A stretch of DNA of 64,000 nucleotides from Candidatus Nitrosocosmicus arcticus (lineage in GTDB: Archaea; Thermoproteota; Nitrososphaeria; Nitrososphaerales; Nitrososphaeraceae): positions 62,001 through 126,000 of the forward strand of contig NZ_ML675582.1 in assembly GCF_007826885.1 (NCBI RefSeq), given 5' to 3'. Numbering within the stretch: the first letter of the stretch is position 1; every line of letters starts with the position of its first letter. The notes beneath the pieces are model-generated. The model made no database searches. It saw nothing but the letters and a program-made list of their open reading frames with translations, and was not told the origin of the DNA. Of the stretch, positions 1 to 64,000 are shown piece after piece. A program made the translations under genes and the position numbers.

Positions 1-1234
1 CACCTAATTTATCCATGTTTCTTGTTCCTGTTTGTAAAATAATTGAGCCGGCCATCATAAACAACAGTCCTTTACCTAAAGCATGAGTCACGTACATAAA
101 GATTGCACCACTAATACCAAGAACACTTTCTGATCCTATCCCAAAGAGCAGATATCCCATCGAACTTATACTAGAGTAGGCCAATACTCTTTTGATATCT
201 TTTTGCATTAGAGACATAGCACCTCCGTAAATCATTGTTGCAACCCCCCAGATGCTTACGTAAACACTATAATCGGTATAGTTTCCAGGGCCCGACAACA
301 GTTCAATCCAAATTCGTATCAGACCATACGCGCCTATTCCAGTCATTATTGACGATATCAGTACTGTAATAGGAGTTGGAGCATCCGTATATGTATCAGG
401 CAGCCATACGTGGACAAGGAAAGCAGCAAGTTTTACACCAAATCCGATAACAAGCGCTGCTACAATGACAGCAATCCATGCTTGTGGAATTTGAGATGCA
501 TTTGCCTTAACAATGTCATAATCAAATCCACCGGCTAGAAAACCCATTGCCATTAATCCTAATAGTAGGATAACTGCGCCAACGTGAGCCCAGAAAAAGA
601 ACATCAATGAGGTTCTTTTCCTTTTTCCGTATCCGAAGAAAGCAATCAAAAAGAAAGACGGAACTAACATGAGTTCAAAGAACACATAAAATTCGAACAA
701 ATTAGTTGCCAAAACAGTACCAAGCATCCCCATTGCAAAGACAAGGTAAAGCGAATAATACAAGCCCATCTGGCTATTTAAGTAGGATTTTTGATCGGTT
801 GATGAAATCAAAGAAGATAAAGGTTTTCCATCCTTAAAAGAATACAACTCGCTTTCAGCATCATTAATTTCCAGTTCAGAGGAATTCTTAACCTGGTCAT
901 ACTGAAGAAGAATTTTTCTTATCATATACGGTTTTGAATAAATCACTACAATAGTTGATAACAGATAAATCGTAATAGCGAAAGGTATGCTTAAACCATC
1001 CAATTTTAACCCGAAATGACCCAATTGACTCCAATTAAAGACTTCTTGATACGACCCTCCAGAACCTAGGTCCACAGCTGGAATTATCACAAGCGTTGTG
1101 GAGATAGCCAAGATTCCAAATGTTAACCACGTTGTAATGTTTATTCCATTTCGTTTACCCAAAAAATAAACTACAGGAGATAATATCAAGGGCATAAATG
1201 TTGCCACCATAAGATAATAGGAAGAATCCACCAT
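1..1234 (-). CDS. nuoM: NADH-quinone oxidoreductase-like subunit M (partial, C-terminus off the left edge)
   Basis: This is an antiporter-like proton-pumping membrane subunit of complex I. The reading frame starts at the ATG at 1234-1232 (MVDSSYYLMVATFMPLIL) and runs off the window, so about 411 codons are visible. The Proton_antipo_M core is recognisable: a HVWLPDTYTDAPTPITVLIS loop, a DIKRVLAYSSISSMGY segment and a HALGKGLLFMMAG segment, all in hydrophobic helices. It is the last visible gene of the nuoA-to-nuoM operon and lies about 100 nt after nuoK. A Glu/Asp/Lys-rich stretch around 840-930 is an insertion between helices. NuoL, M and N are homologous, so the letter is chosen from gene order after nuoK and is the less certain part. 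Confidence 0.85.
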   Translation of the reverse strand, partial: MVDSSYYLMVATFMPLILSPVVYFLGKRNGINITTWLTFGILAISTTLVIIPAVDLGSGGSYQEVFNWSQLGHFGLKLDGLSIPFAITIYLLSTIVVIYSKPYMIRKILLQYDQVKNSSELEINDAESELYSFKDGKPLSSLISSTDQKSYLNSQMGLYYSLYLVFAMGMLGTVLATNLFEFYVFFELMLVPSFFLIAFFGYGKRKRTSLMFFFWAHVGAVILLLGLMAMGFLAGGFDYDIVKANASQIPQAWIAVIVAALVIGFGVKLAAFLVHVWLPDTYTDAPTPITVLISSIMTGIGAYGLIRIWIELLSGPGNYTDYSVYVSIWGVATMIYGGAMSLMQKDIKRVLAYSSISSMGYLLFGIGSESVLGISGAIFMYVTHALGKGLLFMMAGSIILQTGTRNMDKLG

Positions 1235-1335
1235 CTACATTCTCGTGCTCCGAATACCCCTACCTCAACGACATTAACTCCTTTTATATATTATACGGTT
1301 GAATATTCAGAAAAAAAATACCCGGTGCATAAAAG

Positions 1336-1638
1336 TTAATTTTTAAGGTTCTTGTATTCGGTAACGTCTATATCTTTATAGAATCTATAAGCTACAATTA
1401 TGATTCCTAGGCCCACAGCAACCTCAGCAGCAGATATAGCGATTGAGAAAAGCACAAAAACCTGGCCCTGAGGGCTAGGTAGCATTCTTGAAAACGCAAT
1501 TATTACGAGATTTACAGCATTTGCTATTAACTCGATTGAAAAAATTAGTCTTAGCGCATTTCTTTTTACAACTAATCCATAAATTCCTATAGATATCAGA
1601 ATTATAGCTATATAAAGAAAATCAGTTGGCTGGTTCAT
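1336..1638 (-). CDS. nuoK: NADH-quinone oxidoreductase-like subunit K
   Basis: This is a small membrane subunit of the proton-translocating arm of complex I (100 aa, the usual NuoK length). Three transmembrane helices are visible, with a conserved glutamate in helix 2 (FSIELIANAVNLV) and another in helix 3 (ISAAEVAVGLGIIIV), as expected for the buried acidic residues of the proton channel. The start overlaps the end of nuoJ by 17 nt, which implies translational coupling in one transcript. The downstream neighbour is the nuoM-like gene. Confidence 0.93.
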   Translation of the reverse strand: MNQPTDFLYIAIILISIGIYGLVVKRNALRLIFSIELIANAVNLVIIAFSRMLPSPQGQVFVLFSIAISAAEVAVGLGIIIVAYRFYKDIDVTEYKNLKN

Positions 1639-2143
1639 TTCTTTCCTCGATATCCTCTCTACGGGCTAAGGCCAGGGCACCTATTACCGCTGCTGCCAAT
1701 GTTAACGCCAATACTATCAATACCGGTGAGTAGTATGTCATTAATTCTTTCCCTATTGCCTGTACATCAAATACTGGAACCGTATCATTAAATTTCAGCT
1801 GGGTTGCAGCAGAGTTCCCTAAGATGGATCCAGCTAAAACAAGAAAAGATAATCCAAGTAAAATGCCTGCAACCTTTCTTTTTCTCGTTTCTTTTTTCGT
1901 AACTGTATTTGGAGCCCTTACCAGCATTACTGTAAATATTATAAGAACCGCAACCGCACCCACATACACAGCTATTTGAAACATTGCAACGAAAGGAGCG
2001 TCCAAAATAATAAAGTAGCCTGCTATCCCAAGCATTGAAATTGCCAATGCTATACCGCCGTATAATAACTCTCGGCTCTCAAGAGACAAAATAGCTGAAC
2101 CAATTGTAATAACAGATAAGCCTATGAAAATACTATCTACCAT
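1622..2143 (-). CDS. nuoJ: NADH-quinone oxidoreductase-like subunit J
   Basis: This is a membrane subunit of complex I (173 aa) with about five hydrophobic helices. The motif LYGGIALAISMLGIAGYFIIL followed by FVAMFQIAVYVGAVAVLIIF is typical of NuoJ, including the helix 3 region with the conserved aromatic and glycine residues near the pi-bulge. The C-terminus is charged (ARREDIEERNEPAN). The gene overlaps nuoI upstream by 11 nt and nuoK downstream by 17 nt. The tight packing supports a single polycistronic mRNA. Confidence 0.92.
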   Translation of the reverse strand: MVDSIFIGLSVITIGSAILSLESRELLYGGIALAISMLGIAGYFIILDAPFVAMFQIAVYVGAVAVLIIFTVMLVRAPNTVTKKETRKRKVAGILLGLSFLVLAGSILGNSAATQLKFNDTVPVFDVQAIGKELMTYYSPVLIVLALTLAAAVIGALALARREDIEERNEPAN

Positions 2144-2633
2144 GATAAGCGCCTCGTGGTCCTATTTTTATTTCTACTTCACCGTCGTATTTTGGTTTGA
2201 CAGCCAACTGAGATGGTGTATATATTAAATGAGATTTGGTAAAAGATGACAACTCATAGTCATTTGTCATATATAAAGCGTAAAATGGGCATGCGTCCAC
2301 GCAAAGGCCGCAAAAAACACATTTTCCATAATCTATTTGTGGCATTATAGATTTTTTATTTTGCTTCCATTGCTCATCAACATTTACCATAGTTATTGCT
2401 TCAGCTATTCCTTCGCAAGCTATAGCGCAGAGTTGACATCCAGTACATTTGTCATGAAACAAAATATGTCTACCTCTAGTCCCTGCAATTCCAACTCCTT
2501 TTTTGGGGTCGAATTGGTATCCATCACCAACAAATTTTAGCTTTTCTTCTGGATAACGAAATGTAAATCTTTTTAAAACTATATGCTTAGTCCCAGACTC
2601 TAGTGCTTTTATGAATCCTGTTGCAGTGTTCAT
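2133..2633 (-). CDS. nuoI: NADH-quinone oxidoreductase-like subunit I, 2x[4Fe-4S] protein
   Basis: This peripheral-arm subunit relays electrons through two [4Fe-4S] clusters towards NuoB. With the start used here (166 aa) the first cluster motif is C63-x2-C66-x2-C69-x3-C73 and the second is C105-x2-C108-x2-C111-x3-C115-P. The open frame extends to 2732, but that would overlap nuoH by about 100 nt. The internal ATG at 2633 forms an ATGA overlap with the nuoH stop codon, the same coupling used elsewhere in this operon, so it is the preferred start. The first motif has Glu where Pro usually follows the last Cys. Electron donor is unknown because no NADH-binding subunits are encoded here; ferredoxin is a common proposal for archaea. 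Confidence 0.9.
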   Translation of the reverse strand: MNTATGFIKALESGTKHIVLKRFTFRYPEEKLKFVGDGYQFDPKKGVGIAGTRGRHILFHDKCTGCQLCAIACEGIAEAITMVNVDEQWKQNKKSIMPQIDYGKCVFCGLCVDACPFYALYMTNDYELSSFTKSHLIYTPSQLAVKPKYDGEVEIKIGPRGAYHGR

Positions 2634-3931
2634 CTTATCGAAATCATACCCTCCGGTCCAATAATTCCACTGTAAATCAATATCAATACGACGAACAGAT
2701 TTATGAATGTTAAAACTATTAGTTTGTACCATCCCGTATGAAGTAAAATATCAATTCTAATTCTTGGATTGATACCTCTTGTAATCAACATCAGGAAGAT
2801 GATCACAATTGTTTTCACCAAAAACCAGAATATGCTATTTACTGTTACAGGATTGTATAGTCCATCTAAAGCTAACATTTGAAGTAATGGTAAATTAGAT
2901 TCATGAGCTCCTGGAATTAATTCCTGAGGAAATATTTGTGGTCCATACCATCCGCCCAAAAAGAGAATTACAAACAACCCTGCAAGAGCGTATAGTTTCA
3001 AATAGCTACCAAGTTGTATGAGTCCATAAATCATCCCCGTAGTCTCAGTTAACCAGCCTGCAACTATTTCACTTTCAGCTTCTGGTAAATCGAATGGAAT
3101 CCTTTCTAATTCGGCCAAGGAAGATATGAAAAATACAAATGCGTTAATTGGGAGTATAAAAATATTCCAAAACATATTCTGTGATCTTGCAATTTCTGAG
3201 AGATTAAGAGACGATGATAGAATAACAACCGGTAAGGCGGATAAGAAAAAGGGTATCTCAAAGGCGACCATTTGGTGGAGGGCCCTTAATCCGCCTATGA
3301 ATGGATATTTACTGTTGCTTGCCCATGAAAACAACAATGCAATTAACGGAAAGAAGCCCAATATTGCAAAAGCAGCTATCAACCCTACGCTAACATCAGC
3401 AACAACCCACCCGGAGGCAACAGGAATAAGTGCTACCACCGCAGCGGCAGTAGAAACAAACATTATTGGGGCCAGCCAAAATATGGGTTTATCTGCGCCT
3501 GAAGGGACTATAATCTCTTTCGTAAGAAGTTTTAGCCCGTCTGCCAATAATTGGAAGATACCTTCAACTTTGCCCGCATACAATGGTCCTACACGCAACT
3601 GCATTTTAGCCAGCAATTTTCTTTCGACAAATATCGTAGCCGCAGCTATCAATGCTGCGAACCCAAACCCTGGAAAGACTGCTGCTCTAAATAGGTCGGT
3701 GTGAATAAAAAATTGAACAATGGGGAGAGTCCTGGACGGGTCAACCATCATTGAAAAGAAAAGATAGGGTGTCAAGACTTGTCCGTCAACCACAGGCATG
3801 GGAACATAAAACAGTGAAAAAAAGATTACTGGAAGAATAAGTACGGTAACTAGCGCTAAAACTACCAAAACAAGCCTAATAATACTAGCTATGAAATTCC
3901 CGAATCTAAAATCTGGAGTCAGCGAGCCCAT
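2630..3931 (-). CDS. nuoH: NADH-quinone oxidoreductase-like subunit H
   Basis: This is the membrane subunit that sits under the quinone-binding cavity (433 aa). It has about eight to nine helices. Family hallmarks are FVERKLLAKMQLRVGPLYAG near residue 110, and the acidic loop ELERIPFDLPEAESEIVAGW near residue 275, which is the quinone-proximal loop. The N-terminus is longer than in bacterial NuoH, with an extra hydrophobic segment. The start overlaps the nuoD stop (TAATG), and the stop overlaps the preferred nuoI start (ATGA). Confidence 0.94.
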   Translation of the reverse strand: MGSLTPDFRFGNFIASIIRLVLVVLALVTVLILPVIFFSLFYVPMPVVDGQVLTPYLFFSMMVDPSRTLPIVQFFIHTDLFRAAVFPGFGFAALIAAATIFVERKLLAKMQLRVGPLYAGKVEGIFQLLADGLKLLTKEIIVPSGADKPIFWLAPIMFVSTAAAVVALIPVASGWVVADVSVGLIAAFAILGFFPLIALLFSWASNSKYPFIGGLRALHQMVAFEIPFFLSALPVVILSSSLNLSEIARSQNMFWNIFILPINAFVFFISSLAELERIPFDLPEAESEIVAGWLTETTGMIYGLIQLGSYLKLYALAGLFVILFLGGWYGPQIFPQELIPGAHESNLPLLQMLALDGLYNPVTVNSIFWFLVKTIVIIFLMLITRGINPRIRIDILLHTGWYKLIVLTFINLFVVLILIYSGIIGPEGMISIR

Positions 3932-5091
3932 TATCTGTCAGCCTCCACGGGCCAATAATTTAAAGACCAATAAATTGCAGGCATATCACCCAATTTCGAT
4001 CCAGTTAGCAAAAAAGGTAAAGCAAGCAAATTCCTAAATGAACCTACCGATGCCTTTACCCTATAAGGTTTTGGTGATCCATCACTAACTACATGATATC
4101 CCAACGCACCCCGTCCTGATTCCACTCTCTTGTAAGTTTCACCAGGGGAACTTTTAATATTAAATTGCAATTTCTCTCTTACATCTCCTGACTCAGGCAT
4201 TTTATCTAATAATTGTCTAATAATGTGACATGATTCACGCATATCCAATACCGGAACATATGCTCTTGCAAATGAATCGCATGTTTTCATGTACTGGACG
4301 TCAAAATCAATCTCATTGTAAACGTCATATGGCTCAACTTTCCTGACATCAAATGGTACTCCAGAGGCCCTCAGAACTGATCCTGTCACACCGAGTTTAA
4401 TAGCATCTTCTTTGGTCAATATTCCAACCCCCTCAGTTCTTTGTCTTACCAACGGATTGTTATAAAAAATATTGTCATATTCTTTAAGCCTTTTTTCAAA
4501 ATAATTGACTTGGGCTAGACATTTCTCTTTAAAATTGTAGGGAATATCATTTCGGACTCCTCCAGGAATATTGAATGCATTAGTCACTCTAGCCCCACTT
4601 AATCGTTCTAATAAATCAATAAGCAATTCCCTATCTGCAGCAGGCCACATGAACATTGTTGAATGTCCCAAGAATATTCCATATATAGCGAGCCAATATA
4701 AGGTGTAAGAAAGTCTGCTAAGCTCCGATGCAAGTGCTCTAATGAATTGTCCCCTTCTAGGAACAGTAATGCCGACCAGATCTTCTACGGCGAGACTGTA
4801 AGAATAGGTAATGTTACAAGAATCATGAATTACGGGGCGTTCTAAGTGGGGTATATTTTGAAAGTGATTTCTATATTCACACATTTTTTCATGTCCTCTA
4901 TGAACATAGCCGGGGTCAGGGTCTACGAATACTATATAGTCCCCATCAACTTTAATAGTAAATCTGAAATGGCCGGACCCTGGATGTTGTGGCCCAACGC
5001 TTAGAGTCATTAACCTATCATCTTCAGTTTCCTTTGTAATTTGAAGTGATAATTTCTTGGCCTCATTTATTTTTTCTTCCAGACTGCTCAA
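3931..5091 (-). CDS. nuoD: NADH-quinone oxidoreductase-like subunit D (49 kDa family)
   Basis: This catalytic peripheral subunit forms the quinone site with NuoB and is homologous to the large subunit of [NiFe] hydrogenases (386 aa). Visible family features are SVGPQHPGSGHFRF near the N-terminus with the quinone-site histidine loop, PGYVHRGHEK, HSTMFMWPAADRE, and the C-terminal ESGRGALGYHVVSDGS and GSKLGDMPAIYWSLN. The nickel-binding cysteines of hydrogenases are absent, as expected. The gene lies 7 nt after nuoC and overlaps nuoH by 1 nt. Confidence 0.95.
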   Translation of the reverse strand: MSSLEEKINEAKKLSLQITKETEDDRLMTLSVGPQHPGSGHFRFTIKVDGDYIVFVDPDPGYVHRGHEKMCEYRNHFQNIPHLERPVIHDSCNITYSYSLAVEDLVGITVPRRGQFIRALASELSRLSYTLYWLAIYGIFLGHSTMFMWPAADRELLIDLLERLSGARVTNAFNIPGGVRNDIPYNFKEKCLAQVNYFEKRLKEYDNIFYNNPLVRQRTEGVGILTKEDAIKLGVTGSVLRASGVPFDVRKVEPYDVYNEIDFDVQYMKTCDSFARAYVPVLDMRESCHIIRQLLDKMPESGDVREKLQFNIKSSPGETYKRVESGRGALGYHVVSDGSPKPYRVKASVGSFRNLLALPFLLTGSKLGDMPAIYWSLNYWPVEADR

Positions 5092-5098
5092 TTCACTA

Positions 5099-5629
5099 TC
5101 ATCTTCCCTTTATGCGGAAATCCTTTCTAAGAGGTGGCATATCTGCCCAATCTTCAGGCAAAATAAACCGCTCATTACGGGGATGACCCAAAAAATATAC
5201 ACCCAGCATTTCGTATGTTTCACGTTCATGGTATTCTACACTTGGAAATATATTTATCAAGCTATTTGATTTAGGATCGCTTCTATCAACTCGAGTTGAT
5301 AATACTACTATATAAGGGTAATAATCGGTGTTACTATACGAACCTAAATGATAATTAATCTCAATTTGATTATCGGCAGGATAATCAGTTCCTGAAGCCG
5401 ATTCAGCATGATCAAATCCATGATTATTTCTTAAATAGAGTGCTATCTCTACTAGGTTTTCTGGATTAACCATTATTTTAGATCGATTTTCTTTTTTATA
5501 CAAAAGTTTAACTTGTTCCCCAAAATTAGTAGTAATAGAATTAATGAGACTATTAGATAGTAAATTACTCGTTTCTTCTTTTACTTCCATTAAGTTTGTT
5601 TGATTATTTTGGGTTTTGTCTTTTTCCAT
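5099..5629 (-). CDS. nuoC: NADH-quinone oxidoreductase-like subunit C (30 kDa family)
   Basis: This is a peripheral-arm structural subunit of complex I (176 aa). The conserved block SVEYHERETYEMLGVYFLGHPRNERFILPEDW (split here by conserved ExE and GHP motifs) ending in PPLRKDF marks the family. The first ~35 residues are polar, Asn/Glu-rich and not conserved. The start overlaps the nuoB stop by 1 nt. NuoC and NuoD are separate genes here, not fused as in some bacteria. Confidence 0.93.
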   Translation of the reverse strand: MEKDKTQNNQTNLMEVKEETSNLLSNSLINSITTNFGEQVKLLYKKENRSKIMVNPENLVEIALYLRNNHGFDHAESASGTDYPADNQIEINYHLGSYSNTDYYPYIVVLSTRVDRSDPKSNSLINIFPSVEYHERETYEMLGVYFLGHPRNERFILPEDWADMPPLRKDFRIKGR

Positions 5630-6144
5630 TATTTAATTTTCGACCTTTTAATTTTTTCTTGCAATAACATAGTACCTTGAATTAAAGTTTCAGGTCTAGG
5701 AGGGCAGCCGGGGACATAAACATCTACTGGCACAATACTATCTATTCCTGGCAAAACATTGTATGAATCAAGATACAGTCCCCCTGTTATCGCACAGGCT
5801 CCCATAGCAATAACGTACTTTGGCTCGGGCATTTGATCATAAACCATTCTGAGCCTAGGTGCCATTTTCCTTGTTACAGTTCCTTGAACTACTATTAAAT
5901 CGCACTGTCTTAATGAGCCAAAAGCTTCCAGTATCCCAAATCGTTCTGCATCATAGCGTGGACTAGAAACAGCACCAAATTCGACACTACAACAAGCAGT
6001 TTCCAAATGAACGGGCCATAATGACCATACACGGCCCCAGTTAATTGCATAACCTAATGGTTCATCCAAAGCTTTGACTAAAACATCACCTAGCTTTGAC
6101 ACTAAAACGTTAAAATTGGTAGGGTTAACGAGATCCTTTAACAT
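5629..6144 (-). CDS. nuoB: NADH-quinone oxidoreductase-like subunit B, N2 cluster protein
   Basis: This subunit carries the terminal [4Fe-4S] cluster N2, which donates electrons to quinone (171 aa). The ligands are visible as the tandem cysteines in LETACCSVEFG, the cysteine in GACAITGG and the one in GCPPRPE. RYDAERFG and the VTRKMAPRLR segment are also family-typical. The gene follows nuoA after a 61-nt gap, and its stop codon overlaps the nuoC start. Confidence 0.96.
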   Translation of the reverse strand: MLKDLVNPTNFNVLVSKLGDVLVKALDEPLGYAINWGRVWSLWPVHLETACCSVEFGAVSSPRYDAERFGILEAFGSLRQCDLIVVQGTVTRKMAPRLRMVYDQMPEPKYVIAMGACAITGGLYLDSYNVLPGIDSIVPVDVYVPGCPPRPETLIQGTMLLQEKIKRSKIK

Positions 6145-6205
6145 ACCTCTACACTTGATAAATAATTACAATTCAAGTTATTAATATCTATTGGGTTCAA
6201 CAAGA

Positions 6206-6598
6206 CTACCAGATTCCTTTTCTCCCTGCCAAAAATAGTGCATACCCCATAGCTGCGAACATAATTCCCAAAAATCCCATCATCGGCAATGTTGCTTCTT
6301 TAGGGATAGAAAAAAAGGTAACACCCCATGCATACAGAAAAATAGACATTACATCAAAGACGACAAACATTAGGATATAAGAATAATACTGCATCATAAA
6401 ATGAGATCGTCCTTCGCCTGAAGGAACTTGACCACATTCCATTGGAAGAAATTTTACTGGATTATATCTTCTTCTTGTCATCAACAACCTCGACAAGACT
6501 ATTGAAGGCACCCCAGCTAAAATCCCAAATCCAAATAAATATAATATTGGAAGAAATTGTGTAGCGGTTTCTCCTGCCAAATTAAAAGTGGCTGACAA
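6206..6598 (-). CDS. nuoA: NADH-quinone oxidoreductase-like subunit A
   Basis: This small membrane subunit helps anchor the peripheral arm near the quinone site (130 aa). It has three transmembrane helices. The loop between helices 1 and 2 carries the conserved KFLPMECGQVPSGEGR stretch with its cysteine, and helix 2 has VFDVMSIFLYAWG with the conserved acidic residue. It is the first nuo gene of the operon. A gene for a geranylgeranyl-reductase-family flavoprotein ends 42 nt upstream on the same strand. Confidence 0.94.
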   Translation of the reverse strand: MSATFNLAGETATQFLPILYLFGFGILAGVPSIVLSRLLMTRRRYNPVKFLPMECGQVPSGEGRSHFMMQYYSYILMFVVFDVMSIFLYAWGVTFFSIPKEATLPMMGFLGIMFAAMGYALFLAGRKGIW

Positions 6599-6640
6599 TA
6601 TAAGATATTTATATCTTCTTATTTGATGCTTATAAAAGAA

Positions 6641-7837
6641 CTATTTGCTTAATACAAGATTAAACAATTGTTTAACCATCAGTTTGGGATGGTTGAGAGC
6701 TAGTTTGGCCATTTTAATATAAGTAAAATCCGATTTAATGAAATCTAAAAATTCATCTATTGATAGTTCTTTTATTATTTCAATTTCTTTGTCCCATTCT
6801 GAATCAGATAGGCCAAGCCATCTTGATTGAACCTTCAACGCTGATTTTATTTTTCTTTCAAGGAGATTCTTGTTTGCGACTTCATAAGGCCTTAAAGAAT
6901 CTCTGGACGAATTGTGTTGTAAAGATTCAGCTCCTACCTTCCCGGCCAAACGTCCGAACTCAATGGCGTATCTTATTCCTTCTAAAACCAGTGGATTTGC
7001 CTGACCTACGGTATCTCCAACCATGATCAAACCATCAAAAACATTATTTGAACGCAATCCTTCATTTGGAATCATCCCGTAATGAAACTCCAAAGGTTGA
7101 ATTTTCCCAAGTTTATCTAGTGGAGGCAATCGACTTTTCATGATTTGGTTTAATTTAGTTAATGGGTCGACGATTGAATTTGGCTTCCCAATTCCCACCC
7201 CTATTCTTAGGCGATTTTTAGATAAAGGAAAGACCCAAGCGTAACCGGCTTCAGAATAAATCTGACCTACCATAAGGCACAAGGTTTGGCTATCTACGCT
7301 ATCACAATAGCATTCATATTCTGCTCCAATGCCGTATCTCTTCCAAGATTCAACGTATCCGAGTCTCCTCGAAACAAAACTCGTAAAGCCAGATGCATCT
7401 ATTACTAAAGTTGCCTCCACATCCAACGGTCCACCAGGAGAATTTACCTTCAAAATGCTTGAATGCTTTTGTGGATTTTTTTGAACATCAATTACTTGGC
7501 TCTTCACTAGTAAGGTGCTACCCTCAGATGCTGCTCTTGACGCTAGGTATTGATAAGTCCTCCTCACATCCAGAACACATGCAGAATTAAAAGACCCTGA
7601 AATCATAATTTCATTGGTAGGAGAAATAAAAGAAAAATTCTTGATGGGGTTATAGTATTCCTTTGTAATATCAAATTTTTCAATCTCCTCGATCCAGGTA
7701 ACACCACTGGTCCTAACATTATGACCAAATGAAGGATCCTTTTCGAAGAGGATGACATTAGCACCATGTTTAGATGCAGAATATGCAGCAGATAATCCTG
7801 CTGGTCCTCCTCCTACTATCGCTATGTCATATTTCAA
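6641..7837 (-). CDS. Geranylgeranyl reductase family FAD-dependent oxidoreductase
   Basis: This is a flavoprotein of the geranylgeranyl reductase family, which in archaea saturates isoprenoid chains of membrane lipids or quinones (398 aa). The N-terminal Rossmann motif GGGPAGLSAAYSASKHG (residues 9-25) and the acidic ribose-binding Glu at the end of the second strand bind FAD. A second FAD contact is seen in GLIMVGDTVGQANPLVLEGI near residue 275. The middle contains a CYCDS motif near 180-185. Its position directly upstream of the complex I operon, and the lipid genes further on, fit membrane isoprenoid saturation. The exact substrate (lipid versus menaquinone side chain) cannot be read from the sequence. 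Confidence 0.88.
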   Translation of the reverse strand: MKYDIAIVGGGPAGLSAAYSASKHGANVILFEKDPSFGHNVRTSGVTWIEEIEKFDITKEYYNPIKNFSFISPTNEIMISGSFNSACVLDVRRTYQYLASRAASEGSTLLVKSQVIDVQKNPQKHSSILKVNSPGGPLDVEATLVIDASGFTSFVSRRLGYVESWKRYGIGAEYECYCDSVDSQTLCLMVGQIYSEAGYAWVFPLSKNRLRIGVGIGKPNSIVDPLTKLNQIMKSRLPPLDKLGKIQPLEFHYGMIPNEGLRSNNVFDGLIMVGDTVGQANPLVLEGIRYAIEFGRLAGKVGAESLQHNSSRDSLRPYEVANKNLLERKIKSALKVQSRWLGLSDSEWDKEIEIIKELSIDEFLDFIKSDFTYIKMAKLALNHPKLMVKQLFNLVLSK

Positions 7838-8134
7838 TAATTTAATTAAATAGTCTCCGAAGGGTATTATACATATTTCTTTGTTTTATATTGTGATTCG
7901 TTTGATAATCCTCTTGAAGAGCATAAATTGCTATAAGTACTGCTACTCCCTCCGACTTAAACAATGTCGATACATTAGTCGAGATTTTTTCAAATAAATT
8001 TGTGGATAGTTATTAGTGTTATAGGTGGACTTTTAAATACATTACATAAAAGATTGAATAATTTGATTGTAAATTGTTTTCTTAAGATCCGTTTTAACAA
8101 ATAAATAATAATTAAGTGCATAAACAGTGTTAGC

Positions 8135-8452
8135 TTGATATTTTTGCGAAAACAGCCCAAAGAGAATGACGACATAGAGACTAAGCAATTGAATGAAAAC
8201 ATCCAATCAATCATTAAATCAATTGAGGAAATTAGTGACGAACAGAGGGAGCTGGTGAGGAGATTTAAATTAGATATGGAATTATTTGCTTCTGAGCGAT
8301 CACTTGAGAGTTGCATACAAACGCTCAATCTGTCAATGCAATTAGCAAATAACAGGGAACAATTGGTAGAAACGTACAAACATTACTGCTTGTTATTAGA
8401 ACATGAATTAAAAAAGGCTTTGGATAAAAAATCTAAGAATACTGAATTATAA
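8135..8452 (+). CDS. Small helical protein of unknown function
   Basis: This 105-aa protein is not recognised. It is highly charged and predicted almost fully helical (EEISDEQRELVRRF, LELHEL-type heptads), so it may be a coiled-coil or a helical bundle. It has two cysteines (SCIQ and HYCLL) and no signal peptide. The start is a TTG at 8135; an A/T-rich TATA-like element centred near 8108 lies about 26 nt upstream, which fits a leaderless transcript. The reverse-strand frame over the same DNA is Ser/Asn/Leu-rich and looks like a shadow. The gene is divergent from the flavoprotein gene at 6641. Confidence 0.65.
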   Translation: MIFLRKQPKENDDIETKQLNENIQSIIKSIEEISDEQRELVRRFKLDMELFASERSLESCIQTLNLSMQLANNREQLVETYKHYCLLLEHELKKALDKKSKNTEL

Positions 8453-8519
8453 TCAAAAAATAATCACATTTGATTACAACAAAGACGACCTATAAAGTTA
8501 GGTAGTTATATTACTCTCT

Positions 8520-9389
8520 TCAATTAAACAAGATCCGATTTCTGATCGTTCCCAATCCTTCAATAGAAATCTCTACTATATCATCATGTTTCAAATACCT
8601 AGGCTCCTTCATTGACATAGCAACTCCAGCAGGAGTTCCAGTAGAAATGATATCCCCAGGCTCAATTGTTATAAGATCACTCAAAGAAGATATTATTTTC
8701 CTGATCGGAATAACCATATTGCTACTTGATGAGTTTTGCCTTAATTCTCCATTTACTTTGGTTGTAATGCGTAGTTTTTGAGGATCTTGAATCTCATCCT
8801 TAGTTGTTATCCAAGGCCCGCAGGGAGCAAATGTATCAATACTTTTCCCCCGTGTGAACTGTTTATCCCTAAACTGGATATCTCGCGCAGAAACATCATG
8901 GAATATCATGTAACCAAATACGGCATCTAATGAATCTTCTTCAGAAATTTTTTTGACTTGTCTTCCGATAATAACTGCTATCTCGGCTTCATAGTCTAGT
9001 CGCTTTACAAAGGAAGGAGCGATGACATTTCCGTGAGGAGAATTTAACGCCGTTCTTGGTTTTAAAAATATCACAGGTTCTTCAGAAGGAGTCAATCCTG
9101 CATCACGAGCGTGATCATAGTAATTAAAAGCGAGACAAATAATTTTAGGCGGATTGGGAAGAGGGGCCAATAAATCAACCTCATCAACAGGCAAATCATA
9201 TGTAAGTTCGGTCCCAATAGAATTTACTTCAGACAACCAACCTCCAAACAAAAATTCTTTAATTCGAGGTGGGATAGGGACTCCAGTCTTTTCCTGTATC
9301 TGTTCCTTAGTAATAATTTTCTTTCCATCTTCGGAGACTATTCCGTATGTTTCTACTGAATTTTTCAATCTAATCCTCGCTATTTTCAT
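8520..9389 (-). CDS. Fumarylacetoacetate hydrolase family protein
   Basis: The 289-aa protein belongs to the FAH/HpcE/MhpD family, metal-dependent hydrolases, decarboxylases or isomerases of beta-keto acids. The C-terminal two thirds hold the catalytic fold: KIICLAFNYYDHARDAG, the metal-binding glutamates in DYEAEIAVIIGR, the acidic residue in FHDVSARDIQ, and the GDIISTGTPAGVAMS loop. The first ~75 residues form the small N-terminal domain. The next gene on the same strand (GluRS) ends 9 nt upstream, so it is probably in the same operon. The physiological substrate is unknown; oxaloacetate decarboxylation or fumarylpyruvate hydrolysis are family possibilities. Confidence 0.88.
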   Translation of the reverse strand: MKIARIRLKNSVETYGIVSEDGKKIITKEQIQEKTGVPIPPRIKEFLFGGWLSEVNSIGTELTYDLPVDEVDLLAPLPNPPKIICLAFNYYDHARDAGLTPSEEPVIFLKPRTALNSPHGNVIAPSFVKRLDYEAEIAVIIGRQVKKISEEDSLDAVFGYMIFHDVSARDIQFRDKQFTRGKSIDTFAPCGPWITTKDEIQDPQKLRITTKVNGELRQNSSSSNMVIPIRKIISSLSDLITIEPGDIISTGTPAGVAMSMKEPRYLKHDDIVEISIEGLGTIRNRILFN

Positions 9390-9398
9390 TTTTTCATA

Positions 9399-11243
9399 TC
9401 ACCTATGTGTAAATATCGCTGTTGAGTAATCATCAATCTTACAGAATCCATATCTAACAAATTGAATGACAGTTCCCAGGTCAAGTTTTGATATATACGA
9501 TTCTGATAATCCGTAATCCTCGATTAAATTATTTTCATTGTATTTGTCTCCAGAGTACAGAGGTAATGGTCTTAAAATCCTATAATCTTGGGAGTCAGAA
9601 TTAGAGACCCACTGAACCTTGGGTATATTATGAGAAATTTCATTTCCCTTATTTTTTGCATTAATAATAATATTACGGCCATTTCCGCCGTTATTATCCA
9701 TTTTGAGATTTTTTTCAATTGACAAAATTTCTATATTGCATAAGTCCATTAATCTTAATGTATCTCCGATTTTAAGTTTAATTGCATCATCGTTAGATAT
9801 ATAAATTATATTTCCTACCTGCACCATCCTCTTACCCATGTCAAGAGTAGGATGATTTCTTATCTCAACTGCGTCAGTGCCAAGTGAATCTATGTTTAAT
9901 CTGACCGGATTCTTGACAAAGAAAAGTCTGCGTGCTTTAGAGTCCAGCATTTTCCTATTAAAGGATTCCAGTATTTCCATCGAGGGTTTCGTTTCTGATA
10001 ACGTAATACTGAGGGAAAGAACAAACTTCCTTATTGCTTCAGGCAGTATCCCCCGTCTTCTTAATCCCAAGAGCGTAGGCAGTCTAGGATCATCCCAACT
10101 CTTTATTATCCCCTTTTCGATTAAGGGTGTAATTTTCCGCTTAGAAACGGGAATGCCTTCAAATTCCAACCTAGAGAATTCAATTAGCTTTGGTTTTGTT
10201 AAAGACAGATTATCCAAGATGGAGAAATAAAGTTCATTTCGTAATTCGTATTCTTTGGTCCTAAAGGCATGAGTAACGCCGTCAAGGCTATCTTCTATAG
10301 GGGCAGCAAAATCATAAGTAGGCCATAAGGAATATTTTGAGCCAACTTTGGGGTGAAGACCTCCTTTTATGATTCTAAAAAGAGTCGGATCACGCATTGC
10401 GGTGTTTAGGCTTGACATATTACCTCTGTACCTCACAATTGCTTGGTTCTGGTCATAATTTCCTGCGATCATATTCTTAAATTCATACAAGTTATTTTCA
10501 ATCGAATTGTTCGTACATCCGCACTCAACAGCATTTAGGCGGTTTCTCTTAATATCTTCTGGTGAACACGAACAAACATAAGCAAAATTTTTCTCAATTA
10601 ACTCTTTTCCATATTCATAAATTTTAAGAATATCATCAGAAGTATTTTTGATCTCATCTGGTTTTACTTGAAGCCAATCAAGACCGTCTTTTATAGCACC
10701 ATAATATTCAATCTTTTCTTTTTGAGGGTTAGTATCATCGTATCGCAGGATCAATTTTCCCCCATACTTCCTAGCATATTCTTCATCAATTACCGCTGCT
10801 TTAGCATGTCCTATATGAGGATAACCATTGGGTTCGGGTGGAAATCTTGTAACTACTTTACCGTGTACTGCCCCGTCCAGAATTGGGAGTTCAAATTCGA
10901 TTTCGTTTCCGGTTGTTGTTTTTTTCTTTTTATCTTCTTCAATCTTTTTGGCATTATCTTTCGCCCAGATGTCATTTTTGGGATCTTCTAAATAATGATT
11001 ATTCTCTAAAATAATAGAGTCATATAGTGTCTTTTTTTCTTCAATTGATAGCTCGTTTAGCTTACTAGCAATTTCTTTTATGTCTGGGACCAGTTCTTTT
11101 ATATTATTTTTCCCTGCCAAGTATTTTGAAATTGAAAAAGTCTTTGAAATAACAACGTCCATTTTTATTGTGTTATTAAAATCCAGTGCATTTTTCAAAG
11201 CTATCAATTTAACAGTATTGATAAATTTCTGATCAGCAATCAA
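9399..11243 (-). CDS. gltX: Glutamyl-tRNA synthetase, archaeal type
   Basis: This class I aminoacyl-tRNA synthetase charges tRNA-Glu (614 aa). The HIGH signature is in PPEPNGYPHIGHAKA near residue 145, and the KMSKS equivalent is VSKRKI near residue 370. The C-terminal part from about residue 440 is the beta-barrel anticodon-binding domain shared with GlnRS, as usual in archaeal GluRS. A CSCSPEDIKRNRLNAVECGC segment near 225-245 has spaced cysteines that may bind zinc. About 100 residues of archaeal N-terminal extension precede the catalytic domain. The gene lies 6 nt after the GGPP synthase gene. Confidence 0.94.
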   Translation of the reverse strand: MIADQKFINTVKLIALKNALDFNNTIKMDVVISKTFSISKYLAGKNNIKELVPDIKEIASKLNELSIEEKKTLYDSIILENNHYLEDPKNDIWAKDNAKKIEEDKKKKTTTGNEIEFELPILDGAVHGKVVTRFPPEPNGYPHIGHAKAAVIDEEYARKYGGKLILRYDDTNPQKEKIEYYGAIKDGLDWLQVKPDEIKNTSDDILKIYEYGKELIEKNFAYVCSCSPEDIKRNRLNAVECGCTNNSIENNLYEFKNMIAGNYDQNQAIVRYRGNMSSLNTAMRDPTLFRIIKGGLHPKVGSKYSLWPTYDFAAPIEDSLDGVTHAFRTKEYELRNELYFSILDNLSLTKPKLIEFSRLEFEGIPVSKRKITPLIEKGIIKSWDDPRLPTLLGLRRRGILPEAIRKFVLSLSITLSETKPSMEILESFNRKMLDSKARRLFFVKNPVRLNIDSLGTDAVEIRNHPTLDMGKRMVQVGNIIYISNDDAIKLKIGDTLRLMDLCNIEILSIEKNLKMDNNGGNGRNIIINAKNKGNEISHNIPKVQWVSNSDSQDYRILRPLPLYSGDKYNENNLIEDYGLSESYISKLDLGTVIQFVRYGFCKIDDYSTAIFTHR

Positions 11244-11249
11244 TGTGAA

Positions 11250-12257
11250 TTACAAACTCCGCTCTACAATGTATTTTGCAGAATTTTCTAACGATATTAA
11301 GGCAGGAGACCTGTCATAACTTTGCAATGTCTTGAAAGCCGCCTCAGTGTAAGTGTTGGCAATATCCCGAACTTGCTTATCGACTCTAATTTGAGCGATT
11401 TTTTTTACCATTTCTGCAATTTCAGAATCTTTCGCATTCTTACTGCCAAATAGTTGTTTTAATAAATCCCTATCTGCAGAACCAAGATTCTGAAAAGCTA
11501 ACAAAATAGGCAGAGTTTTTTTCCCTTCGCGTATATCATTTCCTACAAACTTGCCAGTTATTTTAGAATCACCATGAATTCCAATCAAATCATCTATTAA
11601 TTGGAATGCAATACCAATTTTCTCCCCGTAACTAGACATATTTTCCAAGTCTTTTTCAGTAAAATCAGGTGAGGATAGAGTGCCTAATTCGCACGAAACC
11701 CTAAACAAGGCGGCAGTTTTTTTTTCAATCATCCCAATATATGACTCTGTTGACGAAAATTCGTCATCCTGAGCCATTTGTATATCCAAGGCTTGTCCCT
11801 CGCAAACATCTATACAGGAATAGGATAACAAGTCAACCATCCTCAACAGTACTGATTGGTCGATTCCGATCTTTTTTCCAGAAATAGAGATCACTTGGAA
11901 TGCTTTTGAAAATAGGACATCTCCAGCTAAAATTGCCACAGGAGTTCCAAATTGTCGATGTACTGTGGTCACGTTATGCCTAACGTTATCATTATCCATT
12001 ATGTCGTCGTGAACCAATGTAAAATTATGAATCAATTCTACAGAAGCAGCAGCAGGCAATGATAATTGTAAATCACCATTGAAAAGTTCACATGATTTAA
12101 CAGTCATAAAAGGCCTAAGCCTTTTACCCCCACTCCTGATGTAGTGTAAAGAAGCGGTATACAAACTAAAAGGTTGGCCGGAAATATTATTGAGAATAAA
12201 TTGATTTATTTTAGAAGCAACAAAATTGATTTCAGTTTTTATTTCTTCTGAACTCAT
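11250..12257 (-). CDS. Geranylgeranyl diphosphate synthase (polyprenyl synthetase)
   Basis: This enzyme adds isopentenyl units to allylic diphosphates to make the C20 (or longer) precursor of archaeal ether lipids (335 aa). The first aspartate-rich motif is H83-DDIMD (84-88) and the second is QLIDDLIGIHGD near 217-228. GGKRLRP (43-49) is the substrate-binding motif. The gene overlaps the IPP isomerase gene by 26 nt, so both substrates of the chain-elongation reaction are produced from one operon. Product length cannot be assigned with certainty from sequence alone. Confidence 0.92.
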   Translation of the reverse strand: MSSEEIKTEINFVASKINQFILNNISGQPFSLYTASLHYIRSGGKRLRPFMTVKSCELFNGDLQLSLPAAASVELIHNFTLVHDDIMDNDNVRHNVTTVHRQFGTPVAILAGDVLFSKAFQVISISGKKIGIDQSVLLRMVDLLSYSCIDVCEGQALDIQMAQDDEFSSTESYIGMIEKKTAALFRVSCELGTLSSPDFTEKDLENMSSYGEKIGIAFQLIDDLIGIHGDSKITGKFVGNDIREGKKTLPILLAFQNLGSADRDLLKQLFGSKNAKDSEIAEMVKKIAQIRVDKQVRDIANTYTEAAFKTLQSYDRSPALISLENSAKYIVERSL

Positions 12258-13350
12258 AACTATTCAACATACTTGCTAATTTATCTTTCAATATATATCT
12301 TGTATTCACCAAGGAATCAATATCAGATGAACCCAACAAAAACATAGTACCTCTCAACTGCGCCAAAATCAATTGTGCAAATTTGTCTAATTCATCTTCG
12401 GACTTTGCCGCCCTTTTTAAGAAAGGAAATGCCATCGCACACATCTTAGCCCCAAGCATCAAACACTTGGCTATTTCCAGACCGTTTCGCAGTCCGCCCG
12501 AAGCAATCAATGGGATATCTACGTATTTTGAAGCCAATAATACACACAGCGCAGTTGGGATACCCCAGTCCCAAAAAAGGTTGCCTAAATTAGATTTTAT
12601 GTAACTCTTGGCACTATCTGCTCTGATTTTTTCAATTCCGGCCCAGCTCGTACCCCCCGATCCGGCCATATTGATAGCCCTTATACCTGCACCCTGGAGT
12701 TTGACAGCTACTTCGGGCGAAATTCCAGAGCCTACTTCTTTGACTATTACTGGAATCTCGATATCGTTTACTAAAGAGGTTATTTTTTGTAGAATTCCCT
12801 TAAAATGTGGCTCCCCCTCGGGTTGAATTAGTTCTTGAAGTGGATTCAAATGTATAGCTAATGCGTCTGCATCGATCATTTTTATGATTTGTTTGACATC
12901 ATTCTTTGATAGTCCTTCAGCAAGTTGAGCCCCACCAATATTTGCAATTAAAAAAGCATTTGGAGCAATACTACGGGCAACAGAGTAACTCTTAACCAGT
13001 TTGTCACTCTTTAGTCCAGCCCGTTGGCTTCCAAGTCCCATCGCAAATCCATATTTCTCAGCTATTTGACCAAGCCTTTTATTTATCAATAATGCTTCAT
13101 CAGTACCGCCAGTCATAGAATCAATAATAATGGGCGCAGAAAAGGTCCTACCAAGAAAAACGGTATTCAATTTTATATCCTCGATGTTGATTTCTGGCAA
13201 AGCATTGTGGATCAAATAAACATCCTCCAATAGAGTTGTAGTTTCTTTGCCTTGGACCTTTTCATTTAGTGGAATGTCTATCCCTTCCTTTTTTCTCTTT
13301 TTGATCATTTCAACTTCCTTTTCGGCGAGGGTATGATTATCGCTATCCAA
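12232..13350 (-). CDS. fni: Isopentenyl-diphosphate delta-isomerase, type 2 (FMN-dependent)
   Basis: This enzyme interconverts IPP and DMAPP and uses reduced FMN (372 aa). Type 2 family marks are the N-terminal KRKKEGIDIPLNEKV, PIIIDSMTGGTDEA near residue 72, the glycine-rich flavin and substrate loops GLGSQRAGL and LIASGGLRNGLEIAKCLMLGA, and IAVIVKEVGSG-like segment near 175. It is a TIM-barrel protein unrelated to the NUDIX type 1 isomerase. It sits between isopentenyl phosphate kinase and GGPP synthase, matching the order of the pathway. Confidence 0.93.
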   Translation of the reverse strand: MDSDNHTLAEKEVEMIKKRKKEGIDIPLNEKVQGKETTTLLEDVYLIHNALPEINIEDIKLNTVFLGRTFSAPIIIDSMTGGTDEALLINKRLGQIAEKYGFAMGLGSQRAGLKSDKLVKSYSVARSIAPNAFLIANIGGAQLAEGLSKNDVKQIIKMIDADALAIHLNPLQELIQPEGEPHFKGILQKITSLVNDIEIPVIVKEVGSGISPEVAVKLQGAGIRAINMAGSGGTSWAGIEKIRADSAKSYIKSNLGNLFWDWGIPTALCVLLASKYVDIPLIASGGLRNGLEIAKCLMLGAKMCAMAFPFLKRAAKSEDELDKFAQLILAQLRGTMFLLGSSDIDSLVNTRYILKDKLASMLNSYEFRRNKN

Positions 13351-13391
13351 ATCTAACTCCCTTCCAGATCTCAGAATACGTCATTTTCGTG

Positions 13392-14207
13392 CTAACTCCC
13401 GGATCTCATTCTGATACATGTACCAATGTAATGACGATCGTGAATTATATCTAATATTCTTTCTGGATGGAAACCATTTATCAAATACACAGGAGTTCCT
13501 GAATTTGCAATTTGAATAGATTCAGTCATTTTCCGTTTCATTCCTCCAGTAACATCAAAAGGAGAATCAGAGTGTTCTATTTTTTCCTTGCCTTCCGAAA
13601 GAATATTGCCAATATCTGCTTCATCTACTTGAATTTCCCGGACTATTTCCCCTTTCGACATGTCACTATATAATCCATCTACATTAGTAGTGAATATAGA
13701 GAACTTTGGATGCAATTCTGTGCACAACATGGACATGATTGTATCCCCCGAAAGAATGGAAAAGTTATTTCCAGAGGTATGGATTATATCACCAAACGTA
13801 ATTGGTATAAGATCATTCCCAGAAGTCATATCAACAATATCATGTATTCTTGCAGGATCTGCTTTACTGTTGAATACGAATGCGGAGGGTTGAATTGAAT
13901 ATGGTTTTAATTTTGACTCTATAAATTTATTGGTTATTATGTGATTTAGTTCAATCATGGAGTCATGAACGACTGATACTCCTAGATCCGAATACGGGTA
14001 GGGTTTGGTGTGCATATCATATTTTACAGACCAATAGTGACCAAAAGATCCTCCTCCATGAACAATGATAATTTTAAAATTTTCCTTAATCTCATTTAAA
14101 ACCCCCAATATTTTTTCAATCCCATCGTAGTTTGGGGTCAAAGGCTTTTCTTTGAATGTAACCACAGATCCGCCTAACTTTATGATTATTAAATTACTGC
14201 TCTTCAA
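13392..14207 (-). CDS. ipk: Isopentenyl phosphate kinase
   Basis: This amino-acid-kinase-fold enzyme phosphorylates isopentenyl phosphate to IPP, the last step of the archaeal alternative mevalonate routes (271 aa). The N-terminal KLGGS (10-14) and the GGGSFGH segment (51-57) are visible; the histidine at 57 corresponds to the family's catalytic or substrate-specificity histidine. NVDGLYSDMSKG and FDVTGGMKRKM toward the C-terminus are nucleotide-binding segments. Its clustering with mevalonate kinase and IPP isomerase supports the call strongly. Confidence 0.93.
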   Translation of the reverse strand: MKSSNLIIIKLGGSVVTFKEKPLTPNYDGIEKILGVLNEIKENFKIIIVHGGGSFGHYWSVKYDMHTKPYPYSDLGVSVVHDSMIELNHIITNKFIESKLKPYSIQPSAFVFNSKADPARIHDIVDMTSGNDLIPITFGDIIHTSGNNFSILSGDTIMSMLCTELHPKFSIFTTNVDGLYSDMSKGEIVREIQVDEADIGNILSEGKEKIEHSDSPFDVTGGMKRKMTESIQIANSGTPVYLINGFHPERILDIIHDRHYIGTCIRMRSGS

Positions 14208-14307
14208 GACGTATTAGACTAATGAAATATCAAGATATTATTAATTGTGTGATTTAATAAAATTTTTTAGATAATTTTGATAGCAGAGTCAAGTTTTTCT
14301 GAGGTAG

Positions 14308-15348
14308 CTAGTTATTGTACCCGATCCTCAAGCCCTCTGGATCAATCTTTGCAAAGAAATACTTTAGATTTAACCAATCCAATCTTTTTTGTATATTTTT
14401 GATTACTGACAAATCCTCTTTATGTACGACCGACAAGACCGAGCCGCCACCTCCCGCCCCAGTAATTTTTGTTCCCAACGAACCTTCAGAATTGCAAATA
14501 TTAATTATCTTATCTATTATTGGATTAGACAAAGACAGTTTCACTAGCAAGTCGTGATTTCTATTTAAGAGTTTACCAATATTTCTAATATCTTTATGTT
14601 CCAAGAAGCTGAGTACTTGCTCGTAAATATCTCCATATTCATTACATAGGTTACCAAAAGCGTTAGGATAGTTATTTTTGATTCTAGATACCTTCTCTAT
14701 CATAGAAAAAGTATCATGGGCAACCCCACTATCTATTATCAAGAATTGGTAATCACTAAAATCTGCTGAGACCCTTTTAAAACCATTTAATTTGTCGAAT
14801 TGTCCCAATCCACCAAATGTACATATATTGCAATCTGCTCCCGAAGTCTCTCTATTGATTATTTTCTCAGCGTTTATAGATTCAGAACAAATCTTATTGT
14901 TAGTTACTTTGTTATTTATTGAATGGTAAAGAGCAGCTGTTAACGCAACACAAAAAGCTGAAGAGGACCCAAGCCCTCCTCCAAGCGGAATATCAGAGTC
15001 TAAATGAAGCAAAATGCTATATCTTGATTTCACATCAATGCCGATATGAATGAGTAGATATTTGATAACATTGTGCAGCTTTTTGATGATTTCATAATAT
15101 GCGTAATTCTGATCTAGTGGCACTTTAAGTACCGACTTTCGTATGGTGGCTCTAAAACCTAAATTCGATTCAATTTTGATTTCGTCGTCTGTAGATGGTG
15201 AGAAATTTAATCTGACCTTAAAAAATTTATCTATCGATGCAATTAACGAAGGATATCCATAAACTACAAAGTGCTCTCCAAAGAGGATCACTTTTCCTGG
15301 TGCTATTGTTACTATTTGGCTTTCAAAAGTGTTAGTATTTGAATTCAA
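14308..15348 (-). CDS. mvk: Mevalonate kinase
   Basis: This GHMP-family kinase phosphorylates mevalonate (346 aa). The three GHMP motifs are visible: the N-terminal APGKVILFGEHFVVYG (16-31), the ATP loop PLGGGLGSSSAF (121-132), and the C-terminal KITGAGGGGSVLS near residue 295. The cysteine-containing SGADCNICTFGG segment corresponds to the active-site loop with the conserved aspartate-region residues. The gene is about 100 nt upstream of the isopentenyl phosphate kinase gene, same strand. Confidence 0.94.
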   Translation of the reverse strand: MNSNTNTFESQIVTIAPGKVILFGEHFVVYGYPSLIASIDKFFKVRLNFSPSTDDEIKIESNLGFRATIRKSVLKVPLDQNYAYYEIIKKLHNVIKYLLIHIGIDVKSRYSILLHLDSDIPLGGGLGSSSAFCVALTAALYHSINNKVTNNKICSESINAEKIINRETSGADCNICTFGGLGQFDKLNGFKRVSADFSDYQFLIIDSGVAHDTFSMIEKVSRIKNNYPNAFGNLCNEYGDIYEQVLSFLEHKDIRNIGKLLNRNHDLLVKLSLSNPIIDKIINICNSEGSLGTKITGAGGGGSVLSVVHKEDLSVIKNIQKRLDWLNLKYFFAKIDPEGLRIGYNN

Positions 15349-15380
15349 TCGATCTCCACCCCCCTTTCTCCTCGAATTCT

Positions 15381-16244
15381 CTAAAGCATCAATATAGAGG
15401 AATAACCAACTACAGACGACCTGCTGCCGTCAATATCCCCACTCGTAAGATGCTTTAATAAAATAACATCAAAATTTCCCAATAATTTTGAAAATTCTAT
15501 AGTAGTAGCTATGCAACCATATCCACAGATATATTGAAAATAATTTTTTAACGTATCATAAAAAGATTCCACGTCCATCTTAGAAATCTCCGATATCAGT
15601 TTTTTATCGATGGCATAGCATTCCTCATAACCCAGATAATGAGTAAAGTTGGAGGTAGCTATTAATACAACTTTTTCATCCTGTGGTAATATACTTGCTA
15701 ATAACTTTGCCAATTTTATGCAAGTAGTCTTGTCCTGTTTTCTTTGAAGTATTGGTAAAAATCTGAAATTATTCTTCTTTAGCACTTGAATAAATGGTAA
15801 CTGGGTTTCTATTGTATAATCAATTTCAAATGAAAATGAATCTATCTGCACAAAGCCGGCACTACTTTTCTTTATCAAGTTATTTGCCATCATCTCGTTA
15901 ATTTGTGCTGGGCCTAATGGGGTATTCCAAAAACCATGCTCTAACACTGAGATGCCAGGACTAGTCCCCCGATGATCGGAGGACAGTATTATGAAGTTTT
16001 GGCATTCTATCTTGTCTATTAGGTAATAAGTGAATGCGGACACATACCCAGAGTAATCGTATGAACCATGAGGGACTATGAAACTCACAATCTTCTTATC
16101 CTGAATGTACTCATTTACCATTTCTAAGAATTTGCGATCTTCAGAAGAGGAATTTAAACGCGTAAAATAGTTTTGTATTGAAGCGTTCAATTTCCCATAA
16201 TCTTTAGGATAAAAAACTCCACTAAAGTTATGTTCACGTGTCAA
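15381..16244 (-). CDS. MEMO1 family protein (AmmeMemoRadiSam system protein B)
   Basis: This 287-aa protein is a member of the MEMO1 family, a fold related to class III extradiol dioxygenases. Conserved histidines are seen in FIVPHGSYDYSGY, SSDHRGTSPG, LEHGFWNTPLGP and SNFTHYLGYE, and the family cysteine in CGYGCIATTIEF. These line the metal or active site in MEMO structures. In archaea the gene is usually found between rpsB and mvk, as here. A role in a radical-SAM-linked modification has been proposed for the family, but the biochemical function is not established. Confidence 0.9.
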   Translation of the reverse strand: MTREHNFSGVFYPKDYGKLNASIQNYFTRLNSSSEDRKFLEMVNEYIQDKKIVSFIVPHGSYDYSGYVSAFTYYLIDKIECQNFIILSSDHRGTSPGISVLEHGFWNTPLGPAQINEMMANNLIKKSSAGFVQIDSFSFEIDYTIETQLPFIQVLKKNNFRFLPILQRKQDKTTCIKLAKLLASILPQDEKVVLIATSNFTHYLGYEECYAIDKKLISEISKMDVESFYDTLKNYFQYICGYGCIATTIEFSKLLGNFDVILLKHLTSGDIDGSRSSVVGYSSILML

Positions 16245-16250
16245 TACTAA

Positions 16251-17099
16251 TTAAATTAATTCTTCAACTAGTTTTGCCTCGAAATCATCTATCGTCAATG
16301 GCATCTCAGAATCGGACTTTATCTTTCCTTGTTTCTTGAGGACTTCTTTTGTCAAAAGCCAATATACTGTAGCAAGAGCTTTCCGTCCCCTATTATTTGA
16401 TGGAATTACCAAATCGACTTTAGAGGTAATGTTGTCACTATTTGATAATGCAATTACAGGGACCCCAGCTCTTGTTGCTTCTAATACTGCCTGCTCATCT
16501 GCCTGTGGATCTGTGACTATTACTATTTCAGGCTCTAAATATTTTGGTAATGAAGGATTTGTAAAAGTACCAGGCATAAATCTCCCAAATATACCACGAG
16601 CACCCGTTAGTTCACAAAATTTTTCGATTGGTGTTTTTCCGTACTCCCGTGCAGATGTTACAGCAACATTGGCAATATTAGTTCTACCAATAAATTTGGC
16701 GGCAACATCAATTCTGGCAAGGGTTTTACTAATATCGAGGATATACAATCCTTCTGGATTAGCACGTGTAATGAATGATGTCATAAATTTAGTTTTGATC
16801 GGAGTTCCTACCCTGATTCCGGTTGATAATATCATTTTCTCCAGATTATTAGGATCTTCCAATGACTCTGATTGTTCTACCATTTCAGACGAACTGCTTG
16901 ATCCCTCATCTACTAAGCCTGGTTGTTCAATCTGATCAGATGTTTCAGATGTCTCGTCTGCGTTACTAGTTGTATTCGTTGATTCTTCGTCCTCAGGTTT
17001 GGAAGTAGCATCATTAACAGTTTTATCTAGATGTTCATTATTAGAATTATTAAGAGAATCCAATTCTTCAGGTTTCATATTCATTATATATTGCTCCAT
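16251..17099 (-). CDS. rpsB: 30S ribosomal protein uS2 with acidic N-terminal extension
   Basis: This is small-subunit ribosomal protein uS2 (282 aa). The conserved core begins near residue 85 and contains GTPIKTKFMTSFI, YILDISKTLARIDVAAKFIGR, GRFMPGTFTNP and IVTDPQADEQAVLEATRAGVPVIAL-type segments. The first ~85 residues are an unusual Ser/Thr/Glu/Asp-rich low-complexity extension, so the protein is clearly longer than most archaeal homologues. The start overlaps the end of the enolase gene by 16 nt. An internal start closer to the core (for example MVEQSES or MILSTG) is possible but not needed. Confidence 0.93.
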   Translation of the reverse strand: MEQYIMNMKPEELDSLNNSNNEHLDKTVNDATSKPEDEESTNTTSNADETSETSDQIEQPGLVDEGSSSSSEMVEQSESLEDPNNLEKMILSTGIRVGTPIKTKFMTSFITRANPEGLYILDISKTLARIDVAAKFIGRTNIANVAVTSAREYGKTPIEKFCELTGARGIFGRFMPGTFTNPSLPKYLEPEIVIVTDPQADEQAVLEATRAGVPVIALSNSDNITSKVDLVIPSNNRGRKALATVYWLLTKEVLKKQGKIKSDSEMPLTIDDFEAKLVEELI

Positions 17100-18334
17100 T
17101 TAGCCATTCCTTCTATTAAACCATACTCTGAAACTCTTAATAGTTCATTTAATTTGGAAATTCTTTCGCCGCCTACTACACCAGTTTTTATCATTATTGA
17201 ATTCGTAGCGATAGAAATGTGAGAAATATGACTGTCAATAGATTCACCAGATCTATGAGAAGTAATAATTTTGATGTCGTTGTGGTTACATTCTTCTGCG
17301 AATAACATCGCATCATATAAAGTGCCTGCTTGATTGACCTTCAATATTGCTCCAGAACAAGACATTTTTTTAGCAGCAATCTTAGCTCTATTTTTATTGG
17401 TAACCAGCAAATCGTCACCTGTAACATAGCACCGTGGGTTATCTCTAGTAATAATCGCCATGTTCTCAAAATCCTCTTCATGCAATGGATCTTCGGCATA
17501 AACGAGGTTGTAGTCGCGGATCAACTTATTTGCGTAGTCTATTTGATCCTCTGTTGTTCTAATGATACCCTCACGTTGGTAATCATATACTTTCTTGTTA
17601 CTATCCCACAAGGAGGAACTTGCAAAATCTATACCCATTCGAACTTCTTTCTTCGGATCATATCCGCATCTAATGATTGCGCTTTCCACTAGTTCAATGG
17701 CGCGATCAGTTACAATAGCAGGTGCCCACCCGCCTTCATCTCCCTTTCCATATGTAAATTTGCTGTCGATTTTTTCGATACTTTTTTTTACCTCCTTATG
17801 AATTTGCGAATTCAAAGAGATTGCTTCGGAGATAGATTTTGATTTAACAGGACAAATCAAAAATTCTTGTAGATCAGGTGTTCCGGGGCCAGCATGAGCG
17901 CCACCTCCTAATACATTTCCCAAAGGGTATGGGAAATTAATCATTTCCAATCTAGGATTCAAAACTTGATAGAATGGAACGTTCATGGCGTTTGCAGCTG
18001 AATCCACACTGGCTATAGTAAGAGCGTAAGCCACTGCTCCACCAATATTTGAATAATTGTCGGATGGATCGACTGATTTAATTGCATTGTGCAGATTTTT
18101 GAGGTCTGAGCTGTCAATCCCTATGAATTTATTCTTTATACTTTTAAAATTATTGAGAGTTAATTCTGGATCATTTTGAATAAAGCTCTGTGCCTCATAC
18201 ATCCCAACGCTAGCCCCTGATGGAGCACAAGCCCTACCGAGATATTTGTTGTCAGACTGAACATCAATTTCGATGGATTTATCTCCTCGGCTATTAAAAA
18301 CTAATCTTTCCGCAATTGAAGTGATTTCAGGCAA
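17084..18334 (-). CDS. eno: Enolase
   Basis: This enzyme interconverts 2-phosphoglycerate and phosphoenolpyruvate in glycolysis and gluconeogenesis (416 aa). Conserved features are RACAPSGASVGMYEA with the flexible catalytic loop, the GKGDEGGWAP loop, metal ligands in MGIDFASSS, AEDPLHEEDF and VTGDDLLVTN, the catalytic lysine in AILKVNQAGT, and SHRSGES near the C-terminus. It lies between rpoN and rpsB, a cluster order common in archaea. Confidence 0.95.
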   Translation of the reverse strand: MPEITSIAERLVFNSRGDKSIEIDVQSDNKYLGRACAPSGASVGMYEAQSFIQNDPELTLNNFKSIKNKFIGIDSSDLKNLHNAIKSVDPSDNYSNIGGAVAYALTIASVDSAANAMNVPFYQVLNPRLEMINFPYPLGNVLGGGAHAGPGTPDLQEFLICPVKSKSISEAISLNSQIHKEVKKSIEKIDSKFTYGKGDEGGWAPAIVTDRAIELVESAIIRCGYDPKKEVRMGIDFASSSLWDSNKKVYDYQREGIIRTTEDQIDYANKLIRDYNLVYAEDPLHEEDFENMAIITRDNPRCYVTGDDLLVTNKNRAKIAAKKMSCSGAILKVNQAGTLYDAMLFAEECNHNDIKIITSHRSGESIDSHISHISIATNSIMIKTGVVGGERISKLNELLRVSEYGLIEGMAKWSNI

Positions 18335-18340
18335 TGTTTA

Positions 18341-18577
18341 TCATTCCATTTCAGATTGTATCTCCGCCCGTCGCTTCCTCAAAGCCTCATAATATGGAAT
18401 CACTTGATATATGGTCTCTACGCTTGAAACAAACATCCTTCTACAGCAATATCGTGTAATTTTCAACGAATCCATAACTTTATTTGGTTCTTCGCCTTGT
18501 TTTATCTGGGTTAAATATTCATTATAGATATTAGCTATCAGTTTTCCACATGTAAAGCATCTTACTGGAACAAGCAT
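18341..18577 (-). CDS. rpoN: DNA-directed RNA polymerase subunit N (Rpb10 homologue)
   Basis: This is a small zinc-binding subunit of archaeal RNA polymerase that helps the assembly of the D/L/N/P platform (78 aa). The zinc ligands are visible in PVRCFTCGKLI at the N-terminus and in ITRYCCRRMF near residue 48. The C-terminal ~15 residues (RKRRAEIQSEME) are a charged extension beyond the usual length of about 65 residues. It is the first gene of the minus-strand block that leads into enolase. Confidence 0.95.
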   Translation of the reverse strand: MLVPVRCFTCGKLIANIYNEYLTQIKQGEEPNKVMDSLKITRYCCRRMFVSSVETIYQVIPYYEALRKRRAEIQSEME

Positions 18578-18675
18578 GATATAAAAAAATGAACTCCTTA
18601 ATAAAAATCATTCAAAATAGCATCATGATATTAGTGGGAATATTCAAATTATCCCTCAAATAATAAAAGGTCAAA

Positions 18676-18760
18676 GCGGGAGTCGCCCAGCTTGGCCAAA
18701 GGCGTAAGGTTGAGGGCCTTATCCCTTAGGGGTTCGTGGGTTCAAATCCCATCTCCCGCA
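18676..18760 (+). tRNA. tRNA-Leu (anticodon GAG)
   Basis: A full class II cloverleaf can be folded by eye. The acceptor stem GCGGGAG (18676-18682) pairs with CTCCCGC (18753-18759), with discriminator A at 18760. The anticodon stem TAAGG/CCTTA encloses the loop TTGAGGG, giving anticodon GAG at 18712-18714. The variable arm of about 14 nt is long, as expected for Leu. The T arm is GTGGG-TTCAAAT-CCCAT. No intron is seen and the CCA end is not encoded. It is divergent from rpoN. Confidence 0.97.
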
Positions 18761-18839
18761 TCTGATATGACACTTTAATAAAAATAAAGAGAAGACGATA
18801 AAACAGACATAAATTACATGAGATAAAAATAGTCATTTA

Positions 18840-19889
18840 ATGAACATTATACCTGCCGTATCAGCACCAGAGTTTAAAGATATCAAGAATTGGAGCGATA
18901 ATGCTAAGCATAGTATAAAGGAATTAAAGGGTAAGGTAGTGCTTTTGGATTTTTGGACATATACTTGTATTTTTTGCTTAAGAACCATTCCAACGATAAA
19001 GCAGATCAAGGGGAAATACACAAATAATGATTTGGTGGTTATCGGTATTCACTCCGCTGAGTATGAGTTTGCTAAAAATACCGCTAATATTAAAAGGGCG
19101 TTAATGGAGTTAGGAGTGGATGAATATCTAACCGGATATGATACCAACAATAAGACTTGGGAGGTGTATGGGAATTCGTACTGGCCAAAGCACATTTTAG
19201 TTGACCGGGATGGGTTTGTTAGATACGAACATCCAGGTTACGGAACATTTGATGATTTTGAAGAAGCTCTGACTGATTTGCTCGATCTCCCCTACTCAAA
19301 TCCAAAACTGTTACTTGGAAAGGATGACTGGAAATCACCAGATTCTAAAGATAACTTATTCAAGGAAAATGATCAGGACCAAAATGAGGTTACTAAAATA
19401 TATGGAATGCATTTTAGTGGAATGGCCCCTGAAATCTGCGTTGGGTACTCCCGTCTCAGAAGGTTTGGAAATAATCAGAAAGTTAAAATTAATGAATATA
19501 ATGTGTTCACTGAACCCCCAACCTTGTTGGATAATACAGTATATTTAAGGGGCAAATGGAGATGGGATAAAGAGGGTGTAAAGGCATCATCGGATCATAA
19601 AGAAAAGCACCCCGCAATCATCTTCAAGTACAATATGGCTTCAAATGTGAATGTGTTGGTGGGAAGTACAGACGAGAAGCCTGCGCTTGCAAATATCAAG
19701 CTTGATGGTGAATTTTTAACTGATCAACAATTAGGGTATCATGTAAAAAAGGATAGTAACTCGAGTTTTTTCGAAATTACATGGCCACATATCATGAATA
19801 TAGTCAAGACATTAACCCCTGAAATTCATGTATTAGAAATACTGCCTAAAACAGATAATTTCTGTTTTTACACATTTGTATTTGGCTAG
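18840..19889 (+). CDS. Thioredoxin-like (TlpA/DipZ-type) redox protein
   Basis: This 349-aa protein has an N-terminal thioredoxin-like domain (about residues 5-150) with the motif WTYTC43-IF-C46-LR, and a C-terminal domain of about 170 residues that resembles the beta-rich extension of DipZ-like proteins (RLRRFGNNQKVKINEYNVF, LRGKWRWDKEGVKASSDH). The YGNSYWPKHILVDRDG segment carries the cis-proline side of the thioredoxin fold. No clear signal peptide or membrane helix is visible, so it is likely cytoplasmic, unlike exported TlpA. It is followed by a PrxQ-type peroxiredoxin about 100 nt downstream, which suggests a thiol redox pair. Confidence 0.85.
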   Translation: MNIIPAVSAPEFKDIKNWSDNAKHSIKELKGKVVLLDFWTYTCIFCLRTIPTIKQIKGKYTNNDLVVIGIHSAEYEFAKNTANIKRALMELGVDEYLTGYDTNNKTWEVYGNSYWPKHILVDRDGFVRYEHPGYGTFDDFEEALTDLLDLPYSNPKLLLGKDDWKSPDSKDNLFKENDQDQNEVTKIYGMHFSGMAPEICVGYSRLRRFGNNQKVKINEYNVFTEPPTLLDNTVYLRGKWRWDKEGVKASSDHKEKHPAIIFKYNMASNVNVLVGSTDEKPALANIKLDGEFLTDQQLGYHVKKDSNSSFFEITWPHIMNIVKTLTPEIHVLEILPKTDNFCFYTFVFG

Positions 19890-19987
19890 AGCATAATGAT
19901 AAAGGCAAACTGTTAGCAAAGATGTATGTTGGTCAGAAAAGCAGGAAGAAAACAAACATGTATTTTTTAGTATGCTAACATTACAGT

Positions 19988-20479
19988 ATGACGAATCAGG
20001 AAGACTATAATGTAATGAAAGTTAAAGAGGGCGACAAACCAGTCGATTTTGAGTATCAAAACCCAAAGGGTGAAAAATTCAAGCTGTCAAAACTGCTTAA
20101 TCAAAGAAAAATAGTAATTTACTTTTATCCAAAGGACTTTACGCCTGGGTGTACAATAGAGGCGGAGGAATTTACTAGAGATTATGCGCTATTTGAGCAG
20201 CATGGGATTGAAGTTATTGGAATAAGTCCGGATTCTGACGATTCCCATACAAAATTCAGGAGGAAAATGAATATCCCTTATATGCTAGCATCTGATTCTA
20301 CCAATGAAATTTCGAAGGGGTACGGAGTATACGTACTCAAAAAATTTATGGACAAGGAATACTATGGTGTAAGCAGGTCAACATTTCTAATTGATCGAGG
20401 TGGAAAAATTGCCAAAATATATTCAAGCGTTAAACCGAGGGGTCATAGTACGGAAGTTCTTGAATTCTTTAAAGAATAA
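19988..20479 (+). CDS. Peroxiredoxin, PrxQ/Bcp family, lacking the resolving cysteine
   Basis: This 163-aa protein reduces hydroperoxides through a peroxidatic cysteine. The motif YPKDFTPGC55TIEAEEF contains the only cysteine in the protein. In the typical PrxQ motif a resolving cysteine follows five residues later; here Glu60 takes its place, so the protein must work as a 1-Cys enzyme. The conserved arginine is seen in SRSTFLID. It is co-directional with the thioredoxin-like gene. A final reductant is not evident from the sequence. Confidence 0.92.
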   Translation: MTNQEDYNVMKVKEGDKPVDFEYQNPKGEKFKLSKLLNQRKIVIYFYPKDFTPGCTIEAEEFTRDYALFEQHGIEVIGISPDSDDSHTKFRRKMNIPYMLASDSTNEISKGYGVYVLKKFMDKEYYGVSRSTFLIDRGGKIAKIYSSVKPRGHSTEVLEFFKE

Positions 20480-20484
20480 CATGT

Positions 20485-21081
20485 TCATTCAATTGCCGAC
20501 CCTGCTATATCAAAACCATAAATTGACAAAAGAATCCTATTAATTTGGATTTCAGTTGCATCAAATTGGATGAAATAATCCATTTTGAGATTAATTTTAT
20601 CTATATTTTGATTGCTGAAATTATGAGTGACGCTGTCGTTCTTATCTCTTTCACGATATTCATGAGTTAATTCAGAAACCTCTAATAGGATAGCATTACC
20701 GTGTTTATTTAATTCAGTCAAGATCTTGGAGTTTATTTTAGGTTGAAGTAGCACATCTACCATCTTATTTATAAATAAGATAATAAGCAAGCGCATCTTT
20801 TGAAATTTTAGCTTAAAGACATCGTGATCAGGTAGTGCTGGAATGTATTTACACATAAGAAACTGATACTCATCTAAATTCTTAGTTATGGCAAAAGAAA
20901 CACCTACCCCGTCTATTTTGCCTTTTAAAGCATTAACATTCCTGCAGTTAAGCAATACTTTTCCTGATTGGTCTTTCAGTAACAGGTTGTTAGATGAAAT
21001 ACCATCAGAATCCAAAAATTTCCTGCAAGTTGTTGATGAAATAACAGACTTTGAAACAAGTGAGTGTATGGATTCAGTCAA
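20485..21081 (-). CDS. Hypothetical protein
   Basis: This 198-aa protein is not recognised. It has a mixed alpha/beta composition with a short hydrophobic helix (MRLLIILFINKMVDVLL, near residue 95) and no clear signal peptide. The C-terminus contains a conserved-looking hydrophobic pattern (MDYFIQFDATEIQINRILLSIYGFDIAG). It converges with the peroxiredoxin gene, leaving only 5 nt between stop codons. The frame is free of low-complexity stretches, and it is favoured over the short plus-strand frame that overlaps its 5' end. Confidence 0.65.
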   Translation of the reverse strand: MTESIHSLVSKSVISSTTCRKFLDSDGISSNNLLLKDQSGKVLLNCRNVNALKGKIDGVGVSFAITKNLDEYQFLMCKYIPALPDHDVFKLKFQKMRLLIILFINKMVDVLLQPKINSKILTELNKHGNAILLEVSELTHEYRERDKNDSVTHNFSNQNIDKINLKMDYFIQFDATEIQINRILLSIYGFDIAGSAIE

Positions 21082-21301
21082 ACTTTCAGTCGTACTCAGC
21101 TAGTAGTTTATCCTATATAGTAATTCTGATACCCTTATCAATAATAAATCAAAATAGATAATTTAGTGGATGTTCATATCATTGATATTATATGTAGGTA
21201 GATGATTCACCAAAGAATAAAATAAGAACTGGCTCTGATTCGGTTTATCCATTATATCTTTTAATTTCCAGAATTTCGTGTGCTCATATAAAACGATTTA
21301 T

Positions 21302-21463
21302 ATGCTTCATCAAATTCTCATAGAGTATTATTTGGGATCCAGCATAAATTTTATTTGCGATTGCCCCTGTCATAAGAAATACGGCGATAAATCAATTTGT
21401 CAAAAGTGTATCGAAAGGCACAAAGGTTCTCCTTACTACAATATTATTAAAAAGTTCAACTAA
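21302..21463 (+). CDS. Small cysteine-rich protein, probable zinc binder
   Basis: This is a 53-aa frame with a compact cysteine/histidine cluster: ICDCPCHKKYGDKSICQKC. The CxCxCH and CxxC groups could bind one zinc ion. A GTG start at 21278 would add eight residues. The function is unknown. Support is the well-formed metal-binding motif and the lack of any other gene in this 550-nt gap; no clean promoter spacing separates the two starts. Confidence 0.5.
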   Translation: MLHQILIEYYLGSSINFICDCPCHKKYGDKSICQKCIERHKGSPYYNIIKKFN

Positions 21464-21633
21464 ATTAATTCATATACACCAAAATTATCTTTTCATACTT
21501 ATGAAGTCTTGAATAAAATTCATTTTATTTTGTAATTTGCCGTGTCAAAATCGTTACGAGAGGATTGTAATAACCGAACGAAAAATAAGGAGAACAAAAT
21601 ATTTAACTAACTTGGCTTAAAACAGAGAATATT

Positions 21634-22473
21634 ATGGTAGTAGACAATAAGGCAACTGTTTCGTATATTAGAGTTTTAAAAGAAGACCTTGCGATTTTTC
21701 ATGTTAAACCAAACGAGGGCCAAATCCCAGACTTTAAACCGGGTCAGTTTGTTACCTTGGGTTTAAATGTTCCTAATGAGGGTAAGGTGATAAGGAGAGC
21801 ATATTCTATTGCCTCACCCCCCGAACAAAAGAAATACTTTGAGCTCGTAGTGCGATGGGTTAAAAAACCGCTGCCCGGAAGGCTGACAACTCAATTGTTT
21901 GATAAAAAAGAAGGTGACGAGATTAATTGGGTTAAGCCTACCGGCATCTTTACAATTAATGAAAAAATGCCTGACGGCAGTCCGGATAATAGGAGATTAG
22001 TTTTAATTGGAGGTGGAACAGGTTTGGCTCCGTTTATATCATACTCATTACACTTGAAATCAAAAGGGACTAAGAGGCAAATCATAATACTTCACGGTGC
22101 AAGCTATGTTGATGAGCTAAGTTATAGAGAATTATTAACCGAGTTGGAGGAGGAGAGTGTGGAAAAAGGCGGTGATTGGAACTTTAGATATCGAGCAAGT
22201 ATCAGCAGGCCACAGGAATGGTTCAACAGGTCATGGAATGGGCACAAGGGAAGAGTAGAAACTTTTCTACGTCCAAAGCCAGGCAAAGATAAATCACCCT
22301 TGGAAGAACTTGTGGGCGAGAAAATTACACCGCAGAATACATCATTTTATGTGTGCGGTTGGCAAGGAACTGTTGATGGGGTTCTAGATTCTCTTGTACC
22401 AAAGGGTTTTGTAACTGAAAGGAACAAGAGAAAAGACGGTACATTTGACGTTAAATTCGAATCATACGGATAA
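21634..22473 (+). CDS. Ferredoxin--NADP reductase family flavoprotein
   Basis: This 279-aa FAD protein transfers electrons between NAD(P)H and a ferredoxin or flavodoxin-like partner. The FAD-binding beta-barrel carries RRAYSIASPP near residue 53, and the nucleotide domain has LIGGGTGLAPFISYSLHL near 128-146. VCGWQGTVDGVL near 245 corresponds to the conserved C-terminal CG motif of the family. The C-terminus has the aromatic residue typical of FNR (SYG). An A/T-rich TATA-like element at 21597-21607 precedes the start. With ferredoxin it would supply low-potential electrons, possibly to complex I or to biosynthesis. Confidence 0.9.
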   Translation: MVVDNKATVSYIRVLKEDLAIFHVKPNEGQIPDFKPGQFVTLGLNVPNEGKVIRRAYSIASPPEQKKYFELVVRWVKKPLPGRLTTQLFDKKEGDEINWVKPTGIFTINEKMPDGSPDNRRLVLIGGGTGLAPFISYSLHLKSKGTKRQIIILHGASYVDELSYRELLTELEEESVEKGGDWNFRYRASISRPQEWFNRSWNGHKGRVETFLRPKPGKDKSPLEELVGEKITPQNTSFYVCGWQGTVDGVLDSLVPKGFVTERNKRKDGTFDVKFESYG

Positions 22474-22521
22474 ACTTTTTTTATAAAGTTTATTTAACCT
22501 TCCTCCAAATAGTTAATTTAA

Positions 22522-22857
22522 ATGAAATTTGAATTTGAAGAATTCGAAACCATCGAAGATGTTTTGATTTATTTGGTTTCCGTGGCTCCCTATATGAAAC
22601 AAATCCTTCCAATTAGTTCTTACAAAGGCTATGTTTTTTCGATGGTCCCAATTACCCCCTTATCAGGGGAGACGCTACTCATGATTTATACAAAGGGGAA
22701 TCTTGAGCATGGAATGTACGAATTTGATATCTCGGTAAAAAAACATAAGCTAGTCAATGTCATGGAGAGAGCTGATAAGAACTATTTTATTGTCATCACT
22801 CCCAAGAGAGACACTATCGCTGATGTAGCCTTAAGTCAAATTAGTTCAACACAATAG
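22522..22857 (+). CDS. Conserved-looking hypothetical protein
   Basis: This 111-aa protein is not recognised. It is small, acidic at the N-terminus (MKFEFEEFETIEDVLIYL) and predicted alpha/beta. It has no cysteines, signal peptide or membrane segment. A TATA-like stretch (TTTATTTAAC, 22490-22499) is centred about 27 nt before the ATG, which fits a leaderless mRNA. It follows the flavoprotein gene after 48 nt on the same strand. Confidence 0.7.
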   Translation: MKFEFEEFETIEDVLIYLVSVAPYMKQILPISSYKGYVFSMVPITPLSGETLLMIYTKGNLEHGMYEFDISVKKHKLVNVMERADKNYFIVITPKRDTIADVALSQISSTQ

Positions 22858-22963
22858 GTTATTTGCCCAAGATTTTATTCTTGGAATAATATTTTATATT
22901 TTCGCTCAATGCGAGGTAGAAACAAGTCATAAAATTAGAGTTTCTATGATAAACTAATTCTAT

Positions 22964-24538
22964 TTATAATTTTGGAGGCATTGGAGCGGTCACAGAACGC
23001 GGTCTCACATACTTTGCAACAATATCTTCAGCTGGTTTACCTTCGAATAATCCCTTAGACAGGCCACGTAAATATCTCATTATGGCCCATGTTCCAAATT
23101 TTATTAACATTGCCATAAATACCTTCATCGCAGGGCCGTAGGACTTGTTACGAATAATTATTGGTATAATATCGCTTATTACTCTGAGATTATGTTGCCA
23201 ACACGTCCAGAAAAGCGCAAATTGTGATTCATTCAAATTTCCAAAGTGCATCGAATTTTTCTCAGAGAAATCCTGATATAACAACGGGGCGACTAATCCC
23301 CTCATACGCATTTGTCTGAAATCCTGGATCAGATCAATAGTGTATTGGGTCTCATCAGGTGTCTCATCAGGCCATCCAATTATTAGTGTTAATGCGGGAA
23401 ACCAATGATTTTGATTTAATATTTTGCATCCCTCTCTTACAACAGATCCCCATTCTTCAGGTTGAAACGGCTTTGTTTTTACTCCCAGATGTTTTTTTAC
23501 CATCCGTGGAGCAACAGTTTCAACTCCTAGGTTGGTGGCAAGCCAGCGACCATTGTTTTCCATATCATTTACCTGTGAAATATTTTTTATCAAATCAGGA
23601 GATGAAGCAACCGCTGACAATGTCATATGAGTGGTACCCACGAAATTAGCTCCTACCGATTTTAAGCCCTTCCAAACGCCTAAAATTGCGTCCTGATTTG
23701 GTATAAAGTCTTTGTTATCACAGCCATAAAGTAGCATTTCATCTGACTGCAGCCAAATCGAATCAAAACCATATCTCATGTTTATTTTAGCTTCTTCCTG
23801 CAATCTCTCTAAAGGAATATCCTTCTTCGATCTCTTATTAACATCACAGAAATCACAACCCCGTCCGCAACCTCTCATGGCTTCAATTAATGAATTAATT
23901 GTTGGACCACGTATAACAGGAATATTCTCTATATTGCGTACAAAAGTATGAAGGAGTTCTGGAGCGTCTCCAGCTTCCAAGTCATGAAACAAATCCAATG
24001 CTAGCTCATCGGCCTCACCTATCACCACAGTATCTATCCCGTGAATCTTCATCCTTTCAGGTTTGGCTAACTCCCAAGACCCATTACCTCCTACGACAAC
24101 TTTAAAATCATATTTCTTTTTTAATTGGATGATGGAAGCACACATTTTTTTAAATTTCATCGCCACATAAGATAATTTTTCAGGCGACATTGTAGTTGTA
24201 ACTGGAGCCATCCCCAACGGGTCCATGACATTTATTCCAACAACCTTGGTTTGTGGTCCAATACACTTTTCCAACATTTCTGGGTGAGCTAGAAATACTT
24301 CGCTTTTATCATACTCTCGAATTAATGCACTTTCGATACGACGTAAACCACATTGGGCAACCTTGATTTCGCCAGTATTCTTATCAGTTTCAACACTTGG
24401 GCAAAAAAGTTTATCAAAAACAAATTCAGGAACAAGTTCATACGGGCCACATGCAATAAACCCATAAAGAAAATTACCTCTATAGTTGGTCATCAAACTA
24501 CGATCGGCAGTTAGTACAATTCTTTTACCAGCAACCAT
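22964..24538 (-). CDS. B12-binding-domain radical SAM protein
   Basis: This 524-aa protein belongs to the radical SAM superfamily. The cluster motif is C224-GRG-C228-DF-C231, the CxxxCxxC that binds the SAM-coordinating [4Fe-4S] cluster. The N-terminal ~200 residues resemble a cobalamin-binding Rossmann domain (VVVGGNGSWELAKPE and VVIGEADELALDLF are the typical glycine and GExE segments). The radical SAM barrel follows, and the C-terminal third is helical with a hydrophobic region (MKVFMAMLIKFGTWAIMRYL). Members act as methylases or in ring and sulfur chemistry; the substrate here is unknown. Confidence 0.9.
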   Translation of the reverse strand: MVAGKRIVLTADRSLMTNYRGNFLYGFIACGPYELVPEFVFDKLFCPSVETDKNTGEIKVAQCGLRRIESALIREYDKSEVFLAHPEMLEKCIGPQTKVVGINVMDPLGMAPVTTTMSPEKLSYVAMKFKKMCASIIQLKKKYDFKVVVGGNGSWELAKPERMKIHGIDTVVIGEADELALDLFHDLEAGDAPELLHTFVRNIENIPVIRGPTINSLIEAMRGCGRGCDFCDVNKRSKKDIPLERLQEEAKINMRYGFDSIWLQSDEMLLYGCDNKDFIPNQDAILGVWKGLKSVGANFVGTTHMTLSAVASSPDLIKNISQVNDMENNGRWLATNLGVETVAPRMVKKHLGVKTKPFQPEEWGSVVREGCKILNQNHWFPALTLIIGWPDETPDETQYTIDLIQDFRQMRMRGLVAPLLYQDFSEKNSMHFGNLNESQFALFWTCWQHNLRVISDIIPIIIRNKSYGPAMKVFMAMLIKFGTWAIMRYLRGLSKGLFEGKPAEDIVAKYVRPRSVTAPMPPKL

Positions 24539-24641
24539 TTTCTAATCTATATCCGCTTCTATTAATAAAACGTAGGTATAAAATTATTTTCATCGCATTT
24601 AGAGTATGCAGAGTAGGACTCTAACTTCCTAAATAACGGTA

Positions 24642-25067
24642 TTAATAAAGGCCTCTTCTTCTGCCTTTTAGTATTATGGATTTCAGTTGACGGTGGTCCA
24701 GAAGCGAAAGCGCATCTTGATAATTTGTCCATTTGAATCCTTCGTGTTCATTTGATATGGTGACTTCTCTAATTGGAGTAGTTGCAAAATAAAATTTTAC
24801 TTCCTTCTCTGATCGGATTCCGTCAGCTCTAAAATATTTGTACTGAATCTTACCTATGTATTGGTGTATATCCAAGTCAACGATTCCAGTTTCTTCCTGT
24901 ACTTCTCTCTGCAATGTCTGAATTTCATTCTCCCCTCTTTCTTTATGACCTTGGGGAAACCCCCAAAATCCCCGTTTATTTCTCAAGAGTAGAAATTCTG
25001 AATGATCTCTATTAAATTCAACAGATTGATATCTTATTATTGCACCCACTGATAGCTCTATCGTCAC
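24642..25067 (-). CDS. NUDIX hydrolase
   Basis: This 141-aa protein hydrolyses nucleoside diphosphates linked to another moiety. The Nudix box GX5EX7REUXEEXGU is complete at residues 40-62 (G40, E46, R54-E55, E58-E59, G61). The small size and WGFPQGHKERGE sequence suggest a diadenosine tetraphosphate hydrolase-like or MutT-like role. It is divergent from the integrase gene at 25178. Confidence 0.92.
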   Translation of the reverse strand: MTIELSVGAIIRYQSVEFNRDHSEFLLLRNKRGFWGFPQGHKERGENEIQTLQREVQEETGIVDLDIHQYIGKIQYKYFRADGIRSEKEVKFYFATTPIREVTISNEHEGFKWTNYQDALSLLDHRQLKSIILKGRRRGLY

Positions 25068-25161
25068 TCTTCTCTATCCCAATTACGTAGATTGTAAAGT
25101 AATAAATATAATACTGTTTCTATGCAGAATTCTGTCTATATAATAACTGATTTGTCTTTTC

Positions 25162-25170
25162 AAAAGGAGA
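25162..25170 (+). promoter_or_regulatory. Shine-Dalgarno sequence deciding the integrase TTG start
   Basis: AAAAGGAGA sits 7 nt before the TTG at 25178. It is one of the few strong ribosome-binding sites in the window, where many genes appear leaderless. It favours TTG over later in-frame starts. Confidence 0.7.
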
Positions 25171-25177
25171 ATAGACT

Positions 25178-26452
25178 TTGACAGTAAACCTTGATAACCC
25201 AACAGCTTCGGTAGCCTCGATCAATCCTGTTTTAGCCAATTATAAAACTCATCCCGCGTATTCACTCTTCATTTCCGCCCTCAGATCTAAACATACCAAG
25301 ATAAAGTATGATGGCTGCCTACAGAAGTACCTACGGCTTTCCATTCATAAGTCATTAGATTCCCTTGATCAAGTCCTCCAGAAGAATTCCAAGGTCATTG
25401 AATCGGAGATAACCCAACAGCTAATTGAAATGAAAAACGCTGGATCATCCTATTCCACAGTTTCTGTCCATTTGGCCGCCTTGTATCACTTTTTTTCCAT
25501 CAATGATGTTATCATCAATAGAAAGAAACTCTCAAAGTTCCTTGGAGAACAGGAAAACAAGTATGAATATCGATCTTATACTCTTGAAGAAATATCGTCT
25601 TTGCTTTCTTTGAGTGATGAAAGGGGAAAAGCTATTGTGTTGTTGATGGTCTCAACTGGCATGCGAGTAGGGGCCCTTCCTTCTATAAAACTGAGACACC
25701 TCACAAGACATAATTTGGAGGATGGAAAGTATGTGTATAGAATTCAAGTCTATGCTACATCAAGAAAAGATAGTTACTTTACATTTTGTACCCCTGAATG
25801 TGCTAAAGCCATTGACGACTATCTCTCCTATAGAAAAAGGGTCGATAGATCCTTAGTCCAGGATATGAATACAGGGAACTGGGGGCCTCATGAAACCTAT
25901 CTCTTCACGAAATTATTCGATTTAGACGAATCAACTTTGTCTTCAAATAGTGAGTTATACAAAGAGCCTATGTCAGCATTGGGTCTCCGTGCGTACATAG
26001 TAAAAAAGCTCAAGAAGTTGAATCTAAGGAAGGAATGGCTTCTCACTGAAAATTCTTCTGTATATAGAGCATCTCATAAGAATGAGTTACATCCATGTCA
26101 TTCCTTTAGAATCTTTGCTATCACAAACATGCAAAGATCAAAAATCGATAAAACAGTTAGGGAAATGTTGGTTGGTCATAGCACTGGTTTAGACTCGGCA
26201 TATTACAAACCCTCAGAAGGGGAAATTCTGCAAGAGTATTTGAAGGCCGTCGATAGTCTAACCATTAGTAACGAATCTCGCTTGACTAGCAAACTTTCAC
26301 GGTATAACACTATGTTTGAGAGACTAGCCCATCAACTTGAGGATCTTGATACAAAATTTGAACGAGCACAAAAAAACAGAGAAAAATTCTTAGAGTTACT
26401 TGAACCTGACCAGCAGAAAACTTTCAGAATGCTGTGGGGGACTGATGAGTAG
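25178..26452 (+). CDS. Tyrosine recombinase / phage-type integrase
   Basis: This is a site-specific recombinase (424 aa). The N-terminal ~130 residues are a SAM-like core-binding domain. The catalytic domain has R163 (STGMRVGALPS), H308-x2-R311 (HSFRIF), H334 (VGHS) and the nucleophile Tyr342 or Tyr343 (DSAYYKPS). The C-terminal ~70 residues form a charged coiled coil (TSKLSRYNTMFERL to KNREKFLELL). The start is TTG at 25178, chosen because a strong Shine-Dalgarno AAAAGGAGA (25162-25170) lies 7 nt before it. It stands at the border between core genes and an accessory region, so it may belong to an integrated element. No tRNA gene is adjacent. Confidence 0.92.
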   Translation: MTVNLDNPTASVASINPVLANYKTHPAYSLFISALRSKHTKIKYDGCLQKYLRLSIHKSLDSLDQVLQKNSKVIESEITQQLIEMKNAGSSYSTVSVHLAALYHFFSINDVIINRKKLSKFLGEQENKYEYRSYTLEEISSLLSLSDERGKAIVLLMVSTGMRVGALPSIKLRHLTRHNLEDGKYVYRIQVYATSRKDSYFTFCTPECAKAIDDYLSYRKRVDRSLVQDMNTGNWGPHETYLFTKLFDLDESTLSSNSELYKEPMSALGLRAYIVKKLKKLNLRKEWLLTENSSVYRASHKNELHPCHSFRIFAITNMQRSKIDKTVREMLVGHSTGLDSAYYKPSEGEILQEYLKAVDSLTISNESRLTSKLSRYNTMFERLAHQLEDLDTKFERAQKNREKFLELLEPDQQKTFRMLWGTDE

Positions 26453-26842
26453 CCAGTTAGGTGAAAGTTCTACTAGGATTAAATTATTTCATAATGATAA
26501 ACACCATTACTGCCTCTTAAAAGGTGATGGAGAGAACTATTTTTAATTATTATCAGAACAAATGCTATGGGACATCATCCTTACTGGCTCAATTCACATT
26601 CTATCATACTCGAAACTTGGAACTTTACTGAAATATAGGTATAGTAACTATCCTTCTAACAGCTCATCGCATTATTTAGTGTAATTGGTTGCTACACATC
26701 TTCCGAGTTAAGCAACAAACTTGAAACAGGACCAACGCTAATACATAAAAATTATAGTCCAAAGGACATAGCATTAGAATAGTCTATAATTCTAATCAAT
26801 TGCATCTGTACCTTTACTTGTATAAATGAGATTTCATTCAGC
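26453..26842. other. Intergenic stretch between convergent integrase and HEPN genes
   Basis: This stretch has no supported gene. Both flanking genes end here, so it should hold two transcription terminators. I see short A/T runs but no strong hairpin followed by a T tract. It could hold an attachment site of the integrase; this cannot be tested without a second copy. Confidence 0.5.
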
Positions 26843-28009
26843 TTAGAGTAAAATTTCGTTCTTATGGTATTTTATGATTTCTATCAGATTTAAGAGACCC
26901 TCCGATCCCTCTTCGCTGCTATCGTATAATTTAGTAATTTTTTTATTCTCAAGTTTGAGAAACTCATATAATACAGCTTCAACGATGTAGAAGCCAATCA
27001 ACAAGAATTTATCATACTTATCCAAATCTACGGATTCACTAGAATGAACAAATTGAGATCGCAACTTATATAATTGCTTGACGAGATCGTTGATTACATA
27101 TTTGTTATTTGAAGCCATTCCTTGATAAACACTTTTTATATTTGGATAGACAATTTCGTTTATGGATGAGGGTTTATTCCCAATCAAGAATGCTACTCTA
27201 TCGGCGAGTTTCCAGTTTAGATAATCTTTATCATCTTTATTTAGAATTAAATTCTCTAACATGGTCATATAAAATACTATTTTCATAATGGGTTCGGTGT
27301 TTTTTTGCACATGACTGTATATATCAAATGCTTTTATGATCCTCTTATCAATATCACTTTTCTTAATTTTTCTAAAAATGTTCGATATTGAATTTAAATT
27401 ATTCACGACAGTATCCGTTAAAAAATATTCATCCTCCATTTCAAAATTCATATATGTTGACTGAATTTCAGAATTATGAAAGGACGTATAGCAAGGGTGA
27501 TACTCTCCTGAATACGGAAACAAATTTCCCCCATTTACAAAACTGAGAATCCCTAGCGATTTTGTAAGTTCTGTGTGCGCATAGTGGGTCGCCAATCCTA
27601 GATCAGTTGAAATTGTCTGAATATGAAGTGACCAAGATTCTGGTTCAGGCTGGACTTTTAGAACAGTGGGCCCTAACTCTTTAGACTTCATCTGTGCAAT
27701 TCTCACTTCCAAGGCCTTTTTGACTTCAGGTGGTAGACTATTTAGAGGAGTTAATTCACTAGTTCTAACCTGTAGACTCCTGACAGCAGTGAAGTTAGTG
27801 AATGTACCTATTTTGAAATAAAAGTCAAATTTTTTGAACTCATTTTCAAACTTTTCTTTCGCTTCACTCGGATCCATAAGCTTTTTTTCACAGAATAATC
27901 GTAACTCGTTAATTAATCCATAGTCAACGTTATATTTTAGAACAAAATCATAAAGTTTAGATTTCTTGAATTGTATTTCAAAGAGATCATTATAAAAGCA
28001 TTTATCCAT
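26843..28009 (-). CDS. Apea-like HEPN domain protein
   Basis: This is a 388-aa protein whose C-terminal part (about 235-385) resembles the Apea-like HEPN domain: FYMTMLENLIL, ADRVAFLIG, IKSVYQGM and the catalytic-type R317-SQFV-H322 (Rx4H). That motif is the active site of HEPN ribonucleases. The N-terminal ~230 residues are not recognised. HEPN proteins are common in defence and toxin systems. No MNT partner or adjacent antitoxin is evident; the nearest gene is the convergent integrase. A toxin or abortive-infection role is inference. Confidence 0.75.
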   Translation of the reverse strand: MDKCFYNDLFEIQFKKSKLYDFVLKYNVDYGLINELRLFCEKKLMDPSEAKEKFENEFKKFDFYFKIGTFTNFTAVRSLQVRTSELTPLNSLPPEVKKALEVRIAQMKSKELGPTVLKVQPEPESWSLHIQTISTDLGLATHYAHTELTKSLGILSFVNGGNLFPYSGEYHPCYTSFHNSEIQSTYMNFEMEDEYFLTDTVVNNLNSISNIFRKIKKSDIDKRIIKAFDIYSHVQKNTEPIMKIVFYMTMLENLILNKDDKDYLNWKLADRVAFLIGNKPSSINEIVYPNIKSVYQGMASNNKYVINDLVKQLYKLRSQFVHSSESVDLDKYDKFLLIGFYIVEAVLYEFLKLENKKITKLYDSSEEGSEGLLNLIEIIKYHKNEILL

Positions 28010-28437
28010 ATCATTTCAAGAAAATTTGAGCTACCATTTAACGATTCTGTTAGTAATCTCTTAATTCTTCTCCTTTACATATTTGAATCTCTGCTGTTCA
28101 AAATGTACTTTAGAGGACGCCAACTGAACTTCTCTTTAAGACTATTTTCTATAGAAAAGTGTCACTTTTTTACCATCCAATTTTTAAACCGAAAACAATT
28201 CGGGTCCACACGGATAGGTGACGATATAGGTTTTTATGATGGATTCAAAATTAATTTTTTCAGGTTCTAAGTGGATGGACTTACGAGTTCTGAAATTAGG
28301 GTAGGAATTGGTAGGATGAGCAAAGTTGTTTTGGAAGAATTATCAGATTCGATAGAAAAACTGACATTGTTGATTTGGACGCTGGCAGCCACTTAGCATA
28401 ATCATATACTATCTTGTTCCATCTATAAGTGAAGTTA
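28010..28437. other. Intergenic stretch, no gene seen
   Basis: No supported gene is found. A plus-strand frame over 27971-28270 lies partly antisense to the HEPN gene and has a composition unlike a real protein. The promoter of the HEPN gene and the terminator of the secreted-protein gene are expected here. Confidence 0.5.
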
Positions 28438-28896
28438 TTAAAGCGGGTCTACTAATTTACCACACGTAGCAACTACAGATACTTCAACGGGGAATATGTT
28501 ACGTTCAATAAGATCAATCGTAATTCTCCATCCATTATTTGCAGGCGAACTTTCATGTACTTTAACGTCGCCATATTGATTTTGATCATCGAATTTTCCT
28601 TTTGGGTTGTAATCAAATCCTCCACCTGTAACTTTCGTATCTTGTGGACAGCTTACTTCTAAGGTATGTATGGGGTCGGCCGGATTGCCTGCAAATGTTA
28701 CATTGTTGTAAACTGCTATAGTATCAAATTCTTTGTTAGACCCAGCCTCTCCTTTGAATTCTTTTAAAATATTAAACCCTGGCAGGTTATGTAAGTCTTT
28801 TATCTTGATACTGTCCAATGAGAATGCCAATGCCGTTTGCGAATATGCAATTGACGAAAATACCATTAATATTACAAATGCAGTTACTACTTTCAT
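28438..28896 (-). CDS. Secreted protein of unknown function
   Basis: The protein has 152 aa from the preferred start and begins with a clear signal peptide (MKVVTAFVILMVFSSIAYSQ, cleavage likely after TALA). The mature part is beta-rich with two cysteines (VSCPQD and VATCGK) that could form a disulfide. An upstream in-frame ATG at 28929 would add 11 polar residues. The internal ATG is preferred because AAGGAAGG lies 4 nt before it and because it gives a standard signal peptide. A TATA-like TATATTTAG at 28950-28958 fits a start of transcription near 28927. No family is recognised. Confidence 0.7.
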   Translation of the reverse strand: MKVVTAFVILMVFSSIAYSQTALAFSLDSIKIKDLHNLPGFNILKEFKGEAGSNKEFDTIAVYNNVTFAGNPADPIHTLEVSCPQDTKVTGGGFDYNPKGKFDDQNQYGDVKVHESSPANNGWRITIDLIERNIFPVEVSVVATCGKLVDPL

Positions 28897-28929
28897 TGAT
28901 CCTTCCTTTTGTGCCTTGGTCAAATTCAT

Positions 28930-29736
28930 TCATCTACTGCAATTTGTGTATATTTAGACTAAATAGCAAAATCTAGTCACACAATTACATTATTTGACCC
29001 AATTACATTATTCTATTAGAATTGTCTAAAATAGTCTGACATTACATTATCCAGATTTCTTTAGCAAACTGATCATTGAAATCTGAAGAAATTGGGTTTT
29101 TCGCTGTCGGCAGGTATAAAAGCCAAAATCAGCAAAGAAATTCTTGAACCGATTCTTGCACACAATTGATGAGAACTGTATTAATCATTAGAAAGTATTT
29201 GAGAATTATACGCTAGGTGCAAATGCTGTCTGGGAACGAATAACCAGTTTGTGGTAGGCGGAAAAAAATGACATAAAGTGACTAAAAGGATACACGGTGT
29301 ATGACGATAGATCTAAACAGGATTGAATTGAAAGAACAGAACCTTTAACTATTGTTAAGGTGCGTTTTCTAAAAATGGAAAATATGAAGGGGCTAATACA
29401 AAGAAATGAAAAGTCATAATTTCTCATTTTAGGAGGTTAACTATAATTTTGATAGTACAGTTCCATTTAATGGTATTAATCACCATTGATACCCTGAATA
29501 TGCCTTAATCTTTAGACATCGTACAATCTAGTTTATAAAATATTAGTATAAGGTGCATTTTTAGGCATTTTGATAAACTCTGGATCTAAAAACTAAACAA
29601 AAAAAAAGATTCACATACTTTCTTAGAAAATGGCGACGGCATGTTAATCCTCCTTTTTATCAAATCATGACACAGTTTTAGTTTTATATGGTAACAATTG
29701 TAGGCGTTGAAGTCCGCCAGGCATACTCATTTTTTG
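28930..29736. other. Intergenic stretch of about 800 nt with one GGCGACGG motif
   Basis: No supported gene is found. The stretch is A/T-rich and may contain decayed coding DNA (a broken plus-strand frame around 29300), but nothing can be named. A GGCGACGG element is at 29632-29639, about 95 nt past the stop of the next gene. Confidence 0.5.
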
Positions 29737-30255
29737 CTAATCAAAAAACTTTATCGAGTCAACTATACTATTGACCTGATCAATATCTGAACCATTAAAT
29801 GGAGTTTCAAACGTGAAGGCGTATAGATATCCGTTATTACTGAAGCTAATTATATAATTCCAAGATCCATTTTGTTCATTTATGGCCCTGAGCAAATATC
29901 CAACGACACCATCTTCAACTATAGGGGTAATCTTACCCCCTTCTAATGTATCAAAATATGAGGGTAGTTTTTGTGAGTATGCTATAGTATATTCTTGGGG
30001 ATCCATGGTCGACTGTTTAACCATAACCGTAAAGTTAATTGGGGGTGTTGAAAATTGTTTTCCAAATTGAAAATCTGATGAATTATTGTCGGTGATAGTT
30101 GTTGTAGATTCATTTGTTGGATAGTTCAGGCTAAATCTGTATTCTGGACTGTAAAATGTTTTCCACTCTTGGATAGTTTGTTGGGCAAAGACTGTGGGGG
30201 TTCCGAGCCCTAAAATCATTACCATCACTGCACCAGCTCCTAAAAATGTTAACAT
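29737..30255 (-). CDS. Secreted PsbP-like protein
   Basis: This 172-aa protein has an N-terminal signal peptide (residues 1-25, ending TVFAQQ). The mature part starts with FYSPEYRFSLNYPTN, a pattern of the PsbP/DUF1795-like fold in which a short beta hairpin precedes a curved sheet, and ends with the DQVNSIVDSIKFF helix. Two more proteins of the same general type are in the window (32778 and 47745). PsbP-like folds are widespread in thaumarchaeal secretomes; their function is unknown. Confidence 0.72.
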   Translation of the reverse strand: MLTFLGAGAVMVMILGLGTPTVFAQQTIQEWKTFYSPEYRFSLNYPTNESTTTITDNNSSDFQFGKQFSTPPINFTVMVKQSTMDPQEYTIAYSQKLPSYFDTLEGGKITPIVEDGVVGYLLRAINEQNGSWNYIISFSNNGYLYAFTFETPFNGSDIDQVNSIVDSIKFFD

Positions 30256-30315
30256 GATTTCACTAACACATCTGTCCCTATTTAGCTGTTTTATCCGTCA
30301 TGATTAAGTATGAGG

Positions 30316-31401
30316 TTATTCATTCTCTTCTAATTCTCGTATTCCTATGCTATCCAGCATGTTTGCTATTTGATTATCGAGTAATTTCTTTTCAACTTCC
30401 CTTAACCTTAGTCTCTCTGATGGTGAAAAATGTAACCTCTTTTCATATCTGAGTACTTTTCCATCAATAGTATTTCGATTGTAAAATTGGTAAAGATGGG
30501 AAAGATACTTAACTTGAATACTTCCCCCAAAATTCCAATGGATTTTTCCCGTGTTTGACTCCTCCGACTCGTTAATCGCTTTTTCTAATTCAGGCACTTT
30601 GATATCTACGGCAATATCACATTCTGTCATCCACCAGTTAGGAGGTTCATCCTTCAAGGCGTCAGAGTTAGACGTAACAGCATTTATTATGTTCTGGATT
30701 TGCCCACAATCGGAATGAAAGCTTGTTGGTCCTTCAATAATAGTAAAGTCATAAGGGTTCTTGGAACATTTAAGAGAAATATCAATTGATCCACTAGGAT
30801 AAACTATAATTGTGACATATCTTCCTTTGACCCGAGACATCGGAAACTTGCCTTTCTTACCACCGTTACTATCAGAATCAATGGGCCAATCAATCAAGTG
30901 ATAATCATTTTTGTCGCTTAAGAATGAAAGTAGATGAATATTATGTAATGAATAGTTTTCTCTATTTAGAAAAGTTTGTAATACTCTTAGTGTATGCAAA
31001 AATTCTTCTTCTGAGACTATTTTCTTAAATTTGCTATTATGGGAAGACTCAACTAGGATATTAGGTAAGATGATTTGGTCATATCGTCCTTTTTTTTCTT
31101 GATATACTTCCAAGATACCTTTGGACTTTAATTCTCCAATTCTATGTTTGACATGGCTTTTGCTACATTTAAAATTCTTACTAATATCCTCAGAAGTTGG
31201 ATATTTTTTGTTCATATTTTGGTGGGCTATAAATTGGAGCCATTGTTTGAGTTTAGAACTTGAGTTCTTGGATGGTAGTTGTTGAAGCAGATCTGCAACT
31301 ATTTCATTTGGGTTAGCAAAGGATGAAAGTGGTTTTTGGTTGGTTAGCGGTAATGATACCCCTATGCCCTTTAAGGTGTTGTTTTCTTGTTGTAACGCCA
31401 A
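30316..31401 (-). CDS. Winged-helix DNA-binding protein of unknown function
   Basis: This 361-aa protein has a winged helix-turn-helix near residues 58-105 (TSEDISKNFKCSKSHVKHRI then LKSKGILEVYQ). The C-terminal ~220 residues are beta-rich and end in a basic, helical segment (EKRLHFSPSERLRLREVEKKL). No known family is recognised; element-encoded regulator or replication protein are possibilities. The start is TTG at 31401, supported by a TATA box (reverse strand CTATATAAT, 31433-31425) about 28 nt upstream, consistent with leaderless translation. Confidence 0.68.
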   Translation of the reverse strand: MALQQENNTLKGIGVSLPLTNQKPLSSFANPNEIVADLLQQLPSKNSSSKLKQWLQFIAHQNMNKKYPTSEDISKNFKCSKSHVKHRIGELKSKGILEVYQEKKGRYDQIILPNILVESSHNSKFKKIVSEEEFLHTLRVLQTFLNRENYSLHNIHLLSFLSDKNDYHLIDWPIDSDSNGGKKGKFPMSRVKGRYVTIIVYPSGSIDISLKCSKNPYDFTIIEGPTSFHSDCGQIQNIINAVTSNSDALKDEPPNWWMTECDIAVDIKVPELEKAINESEESNTGKIHWNFGGSIQVKYLSHLYQFYNRNTIDGKVLRYEKRLHFSPSERLRLREVEKKLLDNQIANMLDSIGIRELEENE

Positions 31402-31424
31402 CTTATATCCTACCTTTGAATCAG

Positions 31425-31433
31425 ATTATATAG
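31425..31433 (-). promoter_or_regulatory. TATA box of the winged-helix gene
   Basis: CTATATAAT on the minus strand is centred 28 nt before the TTG at 31401. The spacing implies transcription starts within a few bases of the start codon. Confidence 0.55.
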
Positions 31434-31638
31434 AGCGAAGTGAAGTTTTGTCGAATGTTTGAATTTGGTTTCATCATACTTTGAAGTAGGTGATAGTTTT
31501 TGGTGATGAATTTTATTGGAGGCCGATCGGTGGGGGTCCTGGGCCCTGAAAAGACAGGAGTGGTTTTGAACAATAGTTCCATTACTTTCCTGACTCAAAC
31601 CGTTTTGTATACTCAGGGATTTAAGGAAATGATACGAA

Positions 31639-31920
31639 TTATCCATAAGGATGAAAACTATCCTTGAAAAATCTTTGAACCGTTTCTAGATCTTCCTTTT
31701 GTTCTCTTGCGATTCTCTCCATAATTATAAGCACTGTTACATTAAGAAAGTGGTCTACTTTAGCTGGATTGTCAAACCCCCTCACAGTACGCTCATTTTC
31801 CTCAAACCTTTTATGAAAAGGTATAGTTCTCTCTTCAAAACGTTCTTTAAATGCAATGCTCATGTCTTCATACAAATCCTTATCCAGTTTGTCTAGTACA
31901 TCAAATTCTATTGTAGTCAT
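31639..31920 (-). CDS. Small charged hypothetical protein
   Basis: This 93-aa protein is not recognised. It is highly charged with a Phe/Arg/Glu-rich repeat-like segment (AFKERFEERTIPFHKRFEENER), and is probably helical. It has no cysteines and no signal. It lies upstream of the winged-helix gene on the same strand, with a 230-nt spacer. A 78-codon frame (31410-31646) overlaps its stop codon, but its composition is poor and it contains the next gene's TATA box. Confidence 0.6.
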   Translation of the reverse strand: MTTIEFDVLDKLDKDLYEDMSIAFKERFEERTIPFHKRFEENERTVRGFDNPAKVDHFLNVTVLIIMERIAREQKEDLETVQRFFKDSFHPYG

Positions 31921-32362
31921 TGATAGCCCTCCTTAGCGTTGAAACTGGAAATGGCATCTCGCTTTTGATGTTTTAAATCTCGGTTTCTAACGATAAAGTT
32001 TAAACATCGGAATGTTGCATAATACATACAGGAACGAATCAAATTCATCTTGTATGCTCCTCTCCTAGAAATCCTGGGGTTATGGATGTATGCTTGCTGT
32101 CTTTGTTTGATTTACAAAAGTCATGTGAATCAAGGTGATACTCATGCTTCCCGGCTCGGTTATCAACTTGACACACATGACTTTGATTTTTCACAATCAT
32201 GTTAGTATCATATAATAAAGTGTACGTATGTAATTGTAACTGTAGTTGATTAAATCTTACAAAGTTGTCAACTATTATCAATTTTTCGATTCCTAAAAGG
32301 CTTCATTACAGATCTGTATCTGCGTTTTAGCGAATTATTCGATAGTATTGAGTTTAGCATAA
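31921..32362. other. Intergenic stretch, no gene seen
   Basis: No supported gene is found. A minus-strand frame at 32045-32281 is His/Ser/Asn-rich without any recognisable feature and is not called. The promoter of the gene ending at 31639 should be near 31945. Confidence 0.45.
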
Positions 32363-32524
32363 TCAACTGTTCCTCTGCATCACGATTTTTTCTTTCTCAA
32401 GATAAATTTTGATGTAGTCGCCTTTTGACAATCTCAATTTTTTTACAATTCCTTTTGGTATAGTAACAGTCAACGAGGTTAAACCTTGATGCTGTATTTT
32501 TGCTATTTGATATGTTGATAACAT
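32363..32524 (-). CDS. AbrB/SpoVT-type DNA-binding protein
   Basis: This 53-aa protein is a swapped-hairpin AbrB-like domain (HQGLTSLTVTIPKGIVKKLRL, then KGDYIKIYLEKEKIVM). Such domains act as transcription regulators or as antitoxins of the MazE/VapB type. The ATG at 32524 is preferred over 32548 because the TATA box (32551-32558) is only a few bases from the longer start. No toxin gene is adjacent, so a regulator role is favoured. Confidence 0.82.
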   Translation of the reverse strand: MLSTYQIAKIQHQGLTSLTVTIPKGIVKKLRLSKGDYIKIYLEKEKIVMQRNS

Positions 32525-32550
32525 ATTGAAGAAGCCATGCACATCCACTA

Positions 32551-32558
32551 CTATATAA
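32551..32558 (-). promoter_or_regulatory. TATA box of the AbrB-type gene
   Basis: TTATATAG on the minus strand is centred about 30 nt before the ATG at 32524. It places the transcription start near 32529, leaving a leader of only about 5 nt. Confidence 0.5.
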
Positions 32559-32710
32559 GAACTATTGTGAATAGAGTAAATTATCTACATATTGCGTTAC
32601 AATTTCATACTAGTTTGAATATGATTTTATTCATACAGATTTCGGAAAGAATAGAACTTTTTAGAATAAAAAAGTATTAAATTTTGAGGGTATAAAGGGT
32701 AAAGGATTTT

Positions 32711-32718
32711 GGCGACGG
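32711..32718 (+). repeat. GGCGACGG intergenic motif (one of four copies)
   Basis: The same 8-mer or a one-base variant occurs at 29632-29639, 32711-32718, 33667-33674 (GACGACGG) and 33748-33755, always on the plus strand and between genes. G and C are rare in this DNA, so clustering within about 4.1 kb is unexpected. The function is unknown. Confidence 0.45.
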
Positions 32719-32777
32719 TAGATTTGCCAATATCCTATTATCCCGCGGATGATATCAGTTTACTCCAAAACCAAGGT

Positions 32778-33521
32778 TCAATTATCATCCTCATCATTGT
32801 TGTTTTCATCCTCATCATTGTTGTTTTCATCCTCATCATTGTTGTTTTCATCTAACAGTCCTGCACTATCGGCTTCAGGTACATCCTTGACTATAGGGAT
32901 AAATTTGAATGAGTTCACCATATGGTCAAATACCTCATCCTTATAGGATATTTCCTCGTCAGTGTATTCTATATGATAAGTATTAATACCATCATTGAAA
33001 TAGGCTCCTTCTTTCATTAAACCAAGACCCAGCGGCATGAATTTTATGGCTTTGCCGGGTAAACCGGCTACTGTAATTGGCGTTCCAGAATTGAGTACTT
33101 TGGTTTGGTATTCAGGCGGCATGAATGGATCGACTTCGAGATCTCTCTGTATATATTTCTCCATATTGATCGAGTCATTCAAATATATATCAAAGGCAGA
33201 AAATCGTACGCCTAAATGTTCGGGCCCGCCCCCTCTAAAGGTTACACTAGGTCCCTCTGTCCCATATACTTCTACAGACTCCATATCCAGTTTATCTTCT
33301 AAAGTCGAACCTTTGAGATGATCTATACTAAAACCATTTTCAGGACTACTGAAAGTTTCATATTCGATTCTGTTCTTTTCTGCTTCTGCAGTTTCATTTA
33401 CGTAAAATGGAGAATACTTCGATTGGGCCGCCACAAATTCACCGGCATTTAATGAAACACTAACGACAAAGACAATTGCAAGTGTCCCTATGGTTATTAA
33501 ATGATTATTCCACAAATTCAC
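32778..33521 (-). CDS. Secreted protein with acidic Asn/Asp/Glu repeat tail
   Basis: This 247-aa protein has an N-terminal signal peptide or anchor (ITIGTLAIVFVVSVSLNAG). The mature domain (about 45-215) resembles the PsbP-like secreted proteins of this window (SSPENGFSIDHL, then DEVFDHMVNSFKFIP). It ends in a tail of three ENNNDED repeats. The tail is encoded by three perfect 21-bp copies, so its length may vary between strains. It is probably exported; the role is unknown. Confidence 0.72.
   Translation of the reverse strand: MNLWNNHLITIGTLAIVFVVSVSLNAGEFVAAQSKYSPFYVNETAEAEKNRIEYETFSSPENGFSIDHLKGSTLEDKLDMESVEVYGTEGPSVTFRGGGPEHLGVRFSAFDIYLNDSINMEKYIQRDLEVDPFMPPEYQTKVLNSGTPITVAGLPGKAIKFMPLGLGLMKEGAYFNDGINTYHIEYTDEEISYKDEVFDHMVNSFKFIPIVKDVPEADSAGLLDENNNDEDENNNDEDENNNDEDDN
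32785..32847. repeat. Three tandem 21-bp repeats inside the secreted-protein gene
   Basis: Units are at 32785-32805, 32806-32826 and 32827-32847. They keep the reading frame and encode ENNNDED on the minus strand. Such arrays expand and contract by slippage. Confidence 0.9.
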
Positions 33522-34212
33522 ACTAAATTGTTAGACGAATGATTTAAAAGTTTTGGATTTAAAACACATTTTTGTCATTTCTTGTCAAATATCTAGTTTC
33601 AAAAAGAAGAGCAATTTTGGTTATAAAAGCTATGTTAAATCTGGATGTTTGTTTCGAAAAAGTTATGACGACGGTAGAAATATTCTGATTGATATTTACT
33701 TAATTCGCCTATTACTATCAAAATAGCAATGACGCCCAATTAAAAAGGCGACGGCTAGACGATAAACATCTTACGAAGCATGTATAACACAAAAATCTTA
33801 TATACATCTTTTCCACTATAGAATACTGTTTCTATGGATTTTGTTCTAATTACAATAACTAATTGGACGTAGATATCGGAGAAGGGTTTAATATAGGAGA
33901 GATAAGCGCAAAATAGCAATCCATTTACATATTACCGCAATATATCACATGTCTTATGACCACTATTTAGTCACTAGGTCTAAATATACAATAATAAAAG
34001 TATCAGTGCCGTTAGCATAAATTCAAAATTATTAAAACAAGTTCAATTGCTCAGGTATCTAGTATACTTTACCGAATATTCTACCCATCTTTCTCTTTAT
34101 GCAAATCGGTATAAGGTTTGGCACAAAGGCTTTGATATTAAATTGCTAAACCATGAGCATATAAGTATCTGATTTAATTAAGCAATGATGAACTACTGAT
34201 CATGTTTAATAT
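33522..34212. other. Intergenic stretch with two GRCGACGG motifs
   Basis: No gene is supported in these 690 nt. They contain the motifs at 33667-33674 and 33748-33755. The latter is followed by A/T-rich DNA. The stretch could hold a small RNA gene; nothing in it folds into a known family by eye. Confidence 0.45.
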
Positions 34213-34794
34213 ATGCTCGACATCCATAAAATAACTATCGAGGGCAATAATGTAATATTGCGTCCTCCCAAATCGGGTGATTTAGACGGTTTATGCAGTG
34301 CAGCCGCTGACGGAGAAATCTGGAAAAATCCATACGCTTCATTCCCTACCATTGAAGAAATGTCCGTATATCTTGAGGATTTAGTAAAACATGATAATAC
34401 CACTTTACCTTTTATCATAGGCGACAATCATTTTAGAATAATAGTTGGGACAACTAGATTTTTTAATATTGATCACCAAAATTGTAGAGTTGAAATAGGT
34501 CACACCTGGATAGCAGAGTCTTATCGTAGGTCTCTTGTAAATACTGAAACAAAGTTTTTGATGTTACAATATGCATTTGAAAAACTTAACTGTATAGCCG
34601 TAGAGATAAGAGCTGATGTGCTCAATCAAGTATCAAGAAAAGCAATTGAAAGAATAGGTGCAAAGCTAGATGGAATTTTACGAAATCACAAAATAATGAG
34701 AAATGGGAGGATAAGGGACACTGCTTGTTATAGTATTATTAAAGAAGAATGGCCGGGAGTAAAGGAAAATTTGTCATACAAGATGAGAAACTAA
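34213..34794 (+). CDS. GNAT family N-acetyltransferase, RimJ/RimL type
   Basis: This 193-aa acetyltransferase resembles the RimJ/RimL group that acetylates protein N-termini or small amines. Family features are IEGNNVILRPPKSGDLDGL at the N-terminus, VEIGHTWIAESYRRSLVNTE (strand 4 and the acetyl-CoA loop), and the helix containing AFEKLNCIAVEIRADVLNQVSRKAIERIGAK. The glycine-rich acetyl-CoA loop is degenerate (YRRSLVNTE), as in many RimJ-like proteins. It stands alone between two gene-poor stretches. Confidence 0.88.
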   Translation: MLDIHKITIEGNNVILRPPKSGDLDGLCSAAADGEIWKNPYASFPTIEEMSVYLEDLVKHDNTTLPFIIGDNHFRIIVGTTRFFNIDHQNCRVEIGHTWIAESYRRSLVNTETKFLMLQYAFEKLNCIAVEIRADVLNQVSRKAIERIGAKLDGILRNHKIMRNGRIRDTACYSIIKEEWPGVKENLSYKMRN

Positions 34795-35320
34795 GAACAG
34801 AACAGAATCGGCTTCAATATTTTTATCTTGATATTTTTTTATTAAAGGTATTTTGAGGGCATGTAAAACTTAGTAACTAATATTATTAACTATATACTAA
34901 TTCCTTTGGAGAAAAGAAATGGGGTCCAGTTATCTGTATAATTTATTAAAAAAGCCACCTACTAAAATTTGATTCATCATATTACAAATATGATACAAAT
35001 AGTGATGAATCGACTTTAACAGATGCATAATGTCCAGGAAATTTAAGAAATAATTGCATATATTACATTGCTATACTGTTGAATTCTAATCCTCAGCACA
35101 TTTTTTAAAACTATTTGCAAACTGCCTGCCTTAAATCAAACATATTCTTTTAACTAAATAAAGAATGAATCAATATCCATACCATAAATTGACGATAGAA
35201 CAGGAACAAAATACAATTTAAAAAGAAACGATATTCAGATTGATATTAGTTTTAAAAGTTACAGATGTTCGCAATTTAATCCCTGTATTTTAAATAGTAT
35301 TATGAAAAGGATGTTACATA
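34795..35320. other. Intergenic stretch with nested inverted repeats
   Basis: No gene is supported. Two overlapping inverted repeats lie at 34971-35011: GATTCATCA/TGATGAATC (34971-34979 and 35003-35011) and ATCATATT-ACA-AATATGAT (34976-34994). They could form alternative hairpins or bind a dimeric regulator. Confidence 0.6.
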
Positions 35321-35824
35321 ATGACTATAGACCCAGAGTTTCCTAAGAATCATAGTGTAGTTGGTAAGCATTCAACCTCTGATGGCGATTATTTTCATTT
35401 TGTATAGGGACCAGGAAGAATAGAAGCAGAATCTTCTACGAACAAAGAAGTTCAAGATGCGTACAAAGCAAGAGGAGAAGAATATGTTCCGTTAGGTATC
35501 CATGGAACATTTGTAGCTGTGGATTGGGATTCTTGTATTTCAGACGGCGCGTGCATAGAAGCATGTCCTGTTCAAGTATATCAATGGTATAGGTCTGAGC
35601 AGGACGTTCCCGCGATTGAAATGGAGAATGGTGTTAGTGAAGGAAGTGGAGATGCCCAAAATAGAGAAGGTCGGAAAGATTATACCGATAAACCAGATCC
35701 AATCAGGGAAAGTGCATGTATTTGGTGTATGGCGTGTGTAACGGTTTGTCCTACTCTGTCAATCAAGGTAGATGAAGCTAATTTACAGGCTCATGAAGAA
35801 GCAGCTAAATCATTTAAGGAGTAA
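35321..35824 (+). pseudogene. Archaeal zinc-type dicluster ferredoxin interrupted by an in-frame TAG
   Basis: Reading from the ATG at 35321, the frame encodes a 167-residue archaeal ferredoxin except for TAG at 35405-35407 (codon 29). The N-terminal part (TIDPEFPKNHSVVGKHS) resembles the zinc-binding N-terminus of Sulfolobus ferredoxin, and the stop falls where that family has an aromatic residue before GP. The rest is intact: [16 protein letters not shown]-x5-C-x3-CP ([13 protein letters not shown]), and [16 protein letters not shown] at 35519 could start a truncated product, but it would lack the zinc site. The single change TGG to TAG would explain the break. Confidence 0.85.
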
Positions 35825-36297
35825 CTTTATTGATATATTAAATCCATTAACCCCACATTAAAAAGAGATTTGATATTTCGGTAAGAGTCTACAAATAGAT
35901 TAGTCCCCAAAGAGTAGAGAGATGATTGATTCCTTAATAGATTTGTTTATAAAAGAATAGAATATAAAATAATATCCTATTTTTTGGAACATTCTAATTT
36001 TCTTTCATATGTAACTAAATCAGGATAAACCATTAACAAATGAAAATTGAATTTAAGATTTGCTAGTCTACTTACTGTTTCTTTAACGTTCCAGACATTG
36101 TCAGTAGATACATCATCAGGATTTAAGACAACCCCACCATTTCCTCATCCTTACATTTTTGATGGATTTAAGTCAATAGATCCGATATAAGAATTACGAT
36201 TCATTTTGACCTGGCAGATCAATAATAAATGTCATTTTGTGTTTGTACATTTGTATGTCTTTGACAATTAATTTGGTCTATTTCTACGCTAAGTTTG
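35825..36297. other. Gene-poor stretch with an unidentified coding remnant
   Basis: No intact gene is found. On the minus strand, positions 36144-35977 form an open frame of about 55 codons without a start, beginning GNGGVVLNPDDVST and ending with HLLMVYPDLVTYERKLE before a TAG. A different frame just upstream reads MTFIIDLPGQNES. This looks like the end of a decayed gene lying next to the broken response regulator. Confidence 0.4.
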
Positions 36298-36681
36298 TCA
36301 ATAGATCATCCGGAAATGTTTCTTAATACACTCTTTTAGTTTATTTAGATGGACAGGCTTTTGCAGTAATTCTGTATCCAACAGATTATATTTTTTAAGT
36401 TCATTTTCAACCTCGGCTTTTTCATATAAAGTTAAAAAAATCATTCGGATAAATGTATTGATTTCTTTACACCATGATGCTAATTCAATCCCACTCATTC
36501 TAGGAATTCTGATATCTGTTAACAGTATTCCAATATTTCCAGAACGGGATTTGAAATAATCCCAGGTCTTCTAAGAACCATTAAATTTGCGAGCTGTCCA
36601 TCCGTTTTGTTGTAAGGAAACTTTAAACATGCTAGCTGTATCTTCAAAGTCATCAATAACCAAGATGTGGTCAGACTTCAC
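36298..36681 (-). pseudogene. Response regulator receiver domain interrupted by an in-frame TAG
   Basis: From a GTG at 36681 the frame reads HILVIDDFEDTASMF, then TAG at 36573-36571, and continues in the same frame with GILLTDIRIPRMSGIELA, MIFLTLYEKAEVEN and LQKPVHLNKLKECIKK. This is a CheY-like receiver: the acidic pair DD, the phosphoacceptor Asp in LLTDIRIP, the Thr in FLTLY and the Lys in QKPV. It stops after the receiver, with no output domain. The downstream portion alone has an ATG (36498) but would lack the acidic pair. Confidence 0.75.
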
Positions 36682-37368
36682 CTTACTTTAAGAACCCAAA
36701 TATATATCATTACCTTTCAACACAATCGTATTCGATTATTTGATGTAAGTTAATGACGTAATAAACCATACAATAACTATTGATTGGTTATTTCCACTGA
36801 TAATTGAAATTAACATGTGTAAATCTGGGATTTTTGTCAATAAACGAATGTTAATCAACTTGTTTTTTAAATAAATCGGTAAGACTTTTTAAGCTTGGAA
36901 TCTTTGTAAAATCCATCCAGTTAGGATAAGAATGCAGCCCGCGATGAAGTTAAGCTTGAATCAATTTTTATTTTCATTGTGTTTTAGAAAGAGGCTCGAT
37001 GCCTTGATTTCCAGTTAGTTTTGCCTCTCTTCCTCTCCTTGATGATTAGTTTTACTTTAAATACATCGGAAGATCCTTTTAGAATATTTCTTCCTAAATT
37101 ATGTTCTTTGTAATAGTATCATTATGAAACAAAGTTAAGGGTTAGGACTATTTTTTAGTTTATGTATCAGTATTTTATATTCATAAACTAAATAGAGTCA
37201 TAGTAGCAATATATATTATTTATACGAAATTATTTTTTGTTTCACAGCCAGTCATGATATTGAAAATGGTTCTCAAATAAATGAAAATTCTAGATTAAAA
37301 GTCTATAAAAAAGGACCTATCAGTTCATCTTGTTCATTCCTTTTATATCATGTTAAGACGATCTTGTC
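36682..37368. other. Intergenic stretch, no gene seen
   Basis: Only short frames are present. The minus strand has a brief open frame near 36870-36920 (MDFTKIPSLKSLTDLF) that may be a remnant. The right end should contain the promoter of the dehydrogenase remnant. Confidence 0.4.
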
Positions 37369-37803
37369 ATGAAAGCGCTAGTTTATCATGGTGCTATGGA
37401 AGCAAGAGTAGATGAAAAGGCCAAACTACAAATTAAAGATAAGGAGGACTTTATATTAAAAGTAACTTCCACTGCTAATGGTGGTTGTGGTTTGGGTTCT
37501 GGTCTACATTTTCACCCCAGAACTGTACCTACTATGGAACCGGGTCAAACACTAGGACATGAATTCATAGGTATTGTAGAAGAGCCAAAACCTTGTGTTC
37601 ATACAGTAAAAGAATGCGACAGAGCTGTAATACCGTTTAATCTATTATGTTGTAAAGGTTTGTTCGGCAGACAAGGATCATGGTCTCAGTCTGATAGGAC
37701 AAATCGCATGCAAAAATTGTACCTAAAGAATAGAAATTATCATTCTTTGTTTCCCATTTCCATAATGAGATGCATATCGACTATAATGATAGAGGATGAC
37801 TGA
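37369..37803 (+). pseudogene. Zinc-dependent alcohol dehydrogenase, N-terminal remnant
   Basis: The first ~110 codons match the N-terminal domain of the glutathione-independent formaldehyde dehydrogenase-like group: MKALVYHGA, VPTMEPGQTLGHEFIGIVEE, VHTVKECDRAVIPFN and a damaged WSQSDRTN. The catalytic zinc region, usually ICGSDLH, reads GGCGLGSGLH. After about 37705 the frame has no resemblance to the family, and the NAD domain is absent. The next gene starts 6 nt after its stop codon. It is a non-functional fragment. Confidence 0.75.
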
Positions 37804-37809
37804 ACCACC

Positions 37810-38670
37810 ATGACCAAACGTAGGTTCGGTTCGACGAATATTGACATTCCCGTTATAGGGCAAGGGACATGGATGATTGAGGGAAACAATGACCGTTACG
37901 CCCATAATCTTGCGATAGAATCTCTTCGATTAGGACTTGAACTTGGAATGACTCACATCGATACTGCTGAAATGTACGGAAATGGCGTAGTAGAGGAGAT
38001 GGTACGTCAAGCCATTATGGGACGAAGAGATGAGGTATTTATTGCCAGCAAAGTTTTGCCTTCAAACGCTTCTTATTATGGCACACTAAAAGCTTGTGAA
38101 CGTAGCTTGAAACGATTGAATACAGATAGGCTTGATCTATATTTGATCCACTGGCCTAGCTCAGAGCATCCAATTCACGAAACCATGCGTGCGATGGAAA
38201 AATTAGTGAAGGAAGGTCTAGTAAGATTAATTGGAGTAAGCAATTTTGATCTGGAAGAACTGAAAGAGGCTGAACATGCACTTCAGGATGAGACAATTGC
38301 ATGTAATCAAGTTCTTTATCATTTAAATTCTCGCGGAATAGAAAGAAAGTTACTACCATACTGTCATAGTAAGAAGATAGCTGTGGTAGGATATGCACCG
38401 TTTGGTCACGGCAATTTTCCGTCTTCAAATAGTGTTAAAGGACGACTACTTGTGGAGATTGCGGAACGACATCGGAAAACACCACATCAAGTAGTACTCA
38501 ACTTTATAGTTAATCACACCAAGATATTTACTATTCCGAAGACCAGTAAACCAGAGCGTGTCAAAGAGAATGGCGAAAGCGTAGGTTGGAACCTGACTGA
38601 AGATGAGATTGCAGATATTAACAGGATATTCCCAGTGCCCGCATATGATGTACCTTTAGATATGATTTGA
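37810..38670 (+). CDS. Aldo/keto reductase
   Basis: This is an intact 286-aa NADPH-dependent oxidoreductase of the AKR superfamily, a TIM barrel reducing aldehydes and ketones. The catalytic tetrad is visible: D51 and Y56 (HIDTAEMYGNG), K81 (IASKV) and H114 (LIHWPSS). IPKTSKPERVKEN near the C-terminus binds the NADPH phosphate. It is flanked by decayed oxidoreductase genes and is more GC-rich than they are, so it may be acquired from bacteria (inference). Confidence 0.93.
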   Translation: MTKRRFGSTNIDIPVIGQGTWMIEGNNDRYAHNLAIESLRLGLELGMTHIDTAEMYGNGVVEEMVRQAIMGRRDEVFIASKVLPSNASYYGTLKACERSLKRLNTDRLDLYLIHWPSSEHPIHETMRAMEKLVKEGLVRLIGVSNFDLEELKEAEHALQDETIACNQVLYHLNSRGIERKLLPYCHSKKIAVVGYAPFGHGNFPSSNSVKGRLLVEIAERHRKTPHQVVLNFIVNHTKIFTIPKTSKPERVKENGESVGWNLTEDEIADINRIFPVPAYDVPLDMI

Positions 38671-38934
38671 TTTGATACTGTTTTAAATTAAAATCAGAAG
38701 TGGATTAAAAAGAAAACAGAAAATATTTTAAACCAATATACACTTGCACTCATAAGGGTGCAGTCCAACCAATAGATATTAATCATGCCTGTTCCGATTC
38801 CTAATAATATTTTTATAACAGCATAATCAAAATATTTCATTTCAAAATTTTACCGTTTAAAATACTATTTATTTTAAGATATAGATTCCAGATCAATATG
38901 CTATACCGTATATACTTGATGTATTTACTGTACC

Positions 38935-39445
38935 ATGGAATCTAAAAATCCGCCTTCGTCATCATCTCAATCTTCAATACTGCAACCTGGAACTTACGCA
39001 CCGGAATTTTCCCTTAATACAACTCCAGACCAAATAGTTTCATTAAAAGATTTTCGTGGGGAATCTTTAATGCTTGCAGTTTATCCTGCAGATTTTTTAC
39101 CCGTTTGTGGTGATGATATGGCTCTATGTAACGAAACTTTACCAGAGTTTAAACGTCACAATGCTGAAATCTTGGGAATATCTGTTGATGGGTGTTGGTG
39201 TCACCTTGCATTCTGTAAGGATAGGAATCTTCACTTTCCTATGCTCTCAGATTTTGAGCCAAAGGGAGAAATAGCAAGAAAACATGGGCACATAATAGTA
39301 AAAACTGTGTTTGTGAACTGGCATTAATTGTAGTTGACAAGGATGGAATAATTCCATGGAGTTATATATCGCCGATAGGTGTGAATCCAGGAGCTGAAGG
39401 AGTTCTTAAGGCCCTAGAATCCATCGATAGTATCAATCAAAACCA
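38935..39445 (+). pseudogene. AhpC/TSA family peroxiredoxin, frameshifted
   Basis: The first 120 codons encode a peroxiredoxin (TYAPEFSLNTTPDQIVSLKDF, YPADFLPVCGDDMALCNE with the peroxidatic cysteine, LGISVDGCWCHLAFCKDRNLHFPMLSDFEPKG). Near 39300 the match moves to the -1 frame and continues as ELALIVVDKDGIIPWSYISPIGVNPGAEGVLKALE. The unshifted frame ends at 39327 after seven unrelated residues. A small indel has therefore broken the gene. A second ADH remnant begins right at its end. Confidence 0.85.
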
Positions 39446-39759
39446 GAAGAAGAATTTACAGGATTCTGTACTAATGTTAATCCAGGATTTGCAGGTGGTG
39501 CATATGGATATATTGGACTGGGGCCATATATGGGAGGACAAGCAGCGTACTTAGGCGTACCCTATGCTGAATTTAATGCACTAGAGCTACCACCCTATGA
39601 TGGTGGCGCCGGTGTGGGGGCGATCCCCATGTAAAAGATTTTGCCATGCTATCTGACATATTTCCTAATGGTGGGGAAGGTATTACACGGTCAGGCTTTA
39701 AACCAGGTGAGACCATAGCCATATTTGGTGCAGGCCCTGTTGGACTGATGGTTACATAA
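39446..39759 (+). pseudogene. Zinc-dependent alcohol dehydrogenase, internal remnant
   Basis: The first 62 codons read EEEFTGFCTNVNPGFAGGAYGY and GGQAAYLGVPYAEFNALELPP, a pattern of a zinc ADH of the TGFC subgroup. After a TAA at 39632 the match resumes in another frame (KDFAMLSDIFPNGGEGITRS, KPGETIAIFGAGPVGLMV) and stops at 39759 just after the NAD-binding glycine motif. N- and C-termini are missing. It seems to derive from a different ADH than the remnant at 37369, because the zinc-loop region differs. Confidence 0.75.
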
Positions 39760-39898
39760 AGGTTCTACTTCATCCACAGGGGTAGATAGAAGATGATGAT
39801 GATGAAATATATCCCACTTATTTAAGCAGTAACATTGGTCAAAAATCATACTTTTAAGGGTGTTCACTTTTTTCTAATTTATCTGGGATTGATAATAA

Positions 39899-41341
39899 AT
39901 GGAAAATAAGACCGAATTTGATTTAATTGTAATAGGTACAGGTACGACAGGCTCTACCGTAGCATCAACCTGCCGTTCTAATGGATTAAAAGTCACTATT
40001 ATAGATTCACTGCCTTTTGGCGGTACTTGTGCGTTGCGAGGATGTGAACCAAAAAAAATCCTTGTTGAGGCGGCAAAAACTATCGATGCAAACCAAAGAC
40101 ATGAAAATAAAGGTATAAGCAATATAGATAAAGTTCATTTGAATTGGCGTGATTTAATGAACTTTAAAAGGACCTTTACCGACCCTTTCCCAAACCAGAG
40201 AGAAGAAAGTTATGTCACATCCGGAATTATTCCCATCCACGGAAAAGCCAAATTTGTTGCTAAGGACGCAGTTAAAGTGGAATACAATGAGTATGGCGAT
40301 GCAGATAATGATATTATAAGAGGTAAACATATTTTAATAGCAACTGGAGCAAAACCCGTTAATTTAGGCATCCCAGGTTTAGAGAATGTGATCACGAGCG
40401 ATCAGTTTTTGGATCTTGAAAATCATCGAATACCTGATAATGTTGTATTCATTGGTGGCGGATACATATCTTTTGAATTTGCACATATTGCGGCCCGCTC
40501 TGGTGTTAAAAAGATCACAATTTTTCATCGCGGTAAACAACCCTTAGAACACTTTGACCCAGACCTCGTAAATCAACTAGTGCAGAAGAGTAAAAATATC
40601 GGTATCGATGTCCAATTAGAAGCAAAGGTTGAGAGAATTGATAAATTAGCATCTTTTACCTCAGTAGAAGACGATGGTAAATTAGTTGTACATTATTCTG
40701 CTGTTGCAAATTCCCCTGTAGACGACAAATTGACAAAAACAATAAAAGCTGATATGGTGGTACATGGTGCTGGCCGGGTGCCAAATATCGAAGAACTCGA
40801 TCTAAAGGCAGGTGGTATAGAATATACCTCCAGAGGTATAAAGGTGAATGGATATCTTCAAAGCGTTTCTAATCCTATTGTATATGCAGCAGGCGATGTT
40901 GCAGCAAGTGGTGGGGCACCATTAACTCCGGTAGCAAGCTATGATGGAAATATTGTGTCAAATAATATCCTAAATGGAAACACCATTAAATCCAATTATA
41001 ATGGGCTGCCTAGTGTTATTTTTACCATTCCACCTCTTGCGTCGGTGGGTTTAAAGGAAAATGATGCAAGAGAACAAGGATTACGATTTAGAACTAATCA
41101 TAAAAACACATCTGGATGGTATTCTTCTAGACGTGTAGGTGAAACTCATTCTGGATTTAAGATACTAGTTGAGGAAGGGAGTGATAGAATTTTAGGTGCT
41201 CATCTATTAGGACCTCATTCAGAGGAAGTCATAAACATATTTTCATTAGCTATTAGATTAGGCCTCACCATAAAAGATCTCAATGATCCCATACTCTATG
41301 CCTATCCAACCTATTCATCAGATGTAATCTATATGTTATAG
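39899..41341 (+). CDS. Pyridine nucleotide-disulfide oxidoreductase (mercuric reductase / lipoamide dehydrogenase-like)
   Basis: This 480-aa FAD protein has an N-terminal GTGTTGS FAD motif (residues 13-19), a redox-active C44-ALRG-C49 pair, an NAD-binding VVFIGGGYISFEFAHIA segment near 185, and the FAD-binding AAGDVAASGG motif near 320. The dimerisation domain ends PTYSSDVIYML and lacks the usual His-Pro-Thr-x3-E catalytic pair: it has YPTYSSD, where Tyr replaces His. The N-terminal domain has no MerA heavy-metal domain. The enzyme may reduce a thiol, metal or quinone; the substrate is unknown. Confidence 0.88.
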   Translation: MENKTEFDLIVIGTGTTGSTVASTCRSNGLKVTIIDSLPFGGTCALRGCEPKKILVEAAKTIDANQRHENKGISNIDKVHLNWRDLMNFKRTFTDPFPNQREESYVTSGIIPIHGKAKFVAKDAVKVEYNEYGDADNDIIRGKHILIATGAKPVNLGIPGLENVITSDQFLDLENHRIPDNVVFIGGGYISFEFAHIAARSGVKKITIFHRGKQPLEHFDPDLVNQLVQKSKNIGIDVQLEAKVERIDKLASFTSVEDDGKLVVHYSAVANSPVDDKLTKTIKADMVVHGAGRVPNIEELDLKAGGIEYTSRGIKVNGYLQSVSNPIVYAAGDVAASGGAPLTPVASYDGNIVSNNILNGNTIKSNYNGLPSVIFTIPPLASVGLKENDAREQGLRFRTNHKNTSGWYSSRRVGETHSGFKILVEEGSDRILGAHLLGPHSEEVINIFSLAIRLGLTIKDLNDPILYAYPTYSSDVIYML

Positions 41342-41573
41342 ATTTTTTCCCATTTTGGTAGCTTTAATAATTTCTACAACAAAAAAACAAACATTAAAGG
41401 TAATTCAAAAGCCGTAAATATTATTGCTGAATGTTCTCTACAACATACAAGATGATTTTTTTCTACAAAATTGCGTATTTTTTTTCCCAAGATCTGATTA
41501 GGTATGATGAGAAATAGGAACCTAATGCTCCTTCCTCTATTTTGTTCATATTCGCGAAAACTCTCAATGGATT

Positions 41574-41984
41574 TTATATGTACGTTACTCGTGTGGGCTT
41601 TACCTTCAAAATAACCCTTTTCTCACCTGGCGCTTTGAATGGATATTTATCTTTGTTCAGATATTTTTTTGCCAATTTATCTGCATGAGTCTCGGCCATT
41701 TCTCCTGTGATCTGGTCAATGACTTCTCCTCGTATGGTTACCATATGGTAAGGATTATTGTGGTCTGCTATTGATAGTCCTATCCTAGGATCTCTCGTCA
41801 CATTCTTCTGTTTTACTCTACCCAGCGCGGTATTAATTAGAATTTCATTATCTATTATATCGATCCAAGTAGGAGTTATTTGAGGAGATCCATCTTTCAT
41901 TAGCGTAGCGACAAAAGCTAGATTTTTGTCCTCAAAAAGGTTTTTGATAGAAGGATTAGTAATGTCGTTTTGGTGTTGATTCAT
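41574..41984 (-). CDS. PPOX-class F420-dependent oxidoreductase
   Basis: This 136-aa protein has the split-barrel flavin-binding fold. Family features are LAFVATLMKDGSPQITPTWIDI, INTALGRVKQKNVTRDPRIGLSI and the C-terminal VILKVKPTRVTY. These match the PPOX class that uses F420 in archaea and actinobacteria, and thaumarchaea make F420. The gene is monocistronic on the minus strand. The substrate is unknown. Confidence 0.9.
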   Translation of the reverse strand: MNQHQNDITNPSIKNLFEDKNLAFVATLMKDGSPQITPTWIDIIDNEILINTALGRVKQKNVTRDPRIGLSIADHNNPYHMVTIRGEVIDQITGEMAETHADKLAKKYLNKDKYPFKAPGEKRVILKVKPTRVTYI

Positions 41985-42354
41985 AATTAATACATAGGTT
42001 ATTTTTCATGATGGTTTTTAAACACAACACTTTCCCCCATACCGGATTCTTGGGACATCGTTTAAATCATGACAAAAATATCGGATTAAGAATTAAAAAA
42101 TATAAAGCCTAAGAACACTGGAGATGTATTTATTCATCTATAATTGACTTTAGTTAACCTCAGTAGGATGAGAGAGGATAGAATAATTTTATATGTATGA
42201 AATCAAACAAATAATATGATTTCTATGAATTATTGATTTAGTTTTGTAATGGCTTAATAGCAGACCATGCTATAACAATCGCATTTATTGATAGAGAATA
42301 GGACAATTATTCCCGATTAACGATATTTTAATAGGACTTTATCGATATATAATA
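41985..42354. other. Intergenic stretch between divergent genes
   Basis: No gene is seen. It holds the promoter of the F420-dependent oxidoreductase on the minus strand and the TATA element of the small acidic protein gene (42327-42334) on the plus strand. Confidence 0.5.
42327..42334 (+). promoter_or_regulatory. TATA box of the antitoxin-like/GNAT pair
   Basis: TTTTAATA is centred about 25 nt before the ATG at 42355, the spacing of a leaderless archaeal transcript. It would drive both overlapping genes. Confidence 0.5.
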
Positions 42355-42522
42355 ATGTCAAAATTGTTTACTTTACATTCTGATATATTTCTGGAATGCG
42401 ATGAATATCGCCAAATTAGTGAATATTTGGACAATGAAATTAATCCAGAAGAGCAAAAATTCCTTACTGACGCGATTGTATTTTATGAGAAGCATAAGCA
42501 TGACTCAGACGACTCAATTTGA
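42355..42522 (+). CDS. Small acidic protein, possible antitoxin
   Basis: This 55-aa frame (MSKLFTLHSDIFLECDEYRQ at its start, then an acidic helical region and a charged tail DSDDSI) is too short to be found by length filters. It has a well-placed TATA box. The stop codon at 42520-42522 lies 20 nt inside the following GNAT gene, so the two are translationally coupled. Size, charge and overlap resemble antitoxins of two-gene toxin systems, but it has no recognised DNA-binding motif. Confidence 0.55.
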   Translation: MSKLFTLHSDIFLECDEYRQISEYLDNEINPEEQKFLTDAIVFYEKHKHDSDDSI

Positions 42523-43042
42523 TAAAAACGGATTAAAATTTAAAATTTTTAATCCAAAGAAACATCAACTACCAATGATAGATTTTACACAAACGAATGG
42601 TCAGGACCCCCTATCCGTCCAAGAGTATTACGATAATTGCATATTAGACGGTAGATCAGAAACTAAAGAAGTAAAATATGTAATAAAGTACTTGGAGAAT
42701 TGGATAGGTTTTTTTTCCATTGATTTGACAATGTTGCATACCAAACAGTCTGAAATGATTCATCAACACGAAGGCGAAGACAGATTGCCACAATTACCTA
42801 TTTATGCACTTTTGATAAGAAAAATAGGGATAGATCAGCGCTATAGATGCTATGGGATTGGAAAATACATAATGTTATTTTGTATGGGCCTGGCCCAAAC
42901 AATTAACAAGGATAAGCATATCAAGCTTGTCATATTTAAGACAACCAAATCATTGGCCGAGAAAATTTATTTTCCAAAATATCAATTTAACTTTACGGGT
43001 ACAAGCGGGAAATTGGTATGGGCATTTAAGAGAATTTACTAG
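42500..43042 (+). CDS. GNAT-fold protein, possible acetyltransferase toxin
   Basis: This 180-aa protein has a GNAT core: YALLIRKIGIDQRYRCYGIGKYIMLFCMGLAQ (split: strand 4 YALLIRKIGI and acetyl-CoA loop RCYGIG) and a C-terminal strand pattern KIYFPKYQF similar to the FYxKxGF end of TacT/AtaT toxins. The ATG at 42500 is preferred because it overlaps the upstream small gene; the open frame extends back to 42401 with no promoter support. Those toxins acetylate aminoacyl-tRNA; that activity here is inference. Confidence 0.65.
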   Translation: MTQTTQFDKNGLKFKIFNPKKHQLPMIDFTQTNGQDPLSVQEYYDNCILDGRSETKEVKYVIKYLENWIGFFSIDLTMLHTKQSEMIHQHEGEDRLPQLPIYALLIRKIGIDQRYRCYGIGKYIMLFCMGLAQTINKDKHIKLVIFKTTKSLAEKIYFPKYQFNFTGTSGKLVWAFKRIY

Positions 43043-43236
43043 ATTAAAATTACGATGGATGAAAGATGATGAAGTGAATTGTAATAATTTGAGCAGATAA
43101 CCGAATACAGAAAATTTCTGTGAATTTTCGCATACTTAAAACATTTCTTATGTGTTATTCATCCCTGCATATTATCCATCTCCAATTGTCAAAAATATTT
43201 GTGACTAATATTTTACTATCTTTTAATACAATTAAA

Positions 43237-44166
43237 CTAATTGGAATCTATTGTTACTATCAATCCCTTTTCATCCAAAATGTCTATTTCAGAATCTTGA
43301 CTAATTACACTGGAGGGATTGCAAGTTTGCCTAAATGGGCATTTTATACACTTCCATTCTTCTGCTACCTTTGGCAGTTGGGCATCGCTATTTGAATCCA
43401 GGGCAGATTTTAGTAAGGAAACCCTTGTTCGAATTTCTTCTTTTAAAATATCACGAATATTAGATCCTTTCTCTAGTATCACGGTCCAAGACTCGATCTC
43501 GGTCAAAGATTCCTCACCCTCTTGACCATTTGTTTTAGGAGAAAAAAAATAATCTCCTTTAGTATCTCGCTTTATCCAAACCAATCTTCGGTTATTTGAA
43601 TAACGAATACAAAGTATACCTGTATCATATCCAGAAATAACTAGATAATATAATAATTGGCGAAGATATGATTTGAACCGCTTGTTATCTGGTGTTAACC
43701 TTTCGAAGCTCTTGGTATCCTTAAATTCTACAATGATTTCAGCCTCATTATCCTTTTTTGTGGAAATCGTGTTTTGAAATTCCGACTTATGAGAAGAACT
43801 TCCTGTCATCAAGTCAGGCCTAGCTATTAAATCATCTTCAAATAACAACTCCTTTTGAGTTACACCGATGTCTGCAAGCCCAACTAGAACATATTCTGAA
43901 GATTCACCTCTCACAAAATTGTCAATATCTTCAACTGTTAGGTCGTAATCTTTAACGACTCGAGCGTAAAAAGCTTTACGTAGGCAGGAGCCAGAAAGTA
44001 TGTCCGAAACATGAATCCTATCCTCTGGTTTTCTTTTCCTAGAACTATATAGAACCTTAAGATTCGTACGTAAAAGATGTAAAAAGCGATAATCCTTTGA
44101 TATTATGATTGGCATTTCTTTTTTTGTGTTAGATTGATATGATCCTCCCCATATTAAAGCCATCAC
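43237..44166 (-). CDS. Solitary Cas4-like PD-(D/E)xK nuclease
   Basis: This 309-aa protein has a RecB/Cas4-type nuclease core. Catalytic residues are D118 (ARPDLM), E147 and K149 (VEFKDTKS) and the QLLYYL helix (170 on). Four cysteines are placed as in iron-sulfur Cas4 and Dna2: C61 before the core, and C273-x2-C276-x5-C282 after it. No cas1, cas2 or CRISPR repeats are in the window. Solo Cas4-like proteins are found in archaea and mobile elements, with roles in DNA repair or counter-defence. It converges with the GNAT gene. Confidence 0.82.
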   Translation of the reverse strand: MMALIWGGSYQSNTKKEMPIIISKDYRFLHLLRTNLKVLYSSRKRKPEDRIHVSDILSGSCLRKAFYARVVKDYDLTVEDIDNFVRGESSEYVLVGLADIGVTQKELLFEDDLIARPDLMTGSSSHKSEFQNTISTKKDNEAEIIVEFKDTKSFERLTPDNKRFKSYLRQLLYYLVISGYDTGILCIRYSNNRRLVWIKRDTKGDYFFSPKTNGQEGEESLTEIESWTVILEKGSNIRDILKEEIRTRVSLLKSALDSNSDAQLPKVAEEWKCIKCPFRQTCNPSSVISQDSEIDILDEKGLIVTIDSN

Positions 44167-44921
44167 GTTTGTGCCTGATTAAAAACGAATATGGCTAAGA
44201 TTGCTTTAACTATTCCATAATATTTCAGTTTATATTAACCTAAGGTGTTATAAATCGTGTTTGCATTATGATCCCTGCTAAATAGCAAGTGTACTCGTGT
44301 TCCCGGGTAAAATTGATATCCAAGCAGGACTGCTGTCATAATGCAAATAATAACTATTTTTTTGCGGACTGGAAATAGGATTACAAGATGTAGTCAAAGA
44401 TCCTTGAAGCATTGGACGTTATTGAGGGACAGATACTATTTTAGTGCACTAATTTCGCTTTGCTAAATCCCATTCTACAATCAAACAGATAATTCTATGT
44501 GGACTGTATCCAGTGTTCATTGCTGTTTTTCATTGTCGTCCATCTGTAATAAAGGTCCGGACCTGGCTTTTAAGGTTCAATTTGGATTGTATGTTATACA
44601 CATGCACAAATAATTTGAGCGGTTTAAATCCCAGATATAATCCGCACCCTATGATGGAAACGTCTTTGAATATATTAATTAAGTTCCAAATATCTATCTG
44701 CTAAAACAAAAGTTTGAAACTTAGTTTTTATGAGTGCAAAAAAACGGTCAAAAAAAGAAGACATAATCGCAAAACACAGTTAGCTAGTCAACATCATTTG
44801 CATCCTGGAAAAGAATAAAATCATGATCTTATAAAAAAATTTATAATTTCATACAATCTAAATCGTTAAATTATTTAACGCATTTCCATCTCAATATAAA
44901 AAAGAAAACTTTTTTTTACCA
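44167..44921. other. Intergenic stretch with a long imperfect inverted repeat
   Basis: No gene is supported. The main feature is the inverted repeat at 44260-44347. A plus-strand frame at 44513-44704 has no support and is not called. The right end lies past the PPIase stop. Confidence 0.5.
44260..44347. repeat. Imperfect inverted repeat (12-bp perfect outer arms)
   Basis: TTTGCATTATGA (44260-44271) is the exact reverse complement of TCATAATGCAAA (44336-44347). The inner sequences CCCTGCT and AGCAGG also pair after a small bulge. The centre of about 40 nt contains CCCGGG. It could be a small non-autonomous element, a structured RNA or a regulator site. Confidence 0.7.
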
Positions 44922-45203
44922 TTATCCAGACCGTTTTATTATATGATATCCAAATTCAGTCTTTACAGGCTCTGTGGTAACCTCTCCCTTTTTAAGCTTG
45001 AATGCCGCTTCTTCAAAAGGTTTGACCATCATCCCTTTTCCAAAGGAACCCAGGTCTCCTCCTTTTTTCCCACTACCTTTGTCAATTGAAAACTCTTTAG
45101 CTAGATTTGAAAAGCCTTCCCCTTTTTTCAATTTTTCTAATATCGATACTGCTTCACTTTGCTTCTTAACCAAGATATGATAACATTTGATTTTATCAGC
45201 CAC
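44922..45203 (-). CDS. Parvulin-type peptidyl-prolyl cis-trans isomerase
   Basis: This 93-aa single-domain protein accelerates prolyl isomerisation. Parvulin marks are [48 protein letters not shown] and [12 protein letters not shown]. The second active-site histidine is in YHII. It has no signal peptide, so it is cytoplasmic, as in other thaumarchaeal parvulins. A T-rich stretch follows the stop codon. Confidence 0.95.
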
Positions 45204-45704
45204 CTTACCTCATCACCATCTAAGTTGAAATTATCGCAATAGATAAACATTATGAAAGAGTAAGAAATTCAAAGTCGATTTCTCTATTAACTTTCTTAGG
45301 GTCAAGGGTATAATTGGCTTTTGTATGGGCTCCCCCTCATAAAATAAGATCATACATGATCCTAATGATAGGACAGTCAAAAATGGTATTATAGTATGTG
45401 TCCAGGGTTTTCAAACGATCTCTGATGATATAATGCGTTGACAGTTACTATGTCTACTATTTTGATTATTAACAGGAATGTTCCTTTGAAGCGGTTTTGA
45501 TTGTAAAAAATCATCATTTGAGGGTTAACTAGTGAAAAATCTGCAGGACAGTCTGATCCAAGGGGTTTCAGAGTAATCAAAATTATATATGTCAATTTCC
45601 TGACGCAGTAATCCAGTCATTGTCGAGTCTATAAATATAATATAGTACTACATATAGTATTATTTCATGAGCGATTTCGCCTTTTCCGATTCATAAGTTT
45701 GAAT
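45204..45704. other. Intergenic stretch, no gene seen
   Basis: A minus-strand frame of 68 codons at 45389-45595 has no family features and is not called. The PPIase promoter should lie near 45230. Confidence 0.45.
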
Positions 45705-45896
45705 ATGTTAACCGAAGAGGAATTTACACTTAAGAACGAAATTGTGGACATTACAGAACAAGTTTTGGATGCAGAAGGTATTGAATGTGACTCAAGGATA
45801 TCAAAAATTTCGGAAGATTAGTTAGCACAAATCCTTGAAAAAGTCAGGAGAATTAGAAAAAGGAAAGAGAATCCTGAGAATGAAATTACTACTTAA
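45705..45896 (+). pseudogene. Small charged protein gene interrupted by an in-frame TAG
   Basis: From the ATG at 45705 the frame reads MLTEEEFTLKNEIVDITEQV and more, meets TAG at 45819-45821 (codon 39), and goes on in the same frame with LAQILEKVRRIRKRKENPEN to a TAA at 45894-45896. Without the TAG it would be a 63-aa acidic-to-basic helical protein. The first part alone could be a 38-aa peptide. No family is recognised. Confidence 0.5.
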
Positions 45897-45937
45897 AATT
45901 ACTTTATGTTAAAATAGTTTGGGAGCCGGAGAAATTC

Positions 45938-46231
45938 ATGAATATTTTTTTGATTGGAAGCATATGCATGATGGGATTAGGTATATTTCTTATGATAGCT
46001 CGAACCTTTCTCCCCGGCACAATCATTACGGTTTTAGGAATTCTAATTACAATCTATAGTACCTATTCTTCAATCAAGAAGGTAAAAGTAAAAACAGATC
46101 TAGTTAAGATATGTATGTGTTCTATCTGCAATCATAAGAAATCAAAGAGTTGCCTAAATTCTGGTTGTCATTGCTGCATCATTATCAAAGAAGGCATTGA
46201 TGTTGGTCACCACAATAGTGCTTTACAATAG
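45938..46231 (+). CDS. Small membrane protein with cysteine-rich C-terminus
   Basis: This 97-aa protein has two transmembrane helices (residues 1-20 and 25-46), then a charged linker (SIKKVKVKTDLV) and a C-terminal cysteine cluster: ICMCSIC, SCLNSGCHCC. Seven cysteines in 25 residues suggest metal binding on the cytoplasmic side if both helices form a hairpin. No family is recognised. It could tether a zinc or iron-sulfur module to the membrane. Confidence 0.65.
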   Translation: MNIFLIGSICMMGLGIFLMIARTFLPGTIITVLGILITIYSTYSSIKKVKVKTDLVKICMCSICNHKKSKSCLNSGCHCCIIIKEGIDVGHHNSALQ

Positions 46232-46684
46232 TTGCCCAATCGATCGACCTTATTAATTTAATAGATCCTGTAAGCGATTGATTGATAATCTACACTCCAA
46301 AGATAAGTTTTATCATTTATGTACGAATAGTTTGATTTTTCGAAAGAGTTCATCTTTTTGGATGCGCTAGATCCTCACCCCCTATTCGATTTATACCAAG
46401 TCAGAGCCAAATAGCTTGAAAGCACATTCTTACTGCCTAAATTTTGATATAAAGAAACCAAGGAGTAAGTCAACTCCGCTTATCGATAGAATCATTGGTT
46501 ATCTGTCATGATCAGGACTGACCCTCGCTGGATTTTGAAATAAAATTTTTTTAAATTATTAGGCATATCCATCAACAAGACAACTAAATCTCTTCACAAA
46601 GATTGAGCCAGGTGTGAAATTTGGTCTTGGATTATCATATTTTCTTTTGAATGACTTATTAAATTGATATTTTTACATACAACT
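46232..46684. other. Intergenic stretch, no gene seen
   Basis: No gene is supported. A TATA-like CTTATTAAATT (46654-46664) is centred about 26 nt before the SDR start at 46685. Confidence 0.5.
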
Positions 46685-47521
46685 ATGAGTGAGCAGAGAG
46701 TTGCAGTTGTGACTGGAAGTTCGAGCGGAATAGGTTTTGAAATATCGTTGATGCTAGCAAGACATGGGTTCATAACTTATGCAACGATGAGGGATCTACA
46801 GAAAAGGTCCATCCTGAAATCAATTGCGGATAAAGAAAACATTCCCTTAAAATGTATTCAGCTTGACGTTACGAATGATATTTCGACTAAGCAAGCTATT
46901 GAAACTATAGTGAAAGAGTCTAATAAAATAGATGTCCTGGTTAATAACGCCGGATATGGTTTGAGTGGAGCTCTCGAGGACCTTTCGATAAATGAAATAA
47001 AAATACAATTTGACACAAATTTTTTTGGTCTGATACGAGCTACACAGGCAGTGTTACCTATAATGAGAAAGCAAAAATCTGGAGCAATTGTCAATATCAG
47101 TTCCGGACTTGGCCGTTTTGGCATCGCAACTAGTTCAGCGTATGCGAGTTCAAAGTTTGCTATCGAGGGATTAACTGAATCCATATCGTATGAGCTTGAA
47201 CCATTTGGGATTAGAACTATACTTGTAGAACCTGGAATAATCAAAACTAACTTCATCAAAGCTGCTGTATTAGCACAAAAATCTACTGACCCTAATTCAC
47301 CTTACTTTCAATTTATGAATAATATGGAAGACGGGATGAAAAAATTAATTGAGAGTGGCGAGAAGCCAGAATATGTTGCTAGGGTTGTACTTGATGCTAT
47401 AAACGATAACAATCCAAAGTTGAGATATCTGGCGGGCAAAGATGTTGAACAAATTATGGAAATAAAAAACAAGGTATCAGATGAAGATTTTCATAATATG
47501 ATAAAGAAAATGAGTAGCTAG
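46685..47521 (+). CDS. Short-chain dehydrogenase/reductase
   Basis: This 278-aa NAD(P)-dependent oxidoreductase has all classical SDR motifs: TGSSSGIG near residue 10, NNAGYG near 83, and the catalytic Ser and YASSK (SSAYASSKFAIEG) near 155. The ATG at 46685 is preferred over 46664 because the TATA box is centred 26 nt before it and would overlap the longer start. The C-terminal region (DVEQIMEIKNKVSDEDFHN) is typical of the family with unknown substrates. It is monocistronic. Confidence 0.92.
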   Translation: MSEQRVAVVTGSSSGIGFEISLMLARHGFITYATMRDLQKRSILKSIADKENIPLKCIQLDVTNDISTKQAIETIVKESNKIDVLVNNAGYGLSGALEDLSINEIKIQFDTNFFGLIRATQAVLPIMRKQKSGAIVNISSGLGRFGIATSSAYASSKFAIEGLTESISYELEPFGIRTILVEPGIIKTNFIKAAVLAQKSTDPNSPYFQFMNNMEDGMKKLIESGEKPEYVARVVLDAINDNNPKLRYLAGKDVEQIMEIKNKVSDEDFHNMIKKMSS

Positions 47522-47744
47522 TTTGTTTTCAAAAGTTCCTTTCCTCCGCCAATTATCTATTATAAAGATAAAATAACTATGTAAGTGGCTGCTTTTAGCG
47601 TTATTAAAACAATTATGTAAACCAAATGGTGTTATCCATTATTGCTGTGATTGAGAACAAGTAGGCTAGGTAACGCAAATCAAATGCCTTTAGTATAACA
47701 ATCGATATAGATAGGGGTGTCTATGCAGGCTCATCGATAGAGAG

Positions 47745-48365
47745 CTAAGGTATGAATCTAAATGATCCTTTAATTTGTTGAAACTGTTCATACGTTTCGG
47801 ACACTTTTGCCTGCGGACTAATGAAATTGATATGATACAGATGATCTTTAAAGATTGTATAAATATCCACTTCGAAGGATCCTATATTTTGGGTTAGGAA
47901 GGCCAATTCGTTAGCAGGCTGATCACCAAGTCTGGTGTGGTTATTCCCAAGTAACTTTACATTCAAATTCCCATACATGGATGATGGATCTTGAAAAGAA
48001 TTTATTTTATCATCGACTAACTTATCCAAAAACTCGGCTGGGGCTAATTGGCTATCTCCTAGCAATCTCTTTACATCACTAACGGAAATGCTAAGAATTA
48101 TTTCATTTAAGGGAGTGACAGGCTCTCCCGTTATTGGTCGTAGGACTAACTCGGTAGTTTCTCCATAATAAGGAAAGGTAGAATTTCTTGGAGCTACTTC
48201 CCAGTCTAAAGGATAGTTGAGAATGAATGTATTATTTGGATCAGTGAATGGTTGGGTCGAATTTGACTGTGCTCCGACTGAACCTTGTTGAATATTTATT
48301 GTTCCTATTATTAGTAGTAATAATGATAATGGAAGTAAAACAAGATTAACGAGCTTATTGTGCAT
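47745..48365 (-). CDS. Secreted PsbP-like protein
   Basis: This 206-aa protein starts with a signal peptide (LVNLVLLPLSLLLLIIGTI) and has FTDPNNTFILNYPLDWEV, the motif of the PsbP/Mog1-like fold, then VDIYTIFKDHLYHINFISP and a final helix (SETYEQFQQIKGSFRF). The ATG at 48365 is chosen because the TATA-like TTAAATAA (48393-48386) is centred about 25 nt before it, and only 6 nt before the longer ATG at 48383. It is similar in layout to the genes at 29737 and 32778. Confidence 0.78.
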   Translation of the reverse strand: MHNKLVNLVLLPLSLLLLIIGTINIQQGSVGAQSNSTQPFTDPNNTFILNYPLDWEVAPRNSTFPYYGETTELVLRPITGEPVTPLNEIILSISVSDVKRLLGDSQLAPAEFLDKLVDDKINSFQDPSSMYGNLNVKLLGNNHTRLGDQPANELAFLTQNIGSFEVDIYTIFKDHLYHINFISPQAKVSETYEQFQQIKGSFRFIP

Positions 48366-48710
48366 TAATAACAAAGGAATCACTAGTTATTTAATTTTCA
48401 TAAATCAAATTCTTGAAATTCGATTTAGTGTCATCCAATCAGAACTTCACCTTAAGTTGAGAAATATTTTTATACAAGGATATAACCAACTGGCCTTTTC
48501 TATTCAATTGAGGTTAGATCCGGGTTAAAGAAAACGCTCCCATAACAAGAGAAAATTGCATACGATAATACTGGTTGTTGTCCCACACGTTTGCTTTGAT
48601 ACACAGACATACGGAAAAAGGGACATAAATTATCTCGCCTTACACTGCATAACATGTGATACCTACTGTACTTCATTGATTATTAAAGTTATATATTACT
48701 GTACTGTAAA
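48366..48710. other. Intergenic stretch between divergent genes
   Basis: It contains the minus-strand TATA element at 48386-48393. On the plus side an A/T-rich TTAAAGTTATATATTA stretch near 48682-48697 lies about 20-28 nt before the start at 48711. No gene is seen. Confidence 0.5.
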
Positions 48711-49181
48711 ATGACTAGAAAGATGCCTAGATCAAATTCTGCTGAATTAATAACCCTAAGAGTAAATATTGTAAAGGAGTTAAGAAGTAAATGGAAGAAG
48801 GAACGGGAGAGGAATCCCTATATTAATGAACACTTTGGAGGATTTGTAAATGAGTTACTACATGAGATACTGGAAAAAGATGAATTTTTGAGGCATTACG
48901 CACCTTTCTTGTCAGAGGAGGGTTGTACTAGAGATACACTCTACATTAAAGACTATAAAGAAAATAAAATTACAGAAATTCATTTTCATGATGAAAAGTT
49001 ACATTGTTCGCTCTGTGAGTCATCTTCATGTTTTCATATTCAGTTTGCTATGGCTACCCCCCGGGTTGCAAAGTTGAACATAAAAAACCAAACAGCTGAT
49101 GAAGACATTGAAGAAGATGGACAACAGGTAAGAAAGGTAACAAACAATAAGAGAAGGAAATCCACAATTTCCAGAAAGTAA
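48711..49181 (+). CDS. Hypothetical protein with zinc-finger-like cysteines
   Basis: This 156-aa protein has an N-terminal basic and helical part that could be a ribbon-helix-helix-like domain (ELITLRVNIVKELRSKW, then GGFVNELLHEILEKD). A second part contains HCSLCESSSCFHIQFAM, with CxxC and CxH groups that could bind zinc. It ends in a Lys/Arg-rich tail (NNKRRKSTISRK). A DNA- or RNA-binding role is plausible but not shown. No named family is recognised. Confidence 0.68.
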   Translation: MTRKMPRSNSAELITLRVNIVKELRSKWKKERERNPYINEHFGGFVNELLHEILEKDEFLRHYAPFLSEEGCTRDTLYIKDYKENKITEIHFHDEKLHCSLCESSSCFHIQFAMATPRVAKLNIKNQTADEDIEEDGQQVRKVTNNKRRKSTISRK

Positions 49182-49260
49182 TATAAAATATGGTCATGGG
49201 ATTAACCATTGTGCAAACACAATATCCTCAAACTGTTTGCCGCGTTAAGAACTTTAATAA

Positions 49261-49911
49261 ATGATTCAGGGATTTATTTATCGATCTAATTTGGAAAAGA
49301 GCATCATAGATAATCATGCAGTGACGGACTATCCTATTCATTACCTATTAGGAAAAAGGTGGAGTGCTCGTGCATTTTCGGCAAGAAGAGTGGAGAATAT
49401 AAAACTGTTTTCGATCTTAGAGGCAGCCAGGTGGACACCTTCTTCGAGAAACGAACAGCCCTGGCGGTACATTGTTTTTACTAGTGACAATCCCAATAGA
49501 TTGGTTGAGGCTCAATCTGTTCTGCTAGAATCAAATTCCTTTGCAAAACAAGCACCTATCTTGATATGTGCGATCACAAAAAAAACCTATACCACTAGTA
49601 AAGATCCAAATAGGCTATATTTTCACGACCTTGGCGCGGCAAATGAGAATATGTTCTTGGAAAGTTTTAACCAAGGTCTAATAATGCACGAGATGGGTGG
49701 ATTTAATGTAACATTAGCAAGAGAGGTGTTTAAGATACCTAACGATTACGAAGTGGGAATTATGATAGCCATAGGATATCAAGGCACCAACGATAGCTTG
49801 CCGGAAAAATTTAAAGTTAAAAATACTAAGCCGAGGGAGAGAAAACTTTTATCTGAAATAGCGTACCTAGAAGACCTGGGACATGGTATACTAGATATGA
49901 TAAACAAATAA
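49261..49911 (+). CDS. Nitroreductase family protein
   Basis: This 216-aa FMN-dependent oxidoreductase has GKRWSARAFSARRV, the N-terminal FMN-phosphate motif, ARWTPSSRNEQPWRYIVF, and a C-terminal VGIMIAIGYQG segment, all family-typical. HDLGAANENMFLESFNQGLIMHEM contacts the flavin. Family members reduce nitro compounds, quinones or flavins; the substrate is unknown. Confidence 0.93.
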   Translation: MIQGFIYRSNLEKSIIDNHAVTDYPIHYLLGKRWSARAFSARRVENIKLFSILEAARWTPSSRNEQPWRYIVFTSDNPNRLVEAQSVLLESNSFAKQAPILICAITKKTYTTSKDPNRLYFHDLGAANENMFLESFNQGLIMHEMGGFNVTLAREVFKIPNDYEVGIMIAIGYQGTNDSLPEKFKVKNTKPRERKLLSEIAYLEDLGHGILDMINK

Positions 49912-50119
49912 TAAATCAGGTATATTTTTGTTTTTTAACTTCAAATACATTTTGTGAAGGTCCTTAATAATCTCGTAAATTTATTTAAATTAGATACTCA
50001 GGTTGGTATCGATCAAATTCATCTACAAAGTATATTAAAGGATATGGTGGTATGTATTTAAAAAAGAAAGGTCTTAATCTTTTTGAAGTTGAACTAGGAA
50101 ACGTTACTCTTGAAACTAT

Positions 50120-50989
50120 TTAATTAAAATTGGTGGGATGAGACATTAATTGGATTTCCTTATCCATCTTTTTTCCATATCGATTGATTCTAATAATTAT
50201 TCTATCTTTAATGTTCCGCTTTCGTATATGGTTAGAAATCTGAAATGGATCAGTTACTTTTATTCCATCTATTGATTCGATGATATCACCTTTACGCAAA
50301 TCAGAGTGGTAAGCGGGACCATCTTTTTGTACCTCAGCAATTAAAGATCCCTCGTTGGTTGGAAGCCCATAAGAATTTGCTAATTCACTTGTGATCTTTA
50401 TTGTGGAAATGCCTATCCAGGGTCTATTCGTTACGCGTCCATTCATTATTAAATCATTTATTATCAACTTTGCTACATTTATTGGCACGGCAAATCCTAT
50501 ACCCTGTGCATACGGCATTTTTGCGGTATTTATTCCAATCACTTGCCCTTTGGTATTTACGAGTGGACCCCCCGAATTACCAGGATTGATCGATGCATCA
50601 GTCTGAACCAGCTCCATTATACCTCTCTCAAACTGCAATTTTCTGCTTAATGAGCTTATAATTCCTGCGGTAACAGACGGCCCGCCGTCCAAACCAAACG
50701 GATTCCCAATTGCAATTACTATTTGTCCTATTTTCAATTCATCTGAATTGCCCAATTCCGCGTAAGATAATGCCTCTTTGGATTCGATCTTAATTATAGC
50801 TAAATCGGTAATATTGTCTGTTCCAATCACAATTCCGTCATAAACGTTTCCGTCCGTAGTTGTAACTTTTAATTTGTTCGCCTTTTCAATGACATGATTA
50901 TTTGTCAAGATGTATCCTTTCTTATCTATTATTACGCCCGACCCTACACCTTCTACAGGAAAGATTCGTAATAACTGATCCTTGACCAT
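50120..50989 (-). CDS. HtrA/DegP-like serine protease with PDZ domain, start codon in doubt
   Basis: This trypsin-like serine protease (289 aa from the first usable ATG) has catalytic H32 (TNNHVI), D62 (ITDLAII) and S139 (NPGNSGGP), then one PDZ domain (about 190-280, GSLIAEVQKDGPAYHSDLRKGDIIESIDG). Homologous sequence continues upstream of the ATG (PFDYENENVIINAVEKVNKD) until an in-frame TAA at 51082-51080, and a strong GGAGGGG stands 8 nt before an ATA at 51079-51077. So the original start was probably there and mutated from ATG to ATA. No signal peptide is present, unlike typical secreted DegP. Confidence 0.88.
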   Translation of the reverse strand: MVKDQLLRIFPVEGVGSGVIIDKKGYILTNNHVIEKANKLKVTTTDGNVYDGIVIGTDNITDLAIIKIESKEALSYAELGNSDELKIGQIVIAIGNPFGLDGGPSVTAGIISSLSRKLQFERGIMELVQTDASINPGNSGGPLVNTKGQVIGINTAKMPYAQGIGFAVPINVAKLIINDLIMNGRVTNRPWIGISTIKITSELANSYGLPTNEGSLIAEVQKDGPAYHSDLRKGDIIESIDGIKVTDPFQISNHIRKRNIKDRIIIRINRYGKKMDKEIQLMSHPTNFN

Positions 50990-51087
50990 TCTTACGCTGG
51001 CGATATTTACTACGTCTTTGTTAACCTTTTCAACTGCATTTATGATTACGTTTTCATTCTCATAATCAAATGGTATTATTTAGAATG

Positions 51088-51098
51088 CCCCTCCTTTA
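51088..51098 (-). promoter_or_regulatory. Strong Shine-Dalgarno sequence before an ATA codon of the protease
   Basis: AAAGGAGGGGC (minus strand, 51098-51088) is a near-perfect ribosome-binding site. It stands 8 nt before the in-frame ATA at 51079 and about 100 nt before the first ATG at 50989, so it marks the ancestral or real start. Confidence 0.7.
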
Positions 51099-51356
51099 AT
51101 GACAACCAGTTGGCAACAACTGGCGCATCAGCAAAGCAATGAGGATTTAACAAATAGAACTGCGAACGCTCATTTGTTTTTGATGATAATTTTTTTATCA
51201 CTAGCTAGATTTATGGACGTCGTCCAATATAAATAGTATAGTTAAACCTAATAATGCATGATTTTACTAATAATAACGATTAAAAAATACAATTACTTTA
51301 GAACATAACCATTCTAAACTGGATGAAACAAGAAATGAGCTTTGTTAGAGATTCGC

Positions 51357-52775
51357 TCAGTTCATTTTGTATTGAATCAATACTGAAGATATCATCAACA
51401 GAGCAGAAACCATGAATATTATGTGAATTGATAAAATAAATCTATCCAGGTTGGAGTCACTGAATTGAATTGAATCATAACTCGTGGAGATAGTTGAACC
51501 TGAGAAGATGTCACCAATTGACTCAGATGGTAACAGAGCGGAAAATATTAAAAAGACCAATCCGATGCTAAATGCACTTCCAGTCATAACCAAGGTAGTA
51601 CTGATACCGGTGGCTACCCCTCTTCTATTTGGAGGTACTGAGTTCATTATGGTGGCTCTATTGGGCGATGTAAATATGCCCATTCCTGCTCCTATGAGTG
51701 CAAGCGGCAGTATCGCATCTACATATGAAATCCGTGAACCCATGCTAGCTAATAGTACAAAACCTGTTGCAGAAACTATCATTCCTGCCTGAGAGAAAAT
51801 TTGAGACCTATATTTATCATAAAACCAACCAGTTATAGGAGCAAATATCGCCAGTGCCAAGGAGACAGGAATCAAATAAATCCCCGAGTCTAAGGGATTG
51901 AGAAGCATCGTCGGTCCTTGAAGGTAAAACACCATTACGAAAGTGAAAGCGCCGCGAGCAAGAGAGTTAAAAAAAATTGCAATATTACTACTGGTGAAGA
52001 GTCTAATCCTAAATAATGTAAGGTCGATCATTGGAAAACTAACTTTTTTCTCATTTTTATAAAATAGTACTAACAAAGAAATTCCAGCTAGTATACACAA
52101 GATTATTTCGAATGTGTTTAATAGATGAAAAGAGCCGAAAGTTATTCCAATTAGTAGGGTTACTATCCCTCCAATAAATAACAAATTTCCTATCCAATCA
52201 ATTTTTTCCTTTTTTATCGTTCCTAATTCTTTTAGTTTTGAAAATGCCCATACGGTAGCAAATATCCCTATAGGTATATTTATCCAGAATATAGACCTCC
52301 ATCCAAAATATGAGGTCAAAGCCCCGCCAATTACTAAACCCATGACCGACCCCACTACAATAGATATTTGATTTATTCCTAACGCTTTTCCCCTCTCGGA
52401 TTCAGGAAATGAATCCGAGAGGATGGCTGAACTATTTGAAAAAATAAATGCAGCGCCTAATGCTTGGATGATTCGAAAAACAATCAATTGTTCTCCCGTT
52501 TGAGACACACAGCAAAGCCCAGAGCCAAATGTAAACAAAGCAAATCCGAGATTATACATTTTGACTCGCCCAAACATATCAGCTAGTCTTCCAAATGTCA
52601 ATAGCATTGAAGCCGTTACTACCCAGTACCCAATTGCTATCCAGACAAGTGTAATCAGAGAGGTGTGTAATTCATTTGCAATGGAAGGAAGAGCTATTAT
52701 GACTATATTCCTATCAAGAGATGCCATTAGGGTACCAATTGTTGTATTACTTAATGCTAACCATTTGTAATTCAA
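51357..52775 (-). CDS. MFS drug exporter, DHA2 (14-TM) family
   Basis: This 472-aa membrane protein is a proton-linked efflux transporter of the DHA2/EmrB-QacA type. Family features are ASLDRNIVIIALPSIANEL in the first helix, GRLADMFGRVKMY (motif A, near 65), SIVVGSVMGLVIGGALTSYFGWRSIFWIN (motif C-like and following) and a second half with GAGMGIFTSPNRATIMNSVPPNRRGVATGIS. About 14 helices can be counted. The substrate is unknown. It is monocistronic on the minus strand. Confidence 0.93.
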   Translation of the reverse strand: MNYKWLALSNTTIGTLMASLDRNIVIIALPSIANELHTSLITLVWIAIGYWVVTASMLLTFGRLADMFGRVKMYNLGFALFTFGSGLCCVSQTGEQLIVFRIIQALGAAFIFSNSSAILSDSFPESERGKALGINQISIVVGSVMGLVIGGALTSYFGWRSIFWINIPIGIFATVWAFSKLKELGTIKKEKIDWIGNLLFIGGIVTLLIGITFGSFHLLNTFEIILCILAGISLLVLFYKNEKKVSFPMIDLTLFRIRLFTSSNIAIFFNSLARGAFTFVMVFYLQGPTMLLNPLDSGIYLIPVSLALAIFAPITGWFYDKYRSQIFSQAGMIVSATGFVLLASMGSRISYVDAILPLALIGAGMGIFTSPNRATIMNSVPPNRRGVATGISTTLVMTGSAFSIGLVFLIFSALLPSESIGDIFSGSTISTSYDSIQFSDSNLDRFILSIHIIFMVSALLMISSVLIQYKMN

Positions 52776-53237
52776 ATTTCCTTAGGTATTAGAGGGATAC
52801 CATCATATACAAATGCTTCACAAATCATAAATGACAATATTCCTCGGTAATTGGGAAAACAAAGGTAAAAATTATACTCAAAAACAATTTGACTCTTTGG
52901 AATTATTACAAATAATTAGGGGTTGTATATCAGTTTTGAACGAAAATCGTTTAAATTAGATTAAACAGTTTTACTGTTATAACGATTTTTTCATTTAGGT
53001 AACGAAAATCAGCCTTTCAGTTGTAGAATTATGATTTCAAAAGTTGTATTAAATCATATTTATTGTAAACAAATTTAATAATAAAATATTTAATATTCAA
53101 TTGGAGATTCATCTCATCATTACCAAATAGCTTTGACATCATTATAAATGACATGGATTTTTAGTGATTGAATTCTTTGAAGTAGCAAATTTTCAGAAAA
53201 AAAAGTAAAAAAGTAAAAAATCAGGTTGTGTTAAGAT
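52776..53237. other. Intergenic stretch, no gene seen
   Basis: Very A/T-rich DNA without a supported gene. It holds the MFS promoter and the end of the repeat protein's mRNA; T-rich runs on the minus strand past 53215 may terminate it. Confidence 0.5.
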
Positions 53238-54077
53238 TTAGTTTTGTGCTGCTGCATTATTCCCTGAATTCTCTTGGTTTTGTACGTTTACGTTGTTACC
53301 TGATGCTTCTGTATCATCGCCGGATACTACCTGACTACTTTGGTCTGATTCTTGTGATTGGCCGATGCCTTGGTTAGAAGAGTTGCCACCATTATCGTCA
53401 TCATGATTGTTACTCTTTCCCTTATTATCATCATCATCGTCATCGTCGTCATTTCCTCCACTTTGTGCAGCTGCATTATTTCCTGAATTCTCTTGGTTTT
53501 GTACATTTATGTTGTTACCTGATGCTACTGTATCGTCGCCAGAGACTACTCCACTACTTTGACTGGATGATTGTGATTGGCCGATGCCTTGGTTAGCGCT
53601 GTTGCCGCCATTACCTTCATATTCATCACCGTTACCGCCTTGTTGGGCCACTGCATTATTTCCTGAATTCTCTTGGTTTTGTACGTTTACGTTATTACAT
53701 GATAGGAATGTCCCTTCACCAGAAACACATAATGCGCTTTGATCTGAAGATTGTGATTGGCCGATGCCTTGGTTAGCGCTGTTGCCGCCATTACCTTCAT
53801 ACTCGTCATCATTTCCTCCACTTTGTGCAGCTGCATTATTTCCTGAATTCTCTTGGTTTTGTACGCTCAAGTTATTACAGGAAAATAGAGTTCCATCGCC
53901 TGATACACAAATTCCTAATTGAGTGGATGCTTGTGATTGGCCGATGCCTTGATTAACTGAATTGCCTTGTGCAAAAACATTTAGTGTCATTGCAGAAGGT
54001 CCCATCAAAAGTATGAATGAGACTGCGAGTGCGGTTGTCGTAATTATAGCTTTATTTGCAAATGATGTATTATTCAT
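53238..54077 (-). CDS. Secreted protein of four curlin-like tandem repeats
   Basis: This 279-aa protein has a signal peptide (about residues 1-36, ending LNVFAQ). The mature part is four repeats of about 60 residues. Each starts NQGIGQSQ, then has VSGDGT/VSGDDT, NN-x-VQNQENSGNNAAAQ, and a spacer rich in Gly, Asn and Asp. The last spacer includes a run of eight aspartates. The Q-x-Q-x3-G-N-N-A-x2-Q pattern resembles the curlin repeat of functional amyloids (Q-x-G-x2-N-x-A-x3-Q). The first two repeats have a cysteine pair (CVSGDGTLFSC). An extracellular matrix or adhesin role is inference. Confidence 0.82.
   Translation of the reverse strand: MNNTSFANKAIITTTALAVSFILLMGPSAMTLNVFAQGNSVNQGIGQSQASTQLGICVSGDGTLFSCNNLSVQNQENSGNNAAAQSGGNDDEYEGNGGNSANQGIGQSQSSDQSALCVSGEGTFLSCNNVNVQNQENSGNNAVAQQGGNGDEYEGNGGNSANQGIGQSQSSSQSSGVVSGDDTVASGNNINVQNQENSGNNAAAQSGGNDDDDDDDDNKGKSNNHDDDNGGNSSNQGIGQSQESDQSSQVVSGDDTEASGNNVNVQNQENSGNNAAAQN
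53263..53930. repeat. Tandem DNA repeats of about 180 bp encoding the protein repeats
   Basis: The conserved block CCTGAATTCTCTTGGTTTTG begins at 53263, 53482, 53662 and 53842, so spacing is 219, 180 and 180 bp. The longer first interval holds the Asp/Asn/Lys spacer. Identity at DNA level is high, so the array could recombine. Confidence 0.85.
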
Positions 54078-54864
54078 CTATCCATAGTACACAAAAATCT
54101 ATATAAAGACATTTATAGAATATTTTATAGTAAAAAAGATACAGAACATTATTTTATGACTTGGTAACATGCATTTTAAAAAGTGGGAATCTCAGGACGA
54201 CAAGATAATAGGCAGTAAATTCCAATATTGATAAATGCACGTTTCTTACCCATTAGTATAGATACTTTTTCCATACATTGCAGAATTTGGTTCAATTTCA
54301 AAATTGTCTAGGAGGTTATTTTTTGCTTGAGGCACTGGTCCTCAATTGCCTCCCATTCTCTGCAATTGCTCATCCCCCTTAATCAAGATAGAACCACCAA
54401 GCGCTGTGGACGGAATTTTCGTAAATTTAAAACATTCAAAAAAGTTGCACAAATGAAGACATGGGCAGCGAGTACCGCTGAATTTGATGTATAAGTCGCA
54501 TTTTAAACGCCATTTATATCTCAATGCATATACAGGTTCTTTTCCACCGCCTACTCCATCGTATCTTATCCATAGTCTAACCCAAAAAGTGCTAGTTTAT
54601 GTATTGAGAATTAGGCATCGGGTTTCAAAATGCATATTAATTGTATATAATTTAGTAGCCAGAGGATAGGACAGCATAATAAAAATGTAAAAGTATAGGT
54701 AATCATTGTTAGAAGGGAGCGGAGGCATCCCAAAGGCCTTTAGTTTATCATATGAAATCAACAAAATTTACAGGCCTGAGGTATCCATTGAGAGATGGGT
54801 TCACAAACAAAAATCGGATGTGATGGAATATGTACATTATATAATATGTTGAATCTATAATCTT
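54078..54864. other. Intergenic stretch of about 790 nt, no supported gene
   Basis: Frames at 54342-54524 (minus) and 54484-54669 (plus) lack any support. A GC-richer patch at 54310-54360 has AGGAGG followed by an inverted repeat GAGGCA/TGCCTC, perhaps a small RNA or terminator. Confidence 0.4.
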
Positions 54865-55077
54865 ATGAAGATTCTGAATGTCTTTACTCTTTTAGGCGTT
54901 ATTGTATCTTTTTCCATGTTAGGTGGAAATCTGATTCCAGCAATGGCACAACCTATTGATAATAATCAAACACTGACAACTGTCGAACCACCACAAGAGG
55001 GCAATTTGACATCGAATGTAGGTTCTAACATGTCTAATATCACTACTACAGCCGGTGAAGTCAACACATATAGGTAA
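54865..55077 (+). CDS. Small secreted peptide
   Basis: This 70-aa frame starts with a clear signal peptide (MKILNVFTLLGVIVSFSMLG, cleavage after PAMA). The mature part of about 42 residues is Asn/Thr/Ser-rich with several N-x-T/S sites (NQT, NLT, NMS, NIT), so it could be glycosylated outside the cell. No family is recognised. The signal peptide is the main support. Confidence 0.5.
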   Translation: MKILNVFTLLGVIVSFSMLGGNLIPAMAQPIDNNQTLTTVEPPQEGNLTSNVGSNMSNITTTAGEVNTYR

Positions 55078-55564
55078 TTTGATTATTTCCTATAGCTGCT
55101 TCCGATCAACTTTGCAACGTCATATGTACATGATAGACAGATTCATCGATTTTGGATTTCTCCATCACTAGATCATTTAACAAGAAAAGTAAATCTATAA
55201 GAATTCTTGAGGTAGAGCAATGCCAAGTTCGTGAATAGACTATAGTTGCTAGCGCTTATTCCCATTTGATTCCATCCCAAATATTCCCAGAATTAATTAA
55301 ATCTAGAATCCCTGGAAAATGGTAAAATAAGGTGCGAAGATAGAGATACGCAATAAGGATTGTACATAGTGTTATCAATATTCGGAATTTTAAAAAAAAG
55401 GAACTCTTGATTGTGATTACTTCCAAATGTATAAATACATTAATTATTACTCTGTTCAAGTAGACGTTGAACACCCGAGTTATATGATCACGCCTAAGCT
55501 GTAGTCAAAGTCAAAATGGTAAGACAGATCTATAGTTTAAATAATTATCGTTTCATATATAATT
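55078..55564. other. Intergenic stretch, TATA box of the next gene at its right end
   Basis: A 72-codon minus-strand frame (55256-55474) has one hydrophobic segment but no other support and is not called. Confidence 0.45.
55536..55543 (+). promoter_or_regulatory. TATA box of the first membrane winged-helix gene
   Basis: TTTAAATA is centred 25 nt before the ATG at 55565, consistent with a leaderless mRNA. Confidence 0.55.
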
Positions 55565-56164
55565 ATGTCATCAAATAATAATTTTAACGAAAGTCCAAAT
55601 CATTTCATGGTACTAGATGCGATTTCTCGAGGTATGAAAAAGATAGACGGTATTGCAAAAGTCACAAAGTTGTCAAAAGATGAAGTGGAATTGATTCTAA
55701 ATGATCTAAAAAATCAAAAATTGATAAACACGGTTGTTAAGAAGGGTTTTTTTGGCAATAAGAAAACGGAGTATCATACTTCAGATACGGGTATGAGAAT
55801 GCTGGATTCAAAAAAACAAGAATTATCGTCTAAATCTCAGCGGCTTCAACAACTCTATGATACGGGCAATAGGGGTCAAATGCAGAGTTATATGGACGAT
55901 AACAGAATGTGGATGCCAATGATGCTATTCTCTGGCATTATGAGTATGGTATTTTTTGCTTCAATGATGTCTTTTATGGGAATGGCAATGAATCCAGCTG
56001 AAAGTGCTCAGACTGAAGGGCAAGTAGACGAATCAGGAGGGGCTGGAGCTGAAGATACAGGAGCAGCATCTGATACAGGTGCATCCGACACAGGCGACAC
56101 AGGTGGTGTAAGTGATATGGGCGCAGATAGTGGCATGGATACTGGAGGATTTGATTCATTCTAA
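55565..56164 (+). CDS. Membrane-tethered winged-helix protein with Met-rich segment (paralogue A)
   Basis: This 199-aa protein has three parts. Residues 10-90 form a winged helix (MVLDAISRGMKKIDGIAKVT, KLSKDEVELILNDLKNQKLI, then a basic wing GFFGNKKTEY). Residues 90-142 give a short helix and a hydrophobic segment with 13 methionines in 37 residues (MWMPMMLFSGIMSMVFFASM). Residues 143-199 are a disordered acidic tail of Gly, Asp, Ser, Thr and Ala ending GMDTGGFDSF. It is strongly similar to the gene at 58573. It may be a membrane-bound regulator, with the Met-rich part sensing a metal such as copper (inference). Confidence 0.78.
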   Translation: MSSNNNFNESPNHFMVLDAISRGMKKIDGIAKVTKLSKDEVELILNDLKNQKLINTVVKKGFFGNKKTEYHTSDTGMRMLDSKKQELSSKSQRLQQLYDTGNRGQMQSYMDDNRMWMPMMLFSGIMSMVFFASMMSFMGMAMNPAESAQTEGQVDESGGAGAEDTGAASDTGASDTGDTGGVSDMGADSGMDTGGFDSF

Positions 56165-56552
56165 ACTGAAAATAGTTCGATAACAATTATTTATTTTGGC
56201 TCTAGACAAACCACAAATATGTTTTAAATATCTGGAAAAACTAATATAAAATAACTGATCGTTGCTTTATGTGATCTAAAAAAGTCAATTCTTTCCTTAA
56301 AATTAGATCCATCTTGCTAGAAGTTAAGGATGTATGATTTGCATTACCTGTCATCAAAAGAGAAGAGATTTGAGTATATAATAAATGAATCAACCAGTCA
56401 ATTTGAATCTCACGATAGAGGAAAAATGAGTTAGTTAACTTGATTTTATATTCCCGAAGATATTATATTTCCTGGTATTATTGGAAGTTAAATTATGTCA
56501 CCCCAAAGTTGGAGTGATTACTTTGAGAAAAAGTACAGACGGTTAGTCTGTG
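56165..56552. other. Intergenic stretch, no gene seen
   Basis: It lies between the convergent ends of the winged-helix and cupredoxin-like genes. No strong terminator hairpin is seen. Confidence 0.45.
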
Positions 56553-56999
56553 TTACTTGGTAGTACCACCGCTATTTGTTTGGTTCAGAAAGCCACTATC
56601 ATTATCCTCCAAGTCAGTATCGTTGTTTGGTACTACAGTTATTTGACCACTGATATGACTCCAAGCTGGATCGTAATAGTTGTATACTCCAGCATTACCG
56701 ATGGTTATATTATATGATTCACCGGCACCGAAATAATCTCCATAAAATATGTTTGATGGGCCTTGATCTGGAGTACCAGATACTAATAGATGCGGAGCAG
56801 AGTCATCATTAAGCCAAATAATAGTTGTGCCCTCTGACACCGTTACGTTTGTGGGAGCCATTGGATTTTGGCTATCGTTATTTGGGGCTCCAGGATTTAT
56901 AGTAATTGCAAAATTGCTGTCTTGAGAACTCCACCCTAACCCATAATAATTGAGAATAGGGAGCAAGAATAATATAAATAGCAAAATTATTCTTCTCAT
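56553..56999 (-). CDS. Secreted cupredoxin-like protein without the copper cysteine
   Basis: This 148-aa protein has a signal peptide or anchor (residues 3-18) and a cupredoxin-type beta barrel (PTNVTVSEGTTIIWLNDDSAPH70LLVSG, GVYNYYD110PAWSH115ISGQITV). Type 1 copper needs Cys after the Y-Y-x segment, with His and Met nearby; here Asp110 takes the Cys position and only H70 and H115 remain. It may bind copper differently or not at all. The C-terminus is an Asn/Asp/Ser/Thr tail. Confidence 0.82.
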   Translation of the reverse strand: MRRIILLFILFLLPILNYYGLGWSSQDSNFAITINPGAPNNDSQNPMAPTNVTVSEGTTIIWLNDDSAPHLLVSGTPDQGPSNIFYGDYFGAGESYNITIGNAGVYNYYDPAWSHISGQITVVPNNDTDLEDNDSGFLNQTNSGGTTK

Positions 57000-57536
57000 A
57001 TTTATATTCTGGTAGTTGGCATTCGACTATTTATTGATGATCCTACTTATCGATATAAATATCTTGGAACAAATTTTATCGACATATCAATCCGATGTTA
57101 CCCTTGTTAATATAACTTGTTTTTATGGTATATGATAGTCATTTAACAAGATCAAATGAATGAGTAGTTTGGCGTTACTAATTTTTTAGTGATCCCTTAT
57201 TGATATTTTACACCATGATGTTAAATTACGATTATATGCCTAGAGTAAAAGCAAGGTGTGGAACAGTCATTGTTACCAAGAGTATCAGTTAATTCCTATT
57301 TCCCGTAAGGTGGTTACAAAAATATTCTTGATTTGAATGGCATTGTACCAACTGAGTCTATATCATAGATATATTTTACTTGAATATTTGCATCCAAGAT
57401 TATGATATTTGATCATAAATGAATATATTAGAGTGTTGGATTTAAGAAAATGCTACGTATTTCGCAACTACTTATGTTACCAATTGCGTAGAAATGGTTA
57501 AAAAAATGAGATTTAGAATTATTATGACGTCAGGGC
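57000..57536. other. Intergenic stretch, no gene seen
   Basis: A/T-rich with several short frames, none supported. The promoter of the cupredoxin-like gene is near 57025. Confidence 0.45.
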
Positions 57537-58070
57537 TTATGATATCGAACTAACGGTCTGTTCATATCCATTTGTATATATCTCTATAATATTACCAAAT
57601 GGATCTTCGCAGAATGCTAATTTATATCCCTTATTTGGAACAATTTCCCAGACCTTGCTTCGCTGCTTTCCTCCAGTTTCTGAAATCTTATGGCATAAAT
57701 CCTCGATGTTTGGATCCGTAATGCATATGTGTGTAATTCCTGATTTCCAATACTCAAAGTTCTGTTGACGTCTTTGTGCCTTTGGCTCCAGGTATTCAAT
57801 TATTTCAAATCCTACCTGATTACCCGAACTCATCCAAACCATTCGCATTTTCTCAAGGTATGGGCCATGAATATCTTTCAATGCTATCCCCGCTATAGAA
57901 TCATCCGCCATAAATTTTACCGGTCCTCCCACTACGGTAAATCCTAGTACCTCATTATACCATTTTATTGCTTGGTCTAGATCTGATACGCTAATGGCTA
58001 TGTGATTTAATGTTTTTGGATATACAGGTTGTGATGACGAGGGTTTATTTGTGGTGCTAGAATTACTCAT
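57537..58070 (-). CDS. VOC family protein (glyoxalase/dioxygenase superfamily)
   Basis: This 177-aa protein has two beta-alpha-beta-beta-beta modules of the vicinal oxygen chelate fold. Metal ligands are likely the His in LNHIAISVSDLD, Glu in VGFEIIEY, His in GITHICITD and Glu in NIIEIYTNG, the canonical H-E-H-E set. YNEVLGFTVVGG and DPFGN are typical. Reactions in the family include glyoxalase I, extradiol cleavage and epimerisation; which applies here is unknown. Confidence 0.9.
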   Translation of the reverse strand: MSNSSTTNKPSSSQPVYPKTLNHIAISVSDLDQAIKWYNEVLGFTVVGGPVKFMADDSIAGIALKDIHGPYLEKMRMVWMSSGNQVGFEIIEYLEPKAQRRQQNFEYWKSGITHICITDPNIEDLCHKISETGGKQRSKVWEIVPNKGYKLAFCEDPFGNIIEIYTNGYEQTVSSIS

Positions 58071-58572
58071 ATATTTGATCCTTCATAGTTCATCTCCATT
58101 TTTATTCTTTAACTCTTAAAACATCTGTACATTATCTTATCGAATAAACAAATCTATAACAAGTTAAAATAACATTTAGAAATGATTAGAACCGCAAGGG
58201 ACTTAACAATAAAGGTTCTCCCAGTGAGATTCTATTATCAGTCTAATAAGGAGAGATACAAATATTCATTTGTTTTTTTATTGAGAGTCAATATATGATG
58301 ACATCGGTACTTACATATACTAATAGGAGTAATGGGGTGTTTTTTTTAGAATGTCTGAAATACTGACTTAGTAAAATTCCAATGTACAATTTGACTGACT
58401 CTTGCCAAAGTAACAAAACTAATGTAATACTAAGTATTCATAGATTAAATATTTGAAGTTACTATTATAGATTTTTTAGATCTAATTTTAATAAATGAGT
58501 TAGTTTGTCAATATTTTAGATAAATTATTAGTTATTCAAAACTTATATAATTTCATATTCATACAAATACAT
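58071..58572. other. Intergenic stretch between divergent genes
   Basis: It contains the TATA box at 58543-58550. No gene is seen. Confidence 0.5.
58543..58550 (+). promoter_or_regulatory. TATA box of the second membrane winged-helix gene
   Basis: TTATATAA is centred 26 nt before the ATG at 58573. The two paralogues share promoter geometry but not upstream sequence, so they may respond differently. Confidence 0.6.
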
Positions 58573-59154
58573 ATGTCTTCAGATAACGGATTTAGTCAAA
58601 GTCCAAATCATTTCATGGTGTTGGATGCCATCTCTAGGGGTATGAAGAAAATTGACAGCATTGCAAAGGTCACAAAATTATCTAAAGATGAAGTAGAATT
58701 GATTGTAAATGATTTACAAACTCAAAAACTAATTACTAAAGAGACAAAAAAAGGTTTTTTTGGTAATAAGAAGATTGAAGTTTACTCTACGGAAACAGGA
58801 TTCAAAATATTAGAATCAAAGAAACAAGAACTAGTCAGTAAATCTAAATATCTTCAACAACTCTATGAAACCGGCAATAAGGATCAAATGCAGAGTTATA
58901 TGGACGATAACAGAATGTGGATGCCGATGATGCTAATGTCTGGAATAATGAGCATGGTAATGTTTGGATCTATGATGTCTTTTATGGGAATGGCAATGAA
59001 TCCCGCCGAAAGTGCTCAAAGTGAAGGGCAAGCGGATGATTCAGGAGGGTCGGGTGCTGATGATACAGGAGCGGCATCCGACGCAGGCGATACAGGTGGT
59101 TCTAGCGATATGGATGTAGGTGGAATGGATACTGGGGGCTTTGATTCATTTTAG
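58573..59154 (+). CDS. Membrane-tethered winged-helix protein with Met-rich segment (paralogue B)
   Basis: This 193-aa protein has the same layout as the gene at 55565: winged helix (SPNHFMVLDAISRGMKKI, KLSKDEVELIVNDLQ), Met-rich hydrophobic segment (MWMPMMLMSGIMSMVMFGSM) and an acidic tail ending DVGGMDTGGFDSF. The most conserved block between the two is QMQSYMDDNRMWMPMM to MGMAMNPAESAQ, which points to a function there and not only in the DNA-binding part. The tail is shorter by about six residues. A stem TACCAC/GTGGTA lies just after the stop codon. Confidence 0.78.
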   Translation: MSSDNGFSQSPNHFMVLDAISRGMKKIDSIAKVTKLSKDEVELIVNDLQTQKLITKETKKGFFGNKKIEVYSTETGFKILESKKQELVSKSKYLQQLYETGNKDQMQSYMDDNRMWMPMMLMSGIMSMVMFGSMMSFMGMAMNPAESAQSEGQADDSGGSGADDTGAASDAGDTGGSSDMDVGGMDTGGFDSF

Positions 59155-59263
59155 TAAACACCACGAATAATAGTACGGCTACCACCGCTAACTACTGTGG
59201 TAAAATCAGAGCGCTCCAAATACTTTTTATAAATTGATAAGTAATATTACAAGGTGATCTTTT

Positions 59264-59479
59264 ATGGCCGAATTTAAAAGTATTTCCGAATTAAAGAAAT
59301 TGCTGTCTGAAGATTGCAAAATAGAAAAGGTAGAACCACCTGTGTATGGTTCGGATATAGAGACTACTATAGTAAGGGTATCACTAAAATGTCCAGATGG
59401 TTTAGTTTACACAATCAAAGCATATAAAGAAGAATCGTCTGCTTTAAGAGAATTTATACGGTTAAATAGTAAAGTCTAA
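59264..59479 (+). CDS. Small hypothetical protein
   Basis: This 71-aa protein is not recognised. It is compact, alpha/beta and charged (ISELKKLLSEDCKIEKVE, then IVRVSLKCPDGLVYTIKAY). It has two cysteines. The start is supported by AAGGTGAT about 6 nt upstream and a TATA-like TTTTTATAAATT at 59224-59235. It follows the second winged-helix gene on the same strand. Confidence 0.65.
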   Translation: MAEFKSISELKKLLSEDCKIEKVEPPVYGSDIETTIVRVSLKCPDGLVYTIKAYKEESSALREFIRLNSKV

Positions 59480-59540
59480 TAGACTTAGCTATTACAAATT
59501 GTTTAATAGGAGATTAATAGGATATCAACCTAGATAATTT

Positions 59541-59651
59541 ATGTATGAAGATAACAAAATAAAATGTTCCTCATGTGGTAAGTTATTTACATCCAAGGTT
59601 CATGAGACAGTCTGCGAAGATTGTTCTAAAGAGCTTGAAAATATAAAATAA
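59541..59651 (+). CDS. Tiny zinc-ribbon protein (36 aa)
   Basis: This short frame encodes a four-cysteine zinc ribbon: C9-x2-C12 (KCSSCGKLF) and C25-x2-C28 (VCEDCSKEL), separated by 12 residues. A TATA-like GTTTAATAGG near 59502-59511 is at suitable distance. Proteins of this kind are often regulators or ribosome- or polymerase-associated, but nothing specific can be said. Confidence 0.6.
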   Translation: MYEDNKIKCSSCGKLFTSKVHETVCEDCSKELENIK

Positions 59652-59840
59652 ATAAAGGGAGTTTTCCTGGTAATTTGAATTCTAGTTAGTAGATTATCTA
59701 CAATCTCCGTTATCAATAGGCGGATGAGAAAAGTCAATATCATTGAATACGGTACTTGCCTAGAAATGCTACAAATTATAATAGAATTTATGGTTTCAAG
59801 ACTATGCAGTGATAAAGATGGTATTTAGGAATAAGAGTAA

Positions 59841-60368
59841 TTAGAACAAGGAGAAAAAATTTTTTGTTTTGAGATCAGATTCATAGTGTACTAGACTTTT
59901 GCCTTTCAATTCATTCCAAATATCATCAATGTAGTCTCTGCTATACTTTGATTTAATAGCGTAAACTTTATTCAGAGACTCTTGCTCATTTTCGCAATAA
60001 TTAGTACTATCTATTAGAGTAGCAGCTACCACTAACCACTCCGGTTCCTTGTCTTTAAACAAAGTCAAAAATCTGTCGGTAAAGATTATGTCATCGATCC
60101 AATTCTTCTCCTTTACGTCAGAAGATATCCTGTTAAGATCTAATTCTTCATAAAAGTAATTTGCTAGTCCTGCCGAATATGGTCCATCTCTATAAATATT
60201 ATAATCATAACCAAAGTCATTTCTTAAAGAGGCCTTTGCTAAAAATACGTATTTCTGCAATTTTAGTCGATTTATAAAACCATTTTCATCGTCTTTTAAT
60301 AGATTATTTATGTTTATCATCTTATTGTCGTAAAGAAAGCATATAAAATCCTGCAATTTCATACTCAT
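59841..60368 (-). CDS. YwgA/Panacea-like protein
   Basis: This 175-aa helical protein has FINRLKLQKYVFLAKASLRN and FGYDYNIYRDGPYSAGLANYFYE, which match the KLQK...YGPYS pattern of the YwgA-like family and resemble the Panacea domain of antitoxins (also called SocA-like or DUF4065). No toxin is adjacent. The role is unknown; a regulatory or antitoxin-like function is possible. Confidence 0.7.
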   Translation of the reverse strand: MSMKLQDFICFLYDNKMININNLLKDDENGFINRLKLQKYVFLAKASLRNDFGYDYNIYRDGPYSAGLANYFYEELDLNRISSDVKEKNWIDDIIFTDRFLTLFKDKEPEWLVVAATLIDSTNYCENEQESLNKVYAIKSKYSRDYIDDIWNELKGKSLVHYESDLKTKNFFSLF

Positions 60369-60978
60369 ATGTTGCTGAATAGAAACTATACTTCAAACTA
60401 TTATATTAACAAGATGGTCTTCGATTATGTTTTGTAAGTAGAGATAAAAGTAGAATTTGATCGTGACCTTACTTACATTCAACGTCTTTGTCACTTCTGT
60501 GGTTTCTGTTATTTATGGAGGTCTATTCTAATAAGTAAGACTTTGTTTATATAGATGACAATACAAAATCGTAAAACAAATATTCCGACAAGTTGACAAT
60601 TCTAGGTTATAAAATATTACGATTCATGTAATAATTATTTAATAGTCTTCTAGAACTTGGTGGAAATTTTTCTAGATTGCAATATAAGATCGATACCACC
60701 CGAAAGAATCAACTCCTGGGTAAATATTTAGCTTCTGAAGATGGAATAATTGATTAGCATAGGAACTACAGTAAACGCTTAACAATTTATACCTAATTTT
60801 AATTTAAATAGGTAGGTCGCAAAAATTAACGCAGGTGGAGGTTCTAAAAGAGCTATCTACGTTGCTTTAGGTTGAAATATAAAATTTAGAAATCCCGTTC
60901 TCAAAAGTTGTGGCTGCGATTCTAGCAGAGCATTTCGATATGGGCCATCATTTAAAAAATAAATATTGCACTATAATT
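60369..60978. other. Intergenic stretch between divergent genes
   Basis: No gene is seen. The right end has an A-rich TATA-like TTTAAAAAATAAAT (60951-60964) before the secreted-protein start at 60979. Confidence 0.45.
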
Positions 60979-61533
60979 ATGACGTTTAAGATGAAGACGA
61001 AGCCTATTTTAATGGATATAAAGTATGTAATAATTTTTTCTTTATTTTTTAATATACTAGCTCTCAGTATTTTTGTTCCCAAATCCCAATATTTAGCTTA
61101 TTCTCAACCTGGTAATAACAGTAGTACAAGTAGTAATGTTTGGACGAGCGAGCGAAATAATCTTAATATTACAATGACGCTTATGCCGCAAGTTCCTATA
61201 ATCGATCAGAAAATAAAAATTCTATTTGATGTTAGAACCCTAAATGATTCAAGTGAATTCGAGGGGTTGAAGGCAAAAGTAACCCTTACGGATCACGATA
61301 GCAGGTTATACAAATTTGAAAATAAAATCATACCGATATACGATGGAAAATTTTCAGTAGAGTATATCTTTCCCGATGATGGACAGCATAGAATACTATT
61401 GCAATTATACAAGAATACAACCCCCTTTACAGTCGGTTCTTTTGATATATTTATACCCCATTCGTCAAAACAACCACCACCTAACGCCAATAAAGATTTC
61501 TTCACTCAATTCTTCGACAATTTTTTTAATTAG
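60979..61533 (+). CDS. Secreted or membrane-anchored hypothetical protein
   Basis: This 184-aa protein begins with a long hydrophobic segment (YVIIFSLFFNILALSIFV) that is a signal peptide or anchor. The mature part is a beta-sandwich-like domain (LNITMTLMPQVPIIDQKIKIL, YDGKFSVEYIFPDDGQHRILLQ). It ends with KDFFTQFFDNFFN. The ATG at 60979 is chosen because the TATA element lies about 22-26 nt upstream; the frame also extends to a GTG at 60910 with no support. It resembles YtkA-like or FixH-like domains in pattern (inference, weak). Confidence 0.62.
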   Translation: MTFKMKTKPILMDIKYVIIFSLFFNILALSIFVPKSQYLAYSQPGNNSSTSSNVWTSERNNLNITMTLMPQVPIIDQKIKILFDVRTLNDSSEFEGLKAKVTLTDHDSRLYKFENKIIPIYDGKFSVEYIFPDDGQHRILLQLYKNTTPFTVGSFDIFIPHSSKQPPPNANKDFFTQFFDNFFN

Positions 61534-61999
61534 CAAGTTTGTAAGTGGGACCAAAGAGTCTGCCGAAATTTCCTATTGTTTACTTCATATATGCGATAAT
61601 CGCATATTTTTTTGCGAATTATTTAATTTCATAAAAGTCAACTAAAATCAAATTATTCTTTAAAATGTACAAAATAGAGTAGCTGAATTATTAAACCACC
61701 GCCATGTCCATTCGGTGACCTTATCCAGCAAGAATGACATTAGAGCAGGTAAGGTAAAAAGAAATTCAAATTCATAGCCTATATGCGATTTTGAAATAGT
61801 ATTATACTATTAATCCAGGCTTGGTATCCTTATCCTTCACATATTGTTTTATTGAATGGGACTATATTTTCTCTTGATACTACAAATTTATTTGATAAAA
61901 GTATCTATTATTGTTTATTATAATATTTAGTTTATTACCATTTGAGATATGATAAGAAAAATAGTTTGATAAAATTAATCTAGGAAGTTTCTGGGTTAT
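61534..61999. other. Intergenic stretch between convergent genes
   Basis: No supported gene. It contains the palindrome-like TATGCGATAATCGCATA near 61591-61607, a possible terminator or regulator site. Confidence 0.45.
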
Positions 62000-62338
62000 T
62001 TAGTAATCAATGACTTCTGGTAAACCTTCTTCCGTATCAGTCTCATAATCTTGGATATAGTCGTCTGTTAAGCTACAAGTAATGTCTAAACACAAAGCTG
62101 ATTCTAGCTCTTCATCACTATCCACAGTATTACTAGTAGTGGTATTACTTGATGTTGTAGTTGTATATGTATTTGAACGGCTGTTATGTTGTTCGTTACA
62201 TACTACATTTAGATCTGTTGTTTCGTTACAGGCTGCGAGGGCACTTTGATTTGGGCTGACTATGAAACTAGACAAAGAAAATATCAAGCTGGACGGTATA
62301 ATCAGGATCAGCATCACCATCAGTGTAGTAGATTTCAT
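62000..62338 (-). CDS. Small secreted protein with Thr/Ser and acidic regions
   Basis: This 112-aa protein has a signal peptide (MKSTTLMVMLILIIPSSLIF to NQSALA). The mature part has a Cys pair (ACNETTDLNVVCNE), a Thr/Ser/Asn linker, a second Cys pair (ALCLDITCSL) and an acidic tail. The ATG at 62338 is preferred over 62377 because the signal peptide starts there. No family is recognised. Confidence 0.65.
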   Translation of the reverse strand: MKSTTLMVMLILIIPSSLIFSLSSFIVSPNQSALAACNETTDLNVVCNEQHNSRSNTYTTTTSSNTTTSNTVDSDEELESALCLDITCSLTDDYIQDYETDTEEGLPEVIDY

Positions 62339-62696
62339 ATTGTCAATATTCTCATAATTAGTATTAAATTTTAACAACCTGAAATACTGAAATAAAATAC
62401 AAGTATAATTTATCTATTGGCCATATATTTTGGGCAACTTAACAAAGTTAGAGTTCTTGTTTTCCTAAAAAAATCAGCAGTACTAGTTGTGGTTGTATTT
62501 TCTATAATAATGACGATTGGTCCTGTGACATCCAATTTTCAAAGTAGATATAAGAGTTTTTGTTACCAATAAATTTAAACATAGGCATAAATGCCCCAAA
62601 TTTCATAAAACTGCTTGATACTTCAAATCATCGAAAATGTTTGTTACCTGTAGAGATATTTGCATAATTCCAAATCCGCATTGTAATCAACGGTTA
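62339..62696. other. Intergenic stretch, no gene seen
   Basis: The promoter of the small secreted protein should be near 62365. No open frame of note. Confidence 0.45.
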
Positions 62697-63647
62697 TTAT
62701 TTACTCTCTTGTGCTAGCTCTACATATATTTTTGAATGGTTAACGTATGGTATGGCTTCCTTGATTTTGTTTTCAATATCATTAATAACGGATTCGATCG
62801 TATCAGTACTTAAATTTTCAATCAAACTCACTTCAATTGCTATTAGAACATCTTCTGCTGCAAAATGCATAGTACGAATTGATTTTATGTTTCTGACTTC
62901 TGGGATATTAGCTATTGCATCGTTTATCTTCTCGTAATCTCGTTTGGACATTGCTTCACCAATGAGCATACCCCGGTTTTCTCTAGCCAAAAATAATGCA
63001 AAAACCATCAACACCATCCCAATTAAGAGAGAGCCTATCGCATCATATGCAGTATTTCCAGTGACATCAGATAGCAACAACGCTACTGCTGCAATTACTA
63101 TTCCTAGCAGAGCGGCTGCATCTTCTACAAGTACTGTTATAATAACAGGATCTTTGTTTTCTTTAAGTTCCGTGAACAAAACAGGTAAAGTTAATTTATC
63201 ACTTCTATCTCCTATTGTTTTTCTAAATAATGCAAAGGCTATTCTAATTGCATTTGCCTCAAATACAAAAGCTATTGCCAATATAATATAATTTATAAAA
63301 GAATTTTCTACACTATGAGTATCATGACCACTTAAAAAATAACTTATACCATGTTCTAAAGATAGCACTCCTGATACGCCAAAAATAAGTATGGCTACAA
63401 CAAACGACCAAAAGAATTGCTCCTTGCCAAATCCGAAAGGGTACTTTTCATTTGCTTCCTTCTGACTTGTCTTCACACCTACTAAAAGTAGCACTTGATT
63501 GAAAGTATCTGAGAATGAATGATATGTCTCAGCCCACATAGATGTACTTCCTGTAAATAACGCTGCAATAAGCTTAGATATAGCAATTGCCAAATTGCCA
63601 AACAATGCAGCATAGATTGCTTTCTTTGATTCGCCCGCGCCCACCAT
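62697..63647 (-). CDS. Cation diffusion facilitator (CDF) family metal transporter
   Basis: This 316-aa transporter exports divalent metals (Zn, Fe, Mn or Co) in exchange for protons. Six transmembrane helices are visible. Helix 2 has WAETYHSFSDTFNQ (HxxxD site) and helix 5 has EDAAALLGIVIAAV with the E-D/D-type pair. YPFGFGKEQFFW follows helix 2 as in the family. The C-terminal ~85 residues form the cytoplasmic ferredoxin-like dimerisation domain (IRTMHFAAEDVLIAIEVSL). Metal specificity cannot be read from the sequence. Confidence 0.93.
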   Translation of the reverse strand: MVGAGESKKAIYAALFGNLAIAISKLIAALFTGSTSMWAETYHSFSDTFNQVLLLVGVKTSQKEANEKYPFGFGKEQFFWSFVVAILIFGVSGVLSLEHGISYFLSGHDTHSVENSFINYIILAIAFVFEANAIRIAFALFRKTIGDRSDKLTLPVLFTELKENKDPVIITVLVEDAAALLGIVIAAVALLLSDVTGNTAYDAIGSLLIGMVLMVFALFLARENRGMLIGEAMSKRDYEKINDAIANIPEVRNIKSIRTMHFAAEDVLIAIEVSLIENLSTDTIESVINDIENKIKEAIPYVNHSKIYVELAQESK

Positions 63648-64000
63648 TACTTTATTTTCTTTTGGATTGTTATAAATTTGAATAAAATGTTTATGGATAT
63701 TTGAATGACTTTACGTGTTTATGAACTAATACCCATTGGATTGTCTCTGTATAACAAGTACAGACTTGGTATAATATCTATATCAGGATGGTCATTTGTT
63801 TCATGTACGGAGTAAAGCTAAATATCGATCAGTTCTTTGTAGTGAAAATCTGCGAATAGTTTGGCTTGTTTTTAAAAAGAGATTGCAATGTATTTTTCTA
63901 TTTGGAAAGTATTAGTCAAATCCTTCTGCTCTGTCCCTGATATATTATTTATTCATCCATACTTTTCTCAAAATAAAAATGAATAGGATGATGTTTTAGA
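63648..64000. other. Right-edge intergenic stretch
   Basis: No gene is seen. It holds the CDF promoter (minus strand, near 63675) and otherwise A/T-rich DNA up to the window edge. Confidence 0.45.

What the first reader, a model, noticed from the sequence alone, without database searches (positions are those of the whole stretch)
55565..59154. Two membrane-tethered winged-helix paralogues with a Met-packed membrane segment
The genes at 55565 and 58573 encode the same unusual layout: a winged helix, a hydrophobic segment with 13 or more methionines in under 40 residues, and an acidic Gly/Asp tail ending GGFDSF. The Met-rich segment and the NRMWMPMM block are better conserved than the tail, so they are under selection. 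A cupredoxin-like secreted protein sits between them. Met-rich segments bind Cu(I) in several families, so a membrane-bound copper- or redox-responsive regulator is a possible new system.
Basis: partly seen in the sequence, partly recalled or inferred. Interest (0 to 1): 0.65.

Follow-up and report, generated by a model that had tools for sequence, protein, structure and literature searches.

The report
Methionine-packed DNA-binding protein of ammonia-oxidising archaea
Nearly all archaea that live by oxidising ammonia carry a small DNA-binding-type protein whose hydrophobic segment is packed with methionine where non-ammonia-oxidising relatives use leucine; the packing is real and conserved, but neither a copper role nor a membrane anchor is proven.

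Summary
Both ORFs exist (55565-56164 and 58573-59154, + strand, 79% identical) and a third paralogue lies elsewhere in the genome. They belong to an unannotated family found in most ammonia-oxidising archaea (AOA): 161 of 174 amoA-positive genomes have a hit (about a dozen of these only to a related paralogue), and no clear full-length member turned up in the class outside AOA families. Layout: MarR/PadR-like winged helix, long helix, Met-packed hydrophobic element, acidic Gly/Asp tail ending in Phe (85 of 88). The Met packing is under selection: about 10 Met per 29 residues in every AOA family, 1.7 in relatives with Leu at the same sites, 8 at most in 153,785 control windows, and twice the Met retention expected from simulation. 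The element looks like two short helices with a conserved Ser/Asn/Asp cap, so a single transmembrane anchor is doubtful, although membrane association remains plausible because the second helix is hydrophobic all round. The copper link fails by gene context: the neighbouring "cupredoxin" has no Cys, and only 1 of the other AOA-locus copies has a cupredoxin nearby. Best reading: a membrane-associated one-component regulator, signal unknown.

The parts
55536..55543 (+). TATA-like box (TTTAAATA) of copy A, 21-28 nt before the ATG; suggests a leaderless transcript
   Evidence: Read directly; similar TTTAAATA boxes before most Nitrososphaeraceae homologues
55565..56164 (+). Copy A: 199-aa winged-helix / Met-rich / acidic-tail protein
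55595..55786 (+). Copy A winged helix (residues 11-74), MarR/PadR-like
   Evidence: Pfam wHTH matches below cut-off; profile and fold matches to MarR/PadR
55787..55900 (+). Copy A long helix and linker (residues 75-112)
   Evidence: AlphaFold2 models of homologues
55901..55993 (+). Copy A Met-packed hydrophobic element (residues 113-143), predicted helix-break-helix
55994..56161 (+). Copy A acidic Gly/Asp tail ending GGFDSF
58543..58551 (+). TATA-like box (TTATATAAT) of copy B
   Evidence: Read directly
58573..59154 (+). Copy B: 193-aa paralogue (79% identical to A)
58603..58794 (+). Copy B winged helix (residues 11-74)
58795..58908 (+). Copy B long helix and linker (residues 75-112)
   Evidence: H74-100, H103-112
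58909..59001 (+). Copy B Met-packed element (residues 113-143); AlphaFold2 helices 114-122 and 128-137
59002..59151 (+). Copy B acidic tail ending GGFDSF (disordered in model, pLDDT under 50)
56553..56999 (-). Secreted cupredoxin-fold protein without cysteine; judged NOT part of the system
   Evidence: PF00127 21.8 bits vs cut-off 21.2; no Cys in the sequence; not between the copies in L119
57537..58070 (-). VOC/glyoxalase-superfamily protein between the copies; judged not part of the system
   Evidence: PF00903 3.7e-15; absent from between the copies in the L119 tandem locus

Best explanation
The two genes encode paralogous one-component DNA-binding regulators of an AOA-wide family. An N-terminal MarR/PadR-like winged helix (shown by homology and model) binds DNA (inferred) and probably dimerises through the long helix (inferred from the MarR/PadR fold). 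The following hydrophobic element has been re-packed with methionine in ammonia oxidisers (shown), has lost the charges seen in relatives (shown), and most likely dips into or packs against the membrane as a helical hairpin or marginal transmembrane segment (inferred). That would hold the protein at the membrane, where thioether chemistry (oxidation of Met, or Cu(I) binding) or membrane state could change DNA binding (speculative). The flexible acidic tail with its conserved C-terminal Phe is a linear motif for a partner protein, or an acidic lid on the winged helix (inferred).
For: wHTH: Pfam/NCBIfam wHTH models match weakly, none over cut-off; profile match to the Sulfolobus MarR protein 3gfj/2eb7, E 1e-3; fold match to MarR (Z 13.7, 109 residues) and PadR. 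Met element: 9.5, 10.5 and 10 Met per 29 in the three AOA families analysed, a further Met-rich member in a fourth (L185), 1.7 in relatives outside the family; Met 55.5% of M+L+I+V+F against 6.3% in other hydrophobic windows of AOA loci; LG simulation on the family's own wHTH tree keeps 4.1 Met (max 6.3) against 9.9 observed. Membrane: the second helix is charge-free in 86 of 88 AOA members (mean hydrophobicity 0.62, moment 0.14) against 1.8 charges in relatives. Distribution: 161 of 174 amoA-positive genomes have a hit. Tail tip: Phe last in 85 of 88.
Against: AlphaFold2 gives two short helices (114-122, 128-137), not one transmembrane helix, with falling confidence. Hessa-scale sums are +0.5 to +3.3 kcal/mol for the best 19-mer, marginal for insertion, and marine members have Asp in the middle. 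No DNA target, expression or localisation data. Charged homologous helices in L148 and L137 show the same element can be soluble. Co-occurrence with amoA is confounded by shared ancestry.
Confidence: 0.42

Rival explanations
1. A soluble MarR/PadR-type dimer: the Met-packed hairpin is the buried dimerisation core, where Met gives plastic packing or an oxidation-sensitive switch; no membrane involved.
For: The fold matches MarR over model residues 1-140, including C-terminal helices; Ser/Asn/Asp at the helix break looks like an N-cap; homologues with a charged second helix look soluble; msrA (methionine sulfoxide reductase) is present in the AOA genomes examined.
Against: In AOA members the second helix is hydrophobic all round, with no polar face, which is hard to bury in a dimer of this size.
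Confidence: 0.27
2. A thioether Cu(I) sensor: Met ladders (126/130/134/138/142, i,i+4 spacing) bind Cu(I) in or at the membrane and gate DNA binding for copper homeostasis in copper-dependent AOA.
For: Met fixed at M120, M134 and M142; i,i+4 Met spacing recalls the MxxxM of CTR1 (own knowledge); essentially AOA-restricted.
Against: No copper gene neighbourhood; no Cys in 81 of 88, and known cytosolic Cu(I) sensors use Cys (own knowledge); positions 117, 119, 128 and 130 exchange Met with Leu/Ile/Thr/Phe; passages shown from the N. viennensis copper-limitation study name other regulators (ArsR, CopT, a two-component pair), only 12 of 20 passages seen and supplements not read (PMC7785015).
Confidence: 0.12
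3. A Met-rich hydrophobic docking surface, working like the SRP54 M domain: it binds hydrophobic helices of membrane proteins, and the winged helix serves as a protein or RNA adapter instead of a promoter-binding domain.
For: Met-rich flexible hydrophobic surfaces are typical of such client binders (own knowledge); flexible acidic tail; conserved tail-tip Phe.
Against: No ribosome, SRP or Sec gene linkage seen among recurrent neighbours; the basic wing (KKGFFGNKK) fits nucleic-acid binding.
Confidence: 0.1
4. Compositional drift: Met is simply tolerated in place of Leu.
For: Some Met positions do exchange with Leu/Ile.
Against: Simulation, control windows and persistence across all AOA families analysed.
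Confidence: 0.03

Closest known systems
MarR / PadR winged-helix regulators (E. coli MarR 3voe, Sulfolobus ST1710, PadR proteins)
   Same: Winged helix followed by a long helix and further C-terminal helices; fold match Z 13.7, rmsd 5.4, over 109 residues
   Different: No Pfam or NCBIfam model over cut-off; Met-packed element and acidic Phe-ended tail are not features of MarR/PadR as I know them
Transmembrane transcription regulators (TTRs), e.g. ArnR/ArnR1 of Sulfolobus acidocaldarius (PMC6396743, PMC10269533)
   Same: N-terminal HTH and C-terminal hydrophobic segment in a one-component protein
   Different: ArnR has a HAMP-like and sensor domain and two transmembrane domains; here there is one marginal segment that is probably helix-break-helix
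Met-only Cu(I) proteins (CTR1 MxxxM, CopC/PcoC, CusF)
   Same: Clustered Met with i,i+4 spacing in a hydrophobic element
   Different: No copper genes nearby; no metal-binding data; Met positions are core positions occupied by Leu in relatives
SRP54 M domain
   Same: Met-rich hydrophobic helices (own knowledge)
   Different: No sequence relation seen; followed by an acidic tail, preceded by a winged helix

Membership tests
MarR/PadR-type winged-helix regulators | Winged-helix DNA-binding-type domain | tested here: met
   Fold matches with Z 11.6-13.7; profile E 1e-3 to a Sulfolobus MarR protein
MarR/PadR-type winged-helix regulators | Curated family model over cut-off | tested here: not met
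   No Pfam or NCBIfam model reaches its cut-off, so not filed as a member
MarR/PadR-type winged-helix regulators | Dimeric, binds an operator | not testable with these tools
   Needs biochemistry
Transmembrane transcription regulators | DNA-binding-type domain present | tested here: met
Transmembrane transcription regulators | At least one transmembrane region | tested here: inconclusive
   Octanol-scale sums favourable, Hessa-scale sums slightly positive, hydropathy borderline, AF2 helix break
Met-only Cu(I) binding proteins | Conserved clustered Met residues | tested here: met
   M120, M134, M142 at 98/95/86%
Met-only Cu(I) binding proteins | Genomic link to copper genes | tested here: not met
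   A cupredoxin within 4 genes at two places only among 41 copies, one of them Cys-less
Met-only Cu(I) binding proteins | Binds Cu(I) | not testable with these tools
   Needs titration
Type-1 cupredoxin (protein 56553-56999) | Cys ligand in the C-terminal loop | tested here: not met
   YNYYDPAWSH in place of the YYC..HP.M seen in L091, L105 and L118

The most novel reading that the evidence does not exclude
An AOA-specific membrane-embedded regulator that senses Cu(I) or oxidants purely through a methionine-packed helical hairpin, a thioether sensor with no Cys or His ligands, fixed at the origin of archaeal ammonia oxidation.
Probability: 0.17. Interest if true: 0.8.

Novelty: new variant of a known kind. 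Interest (0 to 1): 0.5.

Why it matters
Regulation in ammonia-oxidising archaea is little explored, and this is a small, unannotated protein kept by most of them, often in several copies. Its methionine packing contrasts site by site with leucine in relatives that do not oxidise ammonia, which gives a direct mutational test (Met back to Leu) of what methionine-rich hydrophobic elements do. If it is a thioether sensor it would be an unusual mechanism; if not, it still marks a lineage-specific regulator or nucleoid factor of a globally important group.

Tried and rejected
Copper neighbourhood: rejected. My first motif scan was too strict and missed the cupredoxin in L118; redone. AMO subunit identity: rejected, AmoY/AmoZ are 9.6 and 12.8 kDa helical proteins (PMC10030591). 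Named family: no Pfam or NCBIfam model over cut-off. Conserved neighbours around the non-AOA relatives: none that recur across lineages. Literature: no paper found combining AOA, Met-rich and copper, nor winged helix with Met-rich and Thaumarchaeota, nor for guessed N. maritimus locus tags. Two tree scripts failed on thread settings; one family scan failed on a mistyped reference.

Full report
WHAT IS THERE. Two ATG-started ORFs on the + strand, 55565-56164 (199 aa, copy A) and 58573-59154 (193 aa, copy B), are 79% identical. Both end GGFDSF, both contain 20 Met, and their best 39-residue windows hold 13 and 15 Met. TATA-like boxes lie 20-30 nt before each ATG, so each looks separately transcribed and leaderless. 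A third copy at 49% identity sits on another contig.

FAMILY AND DISTRIBUTION. No Pfam or NCBIfam model reaches its cut-off. A search of 250 genomes of the class gives hits in 176; archaeal AmoA gives 174. Compared by hand, 161 of 174 amoA-positive genomes have a hit. Of the 15 hits in amoA-negative genomes, 14 are in AOA families f1/f2, and the last (G016) is marginal (E 8e-4) and covers only the winged helix in the profile re-search. About a dozen of the 161 hits have weak E-values (roughly 1e-3 to 1e-11); where examined, such hits were a different paralogue with the same winged helix but an N-terminal ordinary hydrophobic anchor, so roughly 150 of 174 have the Met-rich protein itself. A profile re-search of 12 of the 13 amoA-positive genomes without a hit recovers only winged-helix matches in other proteins; in the non-AOA families of the order it finds nothing (f4, f7, f8) or winged-helix-only matches (f6). 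Family f5, also amoA-positive, has a Met-rich member too (L185 1465-1971). Because AOA share one ancestor, this co-occurrence is not independent evidence for a role in ammonia oxidation.

DISTANT RELATIVES CHANGE THE PICTURE. A profile of 45 sequences finds relatives in other Thermoproteota. They share the layout winged helix, long helix, LPxxLxxGLLDxxLY-type hydrophobic element and, often, an acidic tail ending in Phe or Leu. Aligned over the same 29 columns, AOA families average 9.5 (52 sequences), 10.5 (34) and 10 (2) Met; 22 relatives outside the family (18 non-AOA, 4 AOA paralogues) average 1.7, with Leu or Ile the usual residue at those sites. Met outside the element is 3.8-5.3% against 2.1%, so this is not proteome-wide. 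The acidic tail and its Phe/Leu tip are therefore probably older than the Met packing.

IS THE MET PACKING SELECTED? In 153,785 windows of 29 residues from 694 unrelated proteins of the AOA loci, the maximum is 8 Met, reached in one protein; Met makes up 55.5% of M+L+I+V+F in the family element against 6.3% in other hydrophobic windows. Simulating the consensus element under LG+G on the tree of the family's own winged-helix region leaves 4.1 Met per sequence (largest of 200 replicates 6.3) against 9.9 observed; Met retention 35% expected, 73% observed; for L/I/V/F the figures are 54% and 69%. M120, M134 and M142 are Met in 98, 95 and 86%. Others (117, 119, 128, 130) exchange with Leu, Ile, Thr or Phe. 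The simulation assumes the rate of the winged-helix region, so part of the excess reflects general constraint; the comparison with L/I/V/F columns shows the excess is larger for Met.

IS IT A MEMBRANE SEGMENT? Not shown. AlphaFold2 models of copy B and of a Nitrosotalea-type homologue (mean pLDDT 73 and 77) both give two short helices with a break, then a disordered tail. The residue after the break is Ser, Asn or Asp in all 88 AOA members and most often Asp in relatives, as expected of a helix N-cap. In L148 and L137 the second helix is amphipathic and charged. Best 19-mers score -7 to -13 on the Wimley-White octanol scale (favourable) but +0.5 to +3.3 on the Hessa scale (marginal). Yet in AOA members the second helix has no charge in 86 of 88 and a low hydrophobic moment, which fits membrane burial or a large hydrophobic assembly better than a soluble amphipathic helix. 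I therefore read it as probably membrane-associated, topology open.

COPPER? The neighbour 56553-56999 is a cupredoxin-fold protein by PF00127 but has no cysteine; its loop reads YNYYDPAWSH where true type-1 sites in L091, L105 and L118 read YYC..HP.M. In the tandem locus of another Nitrosocosmicus (L119) neither it nor the VOC/glyoxalase gene lies between the copies. Among 41 family copies in AOA loci, a cupredoxin lies within four genes at two places only: this Cys-less one (next to both window copies) and one intact (L118). Instead, in Nitrosopumilaceae the gene lies directly before birA (biotin protein ligase) in 15 of 18 loci and within five genes in three more; this is not seen in Nitrososphaeraceae. 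There is no Cys in 81 of 88 members.

MECHANISM. Shown: winged-helix homology and fold, Met packing under selection, loss of charge in the second helix, conserved tail tip. Inferred: DNA binding, dimerisation, membrane association, partner docking by the tail. Speculative: what is sensed. Known membrane-bound archaeal regulators ArnR/ArnR1 have an HTH, HAMP-like and sensor domains and two transmembrane domains (PMC6396743), and transmembrane regulators are widespread in archaea (PMC10269533), so a membrane-held regulator would not be a new kind; the Met-packed element would be a new variant.

VERDICT. Observation confirmed; interpretation partly supported; best filed as an unnamed AOA-wide winged-helix family with a Met-repacked hydrophobic element.

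Noticed in passing
L127, L129, L130, L131 and similar loci (Nitrosopumilaceae): A second family with the same winged helix at the C-terminus and an ordinary Leu/Ile-rich hydrophobic anchor at the N-terminus, i.e. the reverse order and without Met packing; a natural control for the Met-rich form.
   Followed up: partly
L090-L108 (Nitrosopumilaceae loci): The Met-rich gene is directly followed by birA on the same strand in 15 of 18 loci, suggesting co-transcription with biotin protein ligase.
   Followed up: partly
Nitrosopumilus-type genomes such as G044, G048, G007, G022, G042, G060: msrA (methionine sulfoxide reductase) lies about 5-10 kb from the Met-rich gene in some 15 of 24 AOA genomes searched; probably one inherited arrangement, but a lead for a Met-oxidation link.
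   Followed up: no
window 53238-54077 (-): Secreted protein of NQGIGQSQ...CVSGDGT...NVQNQENSGNNAAAQ repeats, curlin-like in look; relatives lie near family copies in L117, L118 and L119.
   Followed up: no
L136, L149: AOA paralogues with the winged helix and hairpin followed by a CxxC...CxxC zinc-ribbon-like domain.
   Followed up: no
G187, G222, G242 and other Nitrosocosmicus genomes: The family is expanded in this genus, with up to 6 matches per genome, against 1-2 in most other AOA.
   Followed up: no
window 59264-59479 (+): A 71-aa ORF follows copy B and is conserved behind the tandem pair in L119 together with the next gene; no Pfam match over cut-off.
   Followed up: no
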